Positions 1 to 64,000 of a stretch of DNA of 64,000 bases are shown piece by piece. The DNA lies in contig NZ_NIDE01000011.1 of NCBI RefSeq assembly GCF_002197845.1, positions 124,001 to 188,000 on the forward strand, in the 5' to 3' direction. Below the pieces are notes generated by a model. That model was not told the origin of the DNA. It saw only the letters and a program-made list of their open reading frames with translations, and searched no databases. The position numbers were made by a program, and so were the translations under genes. Origin of the DNA: Fimbriiglobus ruber (lineage in GTDB: Bacteria > Planctomycetota > Planctomycetia > Gemmatales > Gemmataceae). The number at the start of each line of letters is the position of its first letter. Position 1 is the first letter of the stretch.

Positions 1-2502
1 CTTTCCCGCGAGCGTCAGTTCGCCCGGAGCGGTCATCGCCTTCCAGAGCGCGTCATGGTCGGCGCTGCCACTGGTGAAGCGTCGGGCCACCGTCAGGTCG
101 AAGCTCGGCAGCCAACCCTGCCACGTCACCTTGCCGGCCTTGTCCGTCCACGTCGCCTCACATCCCGAGAGATCGAACGCGAGGTCGATCTGCGGGTGTT
201 GCGGAAGCGCATCCTTCGACGAGCGGACCGGTCCGGGCAGGGTCAGGGCGTAGTGGACGGCCGCGGCTAGCGGGTCGGTGGCCAACACCAGGGTGCGGCG
301 GTCGGCGGTAAGCTGGACCGAGTGGACCGGCACGTCGAAGCGGGGCGCCGCCTTTTCCGCCTGGACGACCGCGTAGCCCGGCCAGAGCGATTCGAACCGA
401 TCGCCGGCGCGAACGAATGGCCCGGCCGTCAGTTTGGTCTGGCGTACTGCGTCCTTCAGCGATTCGGGATCGAGCGGCCGGTCGAACGCGACACGGACTT
501 CCCGCGGCCCGCTCGCCCAGGCCAGGACCGGTTGCGGTTGCTCGCGGTCGGTGTAAGTGAGTTTGTACAGTTTCCCCTTCCCCCGCGGTCCGCTGCCCCA
601 GTCCGGGCCGCCGCTGTGACAGGCGACGATCAGCCCGCCATCGGGCGACACGCAGGCGTCGACCGTCAGCATGTTCAGGCAGGCGAACAGGTCGGTACGG
701 GCGACGTACCCGGCGGCCGTCTTCGCGAGTTTCGTGTGGAACAGCTTGCCGCGGGAGTAGCCGGTTACGAACACGTCGCCGGCCCAGTCCTTCGGCCCGA
801 ACGTCGGTCCGCCGGGCGTCACCGGCTCGTTGAAGTTCAGTCCGCAGGTGGACTGGTGTTGGGGGCCGTAGTCGAACGTGCTGGGCTCGTCGATCACGCC
901 CGACAGGTACTTGGGGTGCCGCGGCGGGAAGCCGTAGTGCCGGCCCTTTTGAATGTGCAACAGTTCGTCGAGCGGGTTGCCGTTGGGCAGCCAGGTGGCC
1001 CCCTCCTGGTCGGTGGCGAACAGGTCGCCGTGGCGGTTGAACCGCATGCCGACGGGGAAGCGGATGCCGGTGGCCACGACCTCCCGCGTCTTGAAGTCGG
1101 GCGACACCCGCTGGATTGTCCCCCGCTCGTCCGCGAGGGAGTATTTGGCGACGCCGTTCTTGTCGAGCAGGTAGCCGTTCGAGTAGTTCGGCGTGCCGCG
1201 GCCGAACCAGACGCTCCCGTCCTTCGGGTCGACCGCTACTCCGGTCACGTCGATGTTCACGCTGAACTCGGTCCACCCACCCGCGACGGTGATTTCCTTG
1301 TCGGCCTTACCGTCGCCGTCCGTATCCACGACCAACACGCACTTGCCCTTGGACGCCACGAACACGCCGGTGCCGAGCTTGTACCCGGGCGGCGTCAGGT
1401 CCATGCCGATGGGCGACGACAGGGCGTTCTTGTTCTCCCAGAAGAGGGTGGCCTTGTCCTCGACGCCGTCGCCGTCGGTGTCGCGGAGCAGCCAGATGTT
1501 GCCGTCGTAGCCGAGGACGACGAGGGTGCCGTCCGGGCGGTACTTCACGTTGTTGATGTTGGTCAGGTCGACGGGCAACTCCCGAACAGCAAACCCCGGA
1601 ACGAACACCTGCACCGGCGGCGGGTTCTTGACCGGCACCAGGGCGTCCCCACGACCGGCGGCGTCCGGCGGCGGGGCCGCTTTCAGCGCCGCGTACTTGG
1701 CGTCGAGGTATCCGTAGACCACCGCCCGTTCGTCGGCGGACAGGGTCCGGTTGTAGACCAGCACCTCGGCCACGTCGTACCGGGCGAACCCGTCGGCCCG
1801 CTGGTCGCCCGGGCCATTGTTGTAAAACCGCGAACCGACGGTGATCTCGTCCAGGCTGACCCGCCCGTCGGTCCGCGGTCTTTCACCTTCGCGCTTGCCG
1901 TCGACCGCCAGCGCGACTTTTTTACCCCCCGCATCCGAGGCGAGTTCAATGGTGGTCAATTGTCCGAACGGGCTGTCGCCGGTTCGCAGATTCCGGGCGC
2001 CGCCGAACCCGCGGCCTTCGGCGTTCAGCACGGAGAACCGCGGGGTGGCGGTGGGACCGAAGTCGATGTTCAGCCCGCTCAGATAGTCGCGCTGGCCGGC
2101 GGCGTTGAACGCCAACATTCCGCGGAACGGGCCGGGGTTAGTCCGCGGGATGCCGACGACGATGACGGTGAATGCGTCGAGTTCCGTCGCTTGTTTCACG
2201 GCCCGCAGGTGATCGTCGATGCCGTCGAATCGGACGATCGCCACGCCACCGAACGGAATGCGAACGGGCCGGGCGTCGTCGCGCGATTGAGTCAGGTGCC
2301 TTCCCTTGCCGGAAGCGTCGCTCCAGCGAGCGAGCCGGTTATCGGCGGGCGGCTTCTCGGCGCCGGTCGCCCGGGCTGCGTCGAGCCAGAGTTCCAGCCC
2401 GTCGCGGACTGTCAACTTAGGGTCGGCCCACGGTTCAGCCGCGACGGTGGGAGAAACGTGGAAGAGACCGAGAAGCAATACGGCCGCGAGGGGGAGTTTC
2501 AT
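1..2502 (-). CDS. LamG-like plus PQQ/sorbosone-type beta-propeller dehydrogenase, C-terminus off left edge
   Basis: The minus strand reads open from an ATG at 2502 to the window edge (834 codons, no stop), so the C-terminus is missing. A signal peptide (MKLPLAAVLLLGLFHV, then ...VAAEPW) predicts export. Residues about 30-230 resemble a concanavalin/LamG domain of the kind that follows a phrase such as LWLDAARATG in planctomycete proteins. From about residue 260 there are propeller-type repeats (NINNVKYRPDGTLVVLGYDG, DTDGDGVEDKATLFWEN, VDTDGDGKADKE, GMRFNRHGDLFATDQEGATW), typical of the planctomycete 'membrane-bound dehydrogenase' family related to PQQ sugar dehydrogenases. Family relatives often end in a c-type cytochrome, which would lie outside the window. 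Substrate unknown. Long plus-strand ORFs across this region are mirror artefacts of the GC-rich third codon positions. Confidence 0.8.
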   Translation of the reverse strand, partial: MKLPLAAVLLLGLFHVSPTVAAEPWADPKLTVRDGLELWLDAARATGAEKPPADNRLARWSDASGKGRHLTQSRDDARPVRIPFGGVAIVRFDGIDDHLRAVKQATELDAFTVIVVGIPRTNPGPFRGMLAFNAAGQRDYLSGLNIDFGPTATPRFSVLNAEGRGFGGARNLRTGDSPFGQLTTIELASDAGGKKVALAVDGKREGERPRTDGRVSLDEITVGSRFYNNGPGDQRADGFARYDVAEVLVYNRTLSADERAVVYGYLDAKYAALKAAPPPDAAGRGDALVPVKNPPPVQVFVPGFAVRELPVDLTNINNVKYRPDGTLVVLGYDGNIWLLRDTDGDGVEDKATLFWENKNALSSPIGMDLTPPGYKLGTGVFVASKGKCVLVVDTDGDGKADKEITVAGGWTEFSVNIDVTGVAVDPKDGSVWFGRGTPNYSNGYLLDKNGVAKYSLADERGTIQRVSPDFKTREVVATGIRFPVGMRFNRHGDLFATDQEGATWLPNGNPLDELLHIQKGRHYGFPPRHPKYLSGVIDEPSTFDYGPQHQSTCGLNFNEPVTPGGPTFGPKDWAGDVFVTGYSRGKLFHTKLAKTAAGYVARTDLFACLNMLTVDACVSPDGGLIVACHSGGPDWGSGPRGKGKLYKLTYTDREQPQPVLAWASGPREVRVAFDRPLDPESLKDAVRQTKLTAGPFVRAGDRFESLWPGYAVVQAEKAAPRFDVPVHSVQLTADRRTLVLATDPLAAAVHYALTLPGPVRSSKDALPQHPQIDLAFDLSGCEATWTDKAGKVTWQGWLPSFDLTVARRFTSGSADHDALWKAMTAPGELTLAGK

Positions 2503-2627
2503 TTGGCGAGTCTGGGTTTGGGAGTCGCGGGGAGAGTCGTCGGCGATCTTAACGGGCCGCGGCTCGCGTGGGAAGCAAGCGCGTGGGGACAGAGGAGGCG
2601 ACGGAATGCATGGGGCAGTCGGCGCCC

Positions 2628-2784
2628 GGTGTCCCCGGGCTCCCGCCCGGGTCTACGTTCGGCCGCCCCGGAGGGGCGGAAGGCAACGCTTATTTTTTTG
2701 GGGAAAGTGCTATGAGGCGGGGTGGTCTTTCCGCCCCTCGGGGGCGGCCTAACGTAGACCCGGGCGGGAGCCCGGGGACACCTG
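2628..2784. repeat. Long imperfect inverted repeat, intergenic
   Basis: Two arms of about 54 bp (roughly 2628-2682 and 2728-2784) are near-perfect reverse complements around a loop of about 47 nt. Each arm carries the palindromic core CCCGGGCTCCCGCCCGGG and a GCCGCCCC-rich outer segment. It sits between two divergent genes, 126 bp upstream of the dehydrogenase start and 125 bp upstream of the M28 peptidase start, so it is probably a dispersed palindromic element rather than a simple terminator. Confidence 0.7.
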
Positions 2785-2908
2785 CCCGAACCTGCCACCC
2801 ACATCCGAAACCCCGCTCGCCCGCGCTGCGGTCGCCACGCTCTTTTCGCATAATGACTCCCTGAACCCCTCTCCGCACCCCGCCGCACGCTCGCGATGAG
2901 GAAACCCC

Positions 2909-4537
2909 GTGGCTTACCGATTGTTGACGGTTTTATGCGCCTCCTTGCTCATCCCCACATCACCGGCTGGCGCGGCTGATCCGCCTGCGGCGACTGCTGC
3001 CGATCGGATCAAGGCCGCCGTCACGTACCTCGCGAGCGACCGGCTCGAAGGCCGCGGGCCCGGTACGGCCGGCGAAGAACTGACCACGGACTACCTCTCG
3101 GGCGAATTCAAGAAGGCGGGCCTCAAGCCGGTCGGCGAACGCGGCACGTACCTCCAACCGGTCCCGCTCGTCCGGGTCGTGACCAGCCCTCAGTCCACCC
3201 TGAAGGCCACGAAAGGGGCCGAATCCCTCGACATCATCTGCGACGAGGAGTTTTCCGGCACCAGCCACACGCAGGCGGGACTCGAAGAGTTCGACGCCGA
3301 GGCGGTTTTCGTTGGCCACGGCATCACCGCCCCCGAGTTCGGCTGGGACGATTACAAAGATATTGATGTGAAGGGCAAGGTTGTCGTCCTTTTCACGAAC
3401 GAGCCGCCCTCGGACGACCCCAAGTTCTTCGGGGGCAAAGCCCTCACCTATTACGGCCGCTGGACGTTCAAATTCGAGGAGGCCGCCCGCCGCGGGGCCA
3501 AGGCCTGTTTCATCATCCACACCCCGGAAACGGCTGGATACCCGTATTCCGTCGTCCGCCCGCTCGACGGCGCCCAGCTCAAGCGCGAGCCCGGTCAACC
3601 GGCACTCGCCTTCGCCGGCTGGCTCTCGCGCAAGGCGGGCGATAAGCTCCTCGGGCTTTCCGGCCGGACGGTTAGCGACGCCCTCAAGGTGGCCGACACG
3701 AAAGGGTTCAAGGCGTTTTCTCTGGGAGTGAACCTGAAAGGCCACTTCCCGACCCGCGTCGAAAACATCATCAGCCACAACGTCGTCGGCATGGTCGAGG
3801 GGAGTGACCCGGCACTCAAGTCGGAAGCCGTTGTGTTCACGGCCCACTGGGACCACCTCGGCGTCGGCCGGGCCATCGTCGGCGACTCCATCTACAACGG
3901 GGCGGCGGACAACGCCACCGGCTGCGCCCTCTTGCTCGAACTCGCCCGCGGGTGGGCGGCCCAGTCGCCGAAACCGAAGCGGTCCGCCCTCTTTCTGGCC
4001 GTCACCGCGGAGGAGAAGGGGTTGCTCGGGTCGAAGTATTACGCCCAGCACCCGATCGTCCCGCTGGGCAAGACCGCGCTCGACCTCAACTTCGATATGA
4101 TCCTGCCGCTGGGCGTGCCGGAGTCGATCGTCGTGACCGGGTCCGAGCGAACGACCGTGTGGCCGACGGTCCAGGCCGCGGCGAAGAAGCACGGGCTCGA
4201 AATCGAGGCCGACCAGCGGGCCCACCTCGGCGTCTTTTACCGGTCAGACCATTTCTCGATGGCCCGCGCGGGCGTCCCCGCGTTTTCCGTCGCAGCCGGC
4301 ATGAAGATCAAGGGCAAGCCGGACGACTTCGCCCGCCAGAAGCTACAGGAGTTCAACGACAAGGCGTACCACTCGCCCCAGGACGAGGTGCGGCCCGACT
4401 GGGACTACTCGGGCTTCGCCACGCTAGCCGGCTTCGCGCTTGACGTGGCCCGCCAGGTCGCCGACGCCGACCACCTGCCGACGTGGAACCCAGGCGACGA
4501 ATTTCGGCCGGCCCGGGAGAAGAGTGGTGTGAAGTAA
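2909..4537 (+). CDS. Secreted M28-family metallopeptidase with PA domain
   Basis: A 542-residue exported peptidase. GTG start preceded by GATGAGGAAA; the N-terminus is hydrophobic and ends near AGAADPP, consistent with signal peptidase cleavage. The middle (about residues 120-280) fits a protease-associated insert (FVGHGITAPEFGWDDYKDID). The C-terminal half has the M28 zinc-site motifs: HWDHLG near residue 313, YNGAADNATG near 331, TAEEKGLLGS near 368, NFDM near 395 and YHSPQDE near 488. This H-D-E-D-H order is that of aminopeptidase-type M28 enzymes with a binuclear zinc centre. Expected role is extracytoplasmic peptide hydrolysis; substrate cannot be told. It stands alone, divergent from the dehydrogenase. 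Confidence 0.9.
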   Translation: MAYRLLTVLCASLLIPTSPAGAADPPAATAADRIKAAVTYLASDRLEGRGPGTAGEELTTDYLSGEFKKAGLKPVGERGTYLQPVPLVRVVTSPQSTLKATKGAESLDIICDEEFSGTSHTQAGLEEFDAEAVFVGHGITAPEFGWDDYKDIDVKGKVVVLFTNEPPSDDPKFFGGKALTYYGRWTFKFEEAARRGAKACFIIHTPETAGYPYSVVRPLDGAQLKREPGQPALAFAGWLSRKAGDKLLGLSGRTVSDALKVADTKGFKAFSLGVNLKGHFPTRVENIISHNVVGMVEGSDPALKSEAVVFTAHWDHLGVGRAIVGDSIYNGAADNATGCALLLELARGWAAQSPKPKRSALFLAVTAEEKGLLGSKYYAQHPIVPLGKTALDLNFDMILPLGVPESIVVTGSERTTVWPTVQAAAKKHGLEIEADQRAHLGVFYRSDHFSMARAGVPAFSVAAGMKIKGKPDDFARQKLQEFNDKAYHSPQDEVRPDWDYSGFATLAGFALDVARQVADADHLPTWNPGDEFRPAREKSGVK

Positions 4538-5195
4538 ACCTTCCTGGCGCCCCTTCCTCCTCCTGGTCGGCATAGGTATGAACACATCCCCCGAACGGGG
4601 TAACGGCTTAATCCGGCTTACCCCGATCTGAAGAGCTTGGGGAGTCCTTGCCGGGCCAACACGAGAACCTCGTCCAGGGCTACGGATTCGAGCAGGTCGG
4701 CCGGGGCCAACAGCTTTCCCAGGCCCGCGATCAGCGCCGGGGTCGTCGCTTCGACCCCCCATTTCATCTGCCGGCCGGACAGGCGGATCAAGATCTTGCG
4801 GAGTTTCTGAGCCGGTTCCCCGGGCTCCCGTTGGAGATGCCAGACGGTCCACCGCGACCGCGAGCCGGCGCAAGAACGCGGCCCAGTGGTTTGCTGCCAC
4901 TCCTCCGCGTTCAAGCCCGGCGATTTCAACAACTTAGGGCTGCTGGGCGGCGACTTCGGGCCGCGCGACGAGTGTGCGAGCCATCCGTGACTCTGGTAAG
5001 ACGTTCGGGCTGTTGACGAGAAGTCATTTCCGCGATGACCATGCTGATAAGCAAGGTCAACTCGCAAACCATGTCGTGTGCCCAACGTACTTCCCCCTGG
5101 AAAACTCGTCTTGCACCGGATTGCCCATCCCGCGTATATCCCGGTGGCCTGTGTAGCCGCGCCGGCGGCTGCGCCGTTCCCGCTGGGTTGACGTT
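4538..5195. other. Intergenic region with IS remnant
   Basis: A 658-bp gap between the M28 peptidase and the DUF11 lipoprotein. Its left half holds the transposase remnant; the rest (about 4930-5195) shows no coding signal I can support. No clear terminator follows the peptidase stop. Confidence 0.5.
4618..4930 (-). pseudogene. Transposase C-terminal remnant (IS4-like)
   Basis: The minus-strand frame ending at 4618 contains LIRLSGRQMKWG followed by TTPALIAGLGKLLAPADLLE and LARQGLPKL. The LSGRQMK phrase followed by a segment of this type is characteristic of the C-terminus of DDE transposases common in planctomycetes. Upstream coding signal shifts frame (AAFLRRLAVAVDRLA is in another minus frame), and no DDE core is present, so this is a decayed fragment. 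Family assignment to IS4 is by memory of motif and is uncertain. Confidence 0.45.
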
Positions 5196-7289
5196 ATGCC
5201 ACCCGCTTTCATCCGACACACGCGGCTCGCCATGATCCCGGTGGTGGTCGCATGCGCGGCCGCGACCGGGTGCCTGGGCGGGACGTACAACCCGTCGTAC
5301 TTCCCGTACTACCTGCCCCCCGGCGACGTCATCCAGACGCACGCCAAGCCCGCCGGCCTGGGCTACTTCGCCAACTTCGACCCGAAAGCCATCCGCCTCG
5401 ACTTGACCCCCGCTTCCTGCACCCTCCCGACGAAAACGCGGCACGTCCTCGTCGCCACTGTCGTCGACAAGGACGGACAACCGCGGCGGAAGCGGCGGGT
5501 CGAGTGGATGATCGAGGGGGCCGGGAACATCATCGAGGTGGACGAATCGGGCTACCTCCCGGGCCGCGGGTACAAGGTCGACAACAAGTACGCGGTCAGT
5601 TACACGGACTTCTTCGAACACAAGATCGCCCGCGGGTCGAGCGACCCGCGGGACGACGTCACCATCGGCCCCGGGCAAACGTGGTGCGTCGTCAGTTCGG
5701 CCCTCGAAGGCGTGACCACCGTGACGGCGTTGGCGCCCGAGGTTTACGACAAGGACCGCGGCACGGTCACGGTCAAGCTGACGTGGGCCGACGGCGCCCC
5801 CGGGCTCCCGGCACCCGGCCCCGGCTTCCCCGCCCCCACGGTCAGCCGGTCCGGGGACGAGCGGACCCACGCGACCAAACTCGTCCACGCCGGCGCGAAG
5901 GACGAACCGCTTACGTTCGACGTCCGCGCGCCGAAGGCCACGGCGATCGGGCGGGAAACGCCGATCGCCTTTGAACTGGCGAACGCCGCGGCGACCGCCA
6001 CCCAACCGGCTACCCTGACCGCCACGATCCCGGACGGGACCGAGTTCGTCCGCGGGGAGCCGCCCCCGTCGAGCCAGCAGGGCCGGACGTTCACGTGGGC
6101 CGCCGTAGCGGTCCCCGCCGGGCAAACCCTGACCGTGACCGCGACCGTCCGCCCGACCAAACGGGGTACGTTCACCGTGGACGCCGCCGTCGAGACGGCC
6201 GACGGGTATCACGCGAAGCACGCGGCCGCCATCGCCGCGGACACGGCCGGCCTGAAAGTCACCGCCGAACTCCCGGCCCAGGTCGGCTTACAAGCCCCCG
6301 TTTCGCTCGACGTTGCGGTGGCGAACTCGGGCGCCGTCGAGGCCGACAACGTGACCGTCTGGGTGACGCTCGACGCGAGCCTCGCGCCCGCGTCTGGGGC
6401 GAGCCCGGTCGAGGTGCCCGTCGGGAGCGTGCCCGCGGGGCAGACGAAACACGTGCAGGTGCCGCTCACGGCGAAGCAACTCGGCCACGCCGTCGCCAAG
6501 GTCAACGCGACCGCGGACGGCGGCCTGACGGACAAGACGGAAGCCGCCACGGAGGTCCGCAAGGCCGCGACGCTCGCGGTCGCCGTGAGCGGGCCGGACC
6601 AACTCGCGCTGAACCTGGACGGCACCTGGCAGGTGACCGTGACCAACACCGGCGACGTGCCCGCGACCGACGTGGTCGCGCGGGTGACGCTACCGGCGTC
6701 GGTCGCCGGGCGGACGGCGACCGACGGGGGCAAGTTGGCCGGAACGGATGGAGCCGAATGGCAGATCGGCACGCTCGCGCCGAACGAAAAGAAGGCCGTC
6801 CGGGTGACGGCCACGGCGGACAAGGTCGCGCCCAAGGCGTCGGTGGCGGCGTCCGTGGTCGCGGGCGTCCCGGGGGCGCGGACCCAGGCGAAGGGCGAAA
6901 CCAGCCTGACCGTCATCGGGCAGCCGGCGTTGCTCCTCGAATTGGCGGACCACCCGGCGGCGATCCCGGTCGGCCAGAAAGCGACGATCCGCATCACGGT
7001 CCGCAACCGCGGGACCGGCACGGCCAAGAAGTTGGAAGTGACGGCGACCGGGGCGGACGCACTGAAGATCGTGGGCGGAACCGGGGCCGACCGCAAACCC
7101 GGAACAGTCAATGGCGCGACGGTGACGTTTACCCTGGACGAACTCCCCCCGGGGGCGGCCGCGGTGTTCGTCGCGAATCTGGAGGCGGTCGCGCCCGGGA
7201 CTGCCCGGCTCCAGGTCGACGTTCGCGGCGACCACCTCGCCCAACCGCTGCACGAAGAACAAGCCGCCCGCGTGACGGGCGGCAACTGA
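5196..7289 (+). CDS. Lipoprotein with DUF11/CARDB-like repeats
   Basis: A 697-residue surface lipoprotein. A lipobox occurs in VVACAAATGC, so Cys 26 (counting from ATG 5196) would be lipidated; ATG 5232, giving MIPVVVACAAATGC, is an equally good start. Residues about 40-200 form a conserved planctomycete N-terminal region (FANFDPKAIRLDLTPASC, VEWMIEGAGNIIEVDESG). From about residue 230 there are at least four Ig-like DUF11/CARDB repeats marked by recurrent phrases such as TVTNTGDVPATDVV, ITVRNRGTGTAKKLEVT and VAVANSGAVEADNVTV. Such proteins are usually cell-envelope structural or adhesive; no enzymatic motif is seen. Monocistronic. Confidence 0.8.
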   Translation: MPPAFIRHTRLAMIPVVVACAAATGCLGGTYNPSYFPYYLPPGDVIQTHAKPAGLGYFANFDPKAIRLDLTPASCTLPTKTRHVLVATVVDKDGQPRRKRRVEWMIEGAGNIIEVDESGYLPGRGYKVDNKYAVSYTDFFEHKIARGSSDPRDDVTIGPGQTWCVVSSALEGVTTVTALAPEVYDKDRGTVTVKLTWADGAPGLPAPGPGFPAPTVSRSGDERTHATKLVHAGAKDEPLTFDVRAPKATAIGRETPIAFELANAAATATQPATLTATIPDGTEFVRGEPPPSSQQGRTFTWAAVAVPAGQTLTVTATVRPTKRGTFTVDAAVETADGYHAKHAAAIAADTAGLKVTAELPAQVGLQAPVSLDVAVANSGAVEADNVTVWVTLDASLAPASGASPVEVPVGSVPAGQTKHVQVPLTAKQLGHAVAKVNATADGGLTDKTEAATEVRKAATLAVAVSGPDQLALNLDGTWQVTVTNTGDVPATDVVARVTLPASVAGRTATDGGKLAGTDGAEWQIGTLAPNEKKAVRVTATADKVAPKASVAASVVAGVPGARTQAKGETSLTVIGQPALLLELADHPAAIPVGQKATIRITVRNRGTGTAKKLEVTATGADALKIVGGTGADRKPGTVNGATVTFTLDELPPGAAAVFVANLEAVAPGTARLQVDVRGDHLAQPLHEEQAARVTGGN

Positions 7290-7703
7290 GGCGCGGCCGA
7301 AGAGGTGGTCGCGTTCGTTTACGTCCCATCCGCCGATCAGATGCGGGAAGAGGTTGAAGTGGGTCGCATGGCGGGGGCGATTTTTTGCGCTTTTTGCGCC
7401 GTTCGTCGTGTTTTCTGAAGGGTACACCAACAACGACACGCATGTATGAGGGATGCGGTGATGGTCGAGATCACCCATGCGGTCCGGGAATGTGACTCCC
7501 CATCGTCCGAATCCGCCCCATGCCCAAAGTCGTCCCAGAGCGTTGCCCTCGGCTGAGAACCGTCAGTCCTTCGGACTGAAGAGTTGGATGTGGCGCGGGT
7601 TCCAGAGGCGCTGCCCCGAGCTATGTACTCCCAGTCCTTCGGACGGAAATCCACCCCACCCGCGTCTCCAATTTCGGGGTGGATGCAACTGCGCTCACGC
7701 CGG
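7290..7703. other. Intergenic, no gene; two small C(UUCG)G hairpins
   Basis: A 414-bp gap between convergent genes. It contains CAGTCCTTCGGACTG at 7564-7578, which would fold as a stem closed by a C(UUCG)G tetraloop, and a degenerate second copy at 7632-7646. No ORF with recognisable content on either strand. Confidence 0.5.
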
Positions 7704-9305
7704 CTACTGTCCCCGGTCCCGCCGGTACAGTGCCGCGCACTTCGTGCGGCCGATCTCCCGCCACCCCTTGCAACTGGCCAGGTAGGCGTCGAGGGTGGAC
7801 GGTTCGCGGTCGTTGGTGACGACAAGGGCCAGGTCGAGGTCGTATCGTGTGAGGTAGTTGTCCAGGTACTCGGGGTGGTACCAGATCATGTCCACGTATT
7901 CCGCCGTCCAGGCGTCGCCGTACAACTCGAACCGATCGTCCATGAAGATTTTCATCTCGGGGACGTGGTAAATCAGATACCCGCCCAGGTTCGCGTCGTT
8001 GAAGAGTCGGGCGTTTGGGCCTGCGGCGCGGGCGTAGGCGTGGAGGGTGTCGGTTAGTTCGAGCGGGGCGTAGCCCGAATCGATTTGCGCCCAACCGCGA
8101 CCAACTACCGGGACATGGGTGTCTGAAGCTTGTAGCCCGAACACCGCCAGGACGGCCAGCACCGGCACCACCAGCCCGCGCCACGACAACGCCGCGGTCG
8201 GGTCGGGCGGGTCTTGAACCAGGCTGTCGCCGTACTTTTTCAGGAGCCGGCACCAGACCGTGTGCGGCCAGAAGTCCGCGAACACGACGACCGCCGTCAC
8301 CGCGAACAGCGGCCCCTGGCGGATGCCCCTGAAGGTCAGCGCGAACCAGACGAGGGGGATCAGCCACGTCACGCGGGGGCGCTGCGGGAACGTCCCGGCG
8401 AACAGGATCAGGTATCCGACGCCGAAGCCGAAAATGACCTGGTCCGCGGCGCTCGTGAGGTTGAGCGGCTTGTGTTCGTTGACGACGTTCTTCAACACCT
8501 CGGACCCGACGATCCGTTTCCAGGTGTTCAACATTTCCATGCCGAACGGGTTCGCGAACGGGGCCAACCCGCACGCGCCTACGATGGCCATGAGCACCAC
8601 GAGCGTCCGCCACGACCGGACCGGGTTCGGCGACACTTCCGCCGGCGGAGTCTCACCCTCTGGGACGGTTGTTGTGCCTTTTCGCAGCTGCTGCCAGAGG
8701 AAGACGGCCCCCCACCCGGCCACGGCGAGACCGAGCATCATGTCGCCGCCGAGGACGCCGCCGTGCAGGTTGGTCCAGAGGACGTACAGCGGGACCAGGC
8801 CGAGGAGCCGCCAGAGGGTGGCGCGGCCGCGGTCGAAGTCGACCAGGCAGGCCATCGTCCAGCCCATGAACGCGATGGTGAACATGTGCGGGCGGACGAA
8901 ATAGTGGAACGCCCCGGCGAAGAGGCCCGCGCTGGTGAACACGCCGGCCAGCGCCCAGCTCATGCCGGCCTGCCGCATCCGCGCGAACACCCACGCGTAC
9001 AACCCGGCCACCAGGGTGCAGAACCCGAGCAGCATGGTGTCGAAGCCGCCCGCCCGGTGGGCGAGGGCCATCAAAACTTCGGCCCCCCATTGCTGGGGAA
9101 TCCAGGTGTGGCCGGCGAAGGTGTACGTGAACGGGTCGGTCCAGGGGAAGCCGCGGTCGAGAATCCAGTCGCCCACCTTGATGTGCCAGAGGGAGCCCGG
9201 GTCGTAGAAGCCCCGCTCCCGGAAGATGACCAGGAACGCGGCCCACACGGTCAGGAAGAACAACGTATCGGGCCGGGCAAACGCCCGACAAACGCGGCCG
9301 GCCAC
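7704..9305 (-). CDS. Polytopic inner-membrane protein, possibly glycosyltransferase-like
   Basis: About 533 residues with many hydrophobic segments (LFFLTVWAAFLVIF, FCTLVAGLYAWVF, LLGLVPLYVLWTNL, TLVVLMAIVGACGLAPF, VIFGFGVGYLILFAG), giving roughly ten or more membrane spans. The N-terminal pattern (DPGSLWHIKVGDWILDRGFP, then a P-F-T-Y-T-F-like stretch) and a soluble C-terminal part (RLFNDANLGGYLIYH, FMDDRFELYG) are typical of planctomycete membrane proteins resembling GT-C or PMT-type enzymes, but no catalytic motif is certain. The frame stays open to ATG 9449, which lies inside a palindromic repeat; GTG 9305, with AAAGGGGG about 8 nt upstream, is preferred. Function not assigned. Confidence 0.65.
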   Translation of the reverse strand: MAGRVCRAFARPDTLFFLTVWAAFLVIFRERGFYDPGSLWHIKVGDWILDRGFPWTDPFTYTFAGHTWIPQQWGAEVLMALAHRAGGFDTMLLGFCTLVAGLYAWVFARMRQAGMSWALAGVFTSAGLFAGAFHYFVRPHMFTIAFMGWTMACLVDFDRGRATLWRLLGLVPLYVLWTNLHGGVLGGDMMLGLAVAGWGAVFLWQQLRKGTTTVPEGETPPAEVSPNPVRSWRTLVVLMAIVGACGLAPFANPFGMEMLNTWKRIVGSEVLKNVVNEHKPLNLTSAADQVIFGFGVGYLILFAGTFPQRPRVTWLIPLVWFALTFRGIRQGPLFAVTAVVVFADFWPHTVWCRLLKKYGDSLVQDPPDPTAALSWRGLVVPVLAVLAVFGLQASDTHVPVVGRGWAQIDSGYAPLELTDTLHAYARAAGPNARLFNDANLGGYLIYHVPEMKIFMDDRFELYGDAWTAEYVDMIWYHPEYLDNYLTRYDLDLALVVTNDREPSTLDAYLASCKGWREIGRTKCAALYRRDRGQ

Positions 9306-9418
9306 CGGCGCCCCCTTTTCGCGGGCGGAATAAAACTCCCAGCCGAAACTTAGAACACAAACACGACAAATTCGGGCCGGGCAGAAAGAATCGGGGTGGG
9401 AGGGTGGTGGGGCGGAGT

Positions 9419-9575
9419 GAAGTCGTTCCGGGGCATGCTCAGGGTTCACACCCTGGGCTATTTTCTGGCGCCCTGTTGGGGCTCAAAACCAGTCGGGGAC
9501 AGGGGTTTCGAGCCTCGAAGAGGCGGCAGAAAATAGCCCAGGGTGTGGACCCTGAGCATGCCCCGGAACGACTTC
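9419..9575. repeat. 49-bp inverted repeat pair
   Basis: Arms 9419-9467 and 9527-9575 are reverse complements with one mismatch, separated by about 59 nt. Arm content includes GGCATGCTCAGGGT and CCTGGGCTATTTTCTG. The right arm reaches into the last codons of the nucleotidyltransferase gene (stop at 9574-9576). As RNA it would form a very long hairpin immediately at the gene end; it may be a dispersed palindromic element recruited as a transcript end. Confidence 0.75.
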
Positions 9576-10338
9576 ATCCCGGCAGGCGCGTCGCAATCAG
9601 GAACTCGTTCAGCTCGTCGAGTGGCGCCGCCTCAGGCAAGCAGCTGTCGGCGTACGCCCGGTCGAGTTCGTTCTCCCAGCGGTCGAGTTCCGTCCGATGC
9701 CAGGCGACGTCCGTGCCGGTGAGCGGGCCGAACTCGGCGGACTTTTTGCGCTCGATCAGGTCCGGGACGAACGGCAACTTGTACACCTCGGCCAGCGTCG
9801 GCAGGTACGACTCCACCTCGCCCGTGCGGAGCAGGTGGACGCCGGTCAGGACGACGCGGTAGGCGTAGAGGAGCGTCTTCGCCTTCAGGACCGGGTCCTT
9901 GTCCATCAACTTGCGCTGTGTGGCCAGGAAGCCGCGGTAGTGGTGGTAGCTCTGTCGGGTCGCGCACTGCCGGGCGAGCGGCCGCAGGCGGGCCAGGAAG
10001 TCGCCGCCCGCCACGACGATCGGCGACAGGATCTGCTCCAGCACGTACCCGTTGGACTTCGCGAGCAGGCGGAGGTATTTCCCGAGTTCGTGGCTGACCG
10101 CCTCGACCTCGCGGCCGGCCAGCACGTCCTTCGGCTCGACCGTCTGCGGCGGCTCGCGGAGCCCGACCACGTCTCGCAGGGGCGCGAGGAAGCAGCCGCG
10201 CAGGTCGACGTCCGAATCGACCGACGGGAAGCCGTACAGGTGCGACCCACTGACGGTCCAGAAGAGGGCGGTGGGAACCCGCTCGGCGCCCCAAAGTGCC
10301 AGCGCGTTCAGGTCCAGGTCGTGGTCGGTGGTAGTCAT
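9574..10338 (-). CDS. Predicted nucleotidyltransferase (COG3541/RlaP-like)
   Basis: 254 residues. The N-terminus holds a Pol-beta-type nucleotidyltransferase signature, SGSHLYGFPSVDSDVDLRG (near residues 29-47): Gly-Ser followed by Asp residues that would bind catalytic metal. The remainder (YLRLLAKSNGYVLEQILSPIV, KAKTLLYAYRVVLTGVHLL) matches the helical region of large predicted nucleotidyltransferases of the COG3541 type. The biological substrate is unknown. The ATG (10338) overlaps the stop of the upstream paralogous gene by 4 bp (ATGA), so the two were translationally coupled. The IS insertion in the upstream gene is probably polar on this one. Confidence 0.8.
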   Translation of the reverse strand: MTTTDHDLDLNALALWGAERVPTALFWTVSGSHLYGFPSVDSDVDLRGCFLAPLRDVVGLREPPQTVEPKDVLAGREVEAVSHELGKYLRLLAKSNGYVLEQILSPIVVAGGDFLARLRPLARQCATRQSYHHYRGFLATQRKLMDKDPVLKAKTLLYAYRVVLTGVHLLRTGEVESYLPTLAEVYKLPFVPDLIERKKSAEFGPLTGTDVAWHRTELDRWENELDRAYADSCLPEAAPLDELNEFLIATRLPG

Positions 10339-10982
10339 TCGGCCGCCCTTCGCCGCCGCGCGGCGATCAAAAATCGGTTGACCCGATCGGTGTCCGGCTT
10401 CTCGGGCAACTTCGTAGCCGCGAACGCGGCCTCGAAGGTCCGGATCAATTCGAGCGCGCGGTCGCGCAACTCGGCGAACGTCCGCTCGCCGCGGCGGATC
10501 GCCAGGAGTTCGTCCCGGTGTTCGCCCACGTCCACGCGGATGTCGCCGTGTGTCACCGCGTGGATGCCGCTGTGCAGCAAGCGAACGAGGTGCATGGCGT
10601 GCTTCGGCCGGAACGCGCTGCCGCGGTCGACGGCCTTCTGCATGAGCCGGAACTGCGACAGCACATACCCCGAGTACGTCTGGTACAGGTGCCGGGAGAG
10701 GAATGCATCCCGCATCTCCCGCAGCTCGCGGCCCGTCTCGTCCGCGTGCAGGACGACGGGAGTCCAGAGCGTTTCCAGAATATTCGGGTTCGCGTGGAGG
10801 GCGAGGCGGAGGAACTTTTCCAGCTCCCAGTCGACCTCTTCCACGCCACCGCCGCGGGACTCGACCTGTTCCGGCGGCTTGACCAGCCCCCACTGCCACG
10901 CGGCCGGCGACAGGTAGACGCCGCGGCGGTCCTCGTCGGACGAATCCGTGGCCAGCCCGAACGCCCGCGAGCCGACAAGAAC
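10335..10982 (-). pseudogene. Nucleotidyltransferase, C-terminal half (split by ISKra4 element)
   Basis: Continuation of the gene that starts at 12792. Reading from the IS junction it encodes VLVGSRAFGLATDSSDEDRR, i.e. the GS and metal-binding Asp/Glu motif of Pol-beta-type nucleotidyltransferases, then the helical C-terminal region (FLRLALHANPNILETLW, YVLSQFRLMQKAVDRG, HAMHLVRLLHSGIHA). The insertion falls immediately before the active-site GS. Deleting the IS and the extra copies of the 8-bp target repeat joins 12509 to 10974 in frame, giving 924 bp including stop (307 residues). The present fragment lacks its own N-terminus and is presumably inactive. Confidence 0.85.
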
Positions 10983-11012
10983 CGGGTGTGTTCAAAGTTT
11001 GTCGGTAGGTTT

Positions 11013-12161
11013 TTACGCGGCCAACGTTTTGGGGGTTGCCGCCGGTCGTGTCCTCGGGTGGGTGGCCCAGAACCCGTCCCAGAACGCGGGGCCACTTTGG
11101 TAGATGGCCCGCAACGCGGCGACGGCCGCGGCCCCGTTCACCGTCCACCGCATCCCGGCTCCCTTCAACCGGGCTCCGACGACTTTACACCCGGCTTCCG
11201 TCGGTCCACTCCCGAGGTCGTACCCGGCCGCACGGTACGCCGGGTAATCGGTCCGGTGAAGGGTTCCGTCGAAGTACCCGAGGAGTAATCGCCGGGCCTC
11301 GTCGGCCGCGTCCCCCGACGGCAACGGCTGGTCCCGAATCCACGCCACGAACCCGGCCCCACCGCGGTCGTACAACGTGCCCTTGGCCCGGTCCACCCAC
11401 GACTCCCGCGTGGCCTCGTCGGCCCACACCGCCCGGGCATACGTGTGGAGGTGTTCGACCGCGTGATACCAGTCCAGGATGCACAACAACCCGTCGTCGA
11501 AATGCCGCCGTAATCCGGCTTCCAACCCGTTCCCGGCGTCCGACACCGCGATCACCCGGTCGACGCGGCCGAACCCGCGGGCAATGGCCCGCTGACGCAA
11601 CCCCGCACACACCTGGTCGAGGTTCCAATCCGTCACGTACTCGGTCCCCGTCTTGTCCGGCGTGTACACCAGCCCGATGTACAGCATCCGGCTGTCCGCC
11701 TGCGTTCCGTCCGGGTGTTGGATCGGGACGCGGAACGCATCCAACCCGAGATACCCGATCGTCGTCGTCTGGTCCGGGGCGGTGAAATCCCAGGCCGGTT
11801 GGGGCGGGGACGGGACCACCACGCTCCCCGCCCGGGTCCGGGCGATCCACTCCTGGCCGGCCCGCTCGGTCGCCCGCCAGACGGTCCCGGCCGACACCCG
11901 CCGACCGGCGAATCGGCGGAGCAAGTCGTCGGCCCCGTCGGCGAACGAGGCCAGCACTCCGGCCAAGGTGACCAACGGCCGGAACCCCGGGCTGAGGGCG
12001 TCGGCTTGCAGCCCCAGGGTGGCGTCGGCCGGACACGTCCCGGTCTGACACGCCCGGCAGTGGTAGTACGCTCGGGACACGTCGACATCCCCGGTCAAGG
12101 TCACGATCCGGCGGGACCGCCAGGCGTGGAACCGGGCGTCCGCCCGGCACTCCGGGCACAC
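11013..12161 (-). CDS. ISKra4-type transposase, catalytic frame
   Basis: About 382 residues, the DDE-containing part of the transposase. It begins with a zinc-ribbon (CPECRADARFHAW, then YHCRACQTGTCP) and continues to the catalytic region: DRVIAVSDAGNGLE, LLCILDWYHAVEHLHTYA and SGPTEAGCKVVGARLKGAGM. The D-W-Y-H-A-x-E-H-L phrase is highly typical of ISKra4 transposases. Coding signal extends upstream in this frame to about 12183, where the preceding frame feeds in across an A6G5 tract, so the listed GTG start is formal only. Confidence 0.85.
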   Translation of the reverse strand: MCPECRADARFHAWRSRRIVTLTGDVDVSRAYYHCRACQTGTCPADATLGLQADALSPGFRPLVTLAGVLASFADGADDLLRRFAGRRVSAGTVWRATERAGQEWIARTRAGSVVVPSPPQPAWDFTAPDQTTTIGYLGLDAFRVPIQHPDGTQADSRMLYIGLVYTPDKTGTEYVTDWNLDQVCAGLRQRAIARGFGRVDRVIAVSDAGNGLEAGLRRHFDDGLLCILDWYHAVEHLHTYARAVWADEATRESWVDRAKGTLYDRGGAGFVAWIRDQPLPSGDAADEARRLLLGYFDGTLHRTDYPAYRAAGYDLGSGPTEAGCKVVGARLKGAGMRWTVNGAAAVAALRAIYQSGPAFWDGFWATHPRTRPAATPKTLAA

Positions 12162-12403
12162 GATGCTCGACCCCTGGTACCCCCTTTTTTCCGGGCCTCG
12201 AGCCCGGTCTGGTGGGCCGTCGTGGCCAGGTCATGGGCGGCGTCCCGGAGCCGATACTCGATGTCCCCGAACAGTTCGGTGTCCGGGCGATCGACCAACT
12301 GCTCGGCCATCCGCCGGAGAGCGTCCTCGGCCGCCGGGCGGAGTTGGGTCAGAAGAGCCTCGATACGGGCGTGGCGGTCGGGAGTCGGAGACATGGTGCC
12401 CAT
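12101..12403 (-). CDS. ISKra4-type transposase, N-terminal frame
   Basis: The first part of the transposase (MSPTPDRHARIEALL..., ATG 12394 or 12403), helical and ending usefully at GLEARKKG. At the tract CGGAAAAAAGGGGG (minus strand, 12193-12180) a -1 shift would continue as RGYQGSSIVCPECRADA into the catalytic frame. That continuation is what intact ISKra4 transposases look like. Without the shift the frame runs into unrelated residues. Either recoding/slippage on the A6 run or an inactivating indel explains it. Confidence 0.7.
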   Translation of the reverse strand: MGTMSPTPDRHARIEALLTQLRPAAEDALRRMAEQLVDRPDTELFGDIEYRLRDAAHDLATTAHQTGLEARKKGGTRGRASCARSAGRTPGSTPGGPAGS

Positions 12404-12508
12404 CCTGGTCGGAATGTCCGGCCCGGTCACGAGTTCGGGCCGCTTCCCCGAACGTACCCGACACCCATCCATTTTGCACCCACTAACTTGGAACACCCCC
12501 ACAAGAAC

Positions 12509-12792
12509 ACAAGAACCCGGTAGACCACGAACGGCTCGACGTCCGGCCCCGGCGTGATCGTTTGTTCGACGGCGCGGTCGGTCCGGCGGACGAGCAGTTC
12601 CGGGAACTTGACGCGGAGTTCGATCCCGTCCACGAACCGGATGAGGTACGGCCGGGCGTTGTCGTCTGGTGCCGCGACGACTTCGCCGACGCTGCCGGCC
12701 AGTTTCGATTCGTCGGTGCCGGGGACGCGGAGGGGCCGCTGGAGAACGACTTGCGTGCCGACGGGGATCAAGAACGATGGGTCGATGCTCAC
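12509..12792 (-). pseudogene. Nucleotidyltransferase, N-terminal half (split by ISKra4 element)
   Basis: The 5' part of the gene completed at 10335-10982. GTG start at 12792 with an excellent ribosome-binding site (GGAGGGTAGCC directly upstream). It encodes SIDPSFLIPVGTQVVLQRPL, then EVVAAPDDNARPYLIRFVDG and VKFPELLVRR. This looks like a small SH3-like/ligand-binding extension in front of the nucleotidyltransferase domain. The last host codons before the element read PFVVYRVLV; the IS then replaces the active-site motif. Current translation would run into IS sequence. Confidence 0.75.
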
Positions 12793-12862
12793 GGCTACCC
12801 TCCGAAACGGGGTTACCGTGTAGACGATGGTGGTGAGGGGAGAGTTCGCGCCGGGTGTGATC

Positions 12863-12898
12863 GAGTGTGGGGGCACGTTGGAACGTGCCCCCACACTC
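12863..12898 (-). terminator. Perfect hairpin after the DUF417 gene
   Basis: A near-perfect palindrome with arms GAGTGTGGGGGCACGTT and AACGTGCCCCCACACTC and a 2-nt loop, 13 bp beyond the stop of the minus-strand DUF417 gene. There is no T-run, so if it terminates, it does so by a U-tract-free mechanism. Confidence 0.55.
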
Positions 12899-12910
12899 AG
12901 AACTGCCTCT

Positions 12911-13519
12911 CTACACGGCAACCGCCACGTCTCGCACCGTTGCGACCTGTGTGCGAGTTCGCAGGTACGCCTTGGCCGAATCTGCCATCGTAACGAGTGC
13001 GGCCCCCATCATAATCGCGTCCTTGATCACCAGCCGCCCGGCCCCGCTCAGGTACGGAAAACCGTGGGCAGTGTCTCCTAGTGACGGCACCCAGCACTCC
13101 GGGGTGGTGATCAGAAACGACAGCGTCACGAACGACATGACGAAGACCAGGAAGCTGCCGACGGCTGCTACCTGTGGCAGCCAGGGGTGGGTACAGAGGA
13201 GGAGCCCGTAGAGGACGATCACGCTGCCCAGGCCGTAAGCGAACAGGTAGGTGCGGTTCGCCTCGTGCCAGGCGCGGTTCTCGGCCACGAGCGCCCCTTC
13301 CGGGTTCTTGTGCGCCTTGTAGTGGCCCGGGTCGGCGTACCAGAAGCTCATGAACGGGCTGTTGGCCACGAACGGCACGATCCCGTCCGCCTCGTACGGG
13401 AACGCCTTCAAGCCGCCGATCCAGAGCAGGACGACGATCAGCCCGAGCCGCGTCACCGCGACGCCCACGCGATCCGCCCGCGCCGCCAACTCGAACAGTT
13501 TTTGCACCGTGCCGGTCAT
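12911..13519 (-). CDS. DUF417 (YkgB/RclC-like) inner-membrane protein
   Basis: 202 residues with four predicted membrane helices (VAVTRLGLIVVLLWIGGLKA, LFAYGLGSVIVLYGLLLC, VAAVGSFLVFVMSFVTLSFL and a C-terminal segment). Motifs typical of the DUF417 family are GGLKAFPYEADGIVPFVANS, FLITTPECWVP and GRLVIKDAIMMGAAL. The E. coli member RclC belongs to the reactive-chlorine resistance regulon controlled by the AraC-type RclR; here an AraC-type gene lies 41 bp upstream on the same strand, which fits a similar sensor/effector arrangement. Length is normal for the family. The exact activity of these proteins is unknown. Confidence 0.85.
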   Translation of the reverse strand: MTGTVQKLFELAARADRVGVAVTRLGLIVVLLWIGGLKAFPYEADGIVPFVANSPFMSFWYADPGHYKAHKNPEGALVAENRAWHEANRTYLFAYGLGSVIVLYGLLLCTHPWLPQVAAVGSFLVFVMSFVTLSFLITTPECWVPSLGDTAHGFPYLSGAGRLVIKDAIMMGAALVTMADSAKAYLRTRTQVATVRDVAVAV

Positions 13520-13560
13520 GGCCTAGCCTCCACGTGTGGACGGCCCGCTCGCCCGTTGAT

Positions 13561-14520
13561 TCAGGATTCCTTCGCGGGACTTCGTATATTCTGGGCGTCG
13601 GAGGGGGGCAGCGGAATGGACGGAAGGGGCAAAGGCATGGACAGATTTTTCCCGCCGCGGATGGCCGTCTCGTACTCGCGGAAAAAGGCCGGCGAGTGCC
13701 CCGTCGCCCGCTTGAACAGGCGGCTGAAGTAGAGTTCGTCCGTGTACCCGAGTTCGTGGGCGACCTGCTTGACCGGCTTGAGCGTGTGCAGCAAGTCCCA
13801 CTTGGCGTGCTTGAGAATCCGGTCGCGGATCAGTTCGGTGAGCGTCTTGCCGAGGTGGGCCTTGACCGCCTTGCCCAGCCCCTTCGGGTCGGCCTGAAGC
13901 GCCTCGGCGTACTCCGCCGGGGCGTGCCACTTCCGGTAATGGGTCTCGATCAGATCTCGCAAGGCGGTCAGGTCGGGCGGGAACCGGCCGGCCGGGGCTT
14001 CGCGGGCGGCCCCTTGCTGGTCCCGCTTCAGGCGGGTGGCCCGGATCAGGAACACCTTGAGGTACGAGAGCAGGGCTTCCGCGTGGGCGAGACCGCCTTC
14101 GGTGAGTTCCCGGCGGATGTGCCCGATCAGATCGCCGACTTCCCGGTCGTGTCGCCCGTCGAGGCCGACGACCGGTGCCCCGTAGAGGTCGTTGAACAGG
14201 ACGCCGTTGCAGCCGACTTCCTCGTGGTACGTTTCGATGCAGAGGAAGTTGGCGTGGAACTGGACGCCGACACCCTCGACCGGCCCCGTCGGCGCGAAGC
14301 GAACGTACTGGTACGGGACGAAAAAAAGCAGCGCGGGCGCGGTGAACGGATAGGAACCGGAGTCGGCCCAGAACGTCCCGCTGCCGGAGCGGACCCAGTA
14401 GATGGTGAAGTAATTCGTGCGGGTGGGAGCTTCGGCGTCGAGGGCGAGCGTCCAGTCGGTGACCTTGAGAGAGAGGTCGCCGTTCCGCGGGTCGTAGAGT
14501 GTTTCCGGTGCCCGGGCCAC
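13561..14520 (-). CDS. AraC-family transcriptional regulator
   Basis: 319 residues. GTG start at 14520 with GGAGGC 9 nt upstream. N-terminal cupin-like sensing domain (TNYFTIYWVRSGSGTFWADS, PALLFFVPYQYVRF) and a C-terminal double HTH (about 205-300) ending in the family signature VAHELGYTDELYFSRLFKR followed by GHSPAFFREYE. It lies directly upstream of the DUF417 gene and downstream of the feo cluster, all on the minus strand. Control of the DUF417 gene is the simplest inference; the ligand is unknown. Confidence 0.9.
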   Translation of the reverse strand: MARAPETLYDPRNGDLSLKVTDWTLALDAEAPTRTNYFTIYWVRSGSGTFWADSGSYPFTAPALLFFVPYQYVRFAPTGPVEGVGVQFHANFLCIETYHEEVGCNGVLFNDLYGAPVVGLDGRHDREVGDLIGHIRRELTEGGLAHAEALLSYLKVFLIRATRLKRDQQGAAREAPAGRFPPDLTALRDLIETHYRKWHAPAEYAEALQADPKGLGKAVKAHLGKTLTELIRDRILKHAKWDLLHTLKPVKQVAHELGYTDELYFSRLFKRATGHSPAFFREYETAIRGGKNLSMPLPLPSIPLPPSDAQNIRSPAKES

Positions 14521-14559
14521 GCGAAAGCCTCCGACTCGCTCGTAAAGTGTTGCAGTCTA

Positions 14560-14751
14560 TTACACCTGCGGCAGAGCGATCCGCTTGCGGTCTTCGGGGC
14601 TCGCCGCCACCGGGGTCGTTTTACACGCCCCGCACCCGGACGCACACCCGGTCTTCTCCGACGGCCCGAACCACGTCCGCCACGTCGCCCGCGTGACATA
14701 GGCCAGCGCGAGGACGACGACCGCCGCGACGATGATGAGCTGCGTATCCAT
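14560..14751 (-). CDS. FeoB-associated Cys-rich membrane protein
   Basis: 63 residues: one N-terminal transmembrane helix (LIIVAAVVVLALAYVT) followed by a short cytoplasmic tail with a cysteine cluster (CASGCGACK). This is the form of the small Cys-rich proteins found next to feoB in many bacteria (Pfam family of FeoB-associated proteins). It begins 16 bp after the feoB stop and belongs to the same operon. Presumed to support Fe(II) passage or FeoB stability. Confidence 0.85.
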   Translation of the reverse strand: MDTQLIIVAAVVVLALAYVTRATWRTWFGPSEKTGCASGCGACKTTPVAASPEDRKRIALPQV

Positions 14752-14767
14752 TTAAACACCCCGTGGC

Positions 14768-16993
14768 TCACACGTGGTCGGTGATGAAGCGGGCGATCTG
14801 GTACGTGGCGAAGGCGGCGACGTAAGCCAGCACGGTCATGTAGACGAACGTGAACGCCGGCCACCGCCAGCTCCGCGTCTCCCGCTGGATGACGGCGAGC
14901 GTCGAGGCGCACTGGCAGCAGAGTGCGAAGAAGACCAGCACCGAGAGGGCGATCGCGATGGTATACTTGCCCTGGGCGGGGTCGCGGTTCCATTCGGCGT
15001 GAATCGCCCCTTGCAACGTTTTCTCCGCCTCATCGTCCTTGACTTCGCCGGCTTCGTAAATGATCCCGAGTGTGCCGACGATCACCTCGCGGGCCGGGAA
15101 GCTCGCGAGGACCGCCATGCCGATCCGCCAGTCCCACCCGAGCGGCGCGAACACCGGCTCCATCGCCCGCCCGGCCTGGCCGAGGTAGCTGCCGCGCTTC
15201 CACTCCGCGTTCAGGCGGTTCGCCTCCCGCACGGCGTCGGTCGAAATTTGCTCCAGGTCGTCCGGGACCGGGCGGCCGGCGTCGGTCACCTCCTTGATCC
15301 GCTCCTTGGCTTCGTCGGCCTTTTCCTTTTGCTCGGCAATCAGGGTCTCGTACCGCTGGCCGTGGGCGTCCTTGTACGGGAAATAAAGGAACGCCCAGAC
15401 GATGATCATCGACGCCAGAATCAGCGTACCGGCCCGCTTGAGGAACGCCCAGGCGGAGTCGTGGACCCGTCGGGCCACGGTGTACAGCGACGGCCGCTTG
15501 TACGCCGGCAGTTCCATCACAAACAGCGGCGGCGCCCCGCGGAGGAGTGTCCGCTTGAGCAGGAGCGCCACCAGCGGGGCGACTGTGAACCCGATCATGT
15601 ACAGCCCGAACATCGCCAGGCCGGGCACCCATCGAGAAAACCCGCTGCTCAAAAACGCCCCGATCAGCAGGCTGTACACCGGCAGCCGGGCCGAGCAACT
15701 CATCAGCGGGGCGACCAGGATCGTCGCCAGCCGATCCCGGCGGTGTTCGATCACCCGCGTCGCCATGATCCCCGGCACCGCGCACGCGACGGACGACAGC
15801 AGCGGGATGAACGACTTGCCGCTCAGCCCGCACTTGCTCATCAGGCGGTCCATCAAAAAGGCCGCCCGGGCCATGTACCCGCAGTCTTCGAGGATCGCGA
15901 TGAACGCGAACAGGAGCATGATCTGCGGTAGGAACGCGATCACGCTGCCGACCCCGCGCAGCACCCCGTCGGTCAGCAGTGACCGGGCCGGGCCGGGTGT
16001 TACGTGAGATTCGATCGCACCGACGACGTAGTCGATTCCCCCGTCGATCAGATCCTTCGCCGGGGTCGCGATCTGGAAAATCGCCTGGAACATGAGGAAC
16101 ATCACGACCAGAAAGACCAGCGTGCCCCACACCTTGTTGGTGAGTACGCGGTCGATCCGGTCGGACCACGTCACGGCCCGCTGCGTCGGCTTGGTCACGG
16201 CCCGCGCGGTCGCGGCGCGGACCCAACCGTACCGCGCCCGGGCTTCGACGCCGGGAACCGCGCATCCGGCCGCGGCCAGTCGTCCGCGGGTAGCAGTGAG
16301 GGTCGCCGTCAGCGACGGCCCGTGGGTGCCGACGAGCCACTGCTCCGTGTACCCGCCGACATCCAGAATCGCTCGCCGGGTCAGGAATTCGGGCGTCGCG
16401 GCGCCGAGTTTCTCGCCCAACGCGGCCGCCTCATCCGAGAAGGCGTCCGGCAGCTTCGGCCCACCCGCCGGTGCGGCGGCGCCCGCTGCGACCCGGAGGG
16501 CGTCTCGCAACTCGTCCAGTCCGGCCCCGGTGTTCGCCTGGATCACCACCACCCGGAGGCCGGTTTCCTTCGCCAGCGCCTGGGCGTCGATCACGATGCC
16601 CTGAGCCTTGGCCACATCGATCATGTTCACGGCGAGGACGACCGGCCGGCCGAGTTCCATGACCTGGGTGGTCAGGTAGAGGTGGCGGTCGAGGTTCGAG
16701 GCGTCCACGACCGAGAGGATGACATCCGGCCGCGGCTCCTCCGGTCGGCGGCCGAGGAGCAGGTCGACCGCGACCATTTCGTCCGGACTACGCGGCGCGA
16801 GGCTGTACGTCCCGGGCAGGTCGATGAGTTCAAACTCGGTGTCCCGGTCGGTGAACCGGCCCTTCTTCATCTCGACGGTGACGCCCGGGTAGTTGCCGAC
16901 GTGCTGGCGCAGCCCGGAAAGAGCATTAAATAAGGTCGATTTCCCGGCGTTCGGGTTGCCGACCAGTGCGATCTTGACGGTAACCGGTGGCAT
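14768..16993 (-). CDS. feoB: Ferrous iron transport protein B
   Basis: 741 residues, normal for FeoB. N-terminal G domain with GNPNAGKST (12-20), DLPGTYSL (switch II region, near 58) and NMID (near 118). Residues about 280-740 form the membrane core: two Gate-type regions (ILEDCGYMARAAFLMDR and a C-terminal equivalent), the SSVACAVPGIMATR segment and CCQCASTLAVIQRETRSWRW. A charged insert (EQKEKADEAKERIKEVTD) lies between core helices. It imports Fe(II) across the cytoplasmic membrane in a GTP-dependent manner. It is preceded by two feoA-type genes and followed by the Cys-rich partner. Confidence 0.97.
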   Translation of the reverse strand: MPPVTVKIALVGNPNAGKSTLFNALSGLRQHVGNYPGVTVEMKKGRFTDRDTEFELIDLPGTYSLAPRSPDEMVAVDLLLGRRPEEPRPDVILSVVDASNLDRHLYLTTQVMELGRPVVLAVNMIDVAKAQGIVIDAQALAKETGLRVVVIQANTGAGLDELRDALRVAAGAAAPAGGPKLPDAFSDEAAALGEKLGAATPEFLTRRAILDVGGYTEQWLVGTHGPSLTATLTATRGRLAAAGCAVPGVEARARYGWVRAATARAVTKPTQRAVTWSDRIDRVLTNKVWGTLVFLVVMFLMFQAIFQIATPAKDLIDGGIDYVVGAIESHVTPGPARSLLTDGVLRGVGSVIAFLPQIMLLFAFIAILEDCGYMARAAFLMDRLMSKCGLSGKSFIPLLSSVACAVPGIMATRVIEHRRDRLATILVAPLMSCSARLPVYSLLIGAFLSSGFSRWVPGLAMFGLYMIGFTVAPLVALLLKRTLLRGAPPLFVMELPAYKRPSLYTVARRVHDSAWAFLKRAGTLILASMIIVWAFLYFPYKDAHGQRYETLIAEQKEKADEAKERIKEVTDAGRPVPDDLEQISTDAVREANRLNAEWKRGSYLGQAGRAMEPVFAPLGWDWRIGMAVLASFPAREVIVGTLGIIYEAGEVKDDEAEKTLQGAIHAEWNRDPAQGKYTIAIALSVLVFFALCCQCASTLAVIQRETRSWRWPAFTFVYMTVLAYVAAFATYQIARFITDHV

Positions 16994-17024
16994 AGGCGTT
17001 CGTGCCGGTAGAGGGGAAGCGAAG

Positions 17025-17255
17025 TCAGGCGAGGTGCGTCACGGTCACGGCGGCCGCCTCGGCCCGGCGGAGACTCAGTCGCGTGTTGCCGACGCGGATC
17101 TCGATCGGGTCGCCCAGTAGGGACACCCCGAGCACTTCCGCGACCTCGCCTTCGAGCAAGCCGATTTCGTACAGCCGTTGGACGAGGGCCGGGTCGCCCG
17201 CCAGGGTCTCGATCCGCCCGTGTTGGCCCGGCTGAAGTTGGTCCAGGGTCGCCAT
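17025..17255 (-). CDS. feoA: FeoA-family protein
   Basis: 76 residues, SH3-like FeoA domain: MATLDQLQPGQHGRIETL, then YEIGLLEGEVAEVLG, DPIEIRVGNTRLSLRRAEA. The L-x-E-x-G-L-x-x-G pattern and the R-V-x-x-x-x-L-x-L-R-x-x-E-A end are typical. It lies 31 bp upstream of feoB and 1 bp after the other feoA-like gene. Expected to bind and regulate FeoB in the cytoplasm. Confidence 0.9.
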   Translation of the reverse strand: MATLDQLQPGQHGRIETLAGDPALVQRLYEIGLLEGEVAEVLGVSLLGDPIEIRVGNTRLSLRRAEAAAVTVTHLA

Positions 17256-17256
17256 T

Positions 17257-17484
17257 TCAGGCGACAACCGGCGAGACGAGGATCTGCGAGCAGTCGCTCC
17301 CGCGGAGACACAGCTTGCAGTTGGCGACTTGCAGGAGACAGGGCGAGCCCGCTTGCAGGACTTGTAGGCGACAGCCTTCACGGATGCCGAGTTCCGCGAG
17401 GCGAACGACCCAACCCGGGTCGCCGGTGACTTCCGCGACGTCGGCGTGTTCGCCGGCTTTCAGCATGTCGAGCGGCAGCAACAT
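17257..17484 (-). CDS. Second FeoA-family protein, first gene of the feo operon
   Basis: 75 residues from ATG 17484 (an in-frame TTG lies two codons earlier). FeoA-type SH3 domain: LPLDMLKAGEHADVAEVTGD, RLAELGIREGCRLQVLQAGS, CLRGSDCSQILV. It is more cysteine-rich than its neighbour (C near 51, 59, 61 and 67), an arrangement seen in FeoA paralogues that may sense metal or redox state. Its stop is 1 bp before the next feoA gene. Confidence 0.85.
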   Translation of the reverse strand: MLLPLDMLKAGEHADVAEVTGDPGWVVRLAELGIREGCRLQVLQAGSPCLLQVANCKLCLRGSDCSQILVSPVVA

Positions 17485-17516
17485 GAGCAAACCTGCAAAT
17501 CGGCGGGTCGGCCTGA

Positions 17517-17531
17517 TGAGACGTCGTCTCA
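17517..17531. promoter_or_regulatory. 15-bp palindrome in feo promoter region
   Basis: TGAGACG-T-CGTCTCA, a perfect 7-1-7 palindrome, 33 bp upstream of the first feoA start. On the minus strand it is preceded by AT-rich GGTATTGTTTAC. Position and symmetry fit a repressor operator for iron control, but the sequence does not match the consensus Fur or DtxR box I know. Confidence 0.4.
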
Positions 17532-17762
17532 GTAAACAATACCCGCTGGCGGGGGCGTGTCAAGTAGGACGATCGGAAGGCGGTAAAAGTTCTGCAGAAA
17601 GATTTCAGTCGTTCGGCCCGGTGCTTCGTGTGTTGTTACAAGGTCTCATTTTCCGCTTGCTCAGCACGATGCCGGGTTCGCGGCGTGAACTGGCATCGTT
17701 CACGATTCACGAACCCAGGGGTTGCAAAGCCCTGAAAAGATCGACACAGTGGATTTTTAAGG

Positions 17763-18872
17763 ATGAAGAGCTGGGTAGAAGAACTCAGTCGGAAAGCCGT
17801 GTTGGCGAACAACGCCGAGTTCGTGACACTTGCCGCAATGGCCGCCGGGTTGAGTTTGGTGTTCCTGCTTTTCGGACTCCGGCGCCACCCGCGCCGAATG
17901 AAAGCCCCCGGAGGCGTCCAGCCTTTCAAAGGGACACATATCATGAGTCATCCGCACAACACGGACCCTGCGTCGCCCCCGTCTTCAGATCCGTCTGCCG
18001 GGCAAACCGTCCCTGCGTTGACTCTTGTGGAAAACCGGGACGCAGTGTCATCGACCGGATCGAGATCGGGTATGTCCAGAAAGCGGGCTCGGCGGCTCGA
18101 GTGCGCGTTGTTGGTTGCCGTACTCTGCGGATTCGCGTCGGCCGCCGTGGTGTGGGTTGCGTTGCCGCCAAGGACTTACAAAGCGGTCGCGTTACTCGGG
18201 TTCCAGCGAGCGAGTCACGGGCAGGTCTTTCGGGAATTCGCTCCCTCGTTGGCGGCCGAGATGCAGCAAATGACCGAGCGGGCTCTGCTCGAGAGCGTGG
18301 CCGCCAAGCCAGACGTTCGTCGTCTGGCTTGGGTCAACAACGCCGAAGACCCAGCGGGGGTGCTTGCGGCAGCCATCACCGTTAAACAAGAAAAAGGTAC
18401 GCTTGTTAGCGTGTCGATGAACGGTGGCGTCGCCGAACCTTGTCAGGTAATCGTAAATGCAGTCGTTGAGGAATATGTCCAGAAAGCCACTTCTGAAGAA
18501 CGCCTTGCCCAGTTGAAGCGCCGAGCCGAACTCGAGTCCCGCCTCAAATCGCTGGACAATAAGATCAAGAAACCTGAACGCTCTTTCCTCGATTTTGCAA
18601 GCATCAATCCGCTCCAACACCCGGAAAAGCCGGCTGATTTGATCGAATTGAACGCGATTAAAGATCAGCGATTTTCTTGCATCAAAGAGATGTTCGAAAT
18701 GGACCATTACCACCAGTCGAGCCGCGTTTCTGTACTCCAACCGGCAACGGTCGTGCAGGTCGATGAACAAATCAAGAATGCCGAGTGGGCGGGAATCGGC
18801 GGGCTCGTCGCATTTGCCACGACTGTCGTCGGGCTACGTTTGACCTTCACAATACTCGCGCTCCGGCGCTAG
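17763..18872 (+). CDS. Wzz-like (chain-length determinant type) membrane protein
   Basis: 369 residues if begun at ATG 17763; ATG 17943 (MSHPHNTDPASPPS) is an alternative start. Two membrane segments bracket a long extracytoplasmic part: ALLVAVLCGFASAAVVWVAL (about 115-135) and IGGLVAFATTVVGLRLTFTI near the C-terminus. Between them are the beta/alpha start (YKAVALLGFQRA, EMQQMTERALLESVAAKP, VRRLAWVNNAEDPAGVLAAA) and a charged coiled-coil (SEERLAQLKRRAELESRLKS). This layout is that of Wzz/GumC polysaccharide co-polymerases, here without a tyrosine-kinase domain. No polysaccharide genes are adjacent. The extra N-terminal hydrophobic segment (VTLAAMAAGLSLVFLLFGL) would only exist with the first start. 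Confidence 0.65.
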   Translation: MKSWVEELSRKAVLANNAEFVTLAAMAAGLSLVFLLFGLRRHPRRMKAPGGVQPFKGTHIMSHPHNTDPASPPSSDPSAGQTVPALTLVENRDAVSSTGSRSGMSRKRARRLECALLVAVLCGFASAAVVWVALPPRTYKAVALLGFQRASHGQVFREFAPSLAAEMQQMTERALLESVAAKPDVRRLAWVNNAEDPAGVLAAAITVKQEKGTLVSVSMNGGVAEPCQVIVNAVVEEYVQKATSEERLAQLKRRAELESRLKSLDNKIKKPERSFLDFASINPLQHPEKPADLIELNAIKDQRFSCIKEMFEMDHYHQSSRVSVLQPATVVQVDEQIKNAEWAGIGGLVAFATTVVGLRLTFTILALRR

Positions 18873-18945
18873 TAGCATCGGAAAACATGTCCAGAAATGA
18901 CTTAGCTCGTACACAACGGGGAGAAGGCTCGATCCGGTTGCCGGG

Positions 18946-19000
18946 CCGGACATTATTGGAACGTCGACATTTGGAAAAATGTCCGGCTCGACGGTATACT
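18946..19000 (+). promoter_or_regulatory. Promoter with overlapping palindromic operator (DUF4160/DUF2442 pair)
   Basis: A sigma-70-like promoter, TTGGAA (18971-18976), 18 bp, TATACT (18995-19000), lies 25 bp before the DUF4160 ATG. The -35 is inside a perfect palindrome GACATTT-GGAA-AAATGTC (18966-18983), and CCGGACATT (18946-18954) pairs with AATGTCCGG (18978-18986) as a wider palindrome. The downstream gene pair encodes an HTH protein, so autorepression through these half-sites is likely. Confidence 0.5.
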
Positions 19001-19024
19001 GTCATCTGACGTGACAAGTTCGCC

Positions 19025-19282
19025 ATGCCCAAGGTCGCCTGCTTCCAGATACCCGGGCTGACGTGCTGGTTCTGGTCGAACGACCACGAGCCGCCACATT
19101 TTCACGTCAAGCGAGACGGGGAATGGGAACTCCGGGTCAAATTCTTGGAGAGCGTGGACCAGATGTTCGAGTTGGTGTGGGGCGCGGAACCGAAAGCGAA
19201 ACTGCTCCGCAAGATCACGCAGGCCGTGGCGGAGAACCGAATGAATTTGTTGGCCGAGTGGGAGGCGAACGTCAACCAATGA
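19025..19282 (+). CDS. DUF4160 protein (toxin-antitoxin-like partner)
   Basis: 85 residues, matching the DUF4160 family: CFQIPGLTCWFWSNDHEPPH, FHVKRDGEWELRVKF, KLLRKITQAVAENR, LLAEWEANVN. Family members carry the conserved (N/D)-D-H-x-P-P-H-(F/V)-H-V motif seen here and are usually encoded beside DUF2442 genes in candidate toxin-antitoxin loci. The TGA overlaps the ATG of the next gene by 4 bp. Biochemical activity is not known. Confidence 0.85.
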   Translation: MPKVACFQIPGLTCWFWSNDHEPPHFHVKRDGEWELRVKFLESVDQMFELVWGAEPKAKLLRKITQAVAENRMNLLAEWEANVNQ

Positions 19283-20175
19283 CCACCAAGACGCCGGCTA
19301 AGCACGCGGTAGCGTTCTACACCGCTTCCGCCCGGCTCGCCCACGCCTACCGGAGCGCGGCCAGGCGCAACAAAACTCTGGCCCGCTGCGCGGAACTTCG
19401 GGAGTTGGGCGGTGCCGCCCAATCCCACGTGGCTGGACACCATGCGCTCCAGAACGTCGTTCTCTCCCACGCGGACGACGACCATTTCGTGCTAACGAAC
19501 CCGCGCGTCGAACCGGTGGTTACCGGCGCGTTCCACGTACTTTTCACGGGACCAGCCACGCACCCCGATCAGGTAGCTCAGTGGATGCGGACGACAAACA
19601 TCCGCTCGGAAAACCGCCTTCACGTAATTAATGCCGACGATCTGGAAGGCGCGCAGGTTTCCCAATTACTCGGCCGGATCTGTTCCGCTCTCGGCGGGGA
19701 CGGCGACCGCGGCAGTATTATCGACGCCTACTTCACCGGAGGATCGTTGACCGTCCGGGGTCCGGGGCACCGCATGCTTCACGTTCCGGCGGATTCCGTC
19801 CCGGCTTTGAAAGGGCACCCGCCCCAGGTGTTGCGGAATTTCGAGATCGACCCCGACGGCTCGTTCCTCTACTGGCCCGCGCTCGATGTTCATCTGGGTT
19901 GGAATCAATTCCTGCAAGCGGTCGACCCGGCCGAGTTCCGAAGTGCCCAGCAACGGAGCAGTGGTTTCAACAAGCGGTACGGCGCGGCCATCCGCAAAAT
20001 CCGCGAGGACGCCGGGGTCGCGCAGTCGAAGGTCGTGGGGCTCACGGACCGCAAACTGCGCCGCATCGAGCATGGCGAGTGCCGGGCCACGACCACCGCA
20101 CTCGCCGCGCTGGCACGGGCTCACGGGCTTAATGCAAACGAATACCTGGAAAAACTGGCGAAGGCGATGCGGTGA
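19279..20175 (+). CDS. Long HTH/DUF2442-like partner of DUF4160
   Basis: 298 residues beginning at the ATG that overlaps the DUF4160 stop. The segment LRNFEIDPDGSFLYWPALDV, then HLGWNQFLQAVDP (about 193-230) is DUF2442-like. It is followed by an XRE-type HTH (YGAAIRKIREDAGVAQSKVV, then DRKLRRIEHGECRATTTALA). The N-terminal 190 residues (HHALQNVVLSHADDDHFVLT, NADDLEGAQVSQLLGRICSA, SLTVRGPGHRMLHVPA) are unrecognised and much longer than in ordinary DUF2442 antitoxins. Likely the antitoxin/autorepressor of the pair. Confidence 0.7.
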   Translation: MTTKTPAKHAVAFYTASARLAHAYRSAARRNKTLARCAELRELGGAAQSHVAGHHALQNVVLSHADDDHFVLTNPRVEPVVTGAFHVLFTGPATHPDQVAQWMRTTNIRSENRLHVINADDLEGAQVSQLLGRICSALGGDGDRGSIIDAYFTGGSLTVRGPGHRMLHVPADSVPALKGHPPQVLRNFEIDPDGSFLYWPALDVHLGWNQFLQAVDPAEFRSAQQRSSGFNKRYGAAIRKIREDAGVAQSKVVGLTDRKLRRIEHGECRATTTALAALARAHGLNANEYLEKLAKAMR

Positions 20176-20196
20176 GCGTCCGGCTTCCGGCCCGCC

Positions 20197-21624
20197 TTAC
20201 ATCACCCCGGCGATCGGCTGGCCGGCGTGGCCGAAGAACACCGGGCGGTTGCTCGGCGTGTAGATCGGCTGGTCGCGGTCGATGCCGAGCTTCGCGTAGA
20301 TCGTACTCGCGTAGTCTTCCGGGGTATACGGCGTGTCGAGGACGTACCCGCCCTCGCGGTCGGTCTTCCCGATCACCTGGCCGCCCCGCACGCCGGCCCC
20401 GGCGAACACGATCGAATACGCGTGCGTCCAGTGGTCCCGGCCTTTGGCCTTGTTGATCTTCGGCGTCCGCCCGAACTCGGACACGAAACAGACCAGCGTC
20501 TCCGCCAACAACCCGCGGTCGTGGAGGTCGGCGATGAGGGCGGAAAACGCCTGGTCGACGCTGCCCATCATGACCCAGTGGGCGATCCCGTACCGGCCGG
20601 CCCCGGCCCCGGTCGCGCCGGGCAGCTCGCACGTCTTGGTCGCGTAAATGTGGTCGTGGTGGTCCCAATTCAGGTTACCGCCCTTCGGCGTTTCCTTGGT
20701 CAGCGGCCAGCGGGTGTCGACAGTCACGAAGCGGACGCCGGCCTCGATCAGCTTCCGCCCGACGAGGTAACACGCCCCGCGGTGCCCGGCCCCGTAGGCG
20801 TCCCGCACCTTCTGCGGCTCCCTGGACAGGTCGAACGCCTCGGTCACTTTCGGGCTGGTCAGCATGTCGAAGGCCTGGTCGTAAAGCCGGTCCATGCCCT
20901 GGACGTCATACCCCGGGCCACTGGCCGCCTGCCGGCGGTCGAGGCCGTCGCGGAGGCCGTGCCGGTCGGTCAGTCGGCCGTCGCGGTTCTCGGCCCGGGC
21001 GATGAGCCCGTCGATCTTCCAGGCCGGGTCGGCCAGGTCGCGGCCGCCGGTCTTGAACACCTTGGTCCCGGCCGGGAGGAAGCCGGTCCGCGTCTCGGCC
21101 GCCTGCTCGTGGTTGCCCGGCACCATGATGTACGGCGGTAGGTACTTGCAGTTCGACCCGATGGTGTGCGAGACGATCGAGCCGATGTCCGGCATCGTCA
21201 GCGCGGCCGCCCCCGGGTGCGACCCGGAGAGGGCGTACTGCGTCCCGTTCGGGTGGGCGTCGGCCCCGTCCTTGGCGTGGTGCATCGAGCGGACGACGGC
21301 CAGCTTATCGGCCACGGCCGCGGTCTTCGTCAGCAGCTCGCTGAACTGGATGCCGGGGACGTTGGTCGCGATCGGCTTGAACGGCGTGCGGTGGTCGGCG
21401 ACCGCGTCGGGCTTCGGGTCCCAGGTGTCCATGTGGGACAGGCCGCCCTGTTCGTAAATGACGAGCACGTTCCTGGCTGCGGCTCTTCTCCCCGCGGCAG
21501 CCGCCGCGGCAAGGCAGTTCGGCAGAGATAGGCCGAGGACGGACGCGGTGCCGAGGCGGAGAACGTCGCGGCGCGTCAACGTGCGGTCGGCGGCGCGCCG
21601 GGTGAACCAGTCGGGGAAGGACAT
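20197..21624 (-). CDS. DUF1501 protein, Tat-exported
   Basis: 475 residues. Twin-arginine signal TLTRRDVLRLGTASVLGLSL near residue 17, then the DUF1501 fold: NVLVIYEQGGLSHMDTWDPK, KTAAVADKLAVVRSMHHAKD, NGTQYALSGSHPG, VCFVSEFGRTPKINKAKGRD, HWTHAYSIVFAGAGVRGG. Its end (NRPVFFGHAGQPIAGVM) is the usual terminus. These proteins are sulfatase/phosphatase-superfamily relatives abundant in planctomycetes and usually paired with DUF1549/DUF1553 proteins; here no such partner is adjacent (the DUF1549 gene is 10 kb away). ATG 21624 is preferred over TTG 21627. Confidence 0.9.
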   Translation of the reverse strand: MSFPDWFTRRAADRTLTRRDVLRLGTASVLGLSLPNCLAAAAAAGRRAAARNVLVIYEQGGLSHMDTWDPKPDAVADHRTPFKPIATNVPGIQFSELLTKTAAVADKLAVVRSMHHAKDGADAHPNGTQYALSGSHPGAAALTMPDIGSIVSHTIGSNCKYLPPYIMVPGNHEQAAETRTGFLPAGTKVFKTGGRDLADPAWKIDGLIARAENRDGRLTDRHGLRDGLDRRQAASGPGYDVQGMDRLYDQAFDMLTSPKVTEAFDLSREPQKVRDAYGAGHRGACYLVGRKLIEAGVRFVTVDTRWPLTKETPKGGNLNWDHHDHIYATKTCELPGATGAGAGRYGIAHWVMMGSVDQAFSALIADLHDRGLLAETLVCFVSEFGRTPKINKAKGRDHWTHAYSIVFAGAGVRGGQVIGKTDREGGYVLDTPYTPEDYASTIYAKLGIDRDQPIYTPSNRPVFFGHAGQPIAGVM

Positions 21625-21690
21625 CAACAGCTCCGAACAGGACCGCGGCCGGGGGCCGGGATCGGCGGGGGAATCGACTCACATAGTTTC

Positions 21691-22553
21691 GTCGGGAGAG
21701 GGCGGAAAGAAAAGCGCAAAATCTTCTGCCGGGTGAGCGACTTCGGGGCCAGTTTGGACCGTTCGACTGATGACATCCCGATTCAAGAAGTGGAAGACCT
21801 GTCGGGAACGTTCTTCGGCCTCGATTCTCGGGAATGTATCGTTCAGTCGGAACGCCCAACCGCGCAGAAACTACCCCCGGTCCGAGTATGCAAGTCCGTG
21901 CTCGACGACGAAACGCGGTCCACTGAGCCGACATTTTTCCGTGTAGTGATATCCTGGTCCGTCCACTGTCAGAAAACGCCTTGCAAGGTGCGAAAAGCGC
22001 AGAAATTACCTCGGGTCTCGGTTTCGAAGCCCTGGCCACCCGTCCGCGTCACGACAGGCGGTCGGACACGGCTCCCGTCTCGCCGGTCGGTGTGCGACGA
22101 GATTAGTCTGAGGTTGAAGGGGAGAAACGATCCGCCCGGATGAAGATTGGCAAACGACAAGGTTCGTCGTGAAAGAGTGGAAAATCAAAGCGCAGGCTCA
22201 TGAGACGGCCGAGGTGGAAGGGCGTAACCATCCCGCCGCAATCGCTCCCACACCGGCGCTCGGCGCGGGTCTCCGACCCCGCCGTTCGGCCCGACCGCAG
22301 GTCTCCCGGCCCACGGCGGGTGCCCATCCGGTCGGTGTCCCGTGCGGCGTGCGTCGAGCAGGGGAGACCTGCGGTCGGGCCGAACGGCGGGGTCGGAGAC
22401 CCGCGCCGAGCGCATCCAACGGCGGGGTCGGAGACCCGCGCCGAGCGCAATCCATGGCGGGGTCGGAGACCCGCGCCGAGCGCGATCCGCCCGGATGAAG
22501 ATTGGCGAACGACAAGGTACGTCGTGAGAGGGCGGAAAGAAAAGCGCAAAATC
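21691..22553. repeat. Intergenic repeat cluster (direct and inverted copies)
   Basis: The 950-bp gap between the DUF1501 and RsbW-like genes holds no supportable gene. It contains: a 33-bp sequence (GAGAGGGCGGAAAGAAAAGC and flanks) at 21691-21723 and again at 22521-22553; a ~66-bp direct repeat at 22129-22194 and 22484-22549 (start GATCCGCCCGGATGAAGATT); a perfect 51-bp inverted repeat (22256-22306 with 22363-22413); and three direct copies of a 28-bp unit (GGCGGGGTCGGAGACCCGCG and flank) at 22386, 22421 and 22456, exactly 35 bp apart. The ORFs across it are repeat artefacts. Confidence 0.75.
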
Positions 22554-22580
22554 GTCGCGGGGAAGGGCTATTCGCCAGCG

Positions 22581-23003
22581 TTACTCGCTGATGATGCGGA
22601 CCTTGGTCATGGTGACCACGTTGCCCCGGCCGTGGTATTCGACCGAGGTCATGAAGTTGCGGATGAGCAGGAGGCCGCGGCCGCAGGGGCGTTCGAGGTT
22701 TTCCGGGGCCGTCGGGTCGGGCACGTCGGCCGGGTTGAACCCGGGGCCCTCGTCGGTGATCTTGATGTCGAACCGCTCGGTGGTCACCGTATAGACCACG
22801 AAGACGCGGCGGTCGGGGTCGAGTTGGTTGCCATGCTTGATCGCGTTGACCAGGGCCTCTTCGAGGGCGAGCTTGATCGAAAAGATGTCGCGGTCGCCGT
22901 ACCGCGCGGACTGCAGCGCGTCTTCGATTTCCTCTTGGACCCGCCGGGCTTCGGCCAGGTCGCTCGGGATCGTGATCTCGGCGGCAATGTGCGGTTCGGC
23001 CAT
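22581..23003 (-). CDS. RsbW-like anti-sigma factor / serine kinase (HATPase)
   Basis: 140 residues with the GHKL ATPase boxes: N-box LALEEALVNAIKHGNQLD (near 46), G1 ITDEGPGFN (near 88) and GRGLLLIRNFM (near 113). This is the RsbW/SpoIIAB-type family that phosphorylates a STAS-domain anti-anti-sigma factor. The STAS gene lies 69 bp upstream on the same strand, so the two probably form a partner-switching pair. The target sigma factor is not in the window. Confidence 0.9.
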   Translation of the reverse strand: MAEPHIAAEITIPSDLAEARRVQEEIEDALQSARYGDRDIFSIKLALEEALVNAIKHGNQLDPDRRVFVVYTVTTERFDIKITDEGPGFNPADVPDPTAPENLERPCGRGLLLIRNFMTSVEYHGRGNVVTMTKVRIISE

Positions 23004-23072
23004 ATCTACCTGCCGCGGCGGGCGGGGGGCGCGACGACCGCGGCCCGGAGAGGGGCCGGCGGCCCCACGGCG

Positions 23073-23429
23073 TCAGAAGGTGTTCAGACCCGTGGTCTCG
23101 TCCTTGACGATCGTCAACATTTTATCGAGTTTCGTGATCTCGAAGATTTCCAGAATGCTCTTGGAGATGCCGCACAGGACCAGCTTGCCGCCGATGGCGC
23201 TCAGCCGCTGGTGCAGCCGGATCAGTTTGCCCAGCGCGGCACTGGACAGGAACTCGACGTTCGAGAAGTTCAGGAGCACCTTCCGCCGGCCGAGTTCGTC
23301 CACGAGCCGGAAGAGGTCGTCCCCGATCATCTGGATGTTCTGTTCGTCGAGGATCTTCTTGTCGACGAACTGGACGACGGTGATGTCACCGATTTCATCC
23401 ACGGTCAGGCGCTGACGACGGTTGGACAT
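23073..23429 (-). CDS. STAS-domain anti-anti-sigma factor
   Basis: 118 residues, single STAS domain: QRLTVDEIGDITVVQFVDKK, GRRKVLLNFSNVEF then LSSAALGKLIRLHQRL. The serine of LSSAALG (near residue 60) occupies the position phosphorylated in SpoIIAA/RsbV proteins. It is the upstream partner of the RsbW-like kinase. A SpoIIE-type phosphatase that could dephosphorylate it is encoded at 28.2-29.3 kb but appears frameshifted. Confidence 0.9.
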   Translation of the reverse strand: MSNRRQRLTVDEIGDITVVQFVDKKILDEQNIQMIGDDLFRLVDELGRRKVLLNFSNVEFLSSAALGKLIRLHQRLSAIGGKLVLCGISKSILEIFEITKLDKMLTIVKDETTGLNTF

Positions 23430-23638
23430 GCCTCACCTTATGTTTTCAACGCGGCCAAGGGCGTGCGAGGGGCGTGCGAGGAGCCCGATCCCGTCGGCCG
23501 AAAGGGCCGTATGTTTAGATTTGATTGTGCGAGTTAATCCGAACCTGTCAAGCGGGTAAGTGTGCTGATTCCGGCGCCCGTGGGGTCGGCCGGCGGCACG
23601 CCCGGCACCCGCGGCAGGGTCGCCGGGAACGGACTCCG

Positions 23639-24184
23639 TCACCCGCCGGCCCCGGCGACCGGCAGCCGGCTCGCGTACTCCAACTCGGGCCCCATGGTGT
23701 CGACCGCCTTCCGGTCGGTCTCGGCCGGGTTCAGGCAGAACAGGTCCCACTTCTCCCCGTTCAGGCCCCACTGCCGCACGTAATACGTCCCGTCGCCGTT
23801 CGGCTCCAGCGGGAAGATCACGCACTGGCTCGGCTTGTACTTGGCGAAGTCCCCCTCGGCGAGCCCGACCTTGTGGAAGACGCAGCCCTCGTTGAAGAAG
23901 ACGCACCACCCGCCGATCACGCGGAGCATCGGCATGTCGAGTTTCGTGCGCCCGCTCAGGAACCCCTCGGCCTCGATCAGCTTGGCCGCCTCGGGCCGCA
24001 GGTGCGGGACGAACTTCTTCAAGTTCTTGGTCACCACCTTCTGCTCGGCTTCGGACAGGCTCGGGCGGCCGTTCTGGCAGCAGAGCCCGGGGCACCCGCG
24101 ACCGAACGTGCAGTCGAACGTGGCCGTGTCGCCGTTCGTGACGGTCAGCGGGACGGTCTTGGCGGGCGACTTGCGGGGCGGCAT
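23639..24184 (-). CDS. Cysteine-cluster protein (YkgJ/UPF0153-like)
   Basis: 181 residues from ATG 24184 (MPPRKSPAKTVPLTV). Cysteines cluster as CTFGRGCPGLCCQNGRPSLS (about 24-43), GGWCVFFNEGCVFH (near 98), CVIFP (near 126) and FCLNP (near 156), the spacing expected for the zinc- or iron-sulphur-binding YkgJ-type family. The gene is 44 bp downstream of the ATP-grasp ligase on the same strand. Frame remains open further upstream, but that extension overlaps the ligase and is not credible. Function unknown. Confidence 0.8.
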   Translation of the reverse strand: MPPRKSPAKTVPLTVTNGDTATFDCTFGRGCPGLCCQNGRPSLSEAEQKVVTKNLKKFVPHLRPEAAKLIEAEGFLSGRTKLDMPMLRVIGGWCVFFNEGCVFHKVGLAEGDFAKYKPSQCVIFPLEPNGDGTYYVRQWGLNGEKWDLFCLNPAETDRKAVDTMGPELEYASRLPVAGAGG

Positions 24185-24228
24185 GAGCGGGCGTCCGGGT
24201 GAAGTTCGGGCGAGCGGGCCGGTGGAGG

Positions 24229-25311
24229 TTACGCCCCGACGGCCTGGGCGGATGGCAAGGGTGTCACGGGAGCCCGGGGCACCGTCCAGTCCGACCCGCG
24301 GGCGGCCGCGTATTTGGCGACGTGCGCGACGAACGCGTCGTGCGTCCACCCGATCGCCTCCAAGCCGTACCGCAACATGATACTCGTAATCGACGGGTTC
24401 GGGTTGGCTTCGAGGATGTACACCTTGCCCTCGTCGGTCACGCGGGCGTCGACCCGCGCGTAATCCCGGCAGCCGAGCAGGCGGTACGTCTTCTGGGCCG
24501 CCCGGACGAGCCGGCCGGTCACGTCCTCGGGGAGAACGACCGGGACATCCACCGGGGTCCGGTGGTACTCCGAACTATCGGTCCGCCACTTGGCGTCGTA
24601 TGAGTAGATCGGCCACAAATCGGTGTGATCGTCTTCGCCCTTCTGGAACAGGATCTCGGAGAACGGCAGGGCGGTCGGGGCGGGGGCGGCCGCGTCGAGT
24701 TCGACCAGGGTGACGTGCATCTCCCGGCCGACGATGAACTGTTCGACGAGGACCGGCCCGCCGTACCGGGCGAGGATGTATTCGACCCGGTCGCGGAGGT
24801 CGGCGTCGGTCGTCACGACGGCCCCCTGGTCGATCCCGACGCTGGCGTCCTCCCGGGCCGGCTTGACGATCACCGGCCACCCGAGGGTGTTCGCCGGGCA
24901 CGCCTCGCCCGCCTCGACCGCGAAGAACGCCGGCGTCTCGATCCCGGCCCCGATGAACAGGTGCTTGGCCAGCAGCTTGTTCCGGGCGAGGGTCATGGCC
25001 TGGGCCGGGGAGCCGGTGAACGGGACCGCCAGCCACTCCATGATCCCGGCCACGAACGCCTCGGTGTTCCCGTGGTCGGCCGTGCCCTCGAACAGGTTGA
25101 ACACGACGTCCGGCGGGTCGTTCTTGAGGCGGGCGACGAGCGGGGTGGGGTCCGTGCTGACGCCCAACCGGGTGACCGGGAGGCCGGCCTTTTCCAGAAA
25201 CCCGGTGACGATGTTGACGCTGTGGATCACGTCGTGTTCGGCGTCGGCGTCGGGGTGGTCGGCTGCGAGGACGGGTTCGTTGAACAGGACGAGGACTCGA
25301 GGCGGGGCCAT
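24229..25311 (-). CDS. D-alanine--D-alanine ligase-like ATP-grasp protein
   Basis: 360 residues. N-terminal Rossmann-like part (RVLVLFNEPVLAADHP, DPPDVVFNLFEGTADHGNTE) and an ATP-grasp core with substrate-side GSPAQAMTLARNKLLAKHLF, the Lys-containing WPVIVKPAREDASVGIDQGA and the metal-binding end ARVDARVTDEGKVYILEANPNPS. The order matches Ddl enzymes, but the long family of Ddl-like ligases with unknown amino acid substrates is common in planctomycetes, so a true cell-wall role is not assured. No murein genes are adjacent. It heads a two-gene unit with the cysteine-cluster protein. Confidence 0.85.
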   Translation of the reverse strand: MAPPRVLVLFNEPVLAADHPDADAEHDVIHSVNIVTGFLEKAGLPVTRLGVSTDPTPLVARLKNDPPDVVFNLFEGTADHGNTEAFVAGIMEWLAVPFTGSPAQAMTLARNKLLAKHLFIGAGIETPAFFAVEAGEACPANTLGWPVIVKPAREDASVGIDQGAVVTTDADLRDRVEYILARYGGPVLVEQFIVGREMHVTLVELDAAAPAPTALPFSEILFQKGEDDHTDLWPIYSYDAKWRTDSSEYHRTPVDVPVVLPEDVTGRLVRAAQKTYRLLGCRDYARVDARVTDEGKVYILEANPNPSITSIMLRYGLEAIGWTHDAFVAHVAKYAAARGSDWTVPRAPVTPLPSAQAVGA

Positions 25312-25689
25312 GAACGGCCTCCAACACGGCTGCGGAACGGGGGAGTGCGAATAACTCTTTCTTTATCGGCTAACCGGCCTTGTGTCGCCAGTCCACGTGG
25401 GCATGGGGGCGGGGGCGGGGGCGGCGGGGGCGAGTGACAGCCCGCACAAGCATCATAACTTGGCCGCAGCCGCGCGCAAGGTGTGCAATCGTAGCACACC
25501 GGCACAAAACACGATGTCCCAAGAGTTCGGCGGCAGCTGGCGGCTAAACGGCCCAGCAAATCGCGATCAGGGAAATATGTCGCGCAGGGCGTGCCTTTCT
25601 TCAAAGGCACGCTCGGGGTGATCGTCGCGTCGGCGGGCTTCTGGTATCGTCAGGTGAGCTGATCGTTGGTGGCAGCCGGGGGTTGTGCG
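25312..25689. other. Divergent intergenic region with G-tract and hairpin
   Basis: A 378-bp gap between two divergent ATP-grasp genes. It holds a run of G-tracts, three GGGGGC units followed by GGCGGGGGCG (25405-25432), capable of a G-quadruplex on the plus strand, and a hairpin GCGTGCCTTT-CTTC-AAAGGCACGC at 25589-25612, about 78 bp before the plus-strand gene. No ORF is supported. Confidence 0.5.
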
Positions 25690-25983
25690 ATGTCGATCCG
25701 CCGTGTTTACATCAAGAAGGCCGGCGGCGAGATCGCCAGTGAAGCGTGCTACGCCGCCTGGCGCGGCTTTTCTCACAAGGCTTACCTACTCGACTTCTTC
25801 GAGTGGGAAGACCTCGCCCAGAATTGCCTCCCCCTGGACCGGCGGACCCTGGTCGTGGGCGGGACCGTCACCGTTCACGCAGCCCTGCGGCGGATCGGCA
25901 TCGCAGTCCCGGTGCCGTTGAACATCCCCGAGCCCCTGTGCGAGTTCGCCGGCCGGCGTGTGTGGGAAACCACCCTCGGGGAA
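25690..25983 (+). pseudogene. ATP-grasp (DUF4343-like) protein, N-terminal part, cut by IS66
   Basis: 98 codons before the element: MSIRRVYIKKAGGEIASEAC, FSHKAYLLDFFEWEDL, LDRRTLVVGGTVTVHAALRR, then FAGRRVWETTLGE. The family normally continues after TLGE with VR... and then a pre-ATP-binding FxKP motif. That continuation is found after the IS at 27669. Translation now runs into IS sequence. Confidence 0.8.
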
Positions 25984-27662
25984 GGTATCCGTTCACGGGC
26001 TCCGACTCACGTGATCTGCGCCTGGATTTTTAAGGGCATTTCGCGATGGGTTCACGCGGGCGATGTTGTCGGTCAGGCCGCTACGGGGACGAGTGAGGGT
26101 CGTGCGGTCCCATTCCGGTCGGCCACGACCGCGGCCGTCAGGAACGCCAGGATGTTCCGCTTCTGCCGCCGGCAACTGGCGATCACCGTCAAGATCCGCT
26201 CGACGTACCGACTCCCGCGGGCGCTGTCGGTCCCATAGCTGGTCTTCCGCCAGCAGACGGCGTGACGGAGTTCCCGCTCGGCGGCGTTGTTCGTCGGCTC
26301 GACCGTCGACCGGCGGGCGAACGTCCATAAGGCGTCCGCCGTCGCCCACAGGTTGGCGCACACGGCGGCCGTCTTCGGGCACCCGCAGGCGCGGCCGCGA
26401 GCGAGCAGGGCGTGGACCTCGTCCCGCAACCCCGGAAGGTAATTCCGCCGGAACGTGCCGCGGGTGATCGTCCCGTCGCGAACGCGTTCCCAGTGTTCGA
26501 ACAAGATCCGGGCGTGAGCCAACAATTCCTCCCCGATCCCCGACCCGGCGTTCGTCCGGTCGATCATGGCCTGGAAATCGCGGGCGAGGTGGGCCCCGCA
26601 GAGTTGGCGCCGGGCCGGGGTGAGGTGGTCATAGACGACGTACCGGTCCGTCGTGTGGATCGTCGTGGCTCCCCCCGGAGGTCGTCGAACGCGGCCCGGT
26701 TGCGGCACCCGCGGATGAGGAAAACAACGACCGCGGGGGTGACGGCGACCCACAGCCACGCCTTCTTCTTTCGTTGGTGGGTCGGCGTGGTCCCGCGCGC
26801 GTCCAGGGGCAGTGGAGGTGGGGGCGCTTCGGTCGGTGGGTCCGGAGGGGGCGACGACTCGACCGGCGGGGTCGCCGGGTGGCGGCCCTCATACCACGTC
26901 GTTTCGTCGAGGTTGGCATCCTGGGTCTTGGTGTACTCATGAGCCGCGGTGTGAATCGGCCCGAGGGCCGTGCTGGTCCGGTGCTCCAGATTGGTGATGG
27001 TGCCCAGACTCATGGGGATGCCGAAGACGTCCTCGAAGAGTTGGCGGGTCGGCCGCTTGCCGATCCGGCACCCGCCCGTCAAGTACGCGGCGGTCGCTTG
27101 GACCGCCGGGCCGAACCCGGTGGCGGCTTCGGGAACCGGCGGGGCGGTCGTCCGGACGCGGCAGTGCGGGCAGGTCAGGGTGTGACGGCGGTGGTGAATC
27201 ACGTGCCGCATCTTCGCCGGCAGATCGATGACCTGATCGATAACGGGCTCGGGGTCGTCACCGGTGAGGGCCTGTTGGCAGCGGCCGCAGCGGGTCGGCT
27301 TGTGGTCGAGGACTTCGTCGGCCGGAAGAATCGTCCGCTCGTGCTTCGGGTGACCGGGTTGGCCACCCCGTCTCTTGCCGGACGGCGTTCGGGGCGGGGC
27401 CGGCTTGGCGTGCGGTGGGTCGGACGACGGCGGCTTGTGTGAATTGGTCGAGTTCTGGCTGACTCGTTCGGACAGATGGGCGACCTGGGCGCGGAGGGTG
27501 GCGATCTCTTCGGTGAGAGCGGCGATGATGGCTTGCGCGGCCGCGGGAAACGTGGCCCACAAGTCGTCAGGAATCGAAGGCGGTCGCGGCATAGCCAAGT
27601 AAATGCGCGGCACCCGTCGCGGTTGTCAAGCCGAAGCAGAAATGGAGTCGTGGACGGATACC
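25984..27662 (-). mobile_element. IS66-family element, 1679 bp
   Basis: The left end reads GGTATCCGTTCACGGGCTCC and the right end, on the opposite strand, GGTATCCGTCCACGACTCC, i.e. imperfect terminal inverted repeats. Flanking direct repeat GGGGAA at 25978-25983 and 27663-27668 (CGGGGAA if the shared preceding C is counted; IS66 elements usually give 8 bp). It carries only a TnpC-type transposase, split by a frameshift, with no TnpA/TnpB genes. Confidence 0.85.
26073..27592 (-). pseudogene. IS66 transposase (TnpC), frameshifted
   Basis: From ATG 27592 (MPRPPSIPDDLW): N-terminal leucine-rich helix (TEEIATLRAQVAHLSERVSQ), the SHKPPSSDPP segment, a zinc-finger (CGRCQQAL, CPHCRVR) and the start of the DDE core (DANLDETTWYEG, AWLWVAVTPAVVVFLIRG). 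At 26676-26690 the frame changes: FDDLRG is followed in another frame by GATTIHTTDRYVVYDHL, QLCGAHLARDFQAMI, STVEPTNNAAERELRH and the usual C-terminus. The switch lies at a G6 run, consistent with loss of one G. A proline-rich insert (ESSPPPDPPTEAPPPPLPLD) sits before the core. Confidence 0.85.
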
Positions 27663-28118
27663 GGGGAAGTCCGCGCCGGAGTTCGCGGTGGGTCGCCCGT
27701 ATTCGCGAAGCCTTTGACGGAGACCAAGTCGTTCGTCGGGTGTGTCGTGGAAAGCGAGGCGGATTTACGACTGCTGCAGCACCTGGACGACAACCTGGGC
27801 GTGTTGGCGGCCGAGCCGGTGGCGTTCGTTTCGGAGTGGCGGTACTTCGTCCGCCGCGGCCGCGTCGTCGGGCTCGCCCACTACAAGGGCGAGTGGTCAC
27901 TCGCGCCGGACCACGACACGGTGCGGCGGGCGGTCGCCGCTTACGTCGGCGCCCCGGCCGCGTATTCCCTCGACTACGGCGTCACAGCCGACGGCCGCAG
28001 TCTCCTCGTCGAGGCCAACGACGCCTTCGCGCTGGGCCCCTACGGCCTGGATGCGGTCGTGTACGCGGAGATGCTGGAGGATCGCTGGCTGGAGCTGGTG
28101 GGGTTGCCCTTGGCGTAA
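27663..28118 (+). pseudogene. ATP-grasp (DUF4343-like) protein, C-terminal part
   Basis: Continuation of 25690-25983. After one copy of the target repeat the frame reads VRAGVRGGSPVFAKPL, ETKSFVGCVVESEADLRLLQ, AFVSEWRYFVRRGRVVGL, then LDYGVTADGRSLLVEANDAF and a normal end. FAKPL is the Lys of the ATP-binding site and LVEANDAF the metal-binding Glu/Asn. Joined, the gene is 744 bp (247 residues) with no frameshift, so it was intact when the IS arrived. The fragment has no start codon with a convincing ribosome-binding site. Confidence 0.8.
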
Positions 28119-28163
28119 ACCCGAACTCGATCGCTTCCTGGACCCGTTCGCCCCACAGTTTAG

Positions 28164-29305
28164 TTAAGGTACCATCTCGACGGCCATCACCGCGCAGCCC
28201 GGGTTCTCCGCGGCCAGTTCGTCGGCCACGGCGGCGGCGAACTCCTGGGCCGGCAGCCCGCGGTGCCGCTCGACCGCGGCGACGAGTTCCTCCCCGCCCC
28301 CCGCGCTCGCCACGACCAACTTGTCGCCCGGCCGAAGACGGCCCTCGCGGGCGAAGAACTCGGCGTCGAACGCGCCCAGGTACGGCCCGGGGCCGATCCA
28401 CGGCTCCGGTGGTTCCTCCGCGTGGACCCGCACAACCGGGGGCAGGCCGGCGCGGGCGACCGTGACGGCGCCCGTTCGCACGTCGAGAACCCCGTAGGTC
28501 ATCCCGACCAGCGGCGCGGGTTCGACTTCCAGGGCGATCAACGCCTGATTCACCCGGCCCAACACTTCGGCGGGGGAACGACACGCGCGCCCGCGTCGTC
28601 GACGTCGCGGCCTTCGATCGCCAGCCGCGCGCAGAGACCGACGAGCCCGTTGCCCGCCGTCCCCGCGCCGCCCGCGTCCGCGAGCCAGAAGGCGACGTGG
28701 TCGGGGTCGAGGCGGGTGACATCGTAGAGGGCGCCGCCCGCTCCGGCCCGTGCGTGATGGCTCACCCCGAACCGCGCCGCGCCGACCGCCGGCAAGCGCT
28801 TCGGGAGCGCGAGTTGTTGAACCTGCTTGACCAGCTTGGCGTCCGCTTCCGCCTGGCGGAACGCCTTCTGAAGTTGCTCGTTGATCCCCCGGGCCGCGGT
28901 CGCGCGGGTCGCGAGTTGCCCGACCCGCGTCCGCACCCGGGCCGCGGCGCGGAGTTGCGCCGCCAGCAGCGCAGGGGCGACCGGCCACGTCAGGCATGCG
29001 TCGGCCCCGGCGTCCATGCCGGCCGTGCCCGCCTCGGCCGCCGCGTCCCCAGCGGGGACGACCCAGAGGATCGGCACGAGGTGTTCGCCGAGGGCGGCCC
29101 GCACGGTCCGCGTCCGCGCGGCCGCGGCCGGAACGGCGCCGGCGCCGACGCTGACCACGACCGCGTGGGCCGCCGCCGCGTCGGGCGGCGTGCCGGGCGG
29201 GAGGTCGGCGACGGTGCAGCCCGTTGCGAGCAGGGCGTCGCGGAGCGCGTCGGCGGATGCGTCCGGGGAAGTTACGAGGAGGACGTGGAGGGGGGCGGTC
29301 GTCAT
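28164..29305 (-). pseudogene. Receiver-like / SpoIIE-type (PP2C) phosphatase, frameshifted
   Basis: ATG 29305 begins MTTAPLHVLLVTSPDASADA, a degenerate receiver domain (about 1-120; MDAGADACLTWPVAP at its end), a helical linker (GINEQLQKAFRQAEADAKLV) and a SpoIIE/RsbU-like domain (ALPKRLPAVGAARFGVSHHA, DPDHVAFWLADAGGAGTAGN). Near 28568-28575 the frame changes at a C5 run: RVVPPPKCWAG-stop in one frame, SPAEVLGRVNQALIALE in the next, followed by GMTYGVLDVRTGAVTVARAG, GDKLVVASAGGGEELV. One missing C would explain it. In partner switching such proteins dephosphorylate STAS anti-anti-sigma factors. May be a real mutation or a sequence error. Confidence 0.7.
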
Positions 29306-29441
29306 GAGCCGGTTGGTGCGTCCGTACGGGGCGGGATCGGGTCCGGCCCAGAGCGGGGTTCCTTGACCCGCACCGGGCACCACCTTTATAGTCCAAGCAG
29401 CCGCCACCGCGAGCGCGCGACCCACCGAAAGCGAGGACACC

Positions 29442-29840
29442 GTGCCGATCCACATGGAACTCCGCCGGATCATCATCAACGAGATCGATGACCACCAGGT
29501 CATCGTCCTCCGCGAGGCCGACGGGGAACGGAGTTTTCCGATCGTGATCGGCCTCTTCGAGGCCACCAGCATCGACCGCCGGGTGAAAGGGTTGCAGGCC
29601 CCGCGGCCGCTCACGCACGACCTGATCGTGTCCGTCGTCGACCAGCTGGGCGGGGAAGTGCAGGACATCATCATCAGCGAGTTGAAGGAGCATACGTACT
29701 TCGCGAAGCTGCGCGTCAAGCACGACGGCGAGCTGATCGAGGTGGACTGCCGGCCGAGCGACGCGATCGCCGTGGCCGTGACCGCGAAGGTGCCGATCTA
29801 CGTCAACGAAGAGGTGCTCGGGGAAGCGCTGGAAGATTGA
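29442..29840 (+). CDS. Bifunctional nuclease family protein (DUF151)
   Basis: 132 residues, single BFN domain: HMELRRIIINEIDDHQVIVL, ERSFPIVIGLFEATSIDRRV, TYFAKLRVKHDGELIEVDCR, PSDAIAVAVTAKVPIYVNEE. All are hallmarks of DUF151 proteins, whose plant members have RNase/DNase activity; bacterial roles are poorly defined. GTG 29442 follows GCGAGGA; ATG 29454 is an alternative that would lose only PIH. Divergent from the phosphatase gene. Confidence 0.9.
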   Translation: MPIHMELRRIIINEIDDHQVIVLREADGERSFPIVIGLFEATSIDRRVKGLQAPRPLTHDLIVSVVDQLGGEVQDIIISELKEHTYFAKLRVKHDGELIEVDCRPSDAIAVAVTAKVPIYVNEEVLGEALED

Positions 29841-29945
29841 GCGAGGGGGAGTTGGGTGAAGGGGCCGGCGCGAATGATCTGAGCCCAGTGACGCCGGTCA
29901 CTGCATCGCTGTCAAAAGACTGCAGTTCAACGAGAAGGAGGCCGA

Positions 29946-30311
29946 ATGGCTACGTTGGAAGACGCTGAACGGCAAAATTCGCATCTCCGGTCGTTGGCTG
30001 CGGTTCTATTCGCTGCTGCAGAAAGCGAGAGCAGTAGTTCGTGGATCGCGGCGGTACTCGATGCCCGTTTTTCGGATCAAGATGGCAGCATTATGGACAA
30101 GGTGCGGGTAGAGAAACCCGATGGTTCCGTGGGCTCAATTTCTCTGCCTACAGAGGCTACCCTTCAACTCATCGCATTAGGAGATGCCCGACCAAGCGGC
30201 CAAGATCGTTGGTACGGATTGTTGCTCCGTGTGACGGCCGAAGGCGCGTGCGACGTACGATTCAACTACGAACCATCCTGTACCGATGACGAGAGTTTCT
30301 ACGCTTCGTAG
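29946..30311 (+). CDS. Small protein resembling YezG-type immunity proteins
   Basis: 121 residues, strong ribosome-binding site (AAGGAGG, 6 nt before the ATG). The C-terminal part, WYGLLLRVTAEGACDVRFNY followed by EPSCTDDESFYAS, resembles the end of DUF600/YezG immunity proteins (W-Y-x-L-x-L-x-V...F-N-Y-D-P). The N-terminus (RQNSHLRSLAAVLFAAAESE) is helical. No toxin gene is adjacent; an ISL3 remnant follows, so a partner could have been lost. Codon use is less GC-biased than in neighbours. Confidence 0.5.
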   Translation: MATLEDAERQNSHLRSLAAVLFAAAESESSSSWIAAVLDARFSDQDGSIMDKVRVEKPDGSVGSISLPTEATLQLIALGDARPSGQDRWYGLLLRVTAEGACDVRFNYEPSCTDDESFYAS

Positions 30312-30433
30312 CTGCAAAGCCGGTCTGAACTTCGTTACACGGTACAGCAACTGACAGACCTGTCCCATTCCTTGTGCAGACGGATTGTCGGGCGAAAAAA
30401 TGGCCGCCAGCCCCGCTCTCGCCCGACACCATC

Positions 30434-31075
30434 TCACTCGCTGTCACCTGCGGAAGCCGTGCGGCACACTCGCATGCCGCGGCGATGAAACGACTTGATG
30501 ATTGAACGTGTGACCGTCGCGCCCTTGTTGGCGACGGCTGCCAGGGCACCGTTGACGAGATCGAGGACGATGGTGAGGTAGCGGTGGCCGTGGCCGATGG
30601 CGATCTCGTCGATGGCGAGGCGCTTGAGCGTCTTGAGCTTGGGCTGGGCGAAGTGGGTGTTCAGGTGCCGCTGGGACAAGGCTTTGATGCTGTCCCAACC
30701 GACCTGGAGGTGGTCGGCGACGGCTCGGATGGTCATGTGCGGCAAGAGGCTCCGGGCGTACCGCTCGAAGGCGTGGGTGAACCGGCGGAAGGGCCGGGCG
30801 GAGCGGATCGCGGCCTGGCGGATGCGACCGCAGTTGCGGCAACCGAGCCGGGGCACGGGCAATCGTAGCGCGACGGGTTTGCCCCCGATCGGGACGGTCC
30901 GGACGGTGCGCGCCTCGGCCCCGTGGCGGATGACGTCGGGGGACTGGCAGTACGAACACCGGTCGCGGGTGGGATCTTGCTGCAGGTGAAGGGTCATGAC
31001 GCCGTCGGCGGTGGTTGTCCGGACACAATCGTACTGGCGGAACCCGAACGCGCGGTCGAGTAACGTCGAGGACAT
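30434..31075 (-). pseudogene. ISL3 transposase, N-terminal half
   Basis: About 180 genuine residues (GFRQYDCVRTTTADGVMTLH, CSYCQSPDVIRHG zinc-binding, PRLGCRNCGRIRQAAI) up to the first catalytic motif LKRLAIDEIAIGHGHRYLTI (first Asp in AIDEI) and VLDLVNGALAAV. Full ISL3 transposases are about 400 residues; the second half with the remaining D and E is absent and the end (RTASAGDSE) is read-through of unrelated sequence. Confidence 0.8.
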
Positions 31076-31168
31076 GCCGTTCTCCGGAAGAAGGTGTGGC
31101 TACCCTTCTAGAAACGGCACGTTCCTCATTCTGACCATCTTCCAGGTACGCTCATCCCGGATGAGCCC
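30434..31168 (-). mobile_element. ISL3-family remnant, 3'-truncated
   Basis: The outer end lies at about 31168, reading GGCTCATCCGGGATGAGCGT on the minus strand, as ISL3 ends do. It contains the first half of an ISL3 transposase. The other end is missing: coding stops near 30530 and no matching inverted repeat is seen downstream. Confidence 0.7.
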
Positions 31169-31289
31169 TAAAACAGGGGTTTCCGCGCAATAAATGCAAA
31201 AAATGCTCCGCGTCGGCCAAGGCTCGGCAGTCGCGGAAACGCGCCGGTCCTAAAACAGGGGTTTCCGCGCAATAAATGCAAAAAATGCT
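31167..31289. repeat. Pair of identical 41-bp direct repeats
   Basis: The 41-bp sequence CCTAAAACAGGGGTTTCCGC... ending in TGCAAAAAATGCT occurs at 31167-31207 and 31249-31289 without mismatch. The first copy abuts the ISL3 end. The rest of the 31076-31509 gap contains no gene; a ribosome-binding site (AGGAGA) precedes the DUF1549 start. Confidence 0.75.
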
Positions 31290-31509
31290 GCCAGGCGCCA
31301 CGGCTCGACGGCCATGCCACGAAGAGTTTCACTGGTTGGTTGAAGTGGGTCAACTATCAACTGCCGAACGCCTGAACTCTTCTGAACTCTTTCAAACGCC
31401 ATAAAACCATTTGACCGGCCCCACCCCGATAGCGTATTCTCATAAACCTGCCAGCCTCCCCCTTTTCCGTGTTGCTCCCGGGTTCCCCACCCGCCTTCAG
31501 GAGACGACC

Positions 31510-33981
31510 GTGCCCGGCTCGCTTGTTCGATCGCGCGCCTTCGCGGCGCTCGTTGTTCTTTCATTGATGAACGTCACGGCCGCGCGGGCTCGCGCCGGTT
31601 CCGAGTTTCACGTTTCCCCAACAGCTATCACCCTCACGGGCAACTACGCTCGCGCCCAAATTCAAGTGACCGCAGGCACCGGCGAGCGCGCCGACGACTT
31701 AACTGACCGGGCCACCTTTCGCTCGTCCGACACGCGGATCGTGACCGTCGCCCCGGGCGGCCAACTGCTCACGGTCGGCAACGGGTCTGCGACTGTGACG
31801 GCCGAGGTCGGCGGCGTCTCGAAGTCCCTGACCGTGACCGTGGCGGGCGTGAGCGACCAGTCGGCGATCGGGTTTGTGGAATACGTCATGCCCGTCCTCT
31901 CGAAAGCCGGGTGCAACGCCGGGGCGTGCCACGCGAGCCAATATGGGAAGGGCGGCTTCAAGCTCTCGGTCTTCGGCTTTGCGCCGAACGACGATTACGC
32001 GGCCATCGTCCGGGACAGTTTCGGCCGCCGGGCGAGCGTCCACACGCCAGCCGAAAGCCTGGTGCTGCAAAAACCGACCGGGGCTGTCCCGCACGCTGGG
32101 GGCGTCCGGCTCGCCGAGGGGTCGGTGGATTACCAGATCATCGAGCGGTGGCTCGCGAACGGCGCGCCCCGCCCGTCCGGCAAGCCGCCCGAACTGAAAG
32201 CCCTCCGCGTCACCCCCGAGCACCGCGTCGGCACGCTCGGGTACGGACAGCAACTCCGCGTGGAAGCGACCTACGCCGACGGCCGAACCGTGGACGTGAC
32301 GCACTGGACGAAGTTCGACAGCCGGGACGAAAGCGTGCTTTCGGTCACGCCGGCCGGGATGGTGAAGACGGTGGGCAAGGGGCAGGGCGTCGCGATGGCC
32401 CGGTTCGAGGGGCACGCAGCCATCGCCACGTTCGTCGTCCCGGGCGTCCCGGCGGTCGACCTGGCCGGGTGGACGGACGACAACATCATCGACAAGTTGG
32501 CCGCCGCCAAGTTCCGGGAGGTCGGCGTTTCGCCGTCCGGCTTGTGTGACGACGCCACGTTCATCCGCCGGGCCATGCTGGACGCGACCGGCACGCTGCC
32601 CACGGCCGAGCAAGCCCGCGCGTTCCTCGATTCGCGCGACCCGGCCAAGCGGACGAAACTCGTCGACCGCCTGCTCGGTCTCACCGGCGACCCGAATCAG
32701 AACATCCACGACAACGACTACGCCGCGTATTGGGCTTTGAAGTGGTCCGACTTGATCCGGTCCAACAGTGCCTCGATCGGCGCCCAGGGCATGTGGGCAC
32801 TGCACAACTGGCTGAAAGAATCGTTCCGCGAGAACAAGCCGTTCGACAAGATCGTCCGCGAACTCGTGACCGCGAAGGGCTCGACCTTCAGCAACGGCCC
32901 GGCCAACTACTTCAAGATCGCGAACAACCCGTCGGACCTGACGGAAGCGACGAGCCAGCTCTTCCTCGGCGTCCGCCTCCAGTGCGCCAAGTGCCACAAC
33001 CACCCTTACGAGCCGCTGACGCAAGCCGACTACTACAGCTTCGCCGCGTTCTTCGCCCGGGTGGGCAACAAGGCGAGCCAGGAGTTCGGCATCTTCGGCG
33101 GCGAGACGGTCATCATGGGCCGCGCGGACGGCGAGGTGTCGCACCCGCGAACCGGGGCGATCATGCCCCCGACGCCGCTCGGCGGCAAGCCCGTCGGCAC
33201 CGTCCCCGACCGTCGCCAGGCACTCGCCGACTGGCTGACGGCCAAGGATAACTCGTACTTCGCCCGCAACATCGTCAACCGCACGGTCGCCGCGCTGCTC
33301 GGCCGCGGGCTGGTCGAGCCGGTGGACGACCTCCGCCCGACCAACCCGGCCACCAACCCGGAACTGATGGACGCCCTCGCGACCGAGTTCGCCCGCGGCG
33401 GCTTCGACCAGAAGAAACTCTTCCGCCTGATCATGACCTCCCGCCTCTACCAGCTCGACTCCCGCCCCACCAAGGCTAACGCCGCGGACGACAAGTTCTA
33501 CAGCCATTACCACGTCAAGCGTGTGCCGGCCGAAGTGCTGCTGGACGCCATCGATCAGGCGACGGGTACGCGGACGAAGTTCGAGAAGGTGCCCCTCGGC
33601 ACCCGGGCCATCGAACTGCCCGATGCCCGGTACAACAATTACTTCCTGAACACGTTCGGCAAGCCGCGGCGGGAAGCCGTGTGCGAGTGTGAGCGAGTGT
33701 CCGAGCCGAACCTCGCCCAGGCGCTGCACACCCTCAACGGCGAAACGATCGAGGCGAAGATCGCCGACCTCAAGGGAACTGTCGCGACGCTGCTTGCGGC
33801 CAAGAAGCCGGCGGCCGAGATCGTGGACGAACTCTACCTGGCGACCCTCTCCCGCCGGGCCACCGCTGCCGAGCAGGCGGCCGCCGCCAAGTTGCTGGCC
33901 GAAGCGGGCGACCCGAAGGCGTTTTACCAGGACCTGCTCTGGTCGCTCCTGAACTCGAAATACTTCCAATTCACTAACTGA
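31510..33981 (+). CDS. DUF1549/DUF1553 protein with Ig-like and cytochrome-like N-terminus
   Basis: 823 residues from GTG 31510 (AGGAGA 6 nt upstream); signal peptide AFAALVVLSLMNVTAARARA. An Ig-like Big2 domain (about 35-120: AITLTGNYARAQIQVTAGTG, SSDTRIVTV) precedes a haem-motif-like segment AGCNAGACHASQYGKGGFKL (near 137), a second Ig-like domain (LKALRVTPEHRVGTLGYGQQ), DUF1549 (AAKFREVGVSPSGLCDDATF to QCAKCHNHPYEPL, which has a true CxxCH) and DUF1553 (KDNSYFARNIVNRTVAALLG, RLIMTSRLYQLDSRPTK). Planctomycete-specific family, periplasmic, role unproven. The PPC gene starts 11 bp downstream. Confidence 0.9.
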   Translation: MPGSLVRSRAFAALVVLSLMNVTAARARAGSEFHVSPTAITLTGNYARAQIQVTAGTGERADDLTDRATFRSSDTRIVTVAPGGQLLTVGNGSATVTAEVGGVSKSLTVTVAGVSDQSAIGFVEYVMPVLSKAGCNAGACHASQYGKGGFKLSVFGFAPNDDYAAIVRDSFGRRASVHTPAESLVLQKPTGAVPHAGGVRLAEGSVDYQIIERWLANGAPRPSGKPPELKALRVTPEHRVGTLGYGQQLRVEATYADGRTVDVTHWTKFDSRDESVLSVTPAGMVKTVGKGQGVAMARFEGHAAIATFVVPGVPAVDLAGWTDDNIIDKLAAAKFREVGVSPSGLCDDATFIRRAMLDATGTLPTAEQARAFLDSRDPAKRTKLVDRLLGLTGDPNQNIHDNDYAAYWALKWSDLIRSNSASIGAQGMWALHNWLKESFRENKPFDKIVRELVTAKGSTFSNGPANYFKIANNPSDLTEATSQLFLGVRLQCAKCHNHPYEPLTQADYYSFAAFFARVGNKASQEFGIFGGETVIMGRADGEVSHPRTGAIMPPTPLGGKPVGTVPDRRQALADWLTAKDNSYFARNIVNRTVAALLGRGLVEPVDDLRPTNPATNPELMDALATEFARGGFDQKKLFRLIMTSRLYQLDSRPTKANAADDKFYSHYHVKRVPAEVLLDAIDQATGTRTKFEKVPLGTRAIELPDARYNNYFLNTFGKPRREAVCECERVSEPNLAQALHTLNGETIEAKIADLKGTVATLLAAKKPAAEIVDELYLATLSRRATAAEQAAAAKLLAEAGDPKAFYQDLLWSLLNSKYFQFTN

Positions 33982-33992
33982 GGCAGACCGCC

Positions 33993-36146
33993 ATGCGAAC
34001 GTCGCTCGCGGCCACCGCCGCGCTACTTTTGTGCCTATTCGCCCCGGCGGCCCGGGCCGATAGCGTTTACCCGATGCTCATGAGCATCGGCCCGGTGGCC
34101 GTCCAAGTTGGAACGACGGCCGAACTAGAAGTTTCCGGGCGGTACGACTTTCAGGGCGCGTACAAGGTGTTTGTGACCGGCACCGGCGTGACCGGCGTGA
34201 CCGTCGCGCCCGCGGCCGACGCGCCCAAATCCAGTGCGAAGCCGACTGGCAAGCGGGCGGCGGCGAGCAAGATCAAGGTCCGCTTCACGGCCGCCGCCGA
34301 CGCGCTGCCGGGCGTCCGCGAGGTGCGGGTCGCCACGCCGCACGGCGTCTCGACCGTCGGCCAACTCGTCGTCGTCACCGACCCGGTGATTCGGGAGGCC
34401 GCGAACAACGACACGATGAAGACCGCCCAGCCCGTCACTTTGCCGGCCACGCTCTGCGGGGCGTTCGAGAAGGCCGAGGACGTGGACGTTTACAAGTTCA
34501 AGGCTGCCGCGGGGCAGGCGTTCACGTTCCACGTCCGGGCGCAACGGCTCGAAGATAAGATCCACGACCTGCAAGAACACGCCGACCCGATCGTGACGCT
34601 GCGGAACACGGCCGGCACCGTCCTCGCCGTCAACGACAACTTCTTTTTCGCCGACCCGCTGCTCAGCTACAAGTTCGCCACGGCCGGCGAGTATTACCTG
34701 GAAATCCGCGACGTGCGCTACGACGGCAACGCGGACTGGCAATATTGCATCGAGGCCACCGACCGGCCGTTCGTGACCAACGTCCACCCGATGCAGATCA
34801 CGCCCGGCGTAGCCGCGCGGGTGGAACTGGTCGGCTTCAACCTACCGGCCGACCCGCACGCCACGCTTACCCTCCCGGCCGACACGCCCGACGGCCCGTG
34901 CTGGGCGGTTGCCACCCTACCGGACGGACGGAAAACGAACCCCGTTCCCGTGGTCGCCTGCCGGCTCCCGGCAGTCCTGGAAGCAGCCGGCGATAACGAC
35001 ACCGCTGCGAAGGCCCAGGCCATTCCCGTGCCCGCAGGGGTCAGCGGCAAGATCGCGGCGGAAGGCGACGTGGACTGTTACGCCCTCGAGGCCAAGGCGG
35101 GCGAGAAGTTCGCGTTCGAGGTCGTCGCCCGCGGGCACCAGTCGGCCATCGACCCGTTCATTCGCATCTTGAACGACAAGGGCGTCCGTCTGGTGGAAAA
35201 CGACGACTACCGCGACCGCTTCACACACGCCGACTCGCGGATCGAAACCTGGACGGCTCCGAGCAGCGGGCGGTTCGTCGTCGAGGTCCGCGACGCCCAC
35301 TTCCGCGGCGGGCCGGCTTTCGTTTACTTCCTGAAAGTGACGCGGCCCGTGCCGTCGTTCGTGCTCGAACTGGACACGGACAAGACGCTCCTGACCCCCG
35401 GCACGACGGCCGTGATCTTTGCCCGGGTGACGCGGAAGAACGGGTTCGATGGCGAGGTGCAACTGGCGATCGACGGCCTCCCACCCGGCGTGACCGCGAA
35501 GTGCGGCCGGGTGCTGGCCGCGGGCCGCGACGGGTGCATCCTGCTGACGGCTGCCGCGGACGCGAAACTCGCCGCCGCGAACGTCCGCGTGACGGGCACG
35601 GCGGCCGATCTCGCCCCGGTCGTCGCGGTCGTGGCCGGGTCGGCGACCACGCCGGTCACGACCGCAGCGACCGCAAAGCTGACCGCGACCGCCCAGCCGC
35701 TTCAGGAGATCTACATGCCCGGCGGCGGCCGGTATCACTACCCGGTCGAGACGCACGCCGTCTCCGTCGGCGACCCGCGCGACATCCGCGCGGTGAAGCT
35801 CAGCACGACGGACGTAGTCCTTAAACCGGGCGAGTCGAAGCGGATCGAGGTGACGATCGAGCGGGCGGCCGGGTTCAAGCAGAACGTGACGCTCGACACC
35901 GTTTACCAGCACCTCGGCTCGATCTGGGGCGACAGCCTCCCGCCGGGTGTGACGATCGACGAGAAGGCGAGCCTGACGACGCTCTCGGGCGGCGCGGTGA
36001 AAGCCCACATCACGCTGAAAGCGGCTCCGGACGCCAAGCCCGTCGAGAAACAACAGATCGCGATCATGGCCCACGTGTCCATCAACTTCGTGATGAAGTT
36101 CACCTACTGCGGCGAGCCGGTCTATGTCACCGTGACAAAACCGTGA
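33993..36146 (+). CDS. Exported PPC-domain (pre-peptidase C-terminal) protein
   Basis: 717 residues, signal peptide LAATAALLLCLFAPAARA. At least two PPC domains: residues about 130-240 (VTLPATLCGAFEKAEDVDVY, AGQAFTFHVRAQRLEDKIHD, DNFFFADPLLSYKFATAGEY) and 330-450 (SGKIAAEGDVDCYALEAKAG, ENDDYRDRFTHADSRIETWT). Other Ig-like segments follow. No peptidase motif. It is the habitual operon partner of DUF1549/1553 proteins in planctomycetes, 11 bp downstream. Likely cell-envelope binding or structural. Confidence 0.88.
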   Translation: MRTSLAATAALLLCLFAPAARADSVYPMLMSIGPVAVQVGTTAELEVSGRYDFQGAYKVFVTGTGVTGVTVAPAADAPKSSAKPTGKRAAASKIKVRFTAAADALPGVREVRVATPHGVSTVGQLVVVTDPVIREAANNDTMKTAQPVTLPATLCGAFEKAEDVDVYKFKAAAGQAFTFHVRAQRLEDKIHDLQEHADPIVTLRNTAGTVLAVNDNFFFADPLLSYKFATAGEYYLEIRDVRYDGNADWQYCIEATDRPFVTNVHPMQITPGVAARVELVGFNLPADPHATLTLPADTPDGPCWAVATLPDGRKTNPVPVVACRLPAVLEAAGDNDTAAKAQAIPVPAGVSGKIAAEGDVDCYALEAKAGEKFAFEVVARGHQSAIDPFIRILNDKGVRLVENDDYRDRFTHADSRIETWTAPSSGRFVVEVRDAHFRGGPAFVYFLKVTRPVPSFVLELDTDKTLLTPGTTAVIFARVTRKNGFDGEVQLAIDGLPPGVTAKCGRVLAAGRDGCILLTAAADAKLAAANVRVTGTAADLAPVVAVVAGSATTPVTTAATAKLTATAQPLQEIYMPGGGRYHYPVETHAVSVGDPRDIRAVKLSTTDVVLKPGESKRIEVTIERAAGFKQNVTLDTVYQHLGSIWGDSLPPGVTIDEKASLTTLSGGAVKAHITLKAAPDAKPVEKQQIAIMAHVSINFVMKFTYCGEPVYVTVTKP

Positions 36147-36152
36147 AGATTT

Positions 36153-36290
36153 TTAGCCACAGAGTTCACAGAGCACACAGAGAGAGAAGACAAGAAGCAC
36201 GGAGCGAGAAGTTCCGAAATAGCGATCGGAAGCTAATCTTCTTGTCTTCTCTCTTTTTCTCTCTGTGTCCTCTGTGACCTCTGTGGCTAA
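36153..36290. repeat. Inverted repeat, TTAGCCACAGAG type
   Basis: The left arm starts TTAGCCACAGAGTTCACAGAG (36153) and the right arm ends CTCTGTGACCTCTGTGGCTAA (36290); arms also share an AGAAGACAAGAAG / CTTCTTGTCTTCT core around 36185 and 36240. A single right-arm-type copy is at 37341-37385. It follows the PPC gene by 7 bp. Confidence 0.75.
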
Positions 36291-36404
36291 TTCTTGTTCG
36301 TTCGGGTGAACCGGAGGATGTCGTCGCCAATTCCCGGTTGTCGTGGCCGCGATCGACCCTTAAGACTGGCAAGGAGAGGGAACGACAAAAAGGGAAGACG
36401 AGCC

Positions 36405-37301
36405 ATGCCAAAGGCCAAGGCGAACGGGATCGCCCTCGAATACGACAGCTTCGGGGCTGAGGACGCCGAACCCGTTCTGCTGATTACGGGCCTGGGCGTG
36501 CAGATGACCCGCTGGGCTGTCCCGTTCTGCGAGATCCTGGCCGGGCTGGGTTATCGGGTGATCCGTTTCGACAATCGTGACGCCGGCCTTTCGACCCACT
36601 TCAACGATCTGCCGGTCCCCGAATTGGCTACCGTGGCCTTAGCCGTGGCACGCGGCGAGCGGCCGGACGTGCCCTACACCCTCTACGACATGGCCGCCGA
36701 CGCGGTCGGACTTCTGGACGCGCTCGGGATCGAGCGAGCGCACATTGTCGGCAGATCGATGGGCGGGATGATCGCTCAGTTAGTGGCCAGCGAACACCCG
36801 CACCGTACCCTGTCGCTGACCTCAATCATGTCCAACACCGGCAATCCCGGCCTCCCCTCCGCCACCCCCGAGGCGATGGCGGCGCTGACCAGCCGCCCTC
36901 CTCATCCCTCGGAGGACGAGGAGAGCTTTCTCACTCACAGCGTCGCCTTTGCCCGGGTGATCGGCAGTCCCGGCTACCCGTTCGACGAGGCCGCCCAGCG
37001 CGCCCAGGCCCTAGCCGATGCCAAACGGGCTTACAATCCCGCCGGGTTCGGTCGGCAGATCGCCGCCATTGTTGCCACTGGCGACCGCCGCGCGCGGCTG
37101 AAGACCATCACCGCCCCGACCCTGGTGGTACACGGGGCGGACGACCCACTGATACCCAAGGCCGGAGGCGAGGACACCGCTGCCAACATCAAGGGCGCGG
37201 AGTTGAAAGTGATTCCGGGCATGGGCCACGACCTGCCGCCGGCACTGTACGAGACCGTGGCCCTGGCCATCGCCGCTAATGCCCGGCGCGAGTCAGCCTG
37301 A
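36405..37301 (+). CDS. Alpha/beta-fold hydrolase
   Basis: 298 residues from ATG 36405 (MPKAKANGIALEYDSFGAED). Oxyanion region LLITGLGVQMTRW, nucleophile elbow GRSMGGMIAQLVASEHP (Ser near residue 125), acid segment TLVVHGADDPLIPKAGGED and catalytic His in IPGMGHDLPPALYE. Typical single-domain hydrolase of the haloperoxidase/lipase type; cytoplasmic, no signal peptide. Monocistronic, with repeats of the CACAGAG type on both sides. Substrate cannot be inferred. An upstream in-frame extension reaches the repeat and is not used. Confidence 0.88.
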   Translation: MPKAKANGIALEYDSFGAEDAEPVLLITGLGVQMTRWAVPFCEILAGLGYRVIRFDNRDAGLSTHFNDLPVPELATVALAVARGERPDVPYTLYDMAADAVGLLDALGIERAHIVGRSMGGMIAQLVASEHPHRTLSLTSIMSNTGNPGLPSATPEAMAALTSRPPHPSEDEESFLTHSVAFARVIGSPGYPFDEAAQRAQALADAKRAYNPAGFGRQIAAIVATGDRRARLKTITAPTLVVHGADDPLIPKAGGEDTAANIKGAELKVIPGMGHDLPPALYETVALAIAANARRESA

Positions 37302-37340
37302 CCCATAACGAAACCAAGACGAAGTGGTCTAAAGCCAAAT

Positions 37341-37385
37341 CCTCTTGTCTTTCCTTTCTGTGTGCTCTGTGACCTCTATGGCTAA
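37341..37385. repeat. Half copy of the CACAGAG-type repeat
   Basis: CCTCTTGTCTTTCCTTTCTG and the following CTGTGACCTCTATGGCTAA correspond to the right arm of the 36153-36290 repeat with a few changes. No left arm is present. It lies between convergent genes. Confidence 0.65.
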
Positions 37386-37399
37386 AGATTCTTCTGCCT

Positions 37400-37849
37400 T
37401 TAGACGCGCGCGACTATTCGTTCGGCCACGGCCGTCAGCAGCGCCTCGTCCGACTCGTCGAAGGCACCTGTCGCGTGTCCGTCGGCGTCGATTTGCCCGA
37501 TGATCCAGCCGTCTTTGCGAATCAGGACGACGATCTCCGATCGCGTTTGCACGGAACACGCCAGATAGTTGCTGAGCTGGCGGACGTCCGGCACGACCTG
37601 ATTCTTCCCCTCCGCGACGGCGGTGCCGCACACACCGCGACCGACGGGGATGCGGTCGTGTTCGGTCGGGGCGCCGACGAAAGGCCCGAGAACCAGAGTG
37701 TCGCCGTCCAGCCAGTAGATGCCGATCCAGTTGTAGTGCGAAAAGGCGTCCGCCAGGAGGCGCATAGCCAGGGCGGCGGGGTCACCCGCCCCGGCCGTGC
37801 GCTCGTCGAATTCCGCGAGAAACGCCGCCGCCTTCGCGGGTTCGATCAT
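37400..37849 (-). CDS. GAF-domain protein, free methionine-(R)-sulfoxide reductase-like
   Basis: 149 residues, single GAF domain. YNWIGIYWLDGDTLVLGPFV, PVGRGVCGTAVAEGKNQVVP and LSNYLACSVQTRSEIVVLIR follow the fRMsr pattern: Cys in GVCGTA and Cys in LAC correspond to two of the three redox cysteines of the E. coli enzyme; the third is not obvious. The end GQIDADGHATGAFDESDEAL matches the family. It is 22 bp downstream of the beta-propeller dehydrogenase on the same strand. Confidence 0.8.
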   Translation of the reverse strand: MIEPAKAAAFLAEFDERTAGAGDPAALAMRLLADAFSHYNWIGIYWLDGDTLVLGPFVGAPTEHDRIPVGRGVCGTAVAEGKNQVVPDVRQLSNYLACSVQTRSEIVVLIRKDGWIIGQIDADGHATGAFDESDEALLTAVAERIVARV

Positions 37850-37871
37850 TGCTCGTCCTCCGAATCCGGAT

Positions 37872-39905
37872 TCAGTTACCCTTCGCCGCGGGCGGGGCGA
37901 ATCGAAGAATGCCGTCGCCCGAAACCGTCGGCGTCAGGATGTAGACTTCGCCCTGTTCGTCTTCCCCGAACGAGAAGATCGACCGGTTCAATCGCCCCAA
38001 CGGCCGGTTGGCGACGACGCGCTTCTTGGTGTCGTCGTACTTCAGGGCCCACATGAGGGTACTGACGTAGTCGCCGTAAAGGTAGTGGCCTTCCAATTGT
38101 GGTAGCTCTTTGCCGCGGTAGACGAGTCCGCCGGTGATGGATTTGCCGACGTCGTGGTTGTATTCCCAGATCGGCTCGGTCAGATCCTTACGCGGCCCGA
38201 CGCCCTCCATGCCGAAGGGGTGGAAGCCTTCCCGGACGTTCCAGCCGTAGTTCCCGCCCTTGGTGACGATGTTGATCTCTTCGTAAAGATTCTGGCCGAC
38301 GTCGGCCAACCACAATCGGCCCGTCGGCCGGTCGAAGGCCATGCGCCAGGGGTTCCGGAGGCCGTAGGCCCAGTTTTCGGGGGCGGCGTCTTTGGTTCCG
38401 ACGAACGGGTTGTCCGCGGGGATGCCGTACTTCTTGCCGCCGTCGCGCCGGTTGACATCGAGGCGGAGGATCTTGCCGAGGTGGGTCTTCAGGTTTTGGC
38501 CGTTCTTGTGCGGGTCGTTGGCCGCCCCGCCATCGCCCACGGCGATGTACAGGTAGCCGTCGGGGCCGAAGCAGATCGTGCCGCCGTCGTGGTTCCAGAA
38601 CGCATGCGAGATGCGGAGCAGTTCTTCTTCACTGTCGGGGTCGGCCCGGTCCGGGTCGTCCGGGCTGACGCGGAAGCGGGAGATCACGTTTGTTAGTCGG
38701 GGTTCGCGGACCGTGTAGAAAGCGAAGAACTCGCCGTTCTTCTTGTAGTTGGGGTGGAACGCCAGCCCGAGCAGACCCTGTTCGTTTTCCTGGTCGGCAT
38801 AAAAGACTTTCTTCCGGATGTCGAGGAAGACCTTCGTCTTTTCGGCCTTGGGGTCGTTGGGGAAGACGTGGACGACGCCCTGCTGAATCGCCACGAAGTT
38901 GCGATTGGAGCCGTCGCCGGCGTGTGTGAGGTAGAGGGGCCGGAGTTCAACGAGTTTGCCGTCCGGCGAAAAGCCTTCCCAGCCGGTCCACTTCAATTTC
39001 GGGAAGGCGGCCGTGGTCTGAAGCGGCAGCGGGCTGACGTCGACCTCGTTGCCGGGAATGACGGTCGGAATAGCCGTCAGCGTACCCGTCTGGGTATCGG
39101 GCACGAGGATGAACTGGCCGGTCGGGTCGAGACAGGGGTCGGCGGCCGCCTTGAAATCGGAGGCTACTACCACTGGCTTCTGACCCGGCCGGGCGATCCC
39201 CCACACCTTGCCCTGCGTCCGGCTCGTGATGAACAGCTGCCCGATCGCGTCCCACGCCAGACCGTCGCCGCCGACGAACCCCTCGGCCACCTTCTCGGTC
39301 ACGCCGTCCATGCGAACGCGGAGCAGGTCGCCCGTTTCGGAGTCGATTAGTAGGAAGTGTGAGCCGCCGTCGAGAAGGATCTTGCCGAGCCGCTTCAGAC
39401 CGGGGATCTTGCGGCCGTCCACCTGGAAGGTCACGCCTCCCTTGTGGTCGATGCGGAAGATCGCCCCGGGGTTGTCTTTGCCGTCGCCGGTGTCGGAGAC
39501 GTAGACAATGCCCTGGGGATCGACGGCGATGTCACTGAGGAGAACCGGCTCCCGGGGGAAGGCTTCCTTGGCGGCCAGCACTTTCGCCTGCCCCTTTTCA
39601 TCGACGCGCCAGACGCGCTTTTTGTCGGCGACGAACAGCCATTTCTGCAATGTGACGATGCCCTTGGGGTCATCGAAGCCGGTTGCGAACGGGGCGGCGT
39701 TACCCTGCTTGTCCAGAACCAGGATGCGGCCGTCGCCGTCCGTGCCGGGTGCGCCGGCCTCGCTGACGTAAACGCGGCCGTCGTCGCCGACGGCGACCGA
39801 CTCGGGGTTCTTGAGCCCGGTAGTCACCGGCTTCGGCGGCTGGTCCTTGGCCGACGCGACCGACGCACAAATGAACACACCGAGCAGGGTCATGAAGCGA
39901 CGCAT
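37872..39905 (-). CDS. Exported PQQ-dependent sugar dehydrogenase-like protein with two propeller domains
   Basis: 677 residues from ATG 39905, with GGAGGCGG just upstream; signal peptide FMTLLGVFICASVASA. The first part (about 25-300) is an SMP-30/NHL-type propeller (VAVGDDGRVYVSEAGAPGTD, VDPQGIVYVSDTGDGKDNPG, GDGLAWDAIGQLFITSRTQG). The second (about 320-670) is a soluble PQQ glucose-dehydrogenase-like propeller: HAGDGSNRNFVAIQQGVVHV, EQGLLGLAFHPNYKKNGEFF, WNHDGGTICFGPDGYLYIAV, GLRNPWRMAFDRPTGRLWLA, DVGQNLYEEINIVTKGGNYG. His/Arg placement in these motifs matches PQQ-site residues of the family. Acts in the periplasm; substrate unknown. Confidence 0.88.
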   Translation of the reverse strand: MRRFMTLLGVFICASVASAKDQPPKPVTTGLKNPESVAVGDDGRVYVSEAGAPGTDGDGRILVLDKQGNAAPFATGFDDPKGIVTLQKWLFVADKKRVWRVDEKGQAKVLAAKEAFPREPVLLSDIAVDPQGIVYVSDTGDGKDNPGAIFRIDHKGGVTFQVDGRKIPGLKRLGKILLDGGSHFLLIDSETGDLLRVRMDGVTEKVAEGFVGGDGLAWDAIGQLFITSRTQGKVWGIARPGQKPVVVASDFKAAADPCLDPTGQFILVPDTQTGTLTAIPTVIPGNEVDVSPLPLQTTAAFPKLKWTGWEGFSPDGKLVELRPLYLTHAGDGSNRNFVAIQQGVVHVFPNDPKAEKTKVFLDIRKKVFYADQENEQGLLGLAFHPNYKKNGEFFAFYTVREPRLTNVISRFRVSPDDPDRADPDSEEELLRISHAFWNHDGGTICFGPDGYLYIAVGDGGAANDPHKNGQNLKTHLGKILRLDVNRRDGGKKYGIPADNPFVGTKDAAPENWAYGLRNPWRMAFDRPTGRLWLADVGQNLYEEINIVTKGGNYGWNVREGFHPFGMEGVGPRKDLTEPIWEYNHDVGKSITGGLVYRGKELPQLEGHYLYGDYVSTLMWALKYDDTKKRVVANRPLGRLNRSIFSFGEDEQGEVYILTPTVSGDGILRFAPPAAKGN

Positions 39906-40259
39906 ACCGCCTCCGTGGACGACATAAGGAGAGTTTGAGACCAACGACTTTGCACAGACCACGACCAGGAACCGATCTCTGACGCCGAACATTCACAGAC
40001 TTGCCGAACGACCACCGACTTGCAACGAGATGTATTACTAGCCGATCGGCACCACTCTTTCAAAGCGGCGTGACGACCTGTGGTGATTTTGCAGAGAGGA
40101 CGGCAAAGCCTTACTGCGGACCGCGCACTTGGAAACCGACACCCAATAACCTGCGTATTGTCGTATCGGCTGGAAATTCTGCTCGTTGGCTGTGTCATGC
40201 CCGGGAAAATTTATACCATAAGACCATCGTAAGCATTATCGGCCAAGCCGGTTGCCGCG
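39906..40259. other. Intergenic region upstream of the nuclease-ATPase operon
   Basis: 354 bp between divergent genes, visibly AT-richer than average near 40140-40240. It must contain promoters for both units. I see no convincing -35/-10 pair, palindrome or small ORF that I would defend. Confidence 0.4.
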
Positions 40260-41501
40260 ATGAACGTCCCCGCCCCAACTCGAACGCTTCTCGACTGGCA
40301 TCACGGCCGGCGGGCTCGCCGTATCCCCACGGTGACCGTCCTGGCCGGCCCCGTGAATCTGGGCGTGCGTGTCTGGCGCGGGTGGGCCTCTCCCCGACCC
40401 ACGGCCCTGGTGCGAGCCGCCGCCGATTTCGATGACGTGGCTGTAGCCTGGGTTGAAGCCATCTTCGCGTCCAGCTCCGGTCTCGACCGTGCCCGCTCGT
40501 GGCTTGCCCGAGTCACCAACCAAGACCCGGCCGCGGTCGCCTGCGCCACCGATCGGGTCACGCGGTACGACCTCGACCAACTTCGGCGGTCGCTCCCGGT
40601 CGACCCGAACGGGCCGGCGGCGCGGACCGCCTTCGCGCTGCTGTCCGCCCACGCGGCCGAGGCTCTGCCCGACCCGGTGACAATCGTTCGCGATCTGTCC
40701 GCGGACGGGCGAGCCGCAAGTCGGGCCGTTGTTTTCCGCGGGTTCTGCGAACTGTACCCGGAAGGCCAGTGGCCGAGCGTATTGGTCGTACCTCCGACCG
40801 AAGGCTTGGCAGGGTGGCTCGCCCGGACGGTGGCGTACCTCGAAGCCGTGGCGACGGCGGTGCCCGAACTGCCCGTCGCTGTGGCTGCCCCACGGGTAGA
40901 GAGCGACGCAGCCAGTGGTGATGCTTCGTCGCATATTGCCGCCGTGATCCGGGAAGGGCTCGTCGTTGTCGAAGGACTCACCGAGGGCGAACTGGACGCC
41001 CGCCTACGAGCAGCGGGCGTGGTCCCGCCGCCCACGCCAGCCACGATGAAGCGACTCGTCGCCGACGGGTTGACCGACGACGCGGCGGCTTCGTTCGTCG
41101 AGGCAGCCCGGGCCGTCCGCGACCCGACACCGGACGATGTGGCGTCCGACTTTCGGAGTGTTCACGAGCAATTTCTGTTCGAGCAGCTGGAATCGATGCC
41201 GGAAACCGCGGGCCAATTCCGGCCGAACCGGGCGCTTCCGTTCCTGCACGGCCCCCGGGCGGCCGAGGCCGACCTGTTAGCCGAGAAGCTGAAATTGGTG
41301 GTAGAAGTCGACGGACAGCATTACCATTTGACCCAACCACAGTACCGACGTGACCGGCGGAAGGATTGGTTGTACCAGCAGCACGGGTATCTGGTTCTGC
41401 GGTTTCTGGCCGAAGACGTGGTGGAAGACCTTGAGAACATCCTGACAACCATCCTGACGGCGGTCGCGCTCCGGCGCGACCGTTCCAAACTCGAAAGGTA
41501 G
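40260..41501 (+). CDS. PD-(D/E)XK (DUF559-like) nuclease protein, first gene of a defence-like operon
   Basis: 413 residues. The C-terminal ~115 residues form a DUF559/VSR-like endonuclease domain: HEQFLFEQLESMPETAGQFR, then EADLLAEKLKLVVEVDG (Glu near 337, E-V-D near 350), QHYH, YRRDRRKDWLYQQHGY and VLRFLAEDVVEDLENIL. The R-x-x-R-x-x-x-L-x-x-x-G-Y-x-V-L-R-F ending is characteristic. The N-terminal 290 residues (AVAWVEAIFASSSGLDRARS, RGFCELYPEGQWPSVLVVPP, GLTEGELDARLRAAGVVPP) are unrecognised. The next gene starts 6 bp on. Metal-dependent DNA cleavage is inferred from the fold; target unknown. Confidence 0.75.
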   Translation: MNVPAPTRTLLDWHHGRRARRIPTVTVLAGPVNLGVRVWRGWASPRPTALVRAAADFDDVAVAWVEAIFASSSGLDRARSWLARVTNQDPAAVACATDRVTRYDLDQLRRSLPVDPNGPAARTAFALLSAHAAEALPDPVTIVRDLSADGRAASRAVVFRGFCELYPEGQWPSVLVVPPTEGLAGWLARTVAYLEAVATAVPELPVAVAAPRVESDAASGDASSHIAAVIREGLVVVEGLTEGELDARLRAAGVVPPPTPATMKRLVADGLTDDAAASFVEAARAVRDPTPDDVASDFRSVHEQFLFEQLESMPETAGQFRPNRALPFLHGPRAAEADLLAEKLKLVVEVDGQHYHLTQPQYRRDRRKDWLYQQHGYLVLRFLAEDVVEDLENILTTILTAVALRRDRSKLER

Positions 41502-41507
41502 CCCCTC

Positions 41508-42590
41508 GTGTCCAACCCTGCTCTCATCGACCCGCCCGCAGCCGAGGTGCCGACGCCGGTGGCCGAGGTATCTCCACCTCCGGCCGAACCGTCCCCGACC
41601 GCAACGACAACAGGGCCGCTCGCCGACTTGATACTCGTTCGTTTGCTACCTGCGAAGAAGAGTCTCGGGATCAAGGAAATCACCAACGCCATCAGTGGCA
41701 TGTTTCGTCGAGTGCCCACCGCCGATGAGATCAACGAAACGGTTGCGGCATTGAAGCGAGCCGGCTTGATCGCGGAAGGCAAAGCACAACTCTTGACAGA
41801 CGCGGGACGAACACAGGCGCTGGCGTATCTCGGGATAGCGACGCTACCTCCAAAGGCGAATTGGGGAACGGTCAAAGCGAAATACTTGGTCTCGAAAGCG
41901 CTCGGCTTGTCCTCGACCGACAAGGCCGTGGACGCCAGAAAACTCGCTGCACTACTGCTGAAACAAAAGCTCGATCTGCCGGTCGGGACGCCGAACACGC
42001 CCAGCAGCGTTTTTGAGGCGATCGCATGCCGGCTCCTCGGCTATCCCTACCACATTTCGCTCAAGGCGGTCATTCCCGCAGTCATCAGCGAACGGAATCA
42101 GATCGAGCCGCCGTTGACGGCCGAGAATCTCCCGACGGTTGGTGTCAGGGTTCTTCTCGGCACCACCAAATCCGGGGTGGAGGGCTTACGTGCTGTGGCT
42201 CTGGCGGCGCTTACAAACGGTGACAGGTCTTCGCTGATCGCAGTACCGGACCCTCAATCAAAACCTACGATGCAGCCCGAGTCCGAGCCGTTCGACCTGG
42301 AAGCGTTCGCCAACACGGTCAAGACGGTGGCTCGGGATTGCCCGACCGGCCGTTTCGGTGACGAAAAGGTGTTCGTCAGCCATGTCTGGCGGTTGTTGAA
42401 GAATGAGCCGCGTTTCGCTCCGCTCGGGTTGGCGGGCTTCAAAGAGAAATTGATCGAAGCGGCCCGCGCGAACCTGATTACACTCAGCCGGGCCGACCTT
42501 TACCAGATTCACCAACCGGCCGATCTGGACGAGTCCGAGATCCTCTTCGCGAATACTGTGTTCCATTTCATTCAGGTGGAGAAAACGTAG
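41508..42590 (+). CDS. Accessory protein of the nuclease-ATPase operon, unrecognised
   Basis: 360 residues. A proline-rich tail of about 35 residues (VAEVSPPPAEPSPTATTTGP) is followed by a segment that reads like a winged helix (LILVRLLPAKKSLGIKEITN, VPTADEINETVAALKRAGLI, LTDAGRTQALAYLG). The middle (KAKYLVSKALGLSSTDKAVD, AIACRLLGYPYHISLKAVIP) is helical. The C-terminal part (GRFGDEKVFVSHVWRLLKNE, AGFKEKLIEAARANLITLSR, then ADLYQIHQPADLDESE) looks like a second DNA-binding or adaptor wing. No catalytic motif. It is embedded between a nuclease (6 bp) and a double ATPase (2 bp), so an adaptor or specificity role is likely. Confidence 0.6.
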   Translation: MSNPALIDPPAAEVPTPVAEVSPPPAEPSPTATTTGPLADLILVRLLPAKKSLGIKEITNAISGMFRRVPTADEINETVAALKRAGLIAEGKAQLLTDAGRTQALAYLGIATLPPKANWGTVKAKYLVSKALGLSSTDKAVDARKLAALLLKQKLDLPVGTPNTPSSVFEAIACRLLGYPYHISLKAVIPAVISERNQIEPPLTAENLPTVGVRVLLGTTKSGVEGLRAVALAALTNGDRSSLIAVPDPQSKPTMQPESEPFDLEAFANTVKTVARDCPTGRFGDEKVFVSHVWRLLKNEPRFAPLGLAGFKEKLIEAARANLITLSRADLYQIHQPADLDESEILFANTVFHFIQVEKT

Positions 42591-42592
42591 TC

Positions 42593-45500
42593 ATGCCATC
42601 CACCATCGCTCCCCCACCGACCTCGACCGATCCTCGCGTTTCGGCGTTCTGCACGCCGGTTGGACCCGAAGTCTTTAGCGCGATCGTCCACGGGAATCAG
42701 ATCTGGACTCCTGACCCGTACGACGCCCAGATCGTTCATGCCGAAGCCCGCGAAACGTTTGATCGGTTATTGGCGCGGGCTTCATCGCAGGAAGCGCCCG
42801 CGCACGGCAAATCACTTCTCTTGTTGGGCGACGCTGGCAGTGGCAAGACGCACCTCTTGCGCGCTTTCCGTGCCACCGCCCACGCCAACGGTGCCGGATA
42901 TTGTGGTTATCTCCAGATGAGTACACGGGCGGACAGCTACCCCCGTTATCTCCTGAGTAACCTCATCGATTCTCTGGAGCAACCGTATAGGCCTGGGCTC
43001 CCGGAGACCGGTTTGGTACGGTTGGCTCGTGGGTTGCTCGATGCGCTGGACATTGTTCCGGAGGCTGAGCGGCAACAACTCTACGACGACTTGATCGAAC
43101 CGGAGCAGGCGGCCCGGTTGGTTTATCGTTTTGCTGACATCGCCGTTCAGTACCCGAAGTTCCGCGGGATCGATGCCGACTTGCTACGTGCTGTCCTTTT
43201 CATGATCCCGAACGACGGCCGAATTCGCTCCCGCGTGTTGAAATGGCTCCGATGCGAGGACATGAACCGCTTCGAGCGCGAACTGATCGGCGATCTTGTC
43301 CCACGCCCTGGGGCAGAGATGCCGATGCGGACTTTGATCGGGTTGGGGCAATTGATGTACACCGTCCACTCTGCTGCGCTCGTCCTACTCGTTGACCAGA
43401 TCGAAGAAGTCCTTGACCACGATAAGATCGGTACAGAGAAAGGGGAAGTTCTCAGACACATGGTCAACGCCGTCGTGGACGTGATGGACGGCGTCCCTAA
43501 CGCGGTGATCGTGTTGGCGTGCCTTAAAGAACTATTTAAGGTGGGAAAGAACTACCTGCCGAAGCCGAAGCTTGACCGACTGGAGCGCGATCCAGACCCT
43601 GTCAACCTTTCACACAAGCGAACCGAAGCAGAAATCGCGGCAATGATCAAACCGCGTCTGGAAGCAGTTTTTGAAGCAGCGGATATCACTTGGGATTCGA
43701 GGGACCCGATTGCACCTTACACCGATAAGGACTTGAAAGGCTTAATTCTATTCCGCCCTCGAGACATACTCGACAATCTGCGCCGCCACCGAGAAGCATG
43801 CTTCAAAGCAGGGCAGTGGGTCTCGCCGACGTGGATTGATTCTCTGACCACTAAAGAAGCAGGGCAATCTGACAAACATGCAGATGGCAACATTGATTGG
43901 CAGCAGATCTGGAACGATTTTCGCAATGCACAAAACCTACCTATTCCGCGGGATGAACCTCAGCTCGCAGAGTTACTGAAATCCACCATCAAAGCAGTAT
44001 CAGCAGAGATGTCCAGCGGAGTGTTTTTCGGGGCCGAGCAGGACGAACGATTTGTTTCGGTCGAGGTACACGGACCCGGGAACACGGTGGACAAACTCTA
44101 CGTTGCGGTGTGCGATAAAGGCGCACGCGGACTAGCGTCTCAAATTGAGGATGTCGCAACTAAAGCTGGCGAGATTCCCGCGGTAGTTGTCCGATCGACG
44201 GAATTCCCCAAAGGCCCAACGGCAGCATCGACAAGAGCCCTCGCCAAACTCATCGCCCCGCGCGGCAAAGGGCGTCGGGTCGTCGTCGCGGACAGCAATT
44301 GGCGGGCGATGGCCGCGTTCCGCGAGTTCCACGGCAAGCACCACAAGGAGCCTGGCTTCACCGATTGGCAGCGCGCGGACCGGCCACTGGCCGAACTCCC
44401 AGCCGTCAGCGCGATTCTTGCACTCGACAAACTTCTCGCGACGATGCCCACCCCCGTAAGCCCACCTCCGCCGCCGTTGCCGCCGGCCGGGTTGCCGAAG
44501 GAAGTGGCCGCGGCAAAGCCCGTCGCGCCACCCCCGCCGCCCACGGTAATGGACGCGGTTCGTCTCGGTGCCTCACGGGGGCAACTCCCGTTTCCGGTCG
44601 AACTCAAACCCAAAGACCTGTGCCGGCACGCCGCGTTCCTGGGCGGGTCGGGTAGTGGCAAAACTACCGCAGCCTTGACCGTCATCGAACAGTTTTTGCT
44701 GGCCGGTATTCCAGCCGTTCTGCTTGACCGCAAGGGCGACTTGTCCCAGTACGCCGACCCGGCCGCCTGGACAATTGCGGAGTCGGACCCGGAACGGGCC
44801 GCCCGCCGGGATCAGCTCCGGGCCGCGGTCGACGTTCACCTGTACACACCCGGGGCCGACGCCGGCCGACCGCTCGCGATCCCGATCGTGCCCTCCGACC
44901 TAGGCCAACTCACGGCGGCCGACCGGGAACAAGTCGCCCAGTACGCAGCGGCTTCCCTCGGTGCGATGATGGGTTACAAGGGCAAAAACCCGGACGCGAA
45001 ACTGGTCATTCTTCAGAAGGCCATTGAGGTTCTGGCCCGCGCGGCGGGGGCAACAGTCACGGTCAAGGCCGTGCAAAAACTCGTTGCCGATCGAGACGAC
45101 GCGCTGACCAACGCGGTGGACGGGTTCGAGGACAAGCATTACAAGAGGCTGGCCGAAGACCTTCTGACTCTGGCCCACCAACACCGCCGACTGCTGGAAG
45201 GCGCGGACCAACTCGACGTGGATACCCTGCTCGGCCGGGGCACGGCCGCCGTCGCGGGCAAGGTCCGCCTCACGGTCATCAACACGCAGTTCCTTGGCGA
45301 CCCCGTCACGACCGATTTCTGGGTATCCCAATTCCTGCTCGCGGTCGACCGCTGGCGGGCGAAGAACCCGGCCCCTGACGGCATTCTCCAGGCGGTGTTT
45401 CTCTTTGACGAAGCCGACCAGTACCTGCCGGCGACCCGCCAGCCTGCGACCAAGGGGCCGATGGAACGACTACTGAAAATGGCCAGATCAGCCGGCATTG

Positions 45501-45805
45501 GCATCTTCCTGGCCACCCAGAGCCCGGGAGATTTGGACTACAAGTGCCGTGATCAAGTGCTGACATGGCTCATCGGCAGGGTCAAGGAACCGGTTGCGAT
45601 CAACAAATTGAAGCCGATGCTGGAAGGCGCACGCGTAGACGCGACTTCCAAACTTCCAAACCAAGAAGTCGGGCAGTTTTACCTCGTCCGGGAGTCCGAT
45701 GTCACCGCGATCAAGGTCGACCGGAACCTGATCCCGACATCCCAACTTCCCGAAAACCGGGTGCTGGCAGCCGCCCAGCGCACGGCCAAAGCCGCGGCCA
45801 CATGA
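42593..45805 (+). CDS. Double P-loop ATPase: AAA-type N-terminus plus HerA/DUF853-like C-terminus
   Basis: 1070 residues. Module 1: Walker A GDAGSGKTH (about 79-87), HLLRAFRATAHANGAG, Walker-B-like LVLLVDQIEEVLDH (about 265), VIVLACLKELF. Centre (about 450-610): SGVFFGAEQDERFVSVEVHG, AVVVRSTEFPKGPTAASTRA, a possible restriction-enzyme-like or regulatory domain, then a proline-rich hinge (VSPPPPPLPPAGLPKEVAAA). Module 2: GGSGSGKTT (about 684), AVLLDRKGDLSQY, VFLFDEADQYLPATRQPATK (about 936), KMARSAGIGIFLATQSPGDL, NQEVGQFYLVRESDVTAIKV, all as in HerA/FtsK-type DNA translocases. Codon use between about 43.5 and 44.2 kb is noticeably AT-richer. Probably the motor of the system. The cupin gene overlaps its stop. 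Confidence 0.8.
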   Translation: MPSTIAPPPTSTDPRVSAFCTPVGPEVFSAIVHGNQIWTPDPYDAQIVHAEARETFDRLLARASSQEAPAHGKSLLLLGDAGSGKTHLLRAFRATAHANGAGYCGYLQMSTRADSYPRYLLSNLIDSLEQPYRPGLPETGLVRLARGLLDALDIVPEAERQQLYDDLIEPEQAARLVYRFADIAVQYPKFRGIDADLLRAVLFMIPNDGRIRSRVLKWLRCEDMNRFERELIGDLVPRPGAEMPMRTLIGLGQLMYTVHSAALVLLVDQIEEVLDHDKIGTEKGEVLRHMVNAVVDVMDGVPNAVIVLACLKELFKVGKNYLPKPKLDRLERDPDPVNLSHKRTEAEIAAMIKPRLEAVFEAADITWDSRDPIAPYTDKDLKGLILFRPRDILDNLRRHREACFKAGQWVSPTWIDSLTTKEAGQSDKHADGNIDWQQIWNDFRNAQNLPIPRDEPQLAELLKSTIKAVSAEMSSGVFFGAEQDERFVSVEVHGPGNTVDKLYVAVCDKGARGLASQIEDVATKAGEIPAVVVRSTEFPKGPTAASTRALAKLIAPRGKGRRVVVADSNWRAMAAFREFHGKHHKEPGFTDWQRADRPLAELPAVSAILALDKLLATMPTPVSPPPPPLPPAGLPKEVAAAKPVAPPPPPTVMDAVRLGASRGQLPFPVELKPKDLCRHAAFLGGSGSGKTTAALTVIEQFLLAGIPAVLLDRKGDLSQYADPAAWTIAESDPERAARRDQLRAAVDVHLYTPGADAGRPLAIPIVPSDLGQLTAADREQVAQYAAASLGAMMGYKGKNPDAKLVILQKAIEVLARAAGATVTVKAVQKLVADRDDALTNAVDGFEDKHYKRLAEDLLTLAHQHRRLLEGADQLDVDTLLGRGTAAVAGKVRLTVINTQFLGDPVTTDFWVSQFLLAVDRWRAKNPAPDGILQAVFLFDEADQYLPATRQPATKGPMERLLKMARSAGIGIFLATQSPGDLDYKCRDQVLTWLIGRVKEPVAINKLKPMLEGARVDATSKLPNQEVGQFYLVRESDVTAIKVDRNLIPTSQLPENRVLAAAQRTAKAAAT

Positions 45806-46131
45806 CCACACCCGCGAACCTCTTCCGCGACCTGCCCGCGCACCTCCCGGACGAGGTCGTGCAGACGCTCACGGCCGCCGGCGCGGTGCGTGTCGAGCGG
45901 ATCATTTCGCTCGGCCACACCTCTCCGCCCGGTTTTTGGTACGATCAGCCGCAGCACGAATGGGTGACCCTGCTGACGGGGGCGGCGACGCTCCGGTTCG
46001 AGGACGAGGATCAGCCGGTCGACCTGCGGCCCGGCGACTTCCTCACCATCCCCGCCCGCCGCCGACACCGGGTCGAATGGACCACCCCGGACGAGCCGAC
46101 GATCTGGCTGGCCGTACACTTCGGAGACTGA
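45802..46131 (+). CDS. Cupin-domain protein
   Basis: 109 residues, single cupin barrel: ERIISLGHTSPPGFWYDQPQ, EWVTLLTGAATLRFEDEDQP, VDLRPGDFLTIPARRRHRVE, WLAVHF. Metal-ligand positions (H in QHEWV, H in RRHRVEW) are present. Its ATG overlaps the stop of the double ATPase by 4 bp (ATGA), so it is co-translated with the preceding operon, and the esterase begins 5 bp after it. Small cupins of this sort are usually stand-alone housekeeping proteins, so membership in the ATPase system is not certain. Confidence 0.75.
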   Translation: MTTPANLFRDLPAHLPDEVVQTLTAAGAVRVERIISLGHTSPPGFWYDQPQHEWVTLLTGAATLRFEDEDQPVDLRPGDFLTIPARRRHRVEWTTPDEPTIWLAVHFGD

Positions 46132-46136
46132 CCGCC

Positions 46137-46982
46137 ATGTGCCTCTTCCTCGCATTGATTCTCGCGCTCCTCGCCGCCCCACTCCCCGCCACCGAAATGA
46201 AGGTCCACCGCGACCTCGCCTACGCCGAGCCGAAGAGCGAGAAACAAGCGGTCGACGTGTACGCCCCCGTCGGGGGGAAGAATCACCCGGTCGTCGTCTG
46301 GATACACGGCGGCGGCTGGCAGTACGGCGACAAGAAGGAAGTGGACGTCAAGCCGCAAGCGTTCGTGGATAAAGGGTACGTGTTCGTCTCGGTCAACTAC
46401 CGACTCTACCCCGACGTGACGGTCGGGCAGATGGCCGGCGACGTGGCCAAGGCGATCCGGTGGGTCCACGACCACGCCGGGAACTACGGCGGCGACCCCG
46501 ACGCCCTCATCGTCACCGGCCACTCCGCCGGGGCACAACTCGCGGCCCTGGTCTGCACGGACGCCCGTTACCTGAAGGCCGAGAAGCTTTCCCTGTCCAA
46601 CATCAAGGGCTGCATTCCGGTCGACGGCGACACCTACGACGTGCCGCTCCAGATCAAAACCGTGGAACAGCGGCGGGCCGACTCCTACCGCAAGAAGTTC
46701 GGCGACGCGGACAGCCAGACGGCGACGGCGCTCTCGCCGATCACCCACGTCGCCAAGGGGAAGCACATTCCGCCATTCCTCATCCTTCACGTCGCCGACC
46801 ACCCCGAAGTGAAGGCCCAGTCGCAGCGCCTCGCCCACGCGCTGCAGGAAGCCGGCGTGCCGGCCAAGGCGTACCCCGCCGTGGGCAAGGTTCACGTGAC
46901 GATCAACTCCGACCTGGGCACGCCGGACGACAAGCCGACCCGGGAAATGTTCGAGTTTATCAGCGGCGTGCTGAAGAAGTAA
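46137..46982 (+). CDS. Exported alpha/beta hydrolase (esterase, BD-FAE/HSL-like)
   Basis: 281 residues, signal peptide LFLALILALLAAPLPA. VVVWIHGGGWQYGDKKEVDV provides the HGGGW oxyanion motif; nucleophile Ser lies in VTGHSAGAQLAALV (near 125); acid and His fall in LILHVADHPEVKAQSQRL and GKVHVTINSDLG. This is the pattern of hormone-sensitive-lipase-like and BD-FAE carbohydrate/feruloyl esterases. It starts 5 bp after the cupin stop and is followed 58 bp later by a GH5-like gene; the two exported hydrolases may act on polysaccharide. Confidence 0.88.
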   Translation: MCLFLALILALLAAPLPATEMKVHRDLAYAEPKSEKQAVDVYAPVGGKNHPVVVWIHGGGWQYGDKKEVDVKPQAFVDKGYVFVSVNYRLYPDVTVGQMAGDVAKAIRWVHDHAGNYGGDPDALIVTGHSAGAQLAALVCTDARYLKAEKLSLSNIKGCIPVDGDTYDVPLQIKTVEQRRADSYRKKFGDADSQTATALSPITHVAKGKHIPPFLILHVADHPEVKAQSQRLAHALQEAGVPAKAYPAVGKVHVTINSDLGTPDDKPTREMFEFISGVLKK

Positions 46983-47040
46983 CCAGGCCCGGCTCGTATC
47001 GGGCCGCTTCAAAGGGCTTTTACCCTGCCTCGGATGGCCG

Positions 47041-48141
47041 ATGTTCCACTCCCTCCCAGCGCTGATCGCCGGCGTGATCATCCTCCTCGTTCCGCTCCCA
47101 ACCCGAGCCGGTGAGATGCCGTGGATCGTGGTGTCGAAAGACAGGAAGGGGTTCACCCGGGAGCCGTCGGGGAAGGCGTTCGTGGCGTGGGGATTCAACT
47201 ACGACCGCGACCACACAGGCAGGTTGATCGAGGACTATTGGGAAGCCGAGTGGCCGAAGGTGGAGCGGGACTTCCGAACGATGCGGACGCTGGGGGCGAA
47301 CGTTGTCCGCGTCCACCTGCAAGTCGGCAAGTTCATGACCAGCCTGGACGCCCCGAACGAAAAATCCCTAGCCCGGCTGTCGAAACTCCTCGCCTTGGCG
47401 GAAGCGGAGGGTCTGTACCTCGACCTCACGGGACTCGGCTGTTACCACAAGCAGGACGTGCCGGCGTGGTACGACCAGTTGGACGAGCGGGGCCGGTGGG
47501 ACGTGCAGGCCCGGTTCTGGCGGGCGGTGGCGGGCCGGTGCAAGGACAGCCCGGCGGTGTTTTGCTACGACCTGATGAACGAACCCGTCGTCCCCGGCGG
47601 TAAACGAAAAGACGGCGACTGGTTGGGGCCGGCGTTCGGCGGCAAGCACTACGTCCAGGTCATCACCCTCGACCAGAAAGACCGTCCCCGCCCGGATATC
47701 GCCCGCGCGTGGGTCCGCCACCTGACCGCCGCCATCCGCGAACAAGACAAACGGCACCTGGTCACGGTCGGCCTGGTGGATTGGAGCCTCGACCGACCCG
47801 GCCTGACGTCGGGCTTCGTGCCGGCGAAACTGATCGACGACCTCGATTTCGTCTGCGTCCACCTGTACCCGGAAAAGGGGAAAGTGGGCGAGGCGTTGAA
47901 GACACTCGAAGGGTTCTCCCTCGGCAAGCCCGTGGTGATCGAAGAGACGTTCCCGCTCAAGTGTTCGATGACCGAGTTCGCCGAATTTGTCGAAGGTTCA
48001 AAAAAGTTCGCCAGCGGCTGGATCGGCTTCTATTGGGGAAAACCGCCCGAGGAACTTCGGCGGTCCAAAGATTTCGGCGATGCGCTGGTGTTCGCGTGGC
48101 TGGAGTTTTTCCAAAAGCAGTCCGGAGCGATCAAGAATTAA
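47041..48141 (+). CDS. Exported GH5-like glycoside hydrolase
   Basis: 366 residues, signal peptide LIAGVIILLVPLPTRA. A TIM-barrel GH5-like enzyme: GKAFVAWGFNYDRDHTGRLI, TLGANVVRVHLQVGKFM, acid/base Glu in CYDLMNEPVVPGG (near 181) and candidate nucleophile in KPVVIEETFPLK (near 302), ending WIGFYWGKPPEELRRSKDF. Substrate not assignable (cellulase/mannanase-type clan). Located after the esterase on the same strand. No carbohydrate-binding module. Confidence 0.85.
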   Translation: MFHSLPALIAGVIILLVPLPTRAGEMPWIVVSKDRKGFTREPSGKAFVAWGFNYDRDHTGRLIEDYWEAEWPKVERDFRTMRTLGANVVRVHLQVGKFMTSLDAPNEKSLARLSKLLALAEAEGLYLDLTGLGCYHKQDVPAWYDQLDERGRWDVQARFWRAVAGRCKDSPAVFCYDLMNEPVVPGGKRKDGDWLGPAFGGKHYVQVITLDQKDRPRPDIARAWVRHLTAAIREQDKRHLVTVGLVDWSLDRPGLTSGFVPAKLIDDLDFVCVHLYPEKGKVGEALKTLEGFSLGKPVVIEETFPLKCSMTEFAEFVEGSKKFASGWIGFYWGKPPEELRRSKDFGDALVFAWLEFFQKQSGAIKN

Positions 48142-48450
48142 TCACCCCCATTCTCCTCCGGCAAAGACAACCTTGGCCTTCAATAGCCCGACCGAGCATG
48201 CGATTCACTTTTTTCGAATTGTCACGAGGGCTTTCGTACCGGACCCGAGTCTAATTTGTCGACAAGCCGAGCACCTGTAATCGTTTACGACAGATCGCCT
48301 CTTGATTTTGAGTCATGTCAGGGTTTTCCACATTTTTCGTGACAGGCCCCAGCGTTATCTGAGTAGGACGCCAAAATCCTACCCGTCGTACCTTCAGTGG
48401 CCGTGGGGCCACGGGCGTTACGATCACACATAATTGCTGAGGAGAAACCG
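48142..48450. other. Intergenic, no gene seen
   Basis: 309 bp, AT-richer around 48200-48360. It precedes the PAS gene, whose ribosome-binding site (GAGGAG) is clear at 48440. No terminator hairpin or coding ORF I would defend. Confidence 0.4.
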
Positions 48451-49368
48451 GTGGATTCGCCCGAAGCCTCGACGCTTCCCGCACTATTGGAATACCTCCC
48501 CGAAGCCGTGATCGCGTTCGACACCCGCGATCAGATCGTGGCGTGGAACCGGGCGGCGGAAGCCTTGTACCGCATCCCGGCTACCGACGCGCTCGGGCAG
48601 TCGGTCCTGTTGTTCGTACCGCACAAGGGGTTGAGACAATTCACCCGGGCGTCCGAGGCGGTCCGGCGGTCCGGCTCCTGGTCCGGCGAACTCCTGGCTA
48701 CTACTGCCGCGGGCGATTCGACGTTTACCGTCGAGGCCCGGTGGGCCGTGGCGGGGCCAGCCGGCATCGTGGTCGCGGTCCACACGGACGCGACCGAGCA
48801 GCGCCGGCTCGCCGACCTTGCCCGGCGGGCCGACCGGTGGGCGGCCGTCCGCCGGGTCTGCGCGGCGACGATCGACAGCCTGGTCGCCGCGCCCGCGGAC
48901 GAGGCGGTGGCGGGCGTGCGGGAGAACCTGCACAGGTTCGTCACCGGGGCGGACCCGGAGACGCGGGCCGGCATCTACCGCGGGACCGGCGACTGGGTGC
49001 TCGTCGGGACGGACGAGCCGGTCGTCCGGGAACTCATCCGGGCGGTCCTCGACGCCGCGGGGTACAACGTGATCGCGGTCGCCGACCGGTTCGCCGCGGC
49101 CCGCGCCATCGCCGACCACCGGGACCAGTTCCGGGCGGCCGTCCTCGGGTTCGGGGACGACACCGTCGCCGCCGCCCGCGAGATCCACCGCATTCTCCCG
49201 CTCCTGCCGGTGGTTGCCCCCGGGGTCGACCCGGTGGAGCTGGATTCGCACCTCGGCCCGCTGGCGACGGCCCTGGCGTGCCCGTTCGACCCCCTGGAGC
49301 TGATCCGGGCGGTCGCCGAGGCCGTGGCGGTGGCCCGGTTGGTGGAAGCCGAGTGGGAAGCCGTCTGA
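48451..49368 (+). CDS. PAS-domain protein with degenerate receiver domain
   Basis: 305 residues from GTG 48451 (GAGGAG 6 nt upstream). N-terminal PAS domain (about 10-125): LLEYLPEAVIAFDTRDQIVA, WNRAAEALYRIPATDALGQS, GSWSGELLATTAAGDSTFTV. The C-terminal part (about 180-305) resembles a response-regulator receiver (DWVLVGTDEPVVRELIRAVL, AAGYNVIAVADRFAAARAIA) with the phospho-Asp position replaced (AAVLGFGDDT). No kinase or output domain. Likely a small-molecule or redox sensor acting by protein contacts. Peroxiredoxin follows 114 bp later. Confidence 0.75.
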   Translation: MDSPEASTLPALLEYLPEAVIAFDTRDQIVAWNRAAEALYRIPATDALGQSVLLFVPHKGLRQFTRASEAVRRSGSWSGELLATTAAGDSTFTVEARWAVAGPAGIVVAVHTDATEQRRLADLARRADRWAAVRRVCAATIDSLVAAPADEAVAGVRENLHRFVTGADPETRAGIYRGTGDWVLVGTDEPVVRELIRAVLDAAGYNVIAVADRFAAARAIADHRDQFRAAVLGFGDDTVAAAREIHRILPLLPVVAPGVDPVELDSHLGPLATALACPFDPLELIRAVAEAVAVARLVEAEWEAV

Positions 49369-49482
49369 CGGCGCTCGCGGGGCCGCACCGCTGGTTCCCG
49401 GCGCGGGCGGCGCCTAAAGTATTCGGGAGGCCCGCGCGCCCGGCGCGGGCTCCCGATACACCCACGCGAGGAGAACGAACGA

Positions 49483-50070
49483 ATGGCGGTCCACGTTCAA
49501 AAGGAAGCGCCGGATTTCACGGCCACTGCCGTGGTGAACGAAGAATTCAAGACGATCAAGCTCTCCGACTACCGCGGGAAGTACGTCGTCTTCTTTTTCT
49601 ACCCGCTCGACTTCACGTTCGTCTGCCCGACCGAGATCATCGCTTTCAGCGACCGCGTTGAAGAATTCCACAAGCGCGGTGCGGAAGTGATCGGGGTCTC
49701 GGTCGACAGCGAGTTCAGCCACCTCGCGTGGATCAAGACCCCGCGGGCCGACGGCGGGCTCGGCAAGCTGAAGTACCCGCTCGTCGCCGACCTGACCAAG
49801 AAGATCAGCACCGATTACGGCGTCCTGCTCGAAGGCGGCGTCGCCCTCCGCGGGCTGTTCCTGATCGACACCAAGGGCGTCGTCCGGCACGTCACGATCA
49901 ACGACCTGCCGCTCGGCCGGAGCGTTGACGAGGCGATCCGCGTGCTCGACGCGCTGCAGCACTTCGAGAAGCACGGCGAGGTCTGCCCGGCCGACTGGAA
50001 GCCGGGCGCGCTGACCATCAAGCCGGGCGTCAAGGAGTCGAAGGAATACTTCCAGAAGGCCGGGAAGTAG
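49483..50070 (+). CDS. Typical 2-Cys peroxiredoxin (AhpC/Prx1 type)
   Basis: 195 residues. Peroxidatic Cys48 in [17 protein letters not shown], resolving Cys168 in [13 protein letters not shown], and Arg in the [20 protein letters not shown] region; GGLG ([10 protein letters not shown]) and a YF-type tail (KEYFQKAGK) are present, the features of the peroxide-sensitive eukaryotic-like Prx1/AhpC group. It reduces H2O2 and alkyl peroxides using a thioredoxin-type donor. Strong ribosome-binding site GAGGAG. A perfect hairpin follows the stop. Confidence 0.95.
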
Positions 50071-50081
50071 TTACCGAGAAG

Positions 50082-50125
50082 CGGCCGTGTGCCTGTTCTT
50101 TCGCGAGAACAGGCACACGGCCGCC
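50082..50125 (+). terminator. Perfect hairpin after peroxiredoxin
   Basis: Arms of 19 bp (GCGGCCGTGTGCCTGTTCT and its complement) with loop TTCGCG start 12 bp after the stop codon. No T-run follows. Placement argues for a transcript end. Confidence 0.6.
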
Positions 50126-50483
50126 GATGGATAAGGCTCGAAACCCTCGCACCGCGGACAGGGCAAGACCGACCCACGGTTCCCGCTCCTCTTCAATGCT
50201 CTGCCTGAAATCTTTACCCATAGTCGTGGATGTCGGAATTCCATCAGAAAAATGGTTGCAGATGTTACAACCAGACCGTACCATGCTGGAGCGTGTAAAG
50301 GAATGGTCACGCCGACGGTCAGAGGAAGGATTCGCCCGACCGCCCTCTCCCCGCTCGTGCCAGTCATTTCCTTGTCACCACCGGACGTAAGACACGTCCT
50401 TCAGCCCTAGTTGGTAATCGTTTTTCACGGGGCCGTCACCCCGGGGGTCGTTCGTACCGTTTTTGCCGCAGAGGATCGCAGCA
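50126..50483. other. Intergenic, no gene seen
   Basis: 358 bp between the peroxiredoxin hairpin and the small BON protein. No supportable ORF or RNA gene. Possible promoter for the BON gene lies here but I cannot place it. Confidence 0.35.
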
Positions 50484-50702
50484 ATGAACGTATCTGCCGT
50501 ACTCGATATGCCAACCCCCGAAGCCACGCTCTCCGCCAGCGCGATGCCGGAACTCCGGCGGCTGATCGTGGAAGCGACCGACCACGAGGTGATCCTCAGC
50601 GGCCGCGTGTCCTCGTATTACCACAAGCAAATGGCCCAAGAAGCCGTGCGACATGTAGCCGGGCGGCGGAGAATTGTCAACCGCGTCGCCGTCCACCGCT
50701 AA
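50484..50702 (+). CDS. Small BON-domain protein
   Basis: 72 residues from ATG 50484. TEALHLESS variants aside, the visible core is SAMPELRRLIVEATDHEVIL, SGRVSSYYHKQMAQEAVRHV, AGRRRIVNRVAVHR, the L-x-G-x-V...A-x-x-V-x-G...N-x-V pattern of a BON domain. No signal peptide, so cytoplasmic. It is divergent-convergent with the NtrC-type gene (tail-to-tail, 40 bp). BON domains bind phospholipid or ligands; role here unknown. Confidence 0.75.
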   Translation: MNVSAVLDMPTPEATLSASAMPELRRLIVEATDHEVILSGRVSSYYHKQMAQEAVRHVAGRRRIVNRVAVHR

Positions 50703-50742
50703 TATGTGACGCCGTCCCCTGTTGCGGTCAACGGGGGACGGA

Positions 50743-52179
50743 CTACGATTCGTCGGTCCCGTCTCCGGCCGCGTCCGCCAGGCCGTATTTCCGCATGAGT
50801 TTCCGCAGCGTTGCCCGCGCGAGCCCGAGCCAGCGGGTAGCGGCGAGACGATTCCCGTCCAGTTGCCGCAACACTTCCGCCAGCAGCACCGGCTCCACGT
50901 CGTTAAGCAACCCCTGATACAAGTCGGCCGGCTCCGCCCCTCCGGTTTTGTCGACGCGGTCCCGAACCCACTCGCGCACGACCGCGGCGAGCCGGTCCCC
51001 CACCGCCGCACCGCCCGGGATTGACATGGGGGCCGGAAAGTGTTCCGGGCGGAGCGGGCCACCCCGCGCGACGATCGCCGCGTGTTCGAGTGCGTTTCGG
51101 AGTTCGCGCACGTTGCCCGGCCACGACCGGGCCTTGAGGAACGCGAGTGTGTCCGCGGGCAGTTCCGCGGAGCCGGGGGCGAACTTGCGCAGGAAGTGTT
51201 CGGCAAGGGGGCCGATGTCGTCCGCGCGGTCGCCCAGGGCCGGGACCGGGATCGGGTAGACGTTCAGGCGGAAAAACAGGTCGTGCCGGAACGTGCCCGC
51301 GGCGACCGCGGCCGACAGGTCGGCGTGGGTGGCGGACACGACGCGGACGTTCACCCGGTGAGCCTCGGTGCCGCCGACCGGCAGCACCTCCTGCCGTTCG
51401 AGCACGCGGAGGAGTTTCGCCTGGACCGGGAGCGGGATGTCTGCCAGTTCGTCGAGGAACACGGTCCCGCCGTCGGCGAGGGTGAGCAGCCCGGGCCGCG
51501 CGCGGTCCGCCCCCGTGAACGCCCCCTTGGCGTGCCCGAACAATTCGCTCTCGACGAGGTTCGGGTTAAGTGCGGCCACGTGGACGGGGAGGAACGGCTT
51601 GCCCCGCCGCGGGCTGTTCGCGTGGATCGCGCGGGCGACGAGTTCTTTCCCGGACCCGCTCCCGCCGGTGACGAGGACGCACGCGTCCGACGGGGCGACG
51701 AGCGCGATCCGCTTGAAAACGGCCTGGATCGCCGCGCTGCGGCCGACGATCGCGTCCGGGTCATCGGGCTGAACGGCGAGGGCCGGTGTGTTGGGGCCGC
51801 CCCCGTTCGCCCCGACCGAGCGGCCCACCGCCCGCTTCACGGCTTCGAGCGCCTGGTCCAGGTCGAACGGCTTCGAGAGGTAATCGAACGCTCCACCCTC
51901 GACCGCCTTGACGGCCGTGGACAGGTTCCCGTGAGCCGTGATGACGACGACGGCCGCGGCCGGGGCGAGGTGTCGGAGTTTCCCGAGTGCGGTAAGCCCG
52001 TCCATCCCCGGTAGCCGGATGTCGAGAAAGACGGCGTCCGGCGGGTGCTGTCCGGCCAGATCGAGCCCGGCCTCCGCGGTAGCGGAAACGGCCACCCGAT
52101 ACCCCTGCCGCTCGCACGCTTTCCGAAGTGCCCAGGCGACCGATTCTTCGTCGTCGATAATGAGGACCGAGGAGGGCAT
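50743..52179 (-). CDS. NtrC-type sigma-54-dependent response regulator
   Basis: 478 residues. Receiver domain 1-120 with phospho-acceptor D53 (DAVFLDIRLPGMDGL) and Lys in YLSKPFDLD. Sigma-54 AAA+ domain about 145-380: Walker A GGSGSGKELVARAIH, GAFTGA loop in GHAKGAFTGADRARPG, Walker B GGTVFLDELADIPL, then SWPGNVRELRNALEHA. Fis-type HTH at the C-terminus (DGNRLAATRWLGLARATLRK). Activates sigma-54 promoters after phosphorylation; no cognate histidine kinase is adjacent, so an orphan regulator. Confidence 0.93.
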   Translation of the reverse strand: MPSSVLIIDDEESVAWALRKACERQGYRVAVSATAEAGLDLAGQHPPDAVFLDIRLPGMDGLTALGKLRHLAPAAAVVVITAHGNLSTAVKAVEGGAFDYLSKPFDLDQALEAVKRAVGRSVGANGGGPNTPALAVQPDDPDAIVGRSAAIQAVFKRIALVAPSDACVLVTGGSGSGKELVARAIHANSPRRGKPFLPVHVAALNPNLVESELFGHAKGAFTGADRARPGLLTLADGGTVFLDELADIPLPVQAKLLRVLERQEVLPVGGTEAHRVNVRVVSATHADLSAAVAAGTFRHDLFFRLNVYPIPVPALGDRADDIGPLAEHFLRKFAPGSAELPADTLAFLKARSWPGNVRELRNALEHAAIVARGGPLRPEHFPAPMSIPGGAAVGDRLAAVVREWVRDRVDKTGGAEPADLYQGLLNDVEPVLLAEVLRQLDGNRLAATRWLGLARATLRKLMRKYGLADAAGDGTDES

Positions 52180-52340
52180 GAAGCGATCACATCGGGCTTG
52201 CGGGGCCGGGGATTCCGGTCAGCCCATTATAGAAGAAGGTCGCCGGCCCGTGGCGCACCGAATTTTCAAACTCGCGGACGGAATACCGCTGGTACGCGGG
52301 CGAATTCCGTGGAGGGGAAGAAACAAACGACAAACTGGTT

Positions 52341-52371
52341 GCCGCGTCCCCGGTGACACCGGGGACGCGGC
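52341..52371 (-). terminator. Perfect hairpin after the BON/low-complexity gene
   Basis: GCCGCGTCCCCGGT-GAC-ACCGGGGACGCGGC, arms of 14 bp, 25 bp beyond the stop of the minus-strand gene at 52396. No T-run on the minus-strand exit side. Confidence 0.55.
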
Positions 52372-52395
52372 CGCGTGCCTGGGTAAATTAGCGTT

Positions 52396-53226
52396 TTATG
52401 GCTGGGTCACGGCGGGAAACTGGAGTTCGTTCCGAACTTCGCGGACGCCGGGCGTCAGCCGGACCATGCCCTCGATCAGTCGCGCCTCGTCTTCGTCTTT
52501 GACCGCCCCGCGGAGGACGATCACCGGACCGTCGGTGGCCACCTGGATGCCCCGCGCGCTGGGGGTCATCGACGACCGATCGAGAACCTCCCGCACGTCC
52601 GTCTGCATGCGCGGGCCGGTCAGTTGCGGGGTGGCGAACCGGATCGACGCCGTGTACGAAATTTGCCGCGGCAGTTGGATGACCTGCGCCCCGGAACTAC
52701 TGCTGGTGTTGAAGACGCTGTTGCTGCTCGTCGAACTGCCGAACGTTGACGAGCTGCCTCCCACCCCGCCGGTCCCGCCGCCGATGCGGGAGACGCTCGA
52801 ACCCGAGGTGCCCGTCGTCGTGGACCGCCCCAAGGTGGTGCCGGTGCCGGACGGGAACCCGCCGGCACTGCCCGACGTGCTGTTGCCGTACAGGGCAGCC
52901 CCGAAACCCCCGGGCCCGTCGGTCGGCAACGCCCCGGCGCGGCCTTGATAGTACGGGTTGGCGTAATACGCATTGAGGATGTTCGATGTACTCACACCGG
53001 TCGTCGTGGACGCCCCGGTCGTCGGGCTCGACGACGTGATCGTCGGGATCGCGCTCAAGGAACTGTTGCCGATCGACCCGGTTCCGAGACTGCTACTGCC
53101 GCCGAGTCCGCTCGTGGTCCCCCCCGAGGTCCCAGACGTCCCCGTAGTCCCCGTCTGGGCGGACGCGGTCGTCCCGACCGCCACCCCGATCACCGCCGCG
53201 CAACCGAACCGGAGGAGCAGACGCAT
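52396..53226 (-). CDS. Exported BON-domain protein with Ser/Thr/Gly-rich region
   Basis: 276 residues from ATG 53226; signal peptide FGCAAVIGVAVGTTASAQ. Residues about 25-165 are low complexity, rich in Gly, Ser and Thr (SGLGGSSSLGTGSIGNSSLS, STTTGVSTSNILNAYYANPY). The C-terminal ~100 residues form a BON domain (TDVREVLDRSSMTPSARGIQ, VIVLRGAVKDEDEARLIEGM, VRLTPGVREVRNELQFP). Envelope-associated; function unknown. The frame continues open to 53478 without a credible start. Confidence 0.75.
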   Translation of the reverse strand: MRLLLRFGCAAVIGVAVGTTASAQTGTTGTSGTSGGTTSGLGGSSSLGTGSIGNSSLSAIPTITSSSPTTGASTTTGVSTSNILNAYYANPYYQGRAGALPTDGPGGFGAALYGNSTSGSAGGFPSGTGTTLGRSTTTGTSGSSVSRIGGGTGGVGGSSSTFGSSTSSNSVFNTSSSSGAQVIQLPRQISYTASIRFATPQLTGPRMQTDVREVLDRSSMTPSARGIQVATDGPVIVLRGAVKDEDEARLIEGMVRLTPGVREVRNELQFPAVTQP

Positions 53227-53658
53227 GACTTGACCCCGGGCTAAAGATTTCGGCCGACCACGCCATATCACCGACTGATTGTATCGGCCGTGCGGGCCGG
53301 ACGGGATCAGAAAGATTGATGAGAACTTGCGCGGGCCGAGATCGCTCAAGTTGCCGGAGACTCCTGTGCCGATTTTGAGCGGGCTCGCGGGGACCGGAAT
53401 CGCCGATCGGTACAGACGGCCTCTCCATCGCGACTTTCCTACCTTCAAGAAATAGACCGATTCTGCCCGAATTACCAAGTAATCCGCCCCCCCCCAAACT
53501 CACCGTCGCCCGCGCCCACCGCTCGGCCTTGACGGGCCGGCGTACTGCGGGAACAATGCCCGAGATAACGCTCAAACGCACAGACGGTTATTCGGATTGT
53601 ACGGATTAGTCCGACGCGGACGCCGAACGAGCCGTTTCCCGCCGGGGGTGGGTCACTC
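53227..53658. other. Divergent intergenic region with C9 tract
   Basis: 432 bp between the BON gene and the thioredoxin lipoprotein. It contains a homopolymer of nine C (53487-53495) and an AT-rich segment near 53580-53610 that may hold the lipoprotein promoter. No gene supported. Confidence 0.4.
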
Positions 53659-55083
53659 ATGCGACTCTGGGTCGTCCTGATCGCGGCCGGTTTGGCCACG
53701 ACCGGGTGTACGAACCTGAGCAAGGATCGGGCGGCCTGGGACGACCGCAGCCCGGCTGATCCGGCCGCGCGCGCCAAGGCGCAGAACCGCAACTGGCTCG
53801 TCGAAGGCCCCGTCCCGCCGCTCGAACGCGCCGGCACCCCGGCGTCCACCACCTCGATCGACCCGAAAGATCCCGCGTACGATTCGGACCAGGAGATGCG
53901 CAGTACCCTCTCGGGGTTCGTGGAAACGCCGGACGGACAGAAGGCCCGCGACGTGTTCATCGGAGTGGAACCGGTCAACGCTCCCCAAGGCGGCGGGGCA
54001 TCGGTCGGGGTCACGACCGATCGCACCGGCTTCTTCATGATCCGCGGCCTGAAACCCAAACAGACGTACCAGCTCACCGCCTCGGTGACGTCCGACGGTC
54101 ACGTTTTATCCGGCCGGGTCTACGTCCCGACCGGTTCCGACCGCAGCCAACACGTACGCATCTCGCTGATTGAAGGGCTCGACTTCGGCGGTCCCGCCCC
54201 GACCGCCGGTCCACCCGGCGCCGCGCCGGCGTTCCCGGCCCCCACGCTCGGCGGACCGACCTACCCGCCGGCCCGGCCGACGTACCCCGCCCCTGCCGCG
54301 CTGCCGAATCCGGTCCTGCCGTCGGGGCCGCCATCGGTCCAACCGTCCGGTGCGAGCGTGCCCCGGCCCGATCCACTCCTCCGGAGTCAAGACGGCGGTA
54401 CGGGCTTGCCGTTCCCGCCTAGTGCCGACCGGGTACCCGACATCAGTACCGGCGGTGCGCCATCCGACCCGGCTGGTCGTGCCCCCGCGCCACCCCGCAG
54501 TGGGCCGTTCAATGACCTGACCACGGAAGGGCCGGCCGGATTGCCCCGGCCGCCCGTGACCTCGATTCCCGGCCCCGGGACGCCGACCGTCAAACCGCCG
54601 CCGCCGGCGGGCAGCAGTTCCGGCCAGTCGCAGTTCCGAACGATCCGGCCGAACTCCGAGTTCGCGCTGCTCGACTCGGACGGCCGCGACCGCGTCTTCC
54701 CGTCCGGGCGGGCGGGCGAATTCGTACTCCTCGATTTCATGACGACGACGTGCGTGCCGTGCAAAACGGCGGTTCCCGTTATGAAGCGGCTCCAATCGAA
54801 GTACGCGGCCCGCGGCCTCGACGTGGTCGCGGTGGCGTGCGACGAAATGGGGACCGCGGACCGTCGGGCGGCGGCGGCCAAGTACAAGGACAATCAGAAT
54901 TTGAATTACCTGGTCTACACCGAGCCCGGTGAGCAACCCGGGAAAGTCATGAGGCGGTTCGGCGTCAGCGCTTACCCGACCCTGGTTCTCATCGACGGGG
55001 CGGGAACGGTTCTGTGGAAGGGCCACCCGAACGACGCCGTCAAGCTCGAACGTGTACTCGCGGACGAAATGGCCCGACCGTAG
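53659..55083 (+). CDS. Thioredoxin-fold (TlpA-like) lipoprotein with proline-rich spacer
   Basis: 474 residues. Lipobox LATTGC (Cys 17). Residues about 80-175 form a carboxypeptidase-regulatory-like beta domain (STLSGFVETPDGQKARDVFI, DRTGFFMIRGLKPKQTYQLT). A 150-residue Pro/Gly/Ala-rich spacer follows (PAPTAGPPGAAPAFPAPTLG). The last ~140 residues are a TlpA-type thioredoxin domain with active site TTTCVPCKTAVPVMKRLQ and cis-Pro in VSAYPTLVLIDGAG. A membrane-anchored periplasmic thiol oxidoreductase or reductant. Neighbour downstream is another lipoprotein. Confidence 0.85.
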   Translation: MRLWVVLIAAGLATTGCTNLSKDRAAWDDRSPADPAARAKAQNRNWLVEGPVPPLERAGTPASTTSIDPKDPAYDSDQEMRSTLSGFVETPDGQKARDVFIGVEPVNAPQGGGASVGVTTDRTGFFMIRGLKPKQTYQLTASVTSDGHVLSGRVYVPTGSDRSQHVRISLIEGLDFGGPAPTAGPPGAAPAFPAPTLGGPTYPPARPTYPAPAALPNPVLPSGPPSVQPSGASVPRPDPLLRSQDGGTGLPFPPSADRVPDISTGGAPSDPAGRAPAPPRSGPFNDLTTEGPAGLPRPPVTSIPGPGTPTVKPPPPAGSSSGQSQFRTIRPNSEFALLDSDGRDRVFPSGRAGEFVLLDFMTTTCVPCKTAVPVMKRLQSKYAARGLDVVAVACDEMGTADRRAAAAKYKDNQNLNYLVYTEPGEQPGKVMRRFGVSAYPTLVLIDGAGTVLWKGHPNDAVKLERVLADEMARP

Positions 55084-55456
55084 GGCACCCGAGTCGTTGG
55101 CGGGACGCGACAGGATTTCGACCGGTTCACTTCACGATTATTGCGCCGGAGGCGTTTTACGGCAGGGCCCGGAGGTGCGATCCGCGCGCTCCGGGGTAGT
55201 CCGGTTCGAGTGATCGCGATTACTGACCCGGGTTGGCGTTCCCGGGGTGCGCTTCGCGACCCAGGGCTCTGCTGTAAAACGCTTCCGGCAAATGAATTCG
55301 GCAATCACCGCTGCGCAGCGGTTTCCCTTTCGATCAGATCTTCCGGTAGCCATTTCGATACTCAGACCACCAACAAACTCCCCTCGACACGACGCAAACC
55401 CGCGGCTATCTGTACCCGCCTCTATTCGGGTTCGGAGACCAGGGGGAGGGGTGGCC
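55084..55456. other. Intergenic, no gene seen
   Basis: 373 bp between two lipoprotein genes. The only clear signal is the ribosome-binding site GGGGGAGGGG at 55442-55451. ORFs here lack family features. Confidence 0.4.
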
Positions 55457-56008
55457 ATGAAACGAGTTCTCGTGTTGGCGGCGGCGCTCGCCGTATCCGC
55501 GGTCGGGTGCATGAACGCCCGATACGTCCAAAAGGGCAGCGACGAAGGGACCGTCGGCATCCCGAGGAATTCGGACGAGTGGCCGGGTTACAACCGGACG
55601 AGCGCACTGAAATTGATCGAGGATCACGTCGGTTCGAGTTACGAGATCCTGACCGAACACGAAGTCGTACTCAATCAGAAATCCTTGGACCAGCAGAAGG
55701 CCGTCAGCCAGGCGGCGTTCAACCCGAACAACCCGATCATGCCGTCGGGACAGCTAACGAACACGAATCCGCAGTCGGACCAGGCGACCGAATGGCAAAT
55801 TCAGTATCGCAAGAAGCCGGTCGCGGGTGACCCGGCGAAGGGGATCGCCGGGGCTCAACCGCCGGCCGGCACGAGTCAGGTCGGGTTCCAGCAGCCGGTC
55901 GATGGGGCGAACGTGCCGGCACCGTCCATGCTGCCGTCCGGATCGCCGGCCGCCCTCACCGCCGCCGGTGCCGGGTTCCCACCCCCGGGTGCCGTCCGTG
56001 GTCAGTAA
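55457..56008 (+). CDS. Small lipoprotein, function unknown
   Basis: 183 residues from ATG 55457. Lipobox LAVSAVGC (Cys 18). Recognisable features are a conserved-looking N-terminal part (NARYVQKGSDEGTVGIPRNS, YNRTSALKLIEDHVGSSYEI, LTEHEVVLNQKSLDQQ) and a Pro/Ala/Gly-rich disordered tail. No known domain. The N-terminal region resembles planctomycete lipoproteins with a short 'GxVxIPxNSxxWP' segment. Followed by a hairpin. Confidence 0.7.
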   Translation: MKRVLVLAAALAVSAVGCMNARYVQKGSDEGTVGIPRNSDEWPGYNRTSALKLIEDHVGSSYEILTEHEVVLNQKSLDQQKAVSQAAFNPNNPIMPSGQLTNTNPQSDQATEWQIQYRKKPVAGDPAKGIAGAQPPAGTSQVGFQQPVDGANVPAPSMLPSGSPAALTAAGAGFPPPGAVRGQ

Positions 56009-56013
56009 AGCCG

Positions 56014-56108
56014 GACGAGCGAGCGGGTGCATCACGACGGCGACCTGCACGTCCCTTCCTGTCCCCGGAAGGGGATGGGCACAAGCGTGATGCACCCGCT
56101 CGCTCGTC
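56014..56108 (+). terminator. Inverted repeat after the small lipoprotein gene
   Basis: Arms 56014-56035 (GACGAGCGAGCGGGTGCATC and 2 more bases) and 56087-56108 are perfect complements, enclosing about 51 nt; TTCTTTCC follows. The repeat begins 5 bp after the stop codon and ends 25 bp before the methyltransferase start. Confidence 0.55.
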
Positions 56109-56133
56109 TTCTTTCCGTCCCTATGATAAGCGG

Positions 56134-57402
56134 ATGACTTCTCCCGACCTCGATCGCGCGACGTTGCGCCAACTCGTCCTCGATACCGTCCTCGCCCCCG
56201 ACTTCCGCCGCGCCACGTTCGCGGGGGTCCCGCGCGGCCCGGGGCCGTGCCGGTGGGTCCGCGTGGCGGTGCGGCCCGTGGCCCTCCGCGGCGAACGCCA
56301 CCTCCAGATCTCGTATTTCGACGCGAAGAAAGACGTCACGAAAAACGTCCCCGTCGCGGAGGCGGCCGAAAGCCTCGACGAGGTTCTGGCCGCCGGCTTC
56401 TCGCGGGTCCACCTGTCGACGGCGGCCGAGGAAATCGACGCCCAGCTCACGAAGAAGGGCAAGATCCTTCTCGGCCGCCGCAAGTCCGCGGCGCCGGTGC
56501 CGGAACCGTCACTCGCCCACGACCACGTCAAAAACGTCCCGCTGCCTGAAGGCCGGGCCGACCGCTTACTGGAAGTGATGGGCGTCCTGACGCGCGAGGG
56601 CCGCGTCCGCCCGACGATGCGGGCGAAGTACACGCAAATCAACGAATTCCTGACCCACCTTGCCCACTCGCTCGACGCCGCCGGCCTGCGCGGGCTCGAC
56701 CGACCCGTCGAGATCGTCGATTGCGGCTGCGGGTCGAGCTACCTTACACTCGCCGCCCACCACTATTTGAACACCGTCCTCGGTATTCCCGCGCGGATCA
56801 CCGGGGTCGACGTGAACGAGGAAGTGATCCGCAAAAGCGCCGACCGCGCCGCCCACCTCGGGGCGGACCGGCCCGCGTTCGCCTGCGGGCGGATCGGGGC
56901 CGCCGGCACGCCGCCGCCCGACATCGTACTCGCGCTGCACGCCTGCGACACAGCCAGCGACGACGCGCTTGCGCATGCGGTTGCGGCCAACGCGCGGCTG
57001 ATCCTCTGCGTCCCGTGCTGCCACCACGCGCTGAACGACGCCCTCCGCGCCGACGGCCCAGCCCGGGTTCTCCGCCCGCTACTCCGCCACGGCATCCTCC
57101 ACCAGCGCACCGCCGACCTCGCGACCGACGCCTTCCGCGCGCTGGCCCTCCGCGTGGTGGGCTACAAAACGGACGTGATCGAGTTCGTCAGCCCGGAACA
57201 CACCGCCAGAAACCTGATGATCCGCGCCGTCCGCGGCGCGCCGGTCGGTGAGTGGAGTTTCGTCCGCGAATACCAGGAGATGCGCCGGTTCTGGGGCGTC
57301 ACGCCGTACATCGAGGCGGCACTGGGCGAGTCGTTCCGGCAACTGACGGCGGACGAGGCGGTTGAGACGGAATTGCCCACCGTTGAGGCTCTGAGCGAGT
57401 AA
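56134..57402 (+). CDS. SAM-dependent methyltransferase (METTL25-like)
   Basis: 422 residues. N-terminal ~150 residues are family-specific (AVRPVALRGERHLQISYFDA, VAEAAESLDEVLAAGFSRVH). The central Rossmann methyltransferase starts at RPTMRAKYTQINEFLTHLA with motif I VEIVDCGCGSSYLTLA (near 190), ITGVDVNEEVIRKSADRA, and the post-motif VLALHACDTASDDALAHAVA, ILCVPCCHHALND. The H-A-C-D and C-C-H-H phrases are typical of METTL25/RRNAD-type enzymes. Substrate unknown. The epimerase starts 32 bp downstream. Confidence 0.85.
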   Translation: MTSPDLDRATLRQLVLDTVLAPDFRRATFAGVPRGPGPCRWVRVAVRPVALRGERHLQISYFDAKKDVTKNVPVAEAAESLDEVLAAGFSRVHLSTAAEEIDAQLTKKGKILLGRRKSAAPVPEPSLAHDHVKNVPLPEGRADRLLEVMGVLTREGRVRPTMRAKYTQINEFLTHLAHSLDAAGLRGLDRPVEIVDCGCGSSYLTLAAHHYLNTVLGIPARITGVDVNEEVIRKSADRAAHLGADRPAFACGRIGAAGTPPPDIVLALHACDTASDDALAHAVAANARLILCVPCCHHALNDALRADGPARVLRPLLRHGILHQRTADLATDAFRALALRVVGYKTDVIEFVSPEHTARNLMIRAVRGAPVGEWSFVREYQEMRRFWGVTPYIEAALGESFRQLTADEAVETELPTVEALSE

Positions 57403-57434
57403 CGCAAAACTCACCATCCGGCAGAGAGAATACC

Positions 57435-58448
57435 ATGCGCGTGCTGATTACTGGCGGGTACGGCTTCATCGGGGCGTGGATCGCCAAGACCCTGCTCGCC
57501 GACAACGTCGAAGTCTTCTCGTATGACCTCAAGGAAGACCCCCGCCGGTTCCGCCTGATCCTGTCCGAAGAGCAAACCCGCCGGGTGACGTTCGTCCCCG
57601 GCGACGTGACCGATCTCGCGGCCTTGACCACCGCATTGACCAAGCACAAGATCACGCACATCATCCACCTTGCCGGGCTGCAAGTGCCGACCTGCCGGGC
57701 CGACCCGATGTTGGGCGCGAAGGTCAACGTCCTCGGCACGCTGGCGGTGTTCGAGGCGGCCAAGGCCCTCGGCGACCAGGTCCAGCGGATCGTGTACGCC
57801 AGTTCGGCGGCCGTGTTCGGCGGGCCGGACAAGTACCCGGCCGGGCCGCAGGGGGACGACGTCAACCTCGTGCCGAGCACGCATTACGGCGTGTTCAAAT
57901 GCTGCAACGAGGGCAACGCCCGGATCTACTTCCAGGACCACGGCATCACCAGCGTCGGCCTGCGGCCGTGGACGGTGTATGGGGCCGGCCGCGACCTCGG
58001 GATGACCAGTGAGCCGACGAAGGCGATCAAGGCGGCCCTGCTCGGCCGCCCGTACCACATCAATTTCGGGGGCTGGACGGACTTCCAGTACGTGGACGAC
58101 GTCGCCAGGGCATTCATCCTGAGTGCCACCCGGCCGTACAAGGGGTCGAAGTCGTACAACCTCCGCGGGGCAGTCGTGCAACTCGCCGACTTCCATGCCG
58201 CTCTCTGCCAGGTGCTGCCCGAGGCGGCCAAGCTCGTCACGTTCGGGACCACGCAGATCGCCATTGCCTACGACCTGTCCGACGACGGCATCACCCGCGA
58301 CCTCGGGCCGATGCCGAAGACGAGCCTGACCGCCGGCATTCGCGAGACGGTCGAGATCTTCCAGACGCTTCGGGCCGAAGGCCGTCTCGACACCGCCGAC
58401 CTCGACGGCCCCAAGCCCGCGCCCGTAACGGTGGTGGACGAAGTGTAA
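57435..58448 (+). CDS. NAD-dependent epimerase/dehydratase (extended SDR)
   Basis: 337 residues. Rossmann NAD site VLITGGYGFIGAWIAKTLLA, catalytic YASSAAVFG and YGVFK (Tyr/Lys), plus TSVGLRPWTVYGAGRDLGM, the C-terminal substrate region (WTDFQYVDDVARAFILSATR). Extended SDRs of this shape act on NDP-sugars or related substrates; specificity cannot be told. A decayed second copy lies at 60.7-61.25 kb. Last residues: PKPAPVTVVDEV. Confidence 0.92.
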   Translation: MRVLITGGYGFIGAWIAKTLLADNVEVFSYDLKEDPRRFRLILSEEQTRRVTFVPGDVTDLAALTTALTKHKITHIIHLAGLQVPTCRADPMLGAKVNVLGTLAVFEAAKALGDQVQRIVYASSAAVFGGPDKYPAGPQGDDVNLVPSTHYGVFKCCNEGNARIYFQDHGITSVGLRPWTVYGAGRDLGMTSEPTKAIKAALLGRPYHINFGGWTDFQYVDDVARAFILSATRPYKGSKSYNLRGAVVQLADFHAALCQVLPEAAKLVTFGTTQIAIAYDLSDDGITRDLGPMPKTSLTAGIRETVEIFQTLRAEGRLDTADLDGPKPAPVTVVDEV

Positions 58449-58535
58449 CGATCGGCCCTGAGAAGCGGTTATGGGGCACTACAGTGGTGGCCCGGCGACA
58501 CAAGTCGCTGGGTTGACTTCCGCTTTGCCTATTCC

Positions 58536-60449
58536 TTATTTGGTTGGACGTGCCAGTTCCTGTCCCGCGACTTTATAAACCACAGATCGAACCGCTAACC
58601 TCGTCCAGAACCCACAGTCGCCCACGAATACTTCCATCTCGGTGTCGAGAAAGCCCAAGAGTATCGCCAAATACTGAGTCGCAAAATCACGAACTTCACA
58701 GGTGCTATCTTTGTTAACCTCCGGAGACCGGTCATCAATGAATTGCATGAGAAATCGCAAGCGATTCAATCGGGTCAGGTCGTTATCGTAGTCGGGAGCC
58801 AGTTCGGGACGCATGAACTGACGAGCAGCACTCTCGGAAAGAGACACCCCGACCTCTCGCATTAACCAGATACGGCGGTCGACCGACATCTTCTTTGCTA
58901 CGGCGATCAGGTTGTCCCAGTGTGATCGTTCCTGCGCCGCCACGATGAGAACGACGGGGAACAGGAAGTCCGACACGCCCTCGGCTTCTCCGCGGGCAAG
59001 CAGGACATTCAATTTCAACGCGAGGTGCTTTTCGAACACCTTTTTGTCGAGTCGGGCCAGCGCGAGCAGCGCGTGAAAAGCATGATAGTCATTTCGACAG
59101 GACGCACCTTCTTCGAGGAGGGCGATCTTCTGGGCGACGGGCAGATTACTCGCGGTAATTTCCGCCGCATAGCACTCGCTCGAAACCGATTTTCTTTGCA
59201 AAAGCGTGCGATAGATGTCCGGCAATTTTGACGGGTATTTGACTCTGATGACCCGTGCGATGGCGATGTAGGGCTCCGTGCGAAATCCCGATCTGACTTT
59301 GGGGTATTCAGGTGGAACCGCGTGGGATAAAAGCCACTTTTCTTCACCCACAGTCCGAATCGTCGCCCACTGCTTTTTCAGCTCGGCCACGTTTGCGAGG
59401 CTTCCTTCACCTGGCCAGATGTTGGTGTCGTTGCTGAAAAGATCGTTCAGCAAGCGGCTGGCGAAATGCTTTACCTGAAGACGGATTGGGAACATGCCAT
59501 AAAAAGATGCAAAAGATGTCCGCGATAGGCGTTCATCATCAATGTGCTCGAGTAGAGCGGGAACGGCATCAAAACCGTGCTCCACGAGTTTCCAGTACGC
59601 CGTCGCGTCCTGGTCAATAGTGCATTTGTTGATGTACATCTCTTTGCTGCGGTATTCTGTAAGGTCATCAATGAGTCCCTCGACCGAGCCGGGGGTGGAT
59701 TTTCTCGGAACGACAGTGGCCTCTAACTGCCTGATAATTTCCTCGTCATAACGTCGGCGATAACCCTGGAGATCATCGTACTTTCGCAGTGGAAAGATCA
59801 CGTCTTCGGCGTGCAGTCGTTTTAAATGTCGCAAGATTTCTTTTCGATCCGACCTCGGTTCGCTAAGCCTGTCGTGCCATGGTTTCGACGCATAAAATAT
59901 CATTTCCTCAAGTATCGGTCGCCGTTCTCCTTCTCTGGCATTAGCGTATAGCTTCCTAGCGAGAGTATCCCATGTTAACAATTCGCACTGGATAGCCAGG
60001 TACAAATAGTCGTATGGCCCCAACAGATACTCCTGCAGAGAAATATCTGCATCCGGCGAAACGGGCGTTACATGCTCGGGATCGAACTCGTGGAATTTGT
60101 AAATCTTGGTACCTAGCAAGTATGTCGGTTTCTCGTATGGCAAGACGGCTGGCAAGCGCAAGCCCAAAACATGAGGTTCCGAGCCCTGTGTGATCGGCGG
60201 AAAGAAACGAGTCTCCTTCATCACTCGAATGGACATGAGTTCCGCGTTCCGGGGGGGAACGGGATATCCGAGTCTGCAATAGAGCTGTGCCACCCGGTCG
60301 ATCGGGGGATGTGGCATGGGAGCTTCCGGCACGTCCGCCGGCACGCAGCCCCCGTTTGTGGCAACCTCAAGTGCGATCTTTAGAAGAAACAGGCTCAAGA
60401 GGTCCATCACTTGCCCCGCTTTAAGTGGCATGACACTGATTGATATCAT
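58536..60449 (-). CDS. Orphan protein with HEAT-like segments, AT-richer
   Basis: 637 residues from ATG 60449 (ATG 60431 or 60407 also possible). No known domain. The segment AYWKLVEHGFDAVPALLEHI followed by DDERLSRTSF is typical of a Gemmata-type HEAT-repeat family; the second half (NLPVAQKIALLEEGASCRND, YHAFHALLALARLDKKVFEK, VVLIVAAQERSHWDNLIAVA) is helical. An N-terminal hydrophobic stretch (MDLLSLFLLKIALEVA) may anchor it or be a helix. The gene is clearly AT-richer than both flanks and sits between an epimerase and its degraded duplicate, which suggests acquisition. Function unknown. Confidence 0.65.
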   Translation of the reverse strand: MISISVMPLKAGQVMDLLSLFLLKIALEVATNGGCVPADVPEAPMPHPPIDRVAQLYCRLGYPVPPRNAELMSIRVMKETRFFPPITQGSEPHVLGLRLPAVLPYEKPTYLLGTKIYKFHEFDPEHVTPVSPDADISLQEYLLGPYDYLYLAIQCELLTWDTLARKLYANAREGERRPILEEMIFYASKPWHDRLSEPRSDRKEILRHLKRLHAEDVIFPLRKYDDLQGYRRRYDEEIIRQLEATVVPRKSTPGSVEGLIDDLTEYRSKEMYINKCTIDQDATAYWKLVEHGFDAVPALLEHIDDERLSRTSFASFYGMFPIRLQVKHFASRLLNDLFSNDTNIWPGEGSLANVAELKKQWATIRTVGEEKWLLSHAVPPEYPKVRSGFRTEPYIAIARVIRVKYPSKLPDIYRTLLQRKSVSSECYAAEITASNLPVAQKIALLEEGASCRNDYHAFHALLALARLDKKVFEKHLALKLNVLLARGEAEGVSDFLFPVVLIVAAQERSHWDNLIAVAKKMSVDRRIWLMREVGVSLSESAARQFMRPELAPDYDNDLTRLNRLRFLMQFIDDRSPEVNKDSTCEVRDFATQYLAILLGFLDTEMEVFVGDCGFWTRLAVRSVVYKVAGQELARPTK

Positions 60450-60666
60450 AACAGATAATCGAATCGCGCCGATTCAATTCAAAAGGTGGCCGGCGGAGCA
60501 GGCACGTTGTCAGGCGTGCGCTTGCCGTGAGAAGCCACGACGCCAAGATCACGTTCCACGCCATTGCAGACGGGCATTCGTCGTCAGGCACTACATTTTC
60601 TCTCGGCGGCGAGTGGCGCGTGACCGTCACGAGATTCATGGCGAGATGCGATGCCAAGTAAGGAGC

Positions 60667-61252
60667 AACTGACGGGGGACGAGGCGGTTGAGGCGGGGTT
60701 CCGCCTGATCCTGTCCGAAGAGCAAACCCGCCGGGTGACGTTCGTCCCCCGGCGACGTGACCGACCTCGTGGCCCTTAACAAGTGCGCTGACCAAGCACA
60801 AGATCACGCACGTCATTCACCTCGCCGGGCTGCAGGTGCCAACTTGCCGGGCCGACCCGATGTTGGGCGCGAAGGTCAACGTCCTCGGCACGTTGGCGGT
60901 GTTCGAGACGGCCAAGGCTCTCGGCGACCAGGTCAAGCGGATCGTGTACGCCAGTTCAGAGGCCGTTTTCGGGGGGGTCGGACAAGTACCCGGCAGGGCC
61001 GCCGCGCTGTGCGCGGTGCTGCCCGAGGCGGCGAAGCTCGTCACGTTTGGGACGACGCAGATCGCCATCGCCTACGACCTGTCCGACGACGGCATCACCC
61101 GCGACCTCGGGCCGATGCCGAAGACGAGCCTGACCGCCGGCATTCGCGAGACGGTCGAGATCTTCCAGACGCTCCGGGCCGAAGGCCGCCTCGACACCGC
61201 CGACCTCGACGGCCCCAAGCCCGCGCCCGTAACGGTGGTGGACGAAGTCTAG
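60667..61252 (+). pseudogene. Degraded partial copy of methyltransferase end plus epimerase
   Basis: Begins with CAACTGACGG-type sequence matching the end of the methyltransferase gene near 57340 (gene-end motif LTADEAVE). It then continues, after a deletion, with epimerase sequence (FRLILSEEQTRRVTFVP onwards, PTCRADPMLGAKVNVLG, LAVFE-T, RIVYASS-E). A frameshift near the start, a further deletion removing YGVFK to VQLADFH, and an altered YASS-A-VFG make it non-functional. The last part (TTQIAIAYDLSDDGITRDLG through VTVVDEV) is intact and about identical to 58250-58448. Confidence 0.8.
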
Positions 61253-61266
61253 CAGCCGGTCGGTAC

Positions 61267-62024
61267 TGGAGTTCCCCACGAAAAACGGACAGGGGGGTTA
61301 AGGGTTATCCGGGGTGCGAGGCTTCGAAATCCGCTGGCGAGAGGTAACCAAGCGATGAGTGTCTCCGCACCCGGTTGTAGAACGTTTCGATGTACTCGAA
61401 GATGCTGGCCGTCGCCCGCTCGCGGGTGGCATAATCTTCGTCGTGGACCAACTCTTTTTTCAGGGTCGCAAAAAAGCTCTCCATCGGGGCATTATCCCAG
61501 CAGTTCGCCCGGCGACTCATATTGCAGGTGATCCCGGGCGCGCCCAGCAGTCGCTGGTCGTGTTCACTGGCGTATTGGCTCCCGCGATCCGAGTGGGCCA
61601 CCCATTCGGTTCCTGGGAGGCGACGCGCGACGGCCATCTCCAGGGCGTCGACGACCAACCGGCTGGTCATCGTTCCGCCCATCGACCACCCGACCACCAT
61701 GCGGCGGAACAGGTCCTCGACAGCGGCCAGGTCGAGCCACCCCTCGCGGGTCGCAATGTCCGTCATGTCGGCTACCCACGACGCATTCTTCGTGGGCGGA
61801 TCCAACGCCCGATCGAGCAGGTTCTCGGCCACCGGGTGGGGGTGATTCGAATCGGTGGTCTGGCGGAATTTCCGCGTCGTCTTCGCGGCAATCCCGGCCT
61901 CCCGCATGAGGCGGGCGACCGTGTTCGCGGAGCACTCGTGCACTCGTGCCCCCGGGCCTCCAACTCCGCGTGCATTCGGGGGCTGCCATACCGGGCCCGG
62001 ACCTCGGCGTGGCCGACCGTGATC
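61267..62024 (-). mobile_element. Truncated IS3-family element
   Basis: The outer end is at about 61267 (TGGAGTTCCCCACGAAAAAC), related to the end of the next IS3 element (GGTTCCCCAAGAAAAGTGGA). The other end is missing: the reading frame breaks at 62024 where the second IS3 begins. It retains only the 3' two thirds of the orfB-type transposase and no orfA. Confidence 0.75.
61305..62024 (-). pseudogene. IS3 transposase (OrfB), 5'-truncated and frameshifted
   Basis: Core (minus frame from 61943 to 61305): CSANTVARLMREAGIAAKTT, WVADMTDIATREGWLDLAAV (first D), HSDRGSQYASEHDQRLL (second D), NCWDNAPMESFFATLKKEL (E), then SIFEYIETFYNRVRRHSSLG. Just upstream, RYGSPRMHAELEARGHEC is in another frame; the break coincides with an 8-bp tandem duplication (GCACGAGT twice). 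The 5' third is absent. Confidence 0.8.
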
Positions 62025-63256
62025 TGCGGTTCCCCAAGAAAAGTGGACACGAGGTTAACGGTGTAGACTCACAGCAAGGAGTCCACCGATGGCACGTGCC
62101 CGCACGACCTACACGGCCGAGTTCAAGCTCCGGGCCGTCAAGATGGTCCTCGACCAAAAGCTGTCCGTGGCCGAGGTGGCCCGCCGGCTGGATGTCGGTG
62201 AGAACCTTCTCCGGCAGTGGAAGAAGACGTTCGCGGCCCAAGGGGACGCGGCCTTCCCCGGGCACGGAAACCCGACCCCGGCCGAAGACGAACTCCGCCA
62301 CCTGCGAGCGGAGAACGCCCGACTCAAGGCCGAGCGGGATCTCCTAAAAAAAGCCGCCGCGTACTTCGCCAACCCGCCGTCCTGACCTTCGCGTTCATCG
62401 CCGCGCAGGCCGACGAGTGGCCGATCCGGTGGATGTGCGAAGCCCTGGAGGTGTCGGCCAGCGGGTACTACGCCTGGGTCGATCGGCCCGACACCCCGAC
62501 CGACGAATGGCGGCAGGAACTGGTCGATGCGATCGAGGATGTCCACGCCGAGTTCCAGGGTCGGTACGGGAGCCCCCGGATGACGGCCGAGCTCACGGCT
62601 CGGGAGTATGCGTGCTCGGAGAACACGGTGGTCAAGCTCATGCGCGAACACGGGATCCGGGCGAACATCCCGCGGCGGTTCGTCCGGACGACCGACTCGA
62701 ACCACCGCCTCCCGGTCGCGGACAACCTCCTGGCTCGGAACGTCGACCCGTCCGGGCCAAACACGTCGTGGTCCGCGGACATCACCGACATTCCGACCCG
62801 GGAAGGGTGGGTGTACCTGGCCGTGGTTGAGGATCTGTTCAGCCGACGGATCGTGGGCTGGTCGATGGACCCGACGATGGAGAGCCGGTTGGTCGTCGAC
62901 GCCCTGGAGAGGGCGGTCGCCCGACGCCGCCCCGGCGCGGGGTTGCTGGCCCACTCGGACCGGGGGAGCCAGTACGCCAGCGACCACTATCAGCGGGTAT
63001 TGGCGGCCGCGGGGATCACCTGCAGCATGAGTGGGGTCGGCCAATGCTGGGACAATGCCCCGGTCGAGTCGTTCTTTGGAAGTCTGAAGCGGGAACTCGC
63101 TCCGCCGGGTAACCTATTCCACACCCACGAGCAGGCCCGGGCCGAGATCTTCGAGTACATCGAAGCGTTCTACAACCGCGTCCGTCGTCATTCCGCTCTG
63201 GGGTATGTTTCCCCGAAGGAGTTTGAACGGATGTACAACCCGACCCACCGTTATAC
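62025..63256 (+). mobile_element. IS3-family element (right end lost)
   Basis: Left end at about 62025 (GCGGTTCCCCAAGAAAAGTG). Carries orfA and orfB in the standard -1 arrangement. A matching right inverted repeat is not found; the sequence changes to IS630 near 63250, so the element was truncated there. Confidence 0.75.
62089..62385 (+). CDS. IS3 OrfA (HTH protein)
   Basis: 98 residues: HTH YTAEFKLRAVKMVLDQKLSV, AEVARRLDVGENLLRQWKKT and a C-terminal leucine-zipper-type helix (EDELRHLRAENARLKAERDL). Ribosome-binding site AAGGAG 9 nt upstream. Near the end is the tract CTAAAAAAAG (A7, 62346-62352) in the phase A-AAA-AAA, the classic -1 slippage site that yields the OrfAB fusion transposase in IS3 elements. 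Confidence 0.9.
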   Translation: MARARTTYTAEFKLRAVKMVLDQKLSVAEVARRLDVGENLLRQWKKTFAAQGDAAFPGHGNPTPAEDELRHLRAENARLKAERDLLKKAAAYFANPPS

Positions 63257-63275
63257 TTCACGCGGCCAAGAATGA
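62217..63275 (+). CDS. IS3 OrfB (DDE transposase), -1 frame
   Basis: Genuine coding begins near 62343 after the frameshift (KKSRRVLRQPAVLTFAFIA). Motifs: YYAWVDRPD, RYGSPRMTAELTAREYACSE, TSWSADITDIPTREGWVYL (D), LAHSDRGSQYASDHYQRVL (D), QCWDNAPVESFFGSLKREL (E), SALGYVSPKEFERMYNP. The last residues (TSRGQE) appear to be read-through of IS630 sequence. Listed start is formal; translation is expected as OrfAB. Confidence 0.85.
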   Translation: MEEDVRGPRGRGLPRARKPDPGRRRTPPPASGERPTQGRAGSPKKSRRVLRQPAVLTFAFIAAQADEWPIRWMCEALEVSASGYYAWVDRPDTPTDEWRQELVDAIEDVHAEFQGRYGSPRMTAELTAREYACSENTVVKLMREHGIRANIPRRFVRTTDSNHRLPVADNLLARNVDPSGPNTSWSADITDIPTREGWVYLAVVEDLFSRRIVGWSMDPTMESRLVVDALERAVARRRPGAGLLAHSDRGSQYASDHYQRVLAAAGITCSMSGVGQCWDNAPVESFFGSLKRELAPPGNLFHTHEQARAEIFEYIEAFYNRVRRHSALGYVSPKEFERMYNPTHRYTSRGQE

Positions 63276-64000
63276 GGCCGGGTCAAAGGTCTGGAAATTA
63301 TGCGTCATCAAGGATTTCAGCTTCTCACGGTGTTTGGTGGAGATCTTGGCTAGGCAGCCGTCAATTGCGCCACGGAAGCCTTCGAACGTGGCATAATGGC
63401 GACCGTCGAGTACGTCCTTCTTGATGAACTTCCAGAGTCGTTCAATCAAATTGAGATTCGGCGAATACGACGGCAGGAATTCCAGATGAATGCTCAGACG
63501 TGCCGCCAACGTCTCGACCAACTCGCAATGCTGGTAGCGCGCGTTGTCCAAGACCAGGGTGATCGGACCGGTCAACCCCAGGGCCGCGATCTTCCCGAGC
63601 AGCGCGCACATCGTTTCGGCCGACACCGTCGCATCCGTCGTGATGCTGACCAAGTCATGAGTCACCGCATTCCAGGCTCCCAACACACTGTAGCGCTTAC
63701 GCCCCGAATAAACAGCCGCACGGCACACCACACGCAGCACAAAAAGGCCCCCTGCACGAAGTGAGCCGCGTCCACGAAGAACACATGACCGTTGCCCGCC
63801 CGTGCCTCGGCTAACACCGGTTCCCGCTTGGTGGCCAGAAACGCCGCCTGCGTGGCGGCATGCTCCTCGATGGTCTTTTTCGGCGGCAACGGGATGGCGG
63901 CCAAGCAACGCCATTTCAGGCCGAGAGTCGTTTTAAAAACGCGCGCACTTGAGTCGGGCCACGGGTGATGCCGGTTTCGTCCTGAATGCGTTGGCGAGCC
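63258..64000 (-). pseudogene. IS630-family transposase, frameshifted, start beyond right edge
   Basis: From the edge inward: the HTH end (QVRAFLKRLGLKWRCLAAIP), PLPPKKTIEEHAATQAAFLA and HVFFVDAAHFVQGAF (first Asp) are in one minus frame; near 63715 the frame changes to SGRKRYSVLGAWNAVTHDLV, GPITLVLDNARYQHCELVE (second Asp), EFLPSYSPNLNLIERLWKFI (Glu) and a normal end FLAA. The family is clear; loss of a few bases near 63715 breaks it. It terminates the preceding IS3 element. Confidence 0.85.

Follow-up and report, generated by a model that had tools for sequence, protein, structure and literature searches.

DUF4160 is a little-studied toxin family, and no target is given for it in the available portions of two published accounts (PMC8198452, PMC12724237). 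In Dickeya dadantii 3937, dhiTA was identified experimentally as a toxin/antitoxin pair of the DUF4160/DUF2442 kind in which the toxin gene comes first and the two genes overlap, and its operon is reported to be repressed by the antitoxin and more strongly by the complex (PMC8198452). The Persistence Enhancing Module of a Thermus thermophilus plasmid is described as a DUF4160 protein (87 aa) followed by a 92-aa antitoxin categorized as DUF2442. A construct without the second ORF yielded no transformants in Thermus, hence the designation of the two ORFs as toxin and antitoxin, and in E. coli no effect was reported for either ORF (PMC12724237). Among the listed titles and abstract openings of open-licence papers, we found no published account of a long antitoxin that joins DUF2442 to an HTH domain.

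Here we analyzed a gene pair within a 64,000-nucleotide stretch of the Fimbriiglobus ruber genome, referred to here as the window. Both genes lie on the + strand; the first encodes a DUF4160 protein of 85 aa, a putative toxin (19025-19282), and the second encodes a three-domain partner, a putative antitoxin and repressor (19279-20175). An earlier note on this DNA had described a 4-bp gene overlap and a partner of approximately 300 residues. Indeed, the four bases ATGA (19279-19282) are common to both genes and the partner is 298 aa long. The layout is dhiTA-like, that is, bicistronic with overlapping genes and the toxin-type gene first, the operon being judged by gene overlap only. Elsewhere in the window, genes for FeoB and FeoA (ferrous iron uptake) lie upstream of the pair on the minus strand (14768-17490). 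Adjoining HATPase_c_2 and STAS genes (22581-23429, minus strand) are like an anti-sigma-factor kinase and its antagonist, and positions 22170-22530 hold short GC-rich repeats, seen as the repeated peptide strings GSETRAER and ARVSDPAV in several frames.

We found that the DUF4160 protein matches Pfam family PF13711 at 44.2 bits (cut-off 23) and reaches 28.1 bits against the DhiT equivalog model NCBIfam NF048015, whose cut-off is 100; at the sequence level, it is a distant DhiT relative. The DUF2442 domain of the partner (residues 148-207; 19720-19899, + strand) matches PF10387 at 33.4 bits (cut-off 23.9), and in alignment A1, with E up to 1 allowed, eight of the nine members match DUF2442. The C-terminal domain (residues 234-287; 19978-20139, + strand) is of the XRE HTH type. 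As a single sequence it matches HTH_31 at E 2.6e-5 and 24.9 bits, slightly below the Pfam cut-off of 27, while in alignment A1 all nine members match HTH_3 and HTH_31 with E up to 1 allowed. Furthermore, modeled residues 222-298 superpose on 2b5a_C with a Z of 11.0 and an rmsd of 2.0 over 73 aligned residues, as in an XRE HTH fold. The full-length partner model has a mean pLDDT of 70.8 and a pTM of 0.57. The remaining residues 1-147 (19279-19719, + strand), referred to here as the N-domain, are predicted to form an alpha/beta fold. The N-terminal extension had been put at approximately 190 residues, a figure that the domain search, by placing DUF2442 at residues 148-207, reduces to about 147.

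Since short DUF4160/DUF2442 pairs are published toxin-antitoxins, the pair in the window is most likely an autoregulated toxin-antitoxin. We consider it probable that it is a chromosomal unit of the dhiTA-like DUF4160/DUF2442 kind with an enlarged antitoxin.

Distribution of the long pair

Within the order, the partner was matched in 7 of 102 genomes, over its full length in six (including the source genome) and from residue 145 only in the seventh (G347). A search of the phylum matched the partner in 10 of 294 genomes, mostly at the HTH alone, and matches that were strong beyond the HTH came from the source genome, G277 (locus L013), and G291 (L014). A DUF2442-HTH profile matched 14 of 297 genomes in the class and added G546 (L005) and G512 (L104). 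Scoring in these searches was confined to the top-ranking candidates of each genome (at most 12 for DUF2442-HTH in the class and 6 in another search), so that the genome counts are lower bounds. Ten planctomycete loci with a full-length partner are considered here: the window, L005, L006, L007, L008, L013, L014, L023, L027, and L104.

A DUF4160 gene of the same subclass lies directly upstream of the long partner in all ten loci, and the partner frame is open in all ten. The DUF4160 frame is frameshifted in L023, carries a frameshift and a stop in L027, and has ATA in L005 where the others have the start codon ATG. Damage to the DUF4160 frame while the partner stays open is as expected of a toxin. 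Since most of the named loci come from metagenome-assembled genomes, the broken DUF4160 frames may also be assembly errors. Wider flanks were compared in five of the ten loci (the window and L005-L008), and the neighboring genes differ, except that the close relatives L006 and L007 share genes and that a 35%-identical DUF1501 paralogue is common to these two and the window.

DUF4160 itself was found at 42 places in 28 of the 102 genomes of the order, and 30 of these places were fetched as loci. Twenty of the 30 have short partners (about 80-123 aa); ten of these were run against Pfam, where all were DUF2442 with no HTH reported, and the other ten were judged by eye. Four loci are of the long type, including L055, which was placed there by its contig and coordinates and has a broken DUF4160 frame, and six were assigned to neither type (L041, L047, L048, L049, L056, and L058). 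The expectation that the long partner would recur near other DUF4160 genes is thus borne out at loci of the same subclass (10 of 10), but the long partner is not the usual neighbor of DUF4160 in general (4 of 30).

The DUF2442-HTH profile also matched 10 of 194 cyanobacterial genomes, over most of its length in four and in the HTH part only in six. Of these four, L108 and L109 have an intact upstream DUF4160 gene, 43-44% identical to that of the window. At L107/L012 the DUF4160 gene is shortened at its 5' end and the N-terminal part is shorter, which places it in neither of the two groups compared next. All loci with a complete N-terminal part, ten planctomycete and two cyanobacterial, have a DUF4160 gene, and the five loci whose fetched DNA gave no DUF4160 match at E 0.1 all lack a complete N-terminal part. 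A deletion on the 5' side would explain this co-occurrence as well as functional coupling would, and we draw no mechanism from it. The five genes in question (L028 (=L010), L102, L103 (=L011), L100 (=L009), and the cyanobacterial L110) are solitary DUF2442-HTH genes with no site near the operator score range, and they are possibly relics or freed regulators.

Plasmids and phages gave no match to the partner of the window, and plasmids gave none to the cyanobacterial partner; DUF4160 alone matched 10 plasmid records at 32-39% identity. In viral contigs, 32 pattern matches included 0 relatives of the partner, and a viral fold library returned nothing at E 0.001 or better.

The candidate operator

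The promoter proposed in the earlier note is present upstream of the pair on the + strand, with a -35-like hexamer TTGGAA (18971-18976) and a -10-like hexamer TATACT (18995-19000), both read by eye, at a spacing of 18. The -35-like hexamer has a similar place in relatives, by eye only. Two overlapping palindromes had been described over this promoter, and both are present. The wide inverted repeat, CCGGACATT-N23-AATGTCCGG (18946-18986, with the core CGG...CCG at 18947-18985), occurs at one place in the window against 0.04 expected (up to 3 mismatches), and the -10-like hexamer lies 9 bp past its core. The inner palindrome, GACATTT-GGAA-AAATGTC (18966-18983), has its right half in common with the wide one and was expected 0 times in 100 shuffles (up to 1 mismatch).

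The fates of the two palindromes across relatives differ. The wide palindrome precedes the DUF4160 gene in all ten planctomycete loci with a full-length partner, two of which are close relatives and one of which (L008) has an altered arm. It also precedes the DUF4160 gene in L108 and L109, two closely related loci that are the cyanobacterial ones with both genes intact, where it reads CAGACATT...AATGTCTG at the equivalent place. The pattern GACAW-N18..28-WTGTC is found within 150 bp in 9 of the 10 planctomycete loci, the exception being L008 with its altered arm, compared to 2-15 occurrences per 1000 dinucleotide-preserving shuffles for each locus. When 9-nt palindromes of any sequence were considered, 120, 125, and 785 of 1000 shuffles scored as well for L006, L007, and L014, respectively. 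Since palindromicity at these single loci is weak, the case for an operator rests on shared sequence and position.

We derived an operator matrix in which L006/L007 and L108/L109 were each counted once, giving 10 distinct loci (nine planctomycete and one cyanobacterial) and 20 half-sites. The half-site consensus is CGGACATTTTT, in which positions 3-6 are invariant by construction because the search pattern fixes GACA and TGTC. At positions 1 and 2 the two arms of a locus have matching bases in all ten cases, and these bases vary from locus to locus, with A at position 1 in L006 and A at position 2 in L013 and L108. The operator core spans 36-40 bp across the distinct loci, and arithmetic from the matrix places the half-site centers about 28-32 bp apart, roughly three helical turns. 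The -10-like hexamer, chosen by eye in each locus, starts 9 bp after the core in eight of the ten and 8 and 7 bp after it in the other two. Our data indicate that the wide palindrome, with its symmetric arm changes, is a conserved candidate operator, kept nearly letter for letter in distant bacteria. The inner palindrome was rejected as an operator, its exact sequence being present in 6 of 120 loci that are all copies of the source locus, so that it was found in this genome only. By eye, GACA is seen near its place in three of the ten distinct loci (the window, L005, and L006), either overlapping the -35-like region or lying next to it.

A pattern combining the operator and the -10-like hexamer occurs at 6 places in the 102 genomes of the order, five of them at the DUF4160/partner pair and the sixth in an unrelated hairpin of G330, and its reversed control occurs at 0. 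The pattern was derived from such loci and thus shows specificity rather than independent proof, and it misses G338, the sixth genome that bears the pair. The core pattern CGGACATN{18,27}ATGTCCG has one place in the 12.36 Mb source genome. Over the order it has 28 places in 26 of 102 genomes, and the reversed control was found in 3 of 102 genomes; five of the 28 places were looked at, three being the pair (G000, G327, and G363) and two being G330 hairpins. The operators of the pair in G338, G355, and G359 are missed by the core pattern because their arms differ. The G330 hairpins (L119:630-684 and L120:1282-1342) are near-perfect, 25-30 nt long, and read CTAGCGGACATTT..., in a genome with no DUF4160 match. 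They look like dispersed palindromic repeats that mimic the operator pattern.

Conservation of the operator would also be seen if the pair were not a toxin-antitoxin at all but a transcription factor that controls itself and other targets, with the DUF4160 protein as a harmless co-repressor. In keeping with this, the DUF2442-HTH part is better conserved than the N-domain (mean column identity of 65% versus 49%), and the five solitary loci keep a DUF2442-HTH protein with no DUF4160 gene in the fetched DNA. However, we found no regulon for the partner, in that the next-best site in the window scores 11.4 compared to 35.9 for the operator and the source genome holds the single core match. Furthermore, toxicity has been described for related pairs in two published systems (PMC8198452, PMC12724237), and some loci combine a broken DUF4160 frame with an open partner frame. 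We therefore regard a harmless co-repressor as improbable and retain the autoregulated toxin-antitoxin as the preferred reading.

The N-domain of the partner

Residues 1-147 gave no Pfam match and residues 1-146 gave no PHROG match. Within the order, matches to the N-domain were found in 6 of 102 genomes, every one at a DUF4160/partner pair (at most 38 candidates were scored per genome). Over the N-domain dN falls far short of dS, as it does over the other domains, with a dN of 0.04 and a dS of 0.32 between L006 and L007 and values of 0.26 and 0.97 between the window and L005. These substitution rates indicate that the N-domain is under purifying selection. They also bear on whether the start of the partner was mis-called, in which case the true partner would be a short DUF2442-HTH protein and residues 1-147 would be untranslated. 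Short DUF2442-HTH genes do exist, with frames of 157-160 codons (L028 and L102). However, the N-domain frame is open in all ten loci, with an ATG at or a few bases from the end of the DUF4160 gene, and the low dN contradicts an untranslated N-terminus, a reading to which we give hardly any weight.

Conservation is not uniform along the partner. Majority identity within the N-domain peaks over strand 4, helix 4, and strand 5 (0.70-0.74) and is about 0.45-0.48 over residues 1-83; the value for the DUF2442 and HTH domains is 0.70. Six residues are invariant over the nine rows of alignment A2, namely M1, S63, S110, R113, H115, and R133. Predicted alone, the N-domain shows alternating strands and helices with five strands; the best model (m02535786489f) has a pLDDT of 75, and the other four have 55-56. 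The best Foldseek E for the N-domain is 1.9e-3. VIA-align matched it to the TIR domain 4c6t_C (Z 9.0, rmsd 3.5, 129 aligned) and to CENP-M 4wau_A (Z 8.3, rmsd 3.9, 133 aligned), with small GTPases, NrdI, and receivers at Z 7-8 and other folds close behind the top at Z 7-8.5. With modest confidence, these models suggest an alpha/beta fold without a specific relative.

Two candidate matches were set aside, being absent from the other members: a P-loop-like stretch in L013 (nSTAND3 E 0.096, MCM E 0.023) and a KR-domain match in one member (E 0.0019; 0.086 for the N-domain of L008 alone). The stretch in L013, a distant relative, reads GMGKT and lies within its N-domain (L013:1945-2364).

In cyanobacterial partners another N-terminal stretch takes the place of the N-domain, and a comparison of planctomycete and cyanobacterial N-termini with hhalign gave no homology signal (probability 0.1%, E 0.41). 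Such a difference could arise if the partner were a sensor antitoxin. The N-domain would then receive a signal (a ligand, a phage protein, or a cellular partner) and, once engaged, the toxin and the operator would be released, making the pair a triggered stress or anti-phage switch and not a passive addiction module. The modeled alpha/beta fold is of a type that receivers, flavodoxins, TIR domains, and small GTPases also have, and residues 1-83 are less conserved than the DUF2442 and HTH domains yet under purifying selection, as expected of a changeable input domain. However, PADLOC returned nothing convincing for the pair (best E 0.046). Five of six neighboring proteins have no PADLOC match either, and the sixth, FeoB, matches LeoBC/LeoA weakly (E 7.8e-5 and 0.0045), a GTPase-type match that is expected from its G domain. 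In addition, the N-domain has no recognized catalytic or ligand motif, and its matches to TIR, CENP-M, GTPase, flavodoxin-like, and receiver structures are bunched at Z 7-9. A sensory role is the main rival of the spacer role proposed below, and we consider it possible but less likely than not.

More speculatively, the long partners might belong to a sensor-antitoxin family in which Planctomycetota and Cyanobacteria both retain one DNA code (GGACATT half-sites approximately three turns apart) and the toxin/DUF2442 core, the input domain at the N-terminus having been swapped or having changed too far to be recognized. We are inclined to doubt this. If true, the same growth switch would be wired to different signals in different lineages.

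Proposed mode of action and comparison with known systems

The suggestion of an autoregulated toxin-antitoxin-like unit with an added domain is supported by the conservation of the wide palindrome and by the position of the long partner, which in all ten loci directly follows a same-subclass DUF4160 gene, with toxicity, neutralization, and repression as its predicted elements. In the proposed unit, the 85-aa DUF4160 protein would be the toxin, as are its relatives. The partner would bind and neutralize the toxin via its DUF2442 domain, by analogy with the 92-residue antitoxin of Thermus. The C-terminal XRE HTH may bind both arms of the 41-bp palindrome. With the right arm inside the spacer between the -35-like and -10-like hexamers, bound antitoxin or complex would block RNA polymerase and repress both genes. 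Operator and HTH are both present and conserved, and repression itself is a prediction from them.

The half-sites bound by compact XRE dimers are generally spaced by about one turn of DNA. Since the arms here are approximately three turns apart, the complex would have to hold two HTHs apart on one face of the DNA. The N-domain, with strand 4, helix 4, and strand 5 best kept, would be the likeliest dimer or oligomer spacer, although this is the weakest step of the proposal.

The pair resembles dhiTA in its domain pair, in having the toxin gene first, and in an overlap of a few bases, with repression experimental in dhiTA and predicted from the operator here. It differs in that the dhiTA antitoxin is tabled as DUF2442 only and in that the DUF4160 protein of the window scores 28 bits against a DhiT model cut-off of 100. 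A candidate operator is defined for the window pair, whereas none was found for dhiTA in the available text of PMC8198452. With the Thermus module, the pair shares a DUF4160 gene followed by a DUF2442 partner; the module described in PMC12724237 is plasmid-borne, and its 92-aa antitoxin is too short for an added HTH and N-domain. Short pairs of the same order, at 20 of 30 loci, likewise have a DUF4160 gene followed or overlapped by a DUF2442-type gene, but their partners of about 80-123 aa have no N-domain, and no HTH was reported in the ten run against Pfam. Compared to these short pairs, the long unit adds a recognizable DNA-binding domain, an exact candidate operator, and an extra conserved domain, which may serve as the switch input. 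Furthermore, since the operator is kept in two phyla, the claim of autoregulation is directly testable.

Residues 222-298 of the partner have the fold of XRE regulators such as the C proteins of restriction-modification systems (C.BclI, 2b5a). In contrast to these regulators, the partner has two more domains ahead of its HTH, and the arms of the candidate operator are spaced by about 28-32 bp. Judged from sequence, what is new relative to the known pairs is a three-domain antitoxin together with a defined candidate operator whose arms lie about 30 bp apart.

Follow-up and report, generated by a model that had tools for sequence, protein, structure and literature searches.

What might a putative nuclease, a protein without a known domain, a double ATPase and a cupin do together in one operon of the planctomycete Fimbriiglobus ruber, and does this combination belong to a system that has already been described? 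The operon lies in a window of 64,000 nucleotides, the whole stretch of DNA that was analysed (positions 124,001 to 188,000 of contig NZ_NIDE01000011.1), and all coordinates given here are positions of this window. The first-pass annotation had described four tightly packed plus-strand genes with gaps of 6, 2 and -4 bp, and the coordinates of the open reading frames bear this out. The genes, called A to D, and their predicted domains are as follows.

40260-41501, plus strand: gene A, 413 aa, ATG start; predicted effector nuclease
Residues about 300-402 of gene A, plus strand: DUF559 (Vsr-like PD-(D/E)XK) domain, assigned from PF04480 and conserved residues
41508-42590, plus strand: gene B, 360 aa, GTG start; predicted winged helix-turn-helix (wHTH) adaptor/sensor
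42593-45805, plus strand: gene C, 1070 aa, ATG start; predicted ORC/CDC6-type AAA+, inactive REase domain and HerA translocase
42650-43852, plus strand: gene C residues 20-420, ORC/CDC6-like AAA+ module; Walker A near 79-87, Walker B near 265-269
43955-44362, plus strand: gene C residues about 455-590, iREase, a REase fold without conserved catalytic residues
44540-45712, plus strand: gene C residues 650-1040, HerA/FtsK translocase module; Walker A 685-691, DE 939-940, sensor Q976
45802-46131, plus strand: gene D, cupin, with a 4-base overlap with the end of gene C

The cupin reading frame is listed with a start at 45565, its natural start being the ATG at 45802. Gene C is present in one full-length copy in the host genome of 12.4 Mb, and the G+C content of genes A to C is 61.8%, compared to 64.7% and 66.2% in the flanks. 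The neighbours of the operon in the window are metabolic and regulatory genes, which code for a GSDH-type dehydrogenase, a GAF protein, hydrolases, a cellulase, a PAS protein, a peroxiredoxin and a sigma-54 regulator; a defence island was not found there. PSCyt2/PSD1 proteins are also encoded near the operon.

Predicted domains of the four proteins

The C-terminus of gene A is a DUF559 domain (PF04480, E 5e-10, residues 337-402), in agreement with the PD-(D/E)XK DUF559/VSR-like ending first read from the letters. Residues E303, D338, E349, D351, D365, R366, D369 and R381 are invariant in an alignment of 28 homologues (28/28), so that the active site looks intact, as in active DUF559/Vsr-like nucleases. 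The homologues also share a recognisable, separate region at the N-terminus, which matches no known family. In a Tsukamurella record, gene A is annotated as a "DUF559 domain-containing protein", gene B as a "hypothetical protein" and gene C as a "DUF87 domain-containing protein".

Gene B had been taken for a winged-helix-like protein without a known domain, and both parts of this description were borne out: a Pfam search at E<=1 gave no match, and comparison of a profile of 20 homologues to the PDB gave weak matches (best E 0.009), mostly to winged-helix regulators of the ArsR, MarR and IdeR types. Since these matches fall on one common N-terminal stretch, and three members of the family match the DUF6293_C winged helix (best E 0.001), the assignment as a wHTH-type protein with predicted N- and C-terminal winged-helix-like regions holds at individually weak scores. 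Gene B of the window's subfamily (Gemmataceae-type) carries an extra middle segment. A single-sequence search with the window's gene B finds nothing in two actinomycete genomes in which the profile detects a gene B adjoining gene C; divergence is too great for the single sequence.

Gene C, which matches AAA_22 and HerA_C/DUF87 in Pfam, resolves in the predicted models into an ORC/CDC6-type AAA+ module, an inactive REase-fold domain, a proline-rich linker and a HerA translocase. The AlphaFold2 model of the whole protein is of moderate confidence (pLDDT 71, pTM 0.44), and the modules were also compared to known structures separately. The model of residues 20-420 is matched in the PDB by ORC2 (1w5t, Z 16.0, rmsd 3.5 over 261 residues, VIA-align), CDC6 (1fnn, Z 15.5) and TnsC (7ufi, Z 14.8). 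The model of residues 650-1040 is matched by SIR2/HerA (8wod, Z 20.1), SsoHerA (Z 19.9) and DndH-C (7es4, Z 18.3), and PF05872 matches the same module with E 4e-12. HerA is thus supported by the models as the closest structural family of the C-terminal half, with SIR2/HerA, DUF4297/HerA and DndH-C as its representatives. Both Walker A motifs (G79/G82/G84-K-T-H and GSGKT at 687-691), D268/Q269 and D939-E940 show no variation among ten diverse homologues, and the sensor-1 residue Q976 of the HerA module is invariant in a ten-sequence alignment as well.

Between the two ATPase modules lies a further domain. Folded separately, residues 424-625 give a confident model (pLDDT 86, pTM 0.84), for which Foldseek yields one match below E 0.001, to the restriction endonuclease EcoT38I (E 1.2e-4). 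The leading VIA-align matches are tied at Z 5-7 and include many PD-(D/E)XK proteins (VC1899, Cdn1, PaqCI, EndoMS, EcoT38I, Can2, BspD6I, BsaWI, Cap4, NucC and MspJI); RPB5 and acetyl-CoA carboxylase are also among them, so that the individual Z values prove little. The REase-fold assignment is based instead on the fact that the Foldseek match agrees with the alpha-beta-beta-beta-alpha-beta order of the model. As the alignment shows no conservation at the catalytic D and (D/E)xK positions, the domain is read as inactive. It is followed in the models by a few helices (residues about 590-616), and the proline-rich linker stands between it and HerA. The first-pass annotation had recommended structure-based searches, and for gene C these recovered ORC/CDC6, REase-fold and HerA modules: the two Walker sets separated by prolines stand, and the division into only two modules gives way to one into three.

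The product of gene D is a cupin, as first proposed (PF07883 Cupin_2, E 5e-10; TIGR03890 nif11_cupin, E 2e-30).

Conservation and distribution of genes A to C

For a survey of gene neighbourhoods, also recommended at first pass, HMMs of A and B were built from a first set of homologues and that of C from the ten-sequence alignment, and all were then applied to all loci. In 42 of 43 loci gene B stands directly upstream of gene C; at the remaining one (L080) the contig ends. Gene A is found upstream of B in 31 of the 42 B-C loci; one of the others (L092) is cut by a contig end, and A is absent from ten. The order A-B-C is beyond chance, because it recurs in genomes that were not used for building the profiles, namely at loci L066-L084 from the window's family and L089-L092 from extra Rhodococcus genomes. 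Genes A, B and C therefore form a conserved unit and travel together across unrelated genomes, which excludes the possibility, raised as a refutation at first pass, that they never co-occur elsewhere.

The hosts of the B-C core belong to at least five phyla and comprise planctomycetes, actinomycetes, an alphaproteobacterium, Polyangiaceae and Hydrogenedentota. Outside the planctomycetes, homologues of C occur in Tsukamurella, Nonomuraea, Glycomyces, Amycolatopsis, Actinophytocola, Rhodococcus, Actinoplanes, Methylobacterium, Polyangiaceae and Hydrogenedentota. The distribution is patchy: full-length homologues of C are present in 6 of 392 sampled genomes of the phylum, and homologues in about 19 of 94 other genomes of the window's family (of which two are broken or truncated at a contig end). 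For actinomycetes the prevalence figure covers the genus Rhodococcus, that of L047, where 5 of 18 genomes have a homologue. The tree of C contains two deep subfamilies, both of which are found in the window's family. In one locus (L083) an IS3-like element interrupts gene C, as one would expect if the gene can be dispensed with.

Carriage by phages or plasmids was considered and rejected: copies of A-B-C were found neither in phage records nor in viral contigs, and only three records of the plasmid collection have homologues. At least one of these, that from Tsukamurella, contains a ribosomal-protein gene cluster and is probably chromosomal. The flanks of the other loci differ and consist mostly of housekeeping genes. 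A minority of 102 flanking genes match PADLOC models (E<=1e-12); these matches are scattered, include BrxL at one locus and CARF-HEPN at one, and are counts without a matched background, from which no enrichment is claimed. The KGGVGR and TIR genes described below were tested as a source of the mad2/mad3 matches among the flanking genes and are not their source.

Exchange of the putative effector beside genes B and C

At some loci without gene A, another gene of effector type takes its position or stands close by. In L048, a TIR gene is followed by a KGGVGR-motif ATPase ending in CATASP (PF20271), then by B and C, with gaps of 1, 7 and -4 nt; L046 has the same gene order, with a distance of 3 nt between the TIR and ATPase genes. 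In L042, a locus of the window's subfamily, a gene for a caspase with bDLD3 starts 13 nt behind C, and a CBS-domain protein is encoded upstream of B in L043. L042 comes from a metagenome-assembled genome, and its gene B is frame-disrupted near the end. The exchange is documented in these four loci, three of them independent, and this is not a survey. No recognised substitute for A was found in five further loci that lack it (L033, L038, L044, L049 and L051). Comparison with its near-identical sister L076 shows that L077 has lost gene A.

In the tree of C the two TIR loci group as sisters, and gene A is present in both deep subfamilies of C, which indicates that A is probably ancestral and that the exchanges are derived. 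As judged from gene content, these arrangements suggest a DNA-sensing B-C core with exchangeable effectors. It is conceivable, at slightly less than even odds, that B-C is a general DNA-sensing motor that triggers a DUF559 nuclease, a TIR NADase via a KGGVGR/CATASP relay, a caspase with a death-like domain or a CBS protein.

Relation to known systems and probable function

The first-pass annotation could not equate the operon with a named system. One description with the same domain composition does exist: "Orc/CDC6-coupled HerA/FtsK capture systems" were predicted in silico by Rakesh, Aravind and Krishnan (2024; PMC10853773). According to the main text of that paper, mobile neighbourhoods encode an Orc/CDC6 ATPase with an inactive REase inserted after it, a HerA/FtsK domain and wHTH elements, in single or several polypeptides, together with an active REase of one of two families; a subset adds a fast-evolving protein with 2-4 wHTH domains. 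The authors proposed that the ORC/CDC6 part localises the restriction apparatus and that HerA intercepts the invader. The operon shares with this description the Orc/CDC6 AAA+ module (gene C 20-420, ORC2 Z 16.0), the inactive REase behind the AAA+ core and the HerA/FtsK domain (Z up to 20.1), and can on these grounds be filed by domain composition as a member of the capture kind. Behind the inactive REase, where the description places the wHTH of the Orc/CDC6 protein, the models show the few helices at residues about 590-616. The wHTH protein of the subset has a probable counterpart in gene B, whose N-terminal wHTH is supported here.

The match to a described system is one of domain composition. 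The joining of AAA and HerA modules beside a DUF559 partner, first thought unusual, is an architecture already described in kind. The active-looking REase here is a DUF559 protein, and the main text gives its two families without naming DUF559. Neither that text nor the follow-up paper, whose subject is a BREX-hybrid related to the capture systems, mentions DUF559, and the literature search turned up no paper that links DUF559 to anti-phage activity or to DUF87. TIR, caspase or CBS genes that replace the nuclease beside a HerA-bearing core are likewise absent from the main text of PMC10853773. The literature search found no experimental follow-up of the 2024 prediction.

Other systems resemble the operon in part. 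SIR2-HerA (Nezha) and DUF4297-HerA also combine a HerA motor with an effector enzyme and are the best matches of the C-terminal half (Z about 20); they consist, however, of two proteins with a standalone HerA, whereas HerA is here fused to an ORC/CDC6 AAA+ module and an iREase and has a wHTH partner. The four genes have no Pfam match to a SIR2 or DUF4297 effector, the effector here being DUF559. In DndFGH, the eight-domain DndH has a C-terminal HerA/FtsK (7es4, Z 18.3) and a multi-wHTH partner, DndG, but it carries an inactive helicase, a methylase and a REase before HerA where gene C has ORC/CDC6, and the operon lacks DndF. Membership in DndFGH was rejected, as only the HerA end of gene C resembles DndH (PADLOC E 0.007). 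BREX-Related Capture (BRC; PMC12839542) brings together ORC/Cdc6 AAA+, a wHTH component and HerA/FtsK as here, but also has PglZ, DUF6079/BrxC-like, STAND NTPase and DUF4007 proteins, which none of the four genes match; searches with Pfam, PADLOC and NCBIfam gave no match to PglZ, BrxC-like or BrxA/DUF4007. PADLOC assigns the four genes to no system, and only the HerA half of gene C matches its generic HerA and mad8 models. The mad8 match (E 7e-21) is to a model of 314 residues, whose alignment is confined to the HerA half, and MADS was rejected since mad1-mad7 are unmatched in the four genes.

Of the two roles first suggested, defence or DNA processing, the best-supported reading is that A-B-C is an anti-phage or anti-plasmid defence of the predicted Orc/CDC6-coupled HerA/FtsK capture kind, armed here with a nuclease, to which a probability of roughly 0.7 can be given on the basis of sequences and structure models. 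In its favour are the recurrence of B directly before C, and mostly of A before B, over at least five phyla, the patchy distribution in family and phylum with both deep subfamilies of C in one family, the copy of C broken by an IS3-like element, the domain set of C and its partners, equal to that of the systems predicted in the main text of PMC10853773, the invariant nuclease residues of gene A and the exchange of the effector for TIR with KGGVGR/CATASP, caspase-bDLD3 or CBS genes. The housekeeping neighbours, the scattered PADLOC matches in the flanks, the lack of a corresponding PADLOC system, the weak individual wHTH scores of gene B and the lack of copies in phage records and viral contigs count against it. 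In the proposed mechanism, B and the ORC/CDC6 module would recognise some DNA or nucleoprotein feature of foreign DNA that is entering or being replicated and would load onto it, the inactive REase-fold domain might offer an extra DNA-binding or docking surface, HerA would, by analogy to its homologues, form a ring that pumps DNA, and the product of gene A would cut DNA while the motor feeds or activates it. Given the other effectors beside the same core, the most fitting view of B-C is that of a sensor-motor which would trigger whatever effector is attached.

An alternative mechanism inside the defence reading, whose likelihood overlaps with the probability given above, is an abortive-infection alarm, in which B-C would detect the invader and the host cell would be killed by A, TIR or caspase, with A cutting host DNA indiscriminately instead of degrading that of the invader. 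The substitutes of A (TIR, caspase-bDLD3) are typical cell-suicide effectors and make this a possible, if rather doubtful, course of events; a predicted processive translocase in the core would be coupled more naturally to the cutting of translocated DNA, and the conservation of the N-terminal domain of A along with the core suggests physical coupling.

An unlikely role is that of a DNA-repair or end-resection machine, in which HerA and A would act like archaeal HerA-NurA and the ORC-like module would load at breaks. HerA-NurA complexes are among the best matches of the C-terminal half (9x1m, Z 19.8; 7f6d, Z 18.1) and a nuclease gene is linked to the HerA-bearing gene, but this nuclease is a DUF559 protein and not NurA, it is exchanged for TIR or caspase genes, and patchy presence within one family fits a repair enzyme poorly. 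Even less probable is a mobile-element or conjugation module, with an ORC/TnsC-like AAA+ and a HerA/TrwB-like pump serving maintenance or transfer: the fold matches to TnsC and TrwB (Z 14.8 each) and the mobile-looking neighbourhoods noted in the main text of PMC10853773 speak for it, yet A-B-C was not seen to be accompanied by a transposase, relaxase or integrase, the flanks vary and are mostly housekeeping genes, and an IS3-like element interrupts one of the copies themselves. That the system comprises all four genes and that the cupin serves to bind a small-molecule signal is very improbable in spite of the 4-bp overlap with gene C: no cupin homologue was found beside any of the other loci, and gene D is therefore probably a co-transcribed passenger outside the system, contrary to its inclusion at first pass.

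As a nuclease-armed defence of the capture kind, the operon would be a compact three-gene, cross-phylum version of the predicted ORC/CDC6-HerA capture systems. Related B-C cores with different effectors offer a natural experiment on whether an ORC-type initiator ATPase and a HerA pump jointly recognise foreign DNA and relay a signal to a nuclease, an NADase or a caspase. If B-C is indeed a general trigger of such effectors, it would be a widespread modular immune platform with a so far unreported exchange of effectors, and more than a restriction machine.

Interrupted and possibly decayed or lost genes

In one genome of the window's family (Gemmataceae), gene C, which encodes the AAA+/HerA protein, is split by an IS3-like transposase ORF pair (L083 6629-7757). 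A HerA-only protein of 401 residues, with 42% identity to the HerA half of the window's C, is encoded at L035 7582-9128; the same genome also carries a full-length copy of C, and the shorter protein is possibly a decayed second copy. The B-C pairs (adaptor gene and C) of loci L076 and L077 are near-identical, and the DUF559 nuclease gene A is present in one and absent from the other. The locus without A seems to have lost it only recently, from a place between a sigma-factor gene and B.

The Tsukamurella operon

The A-B-C operon of Tsukamurella (L039 4271-9239, NZ_LR134464.1) lies inside a ribosomal-protein gene cluster, between rpsQ and rplN, accompanied there by VapBC-type genes and a DEAD/DEAH helicase. 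This record is labelled as a plasmid, yet it is probably chromosomal because it contains the ribosomal-protein gene cluster.

Genes beside the core

Some neighbourhoods contain further genes next to or downstream of the B-C core:
L042 13139-16981, following the caspase-bDLD3 gene: a protein of 1280 residues that combines an RNA polymerase alpha-CTD domain with a sigma-70 region 4 domain
L074 4306-7469, in one genome: BrxL (PADLOC E 4e-139), encoded together with a MoxR-type ATPase 60 bp downstream of C
L068 9203-14000 and L078 1-4565, downstream of C: a second conserved cluster common to two genera, comprising small proteins, an IrrE/M78-type protease, an unknown 418-residue protein and a separate HerA

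The BrxL/MoxR-type pair is the clearest known defence neighbour among those seen. The protease of the second cluster is classified as capP-like by PADLOC, and this cluster may represent another HerA-centred defence operon.
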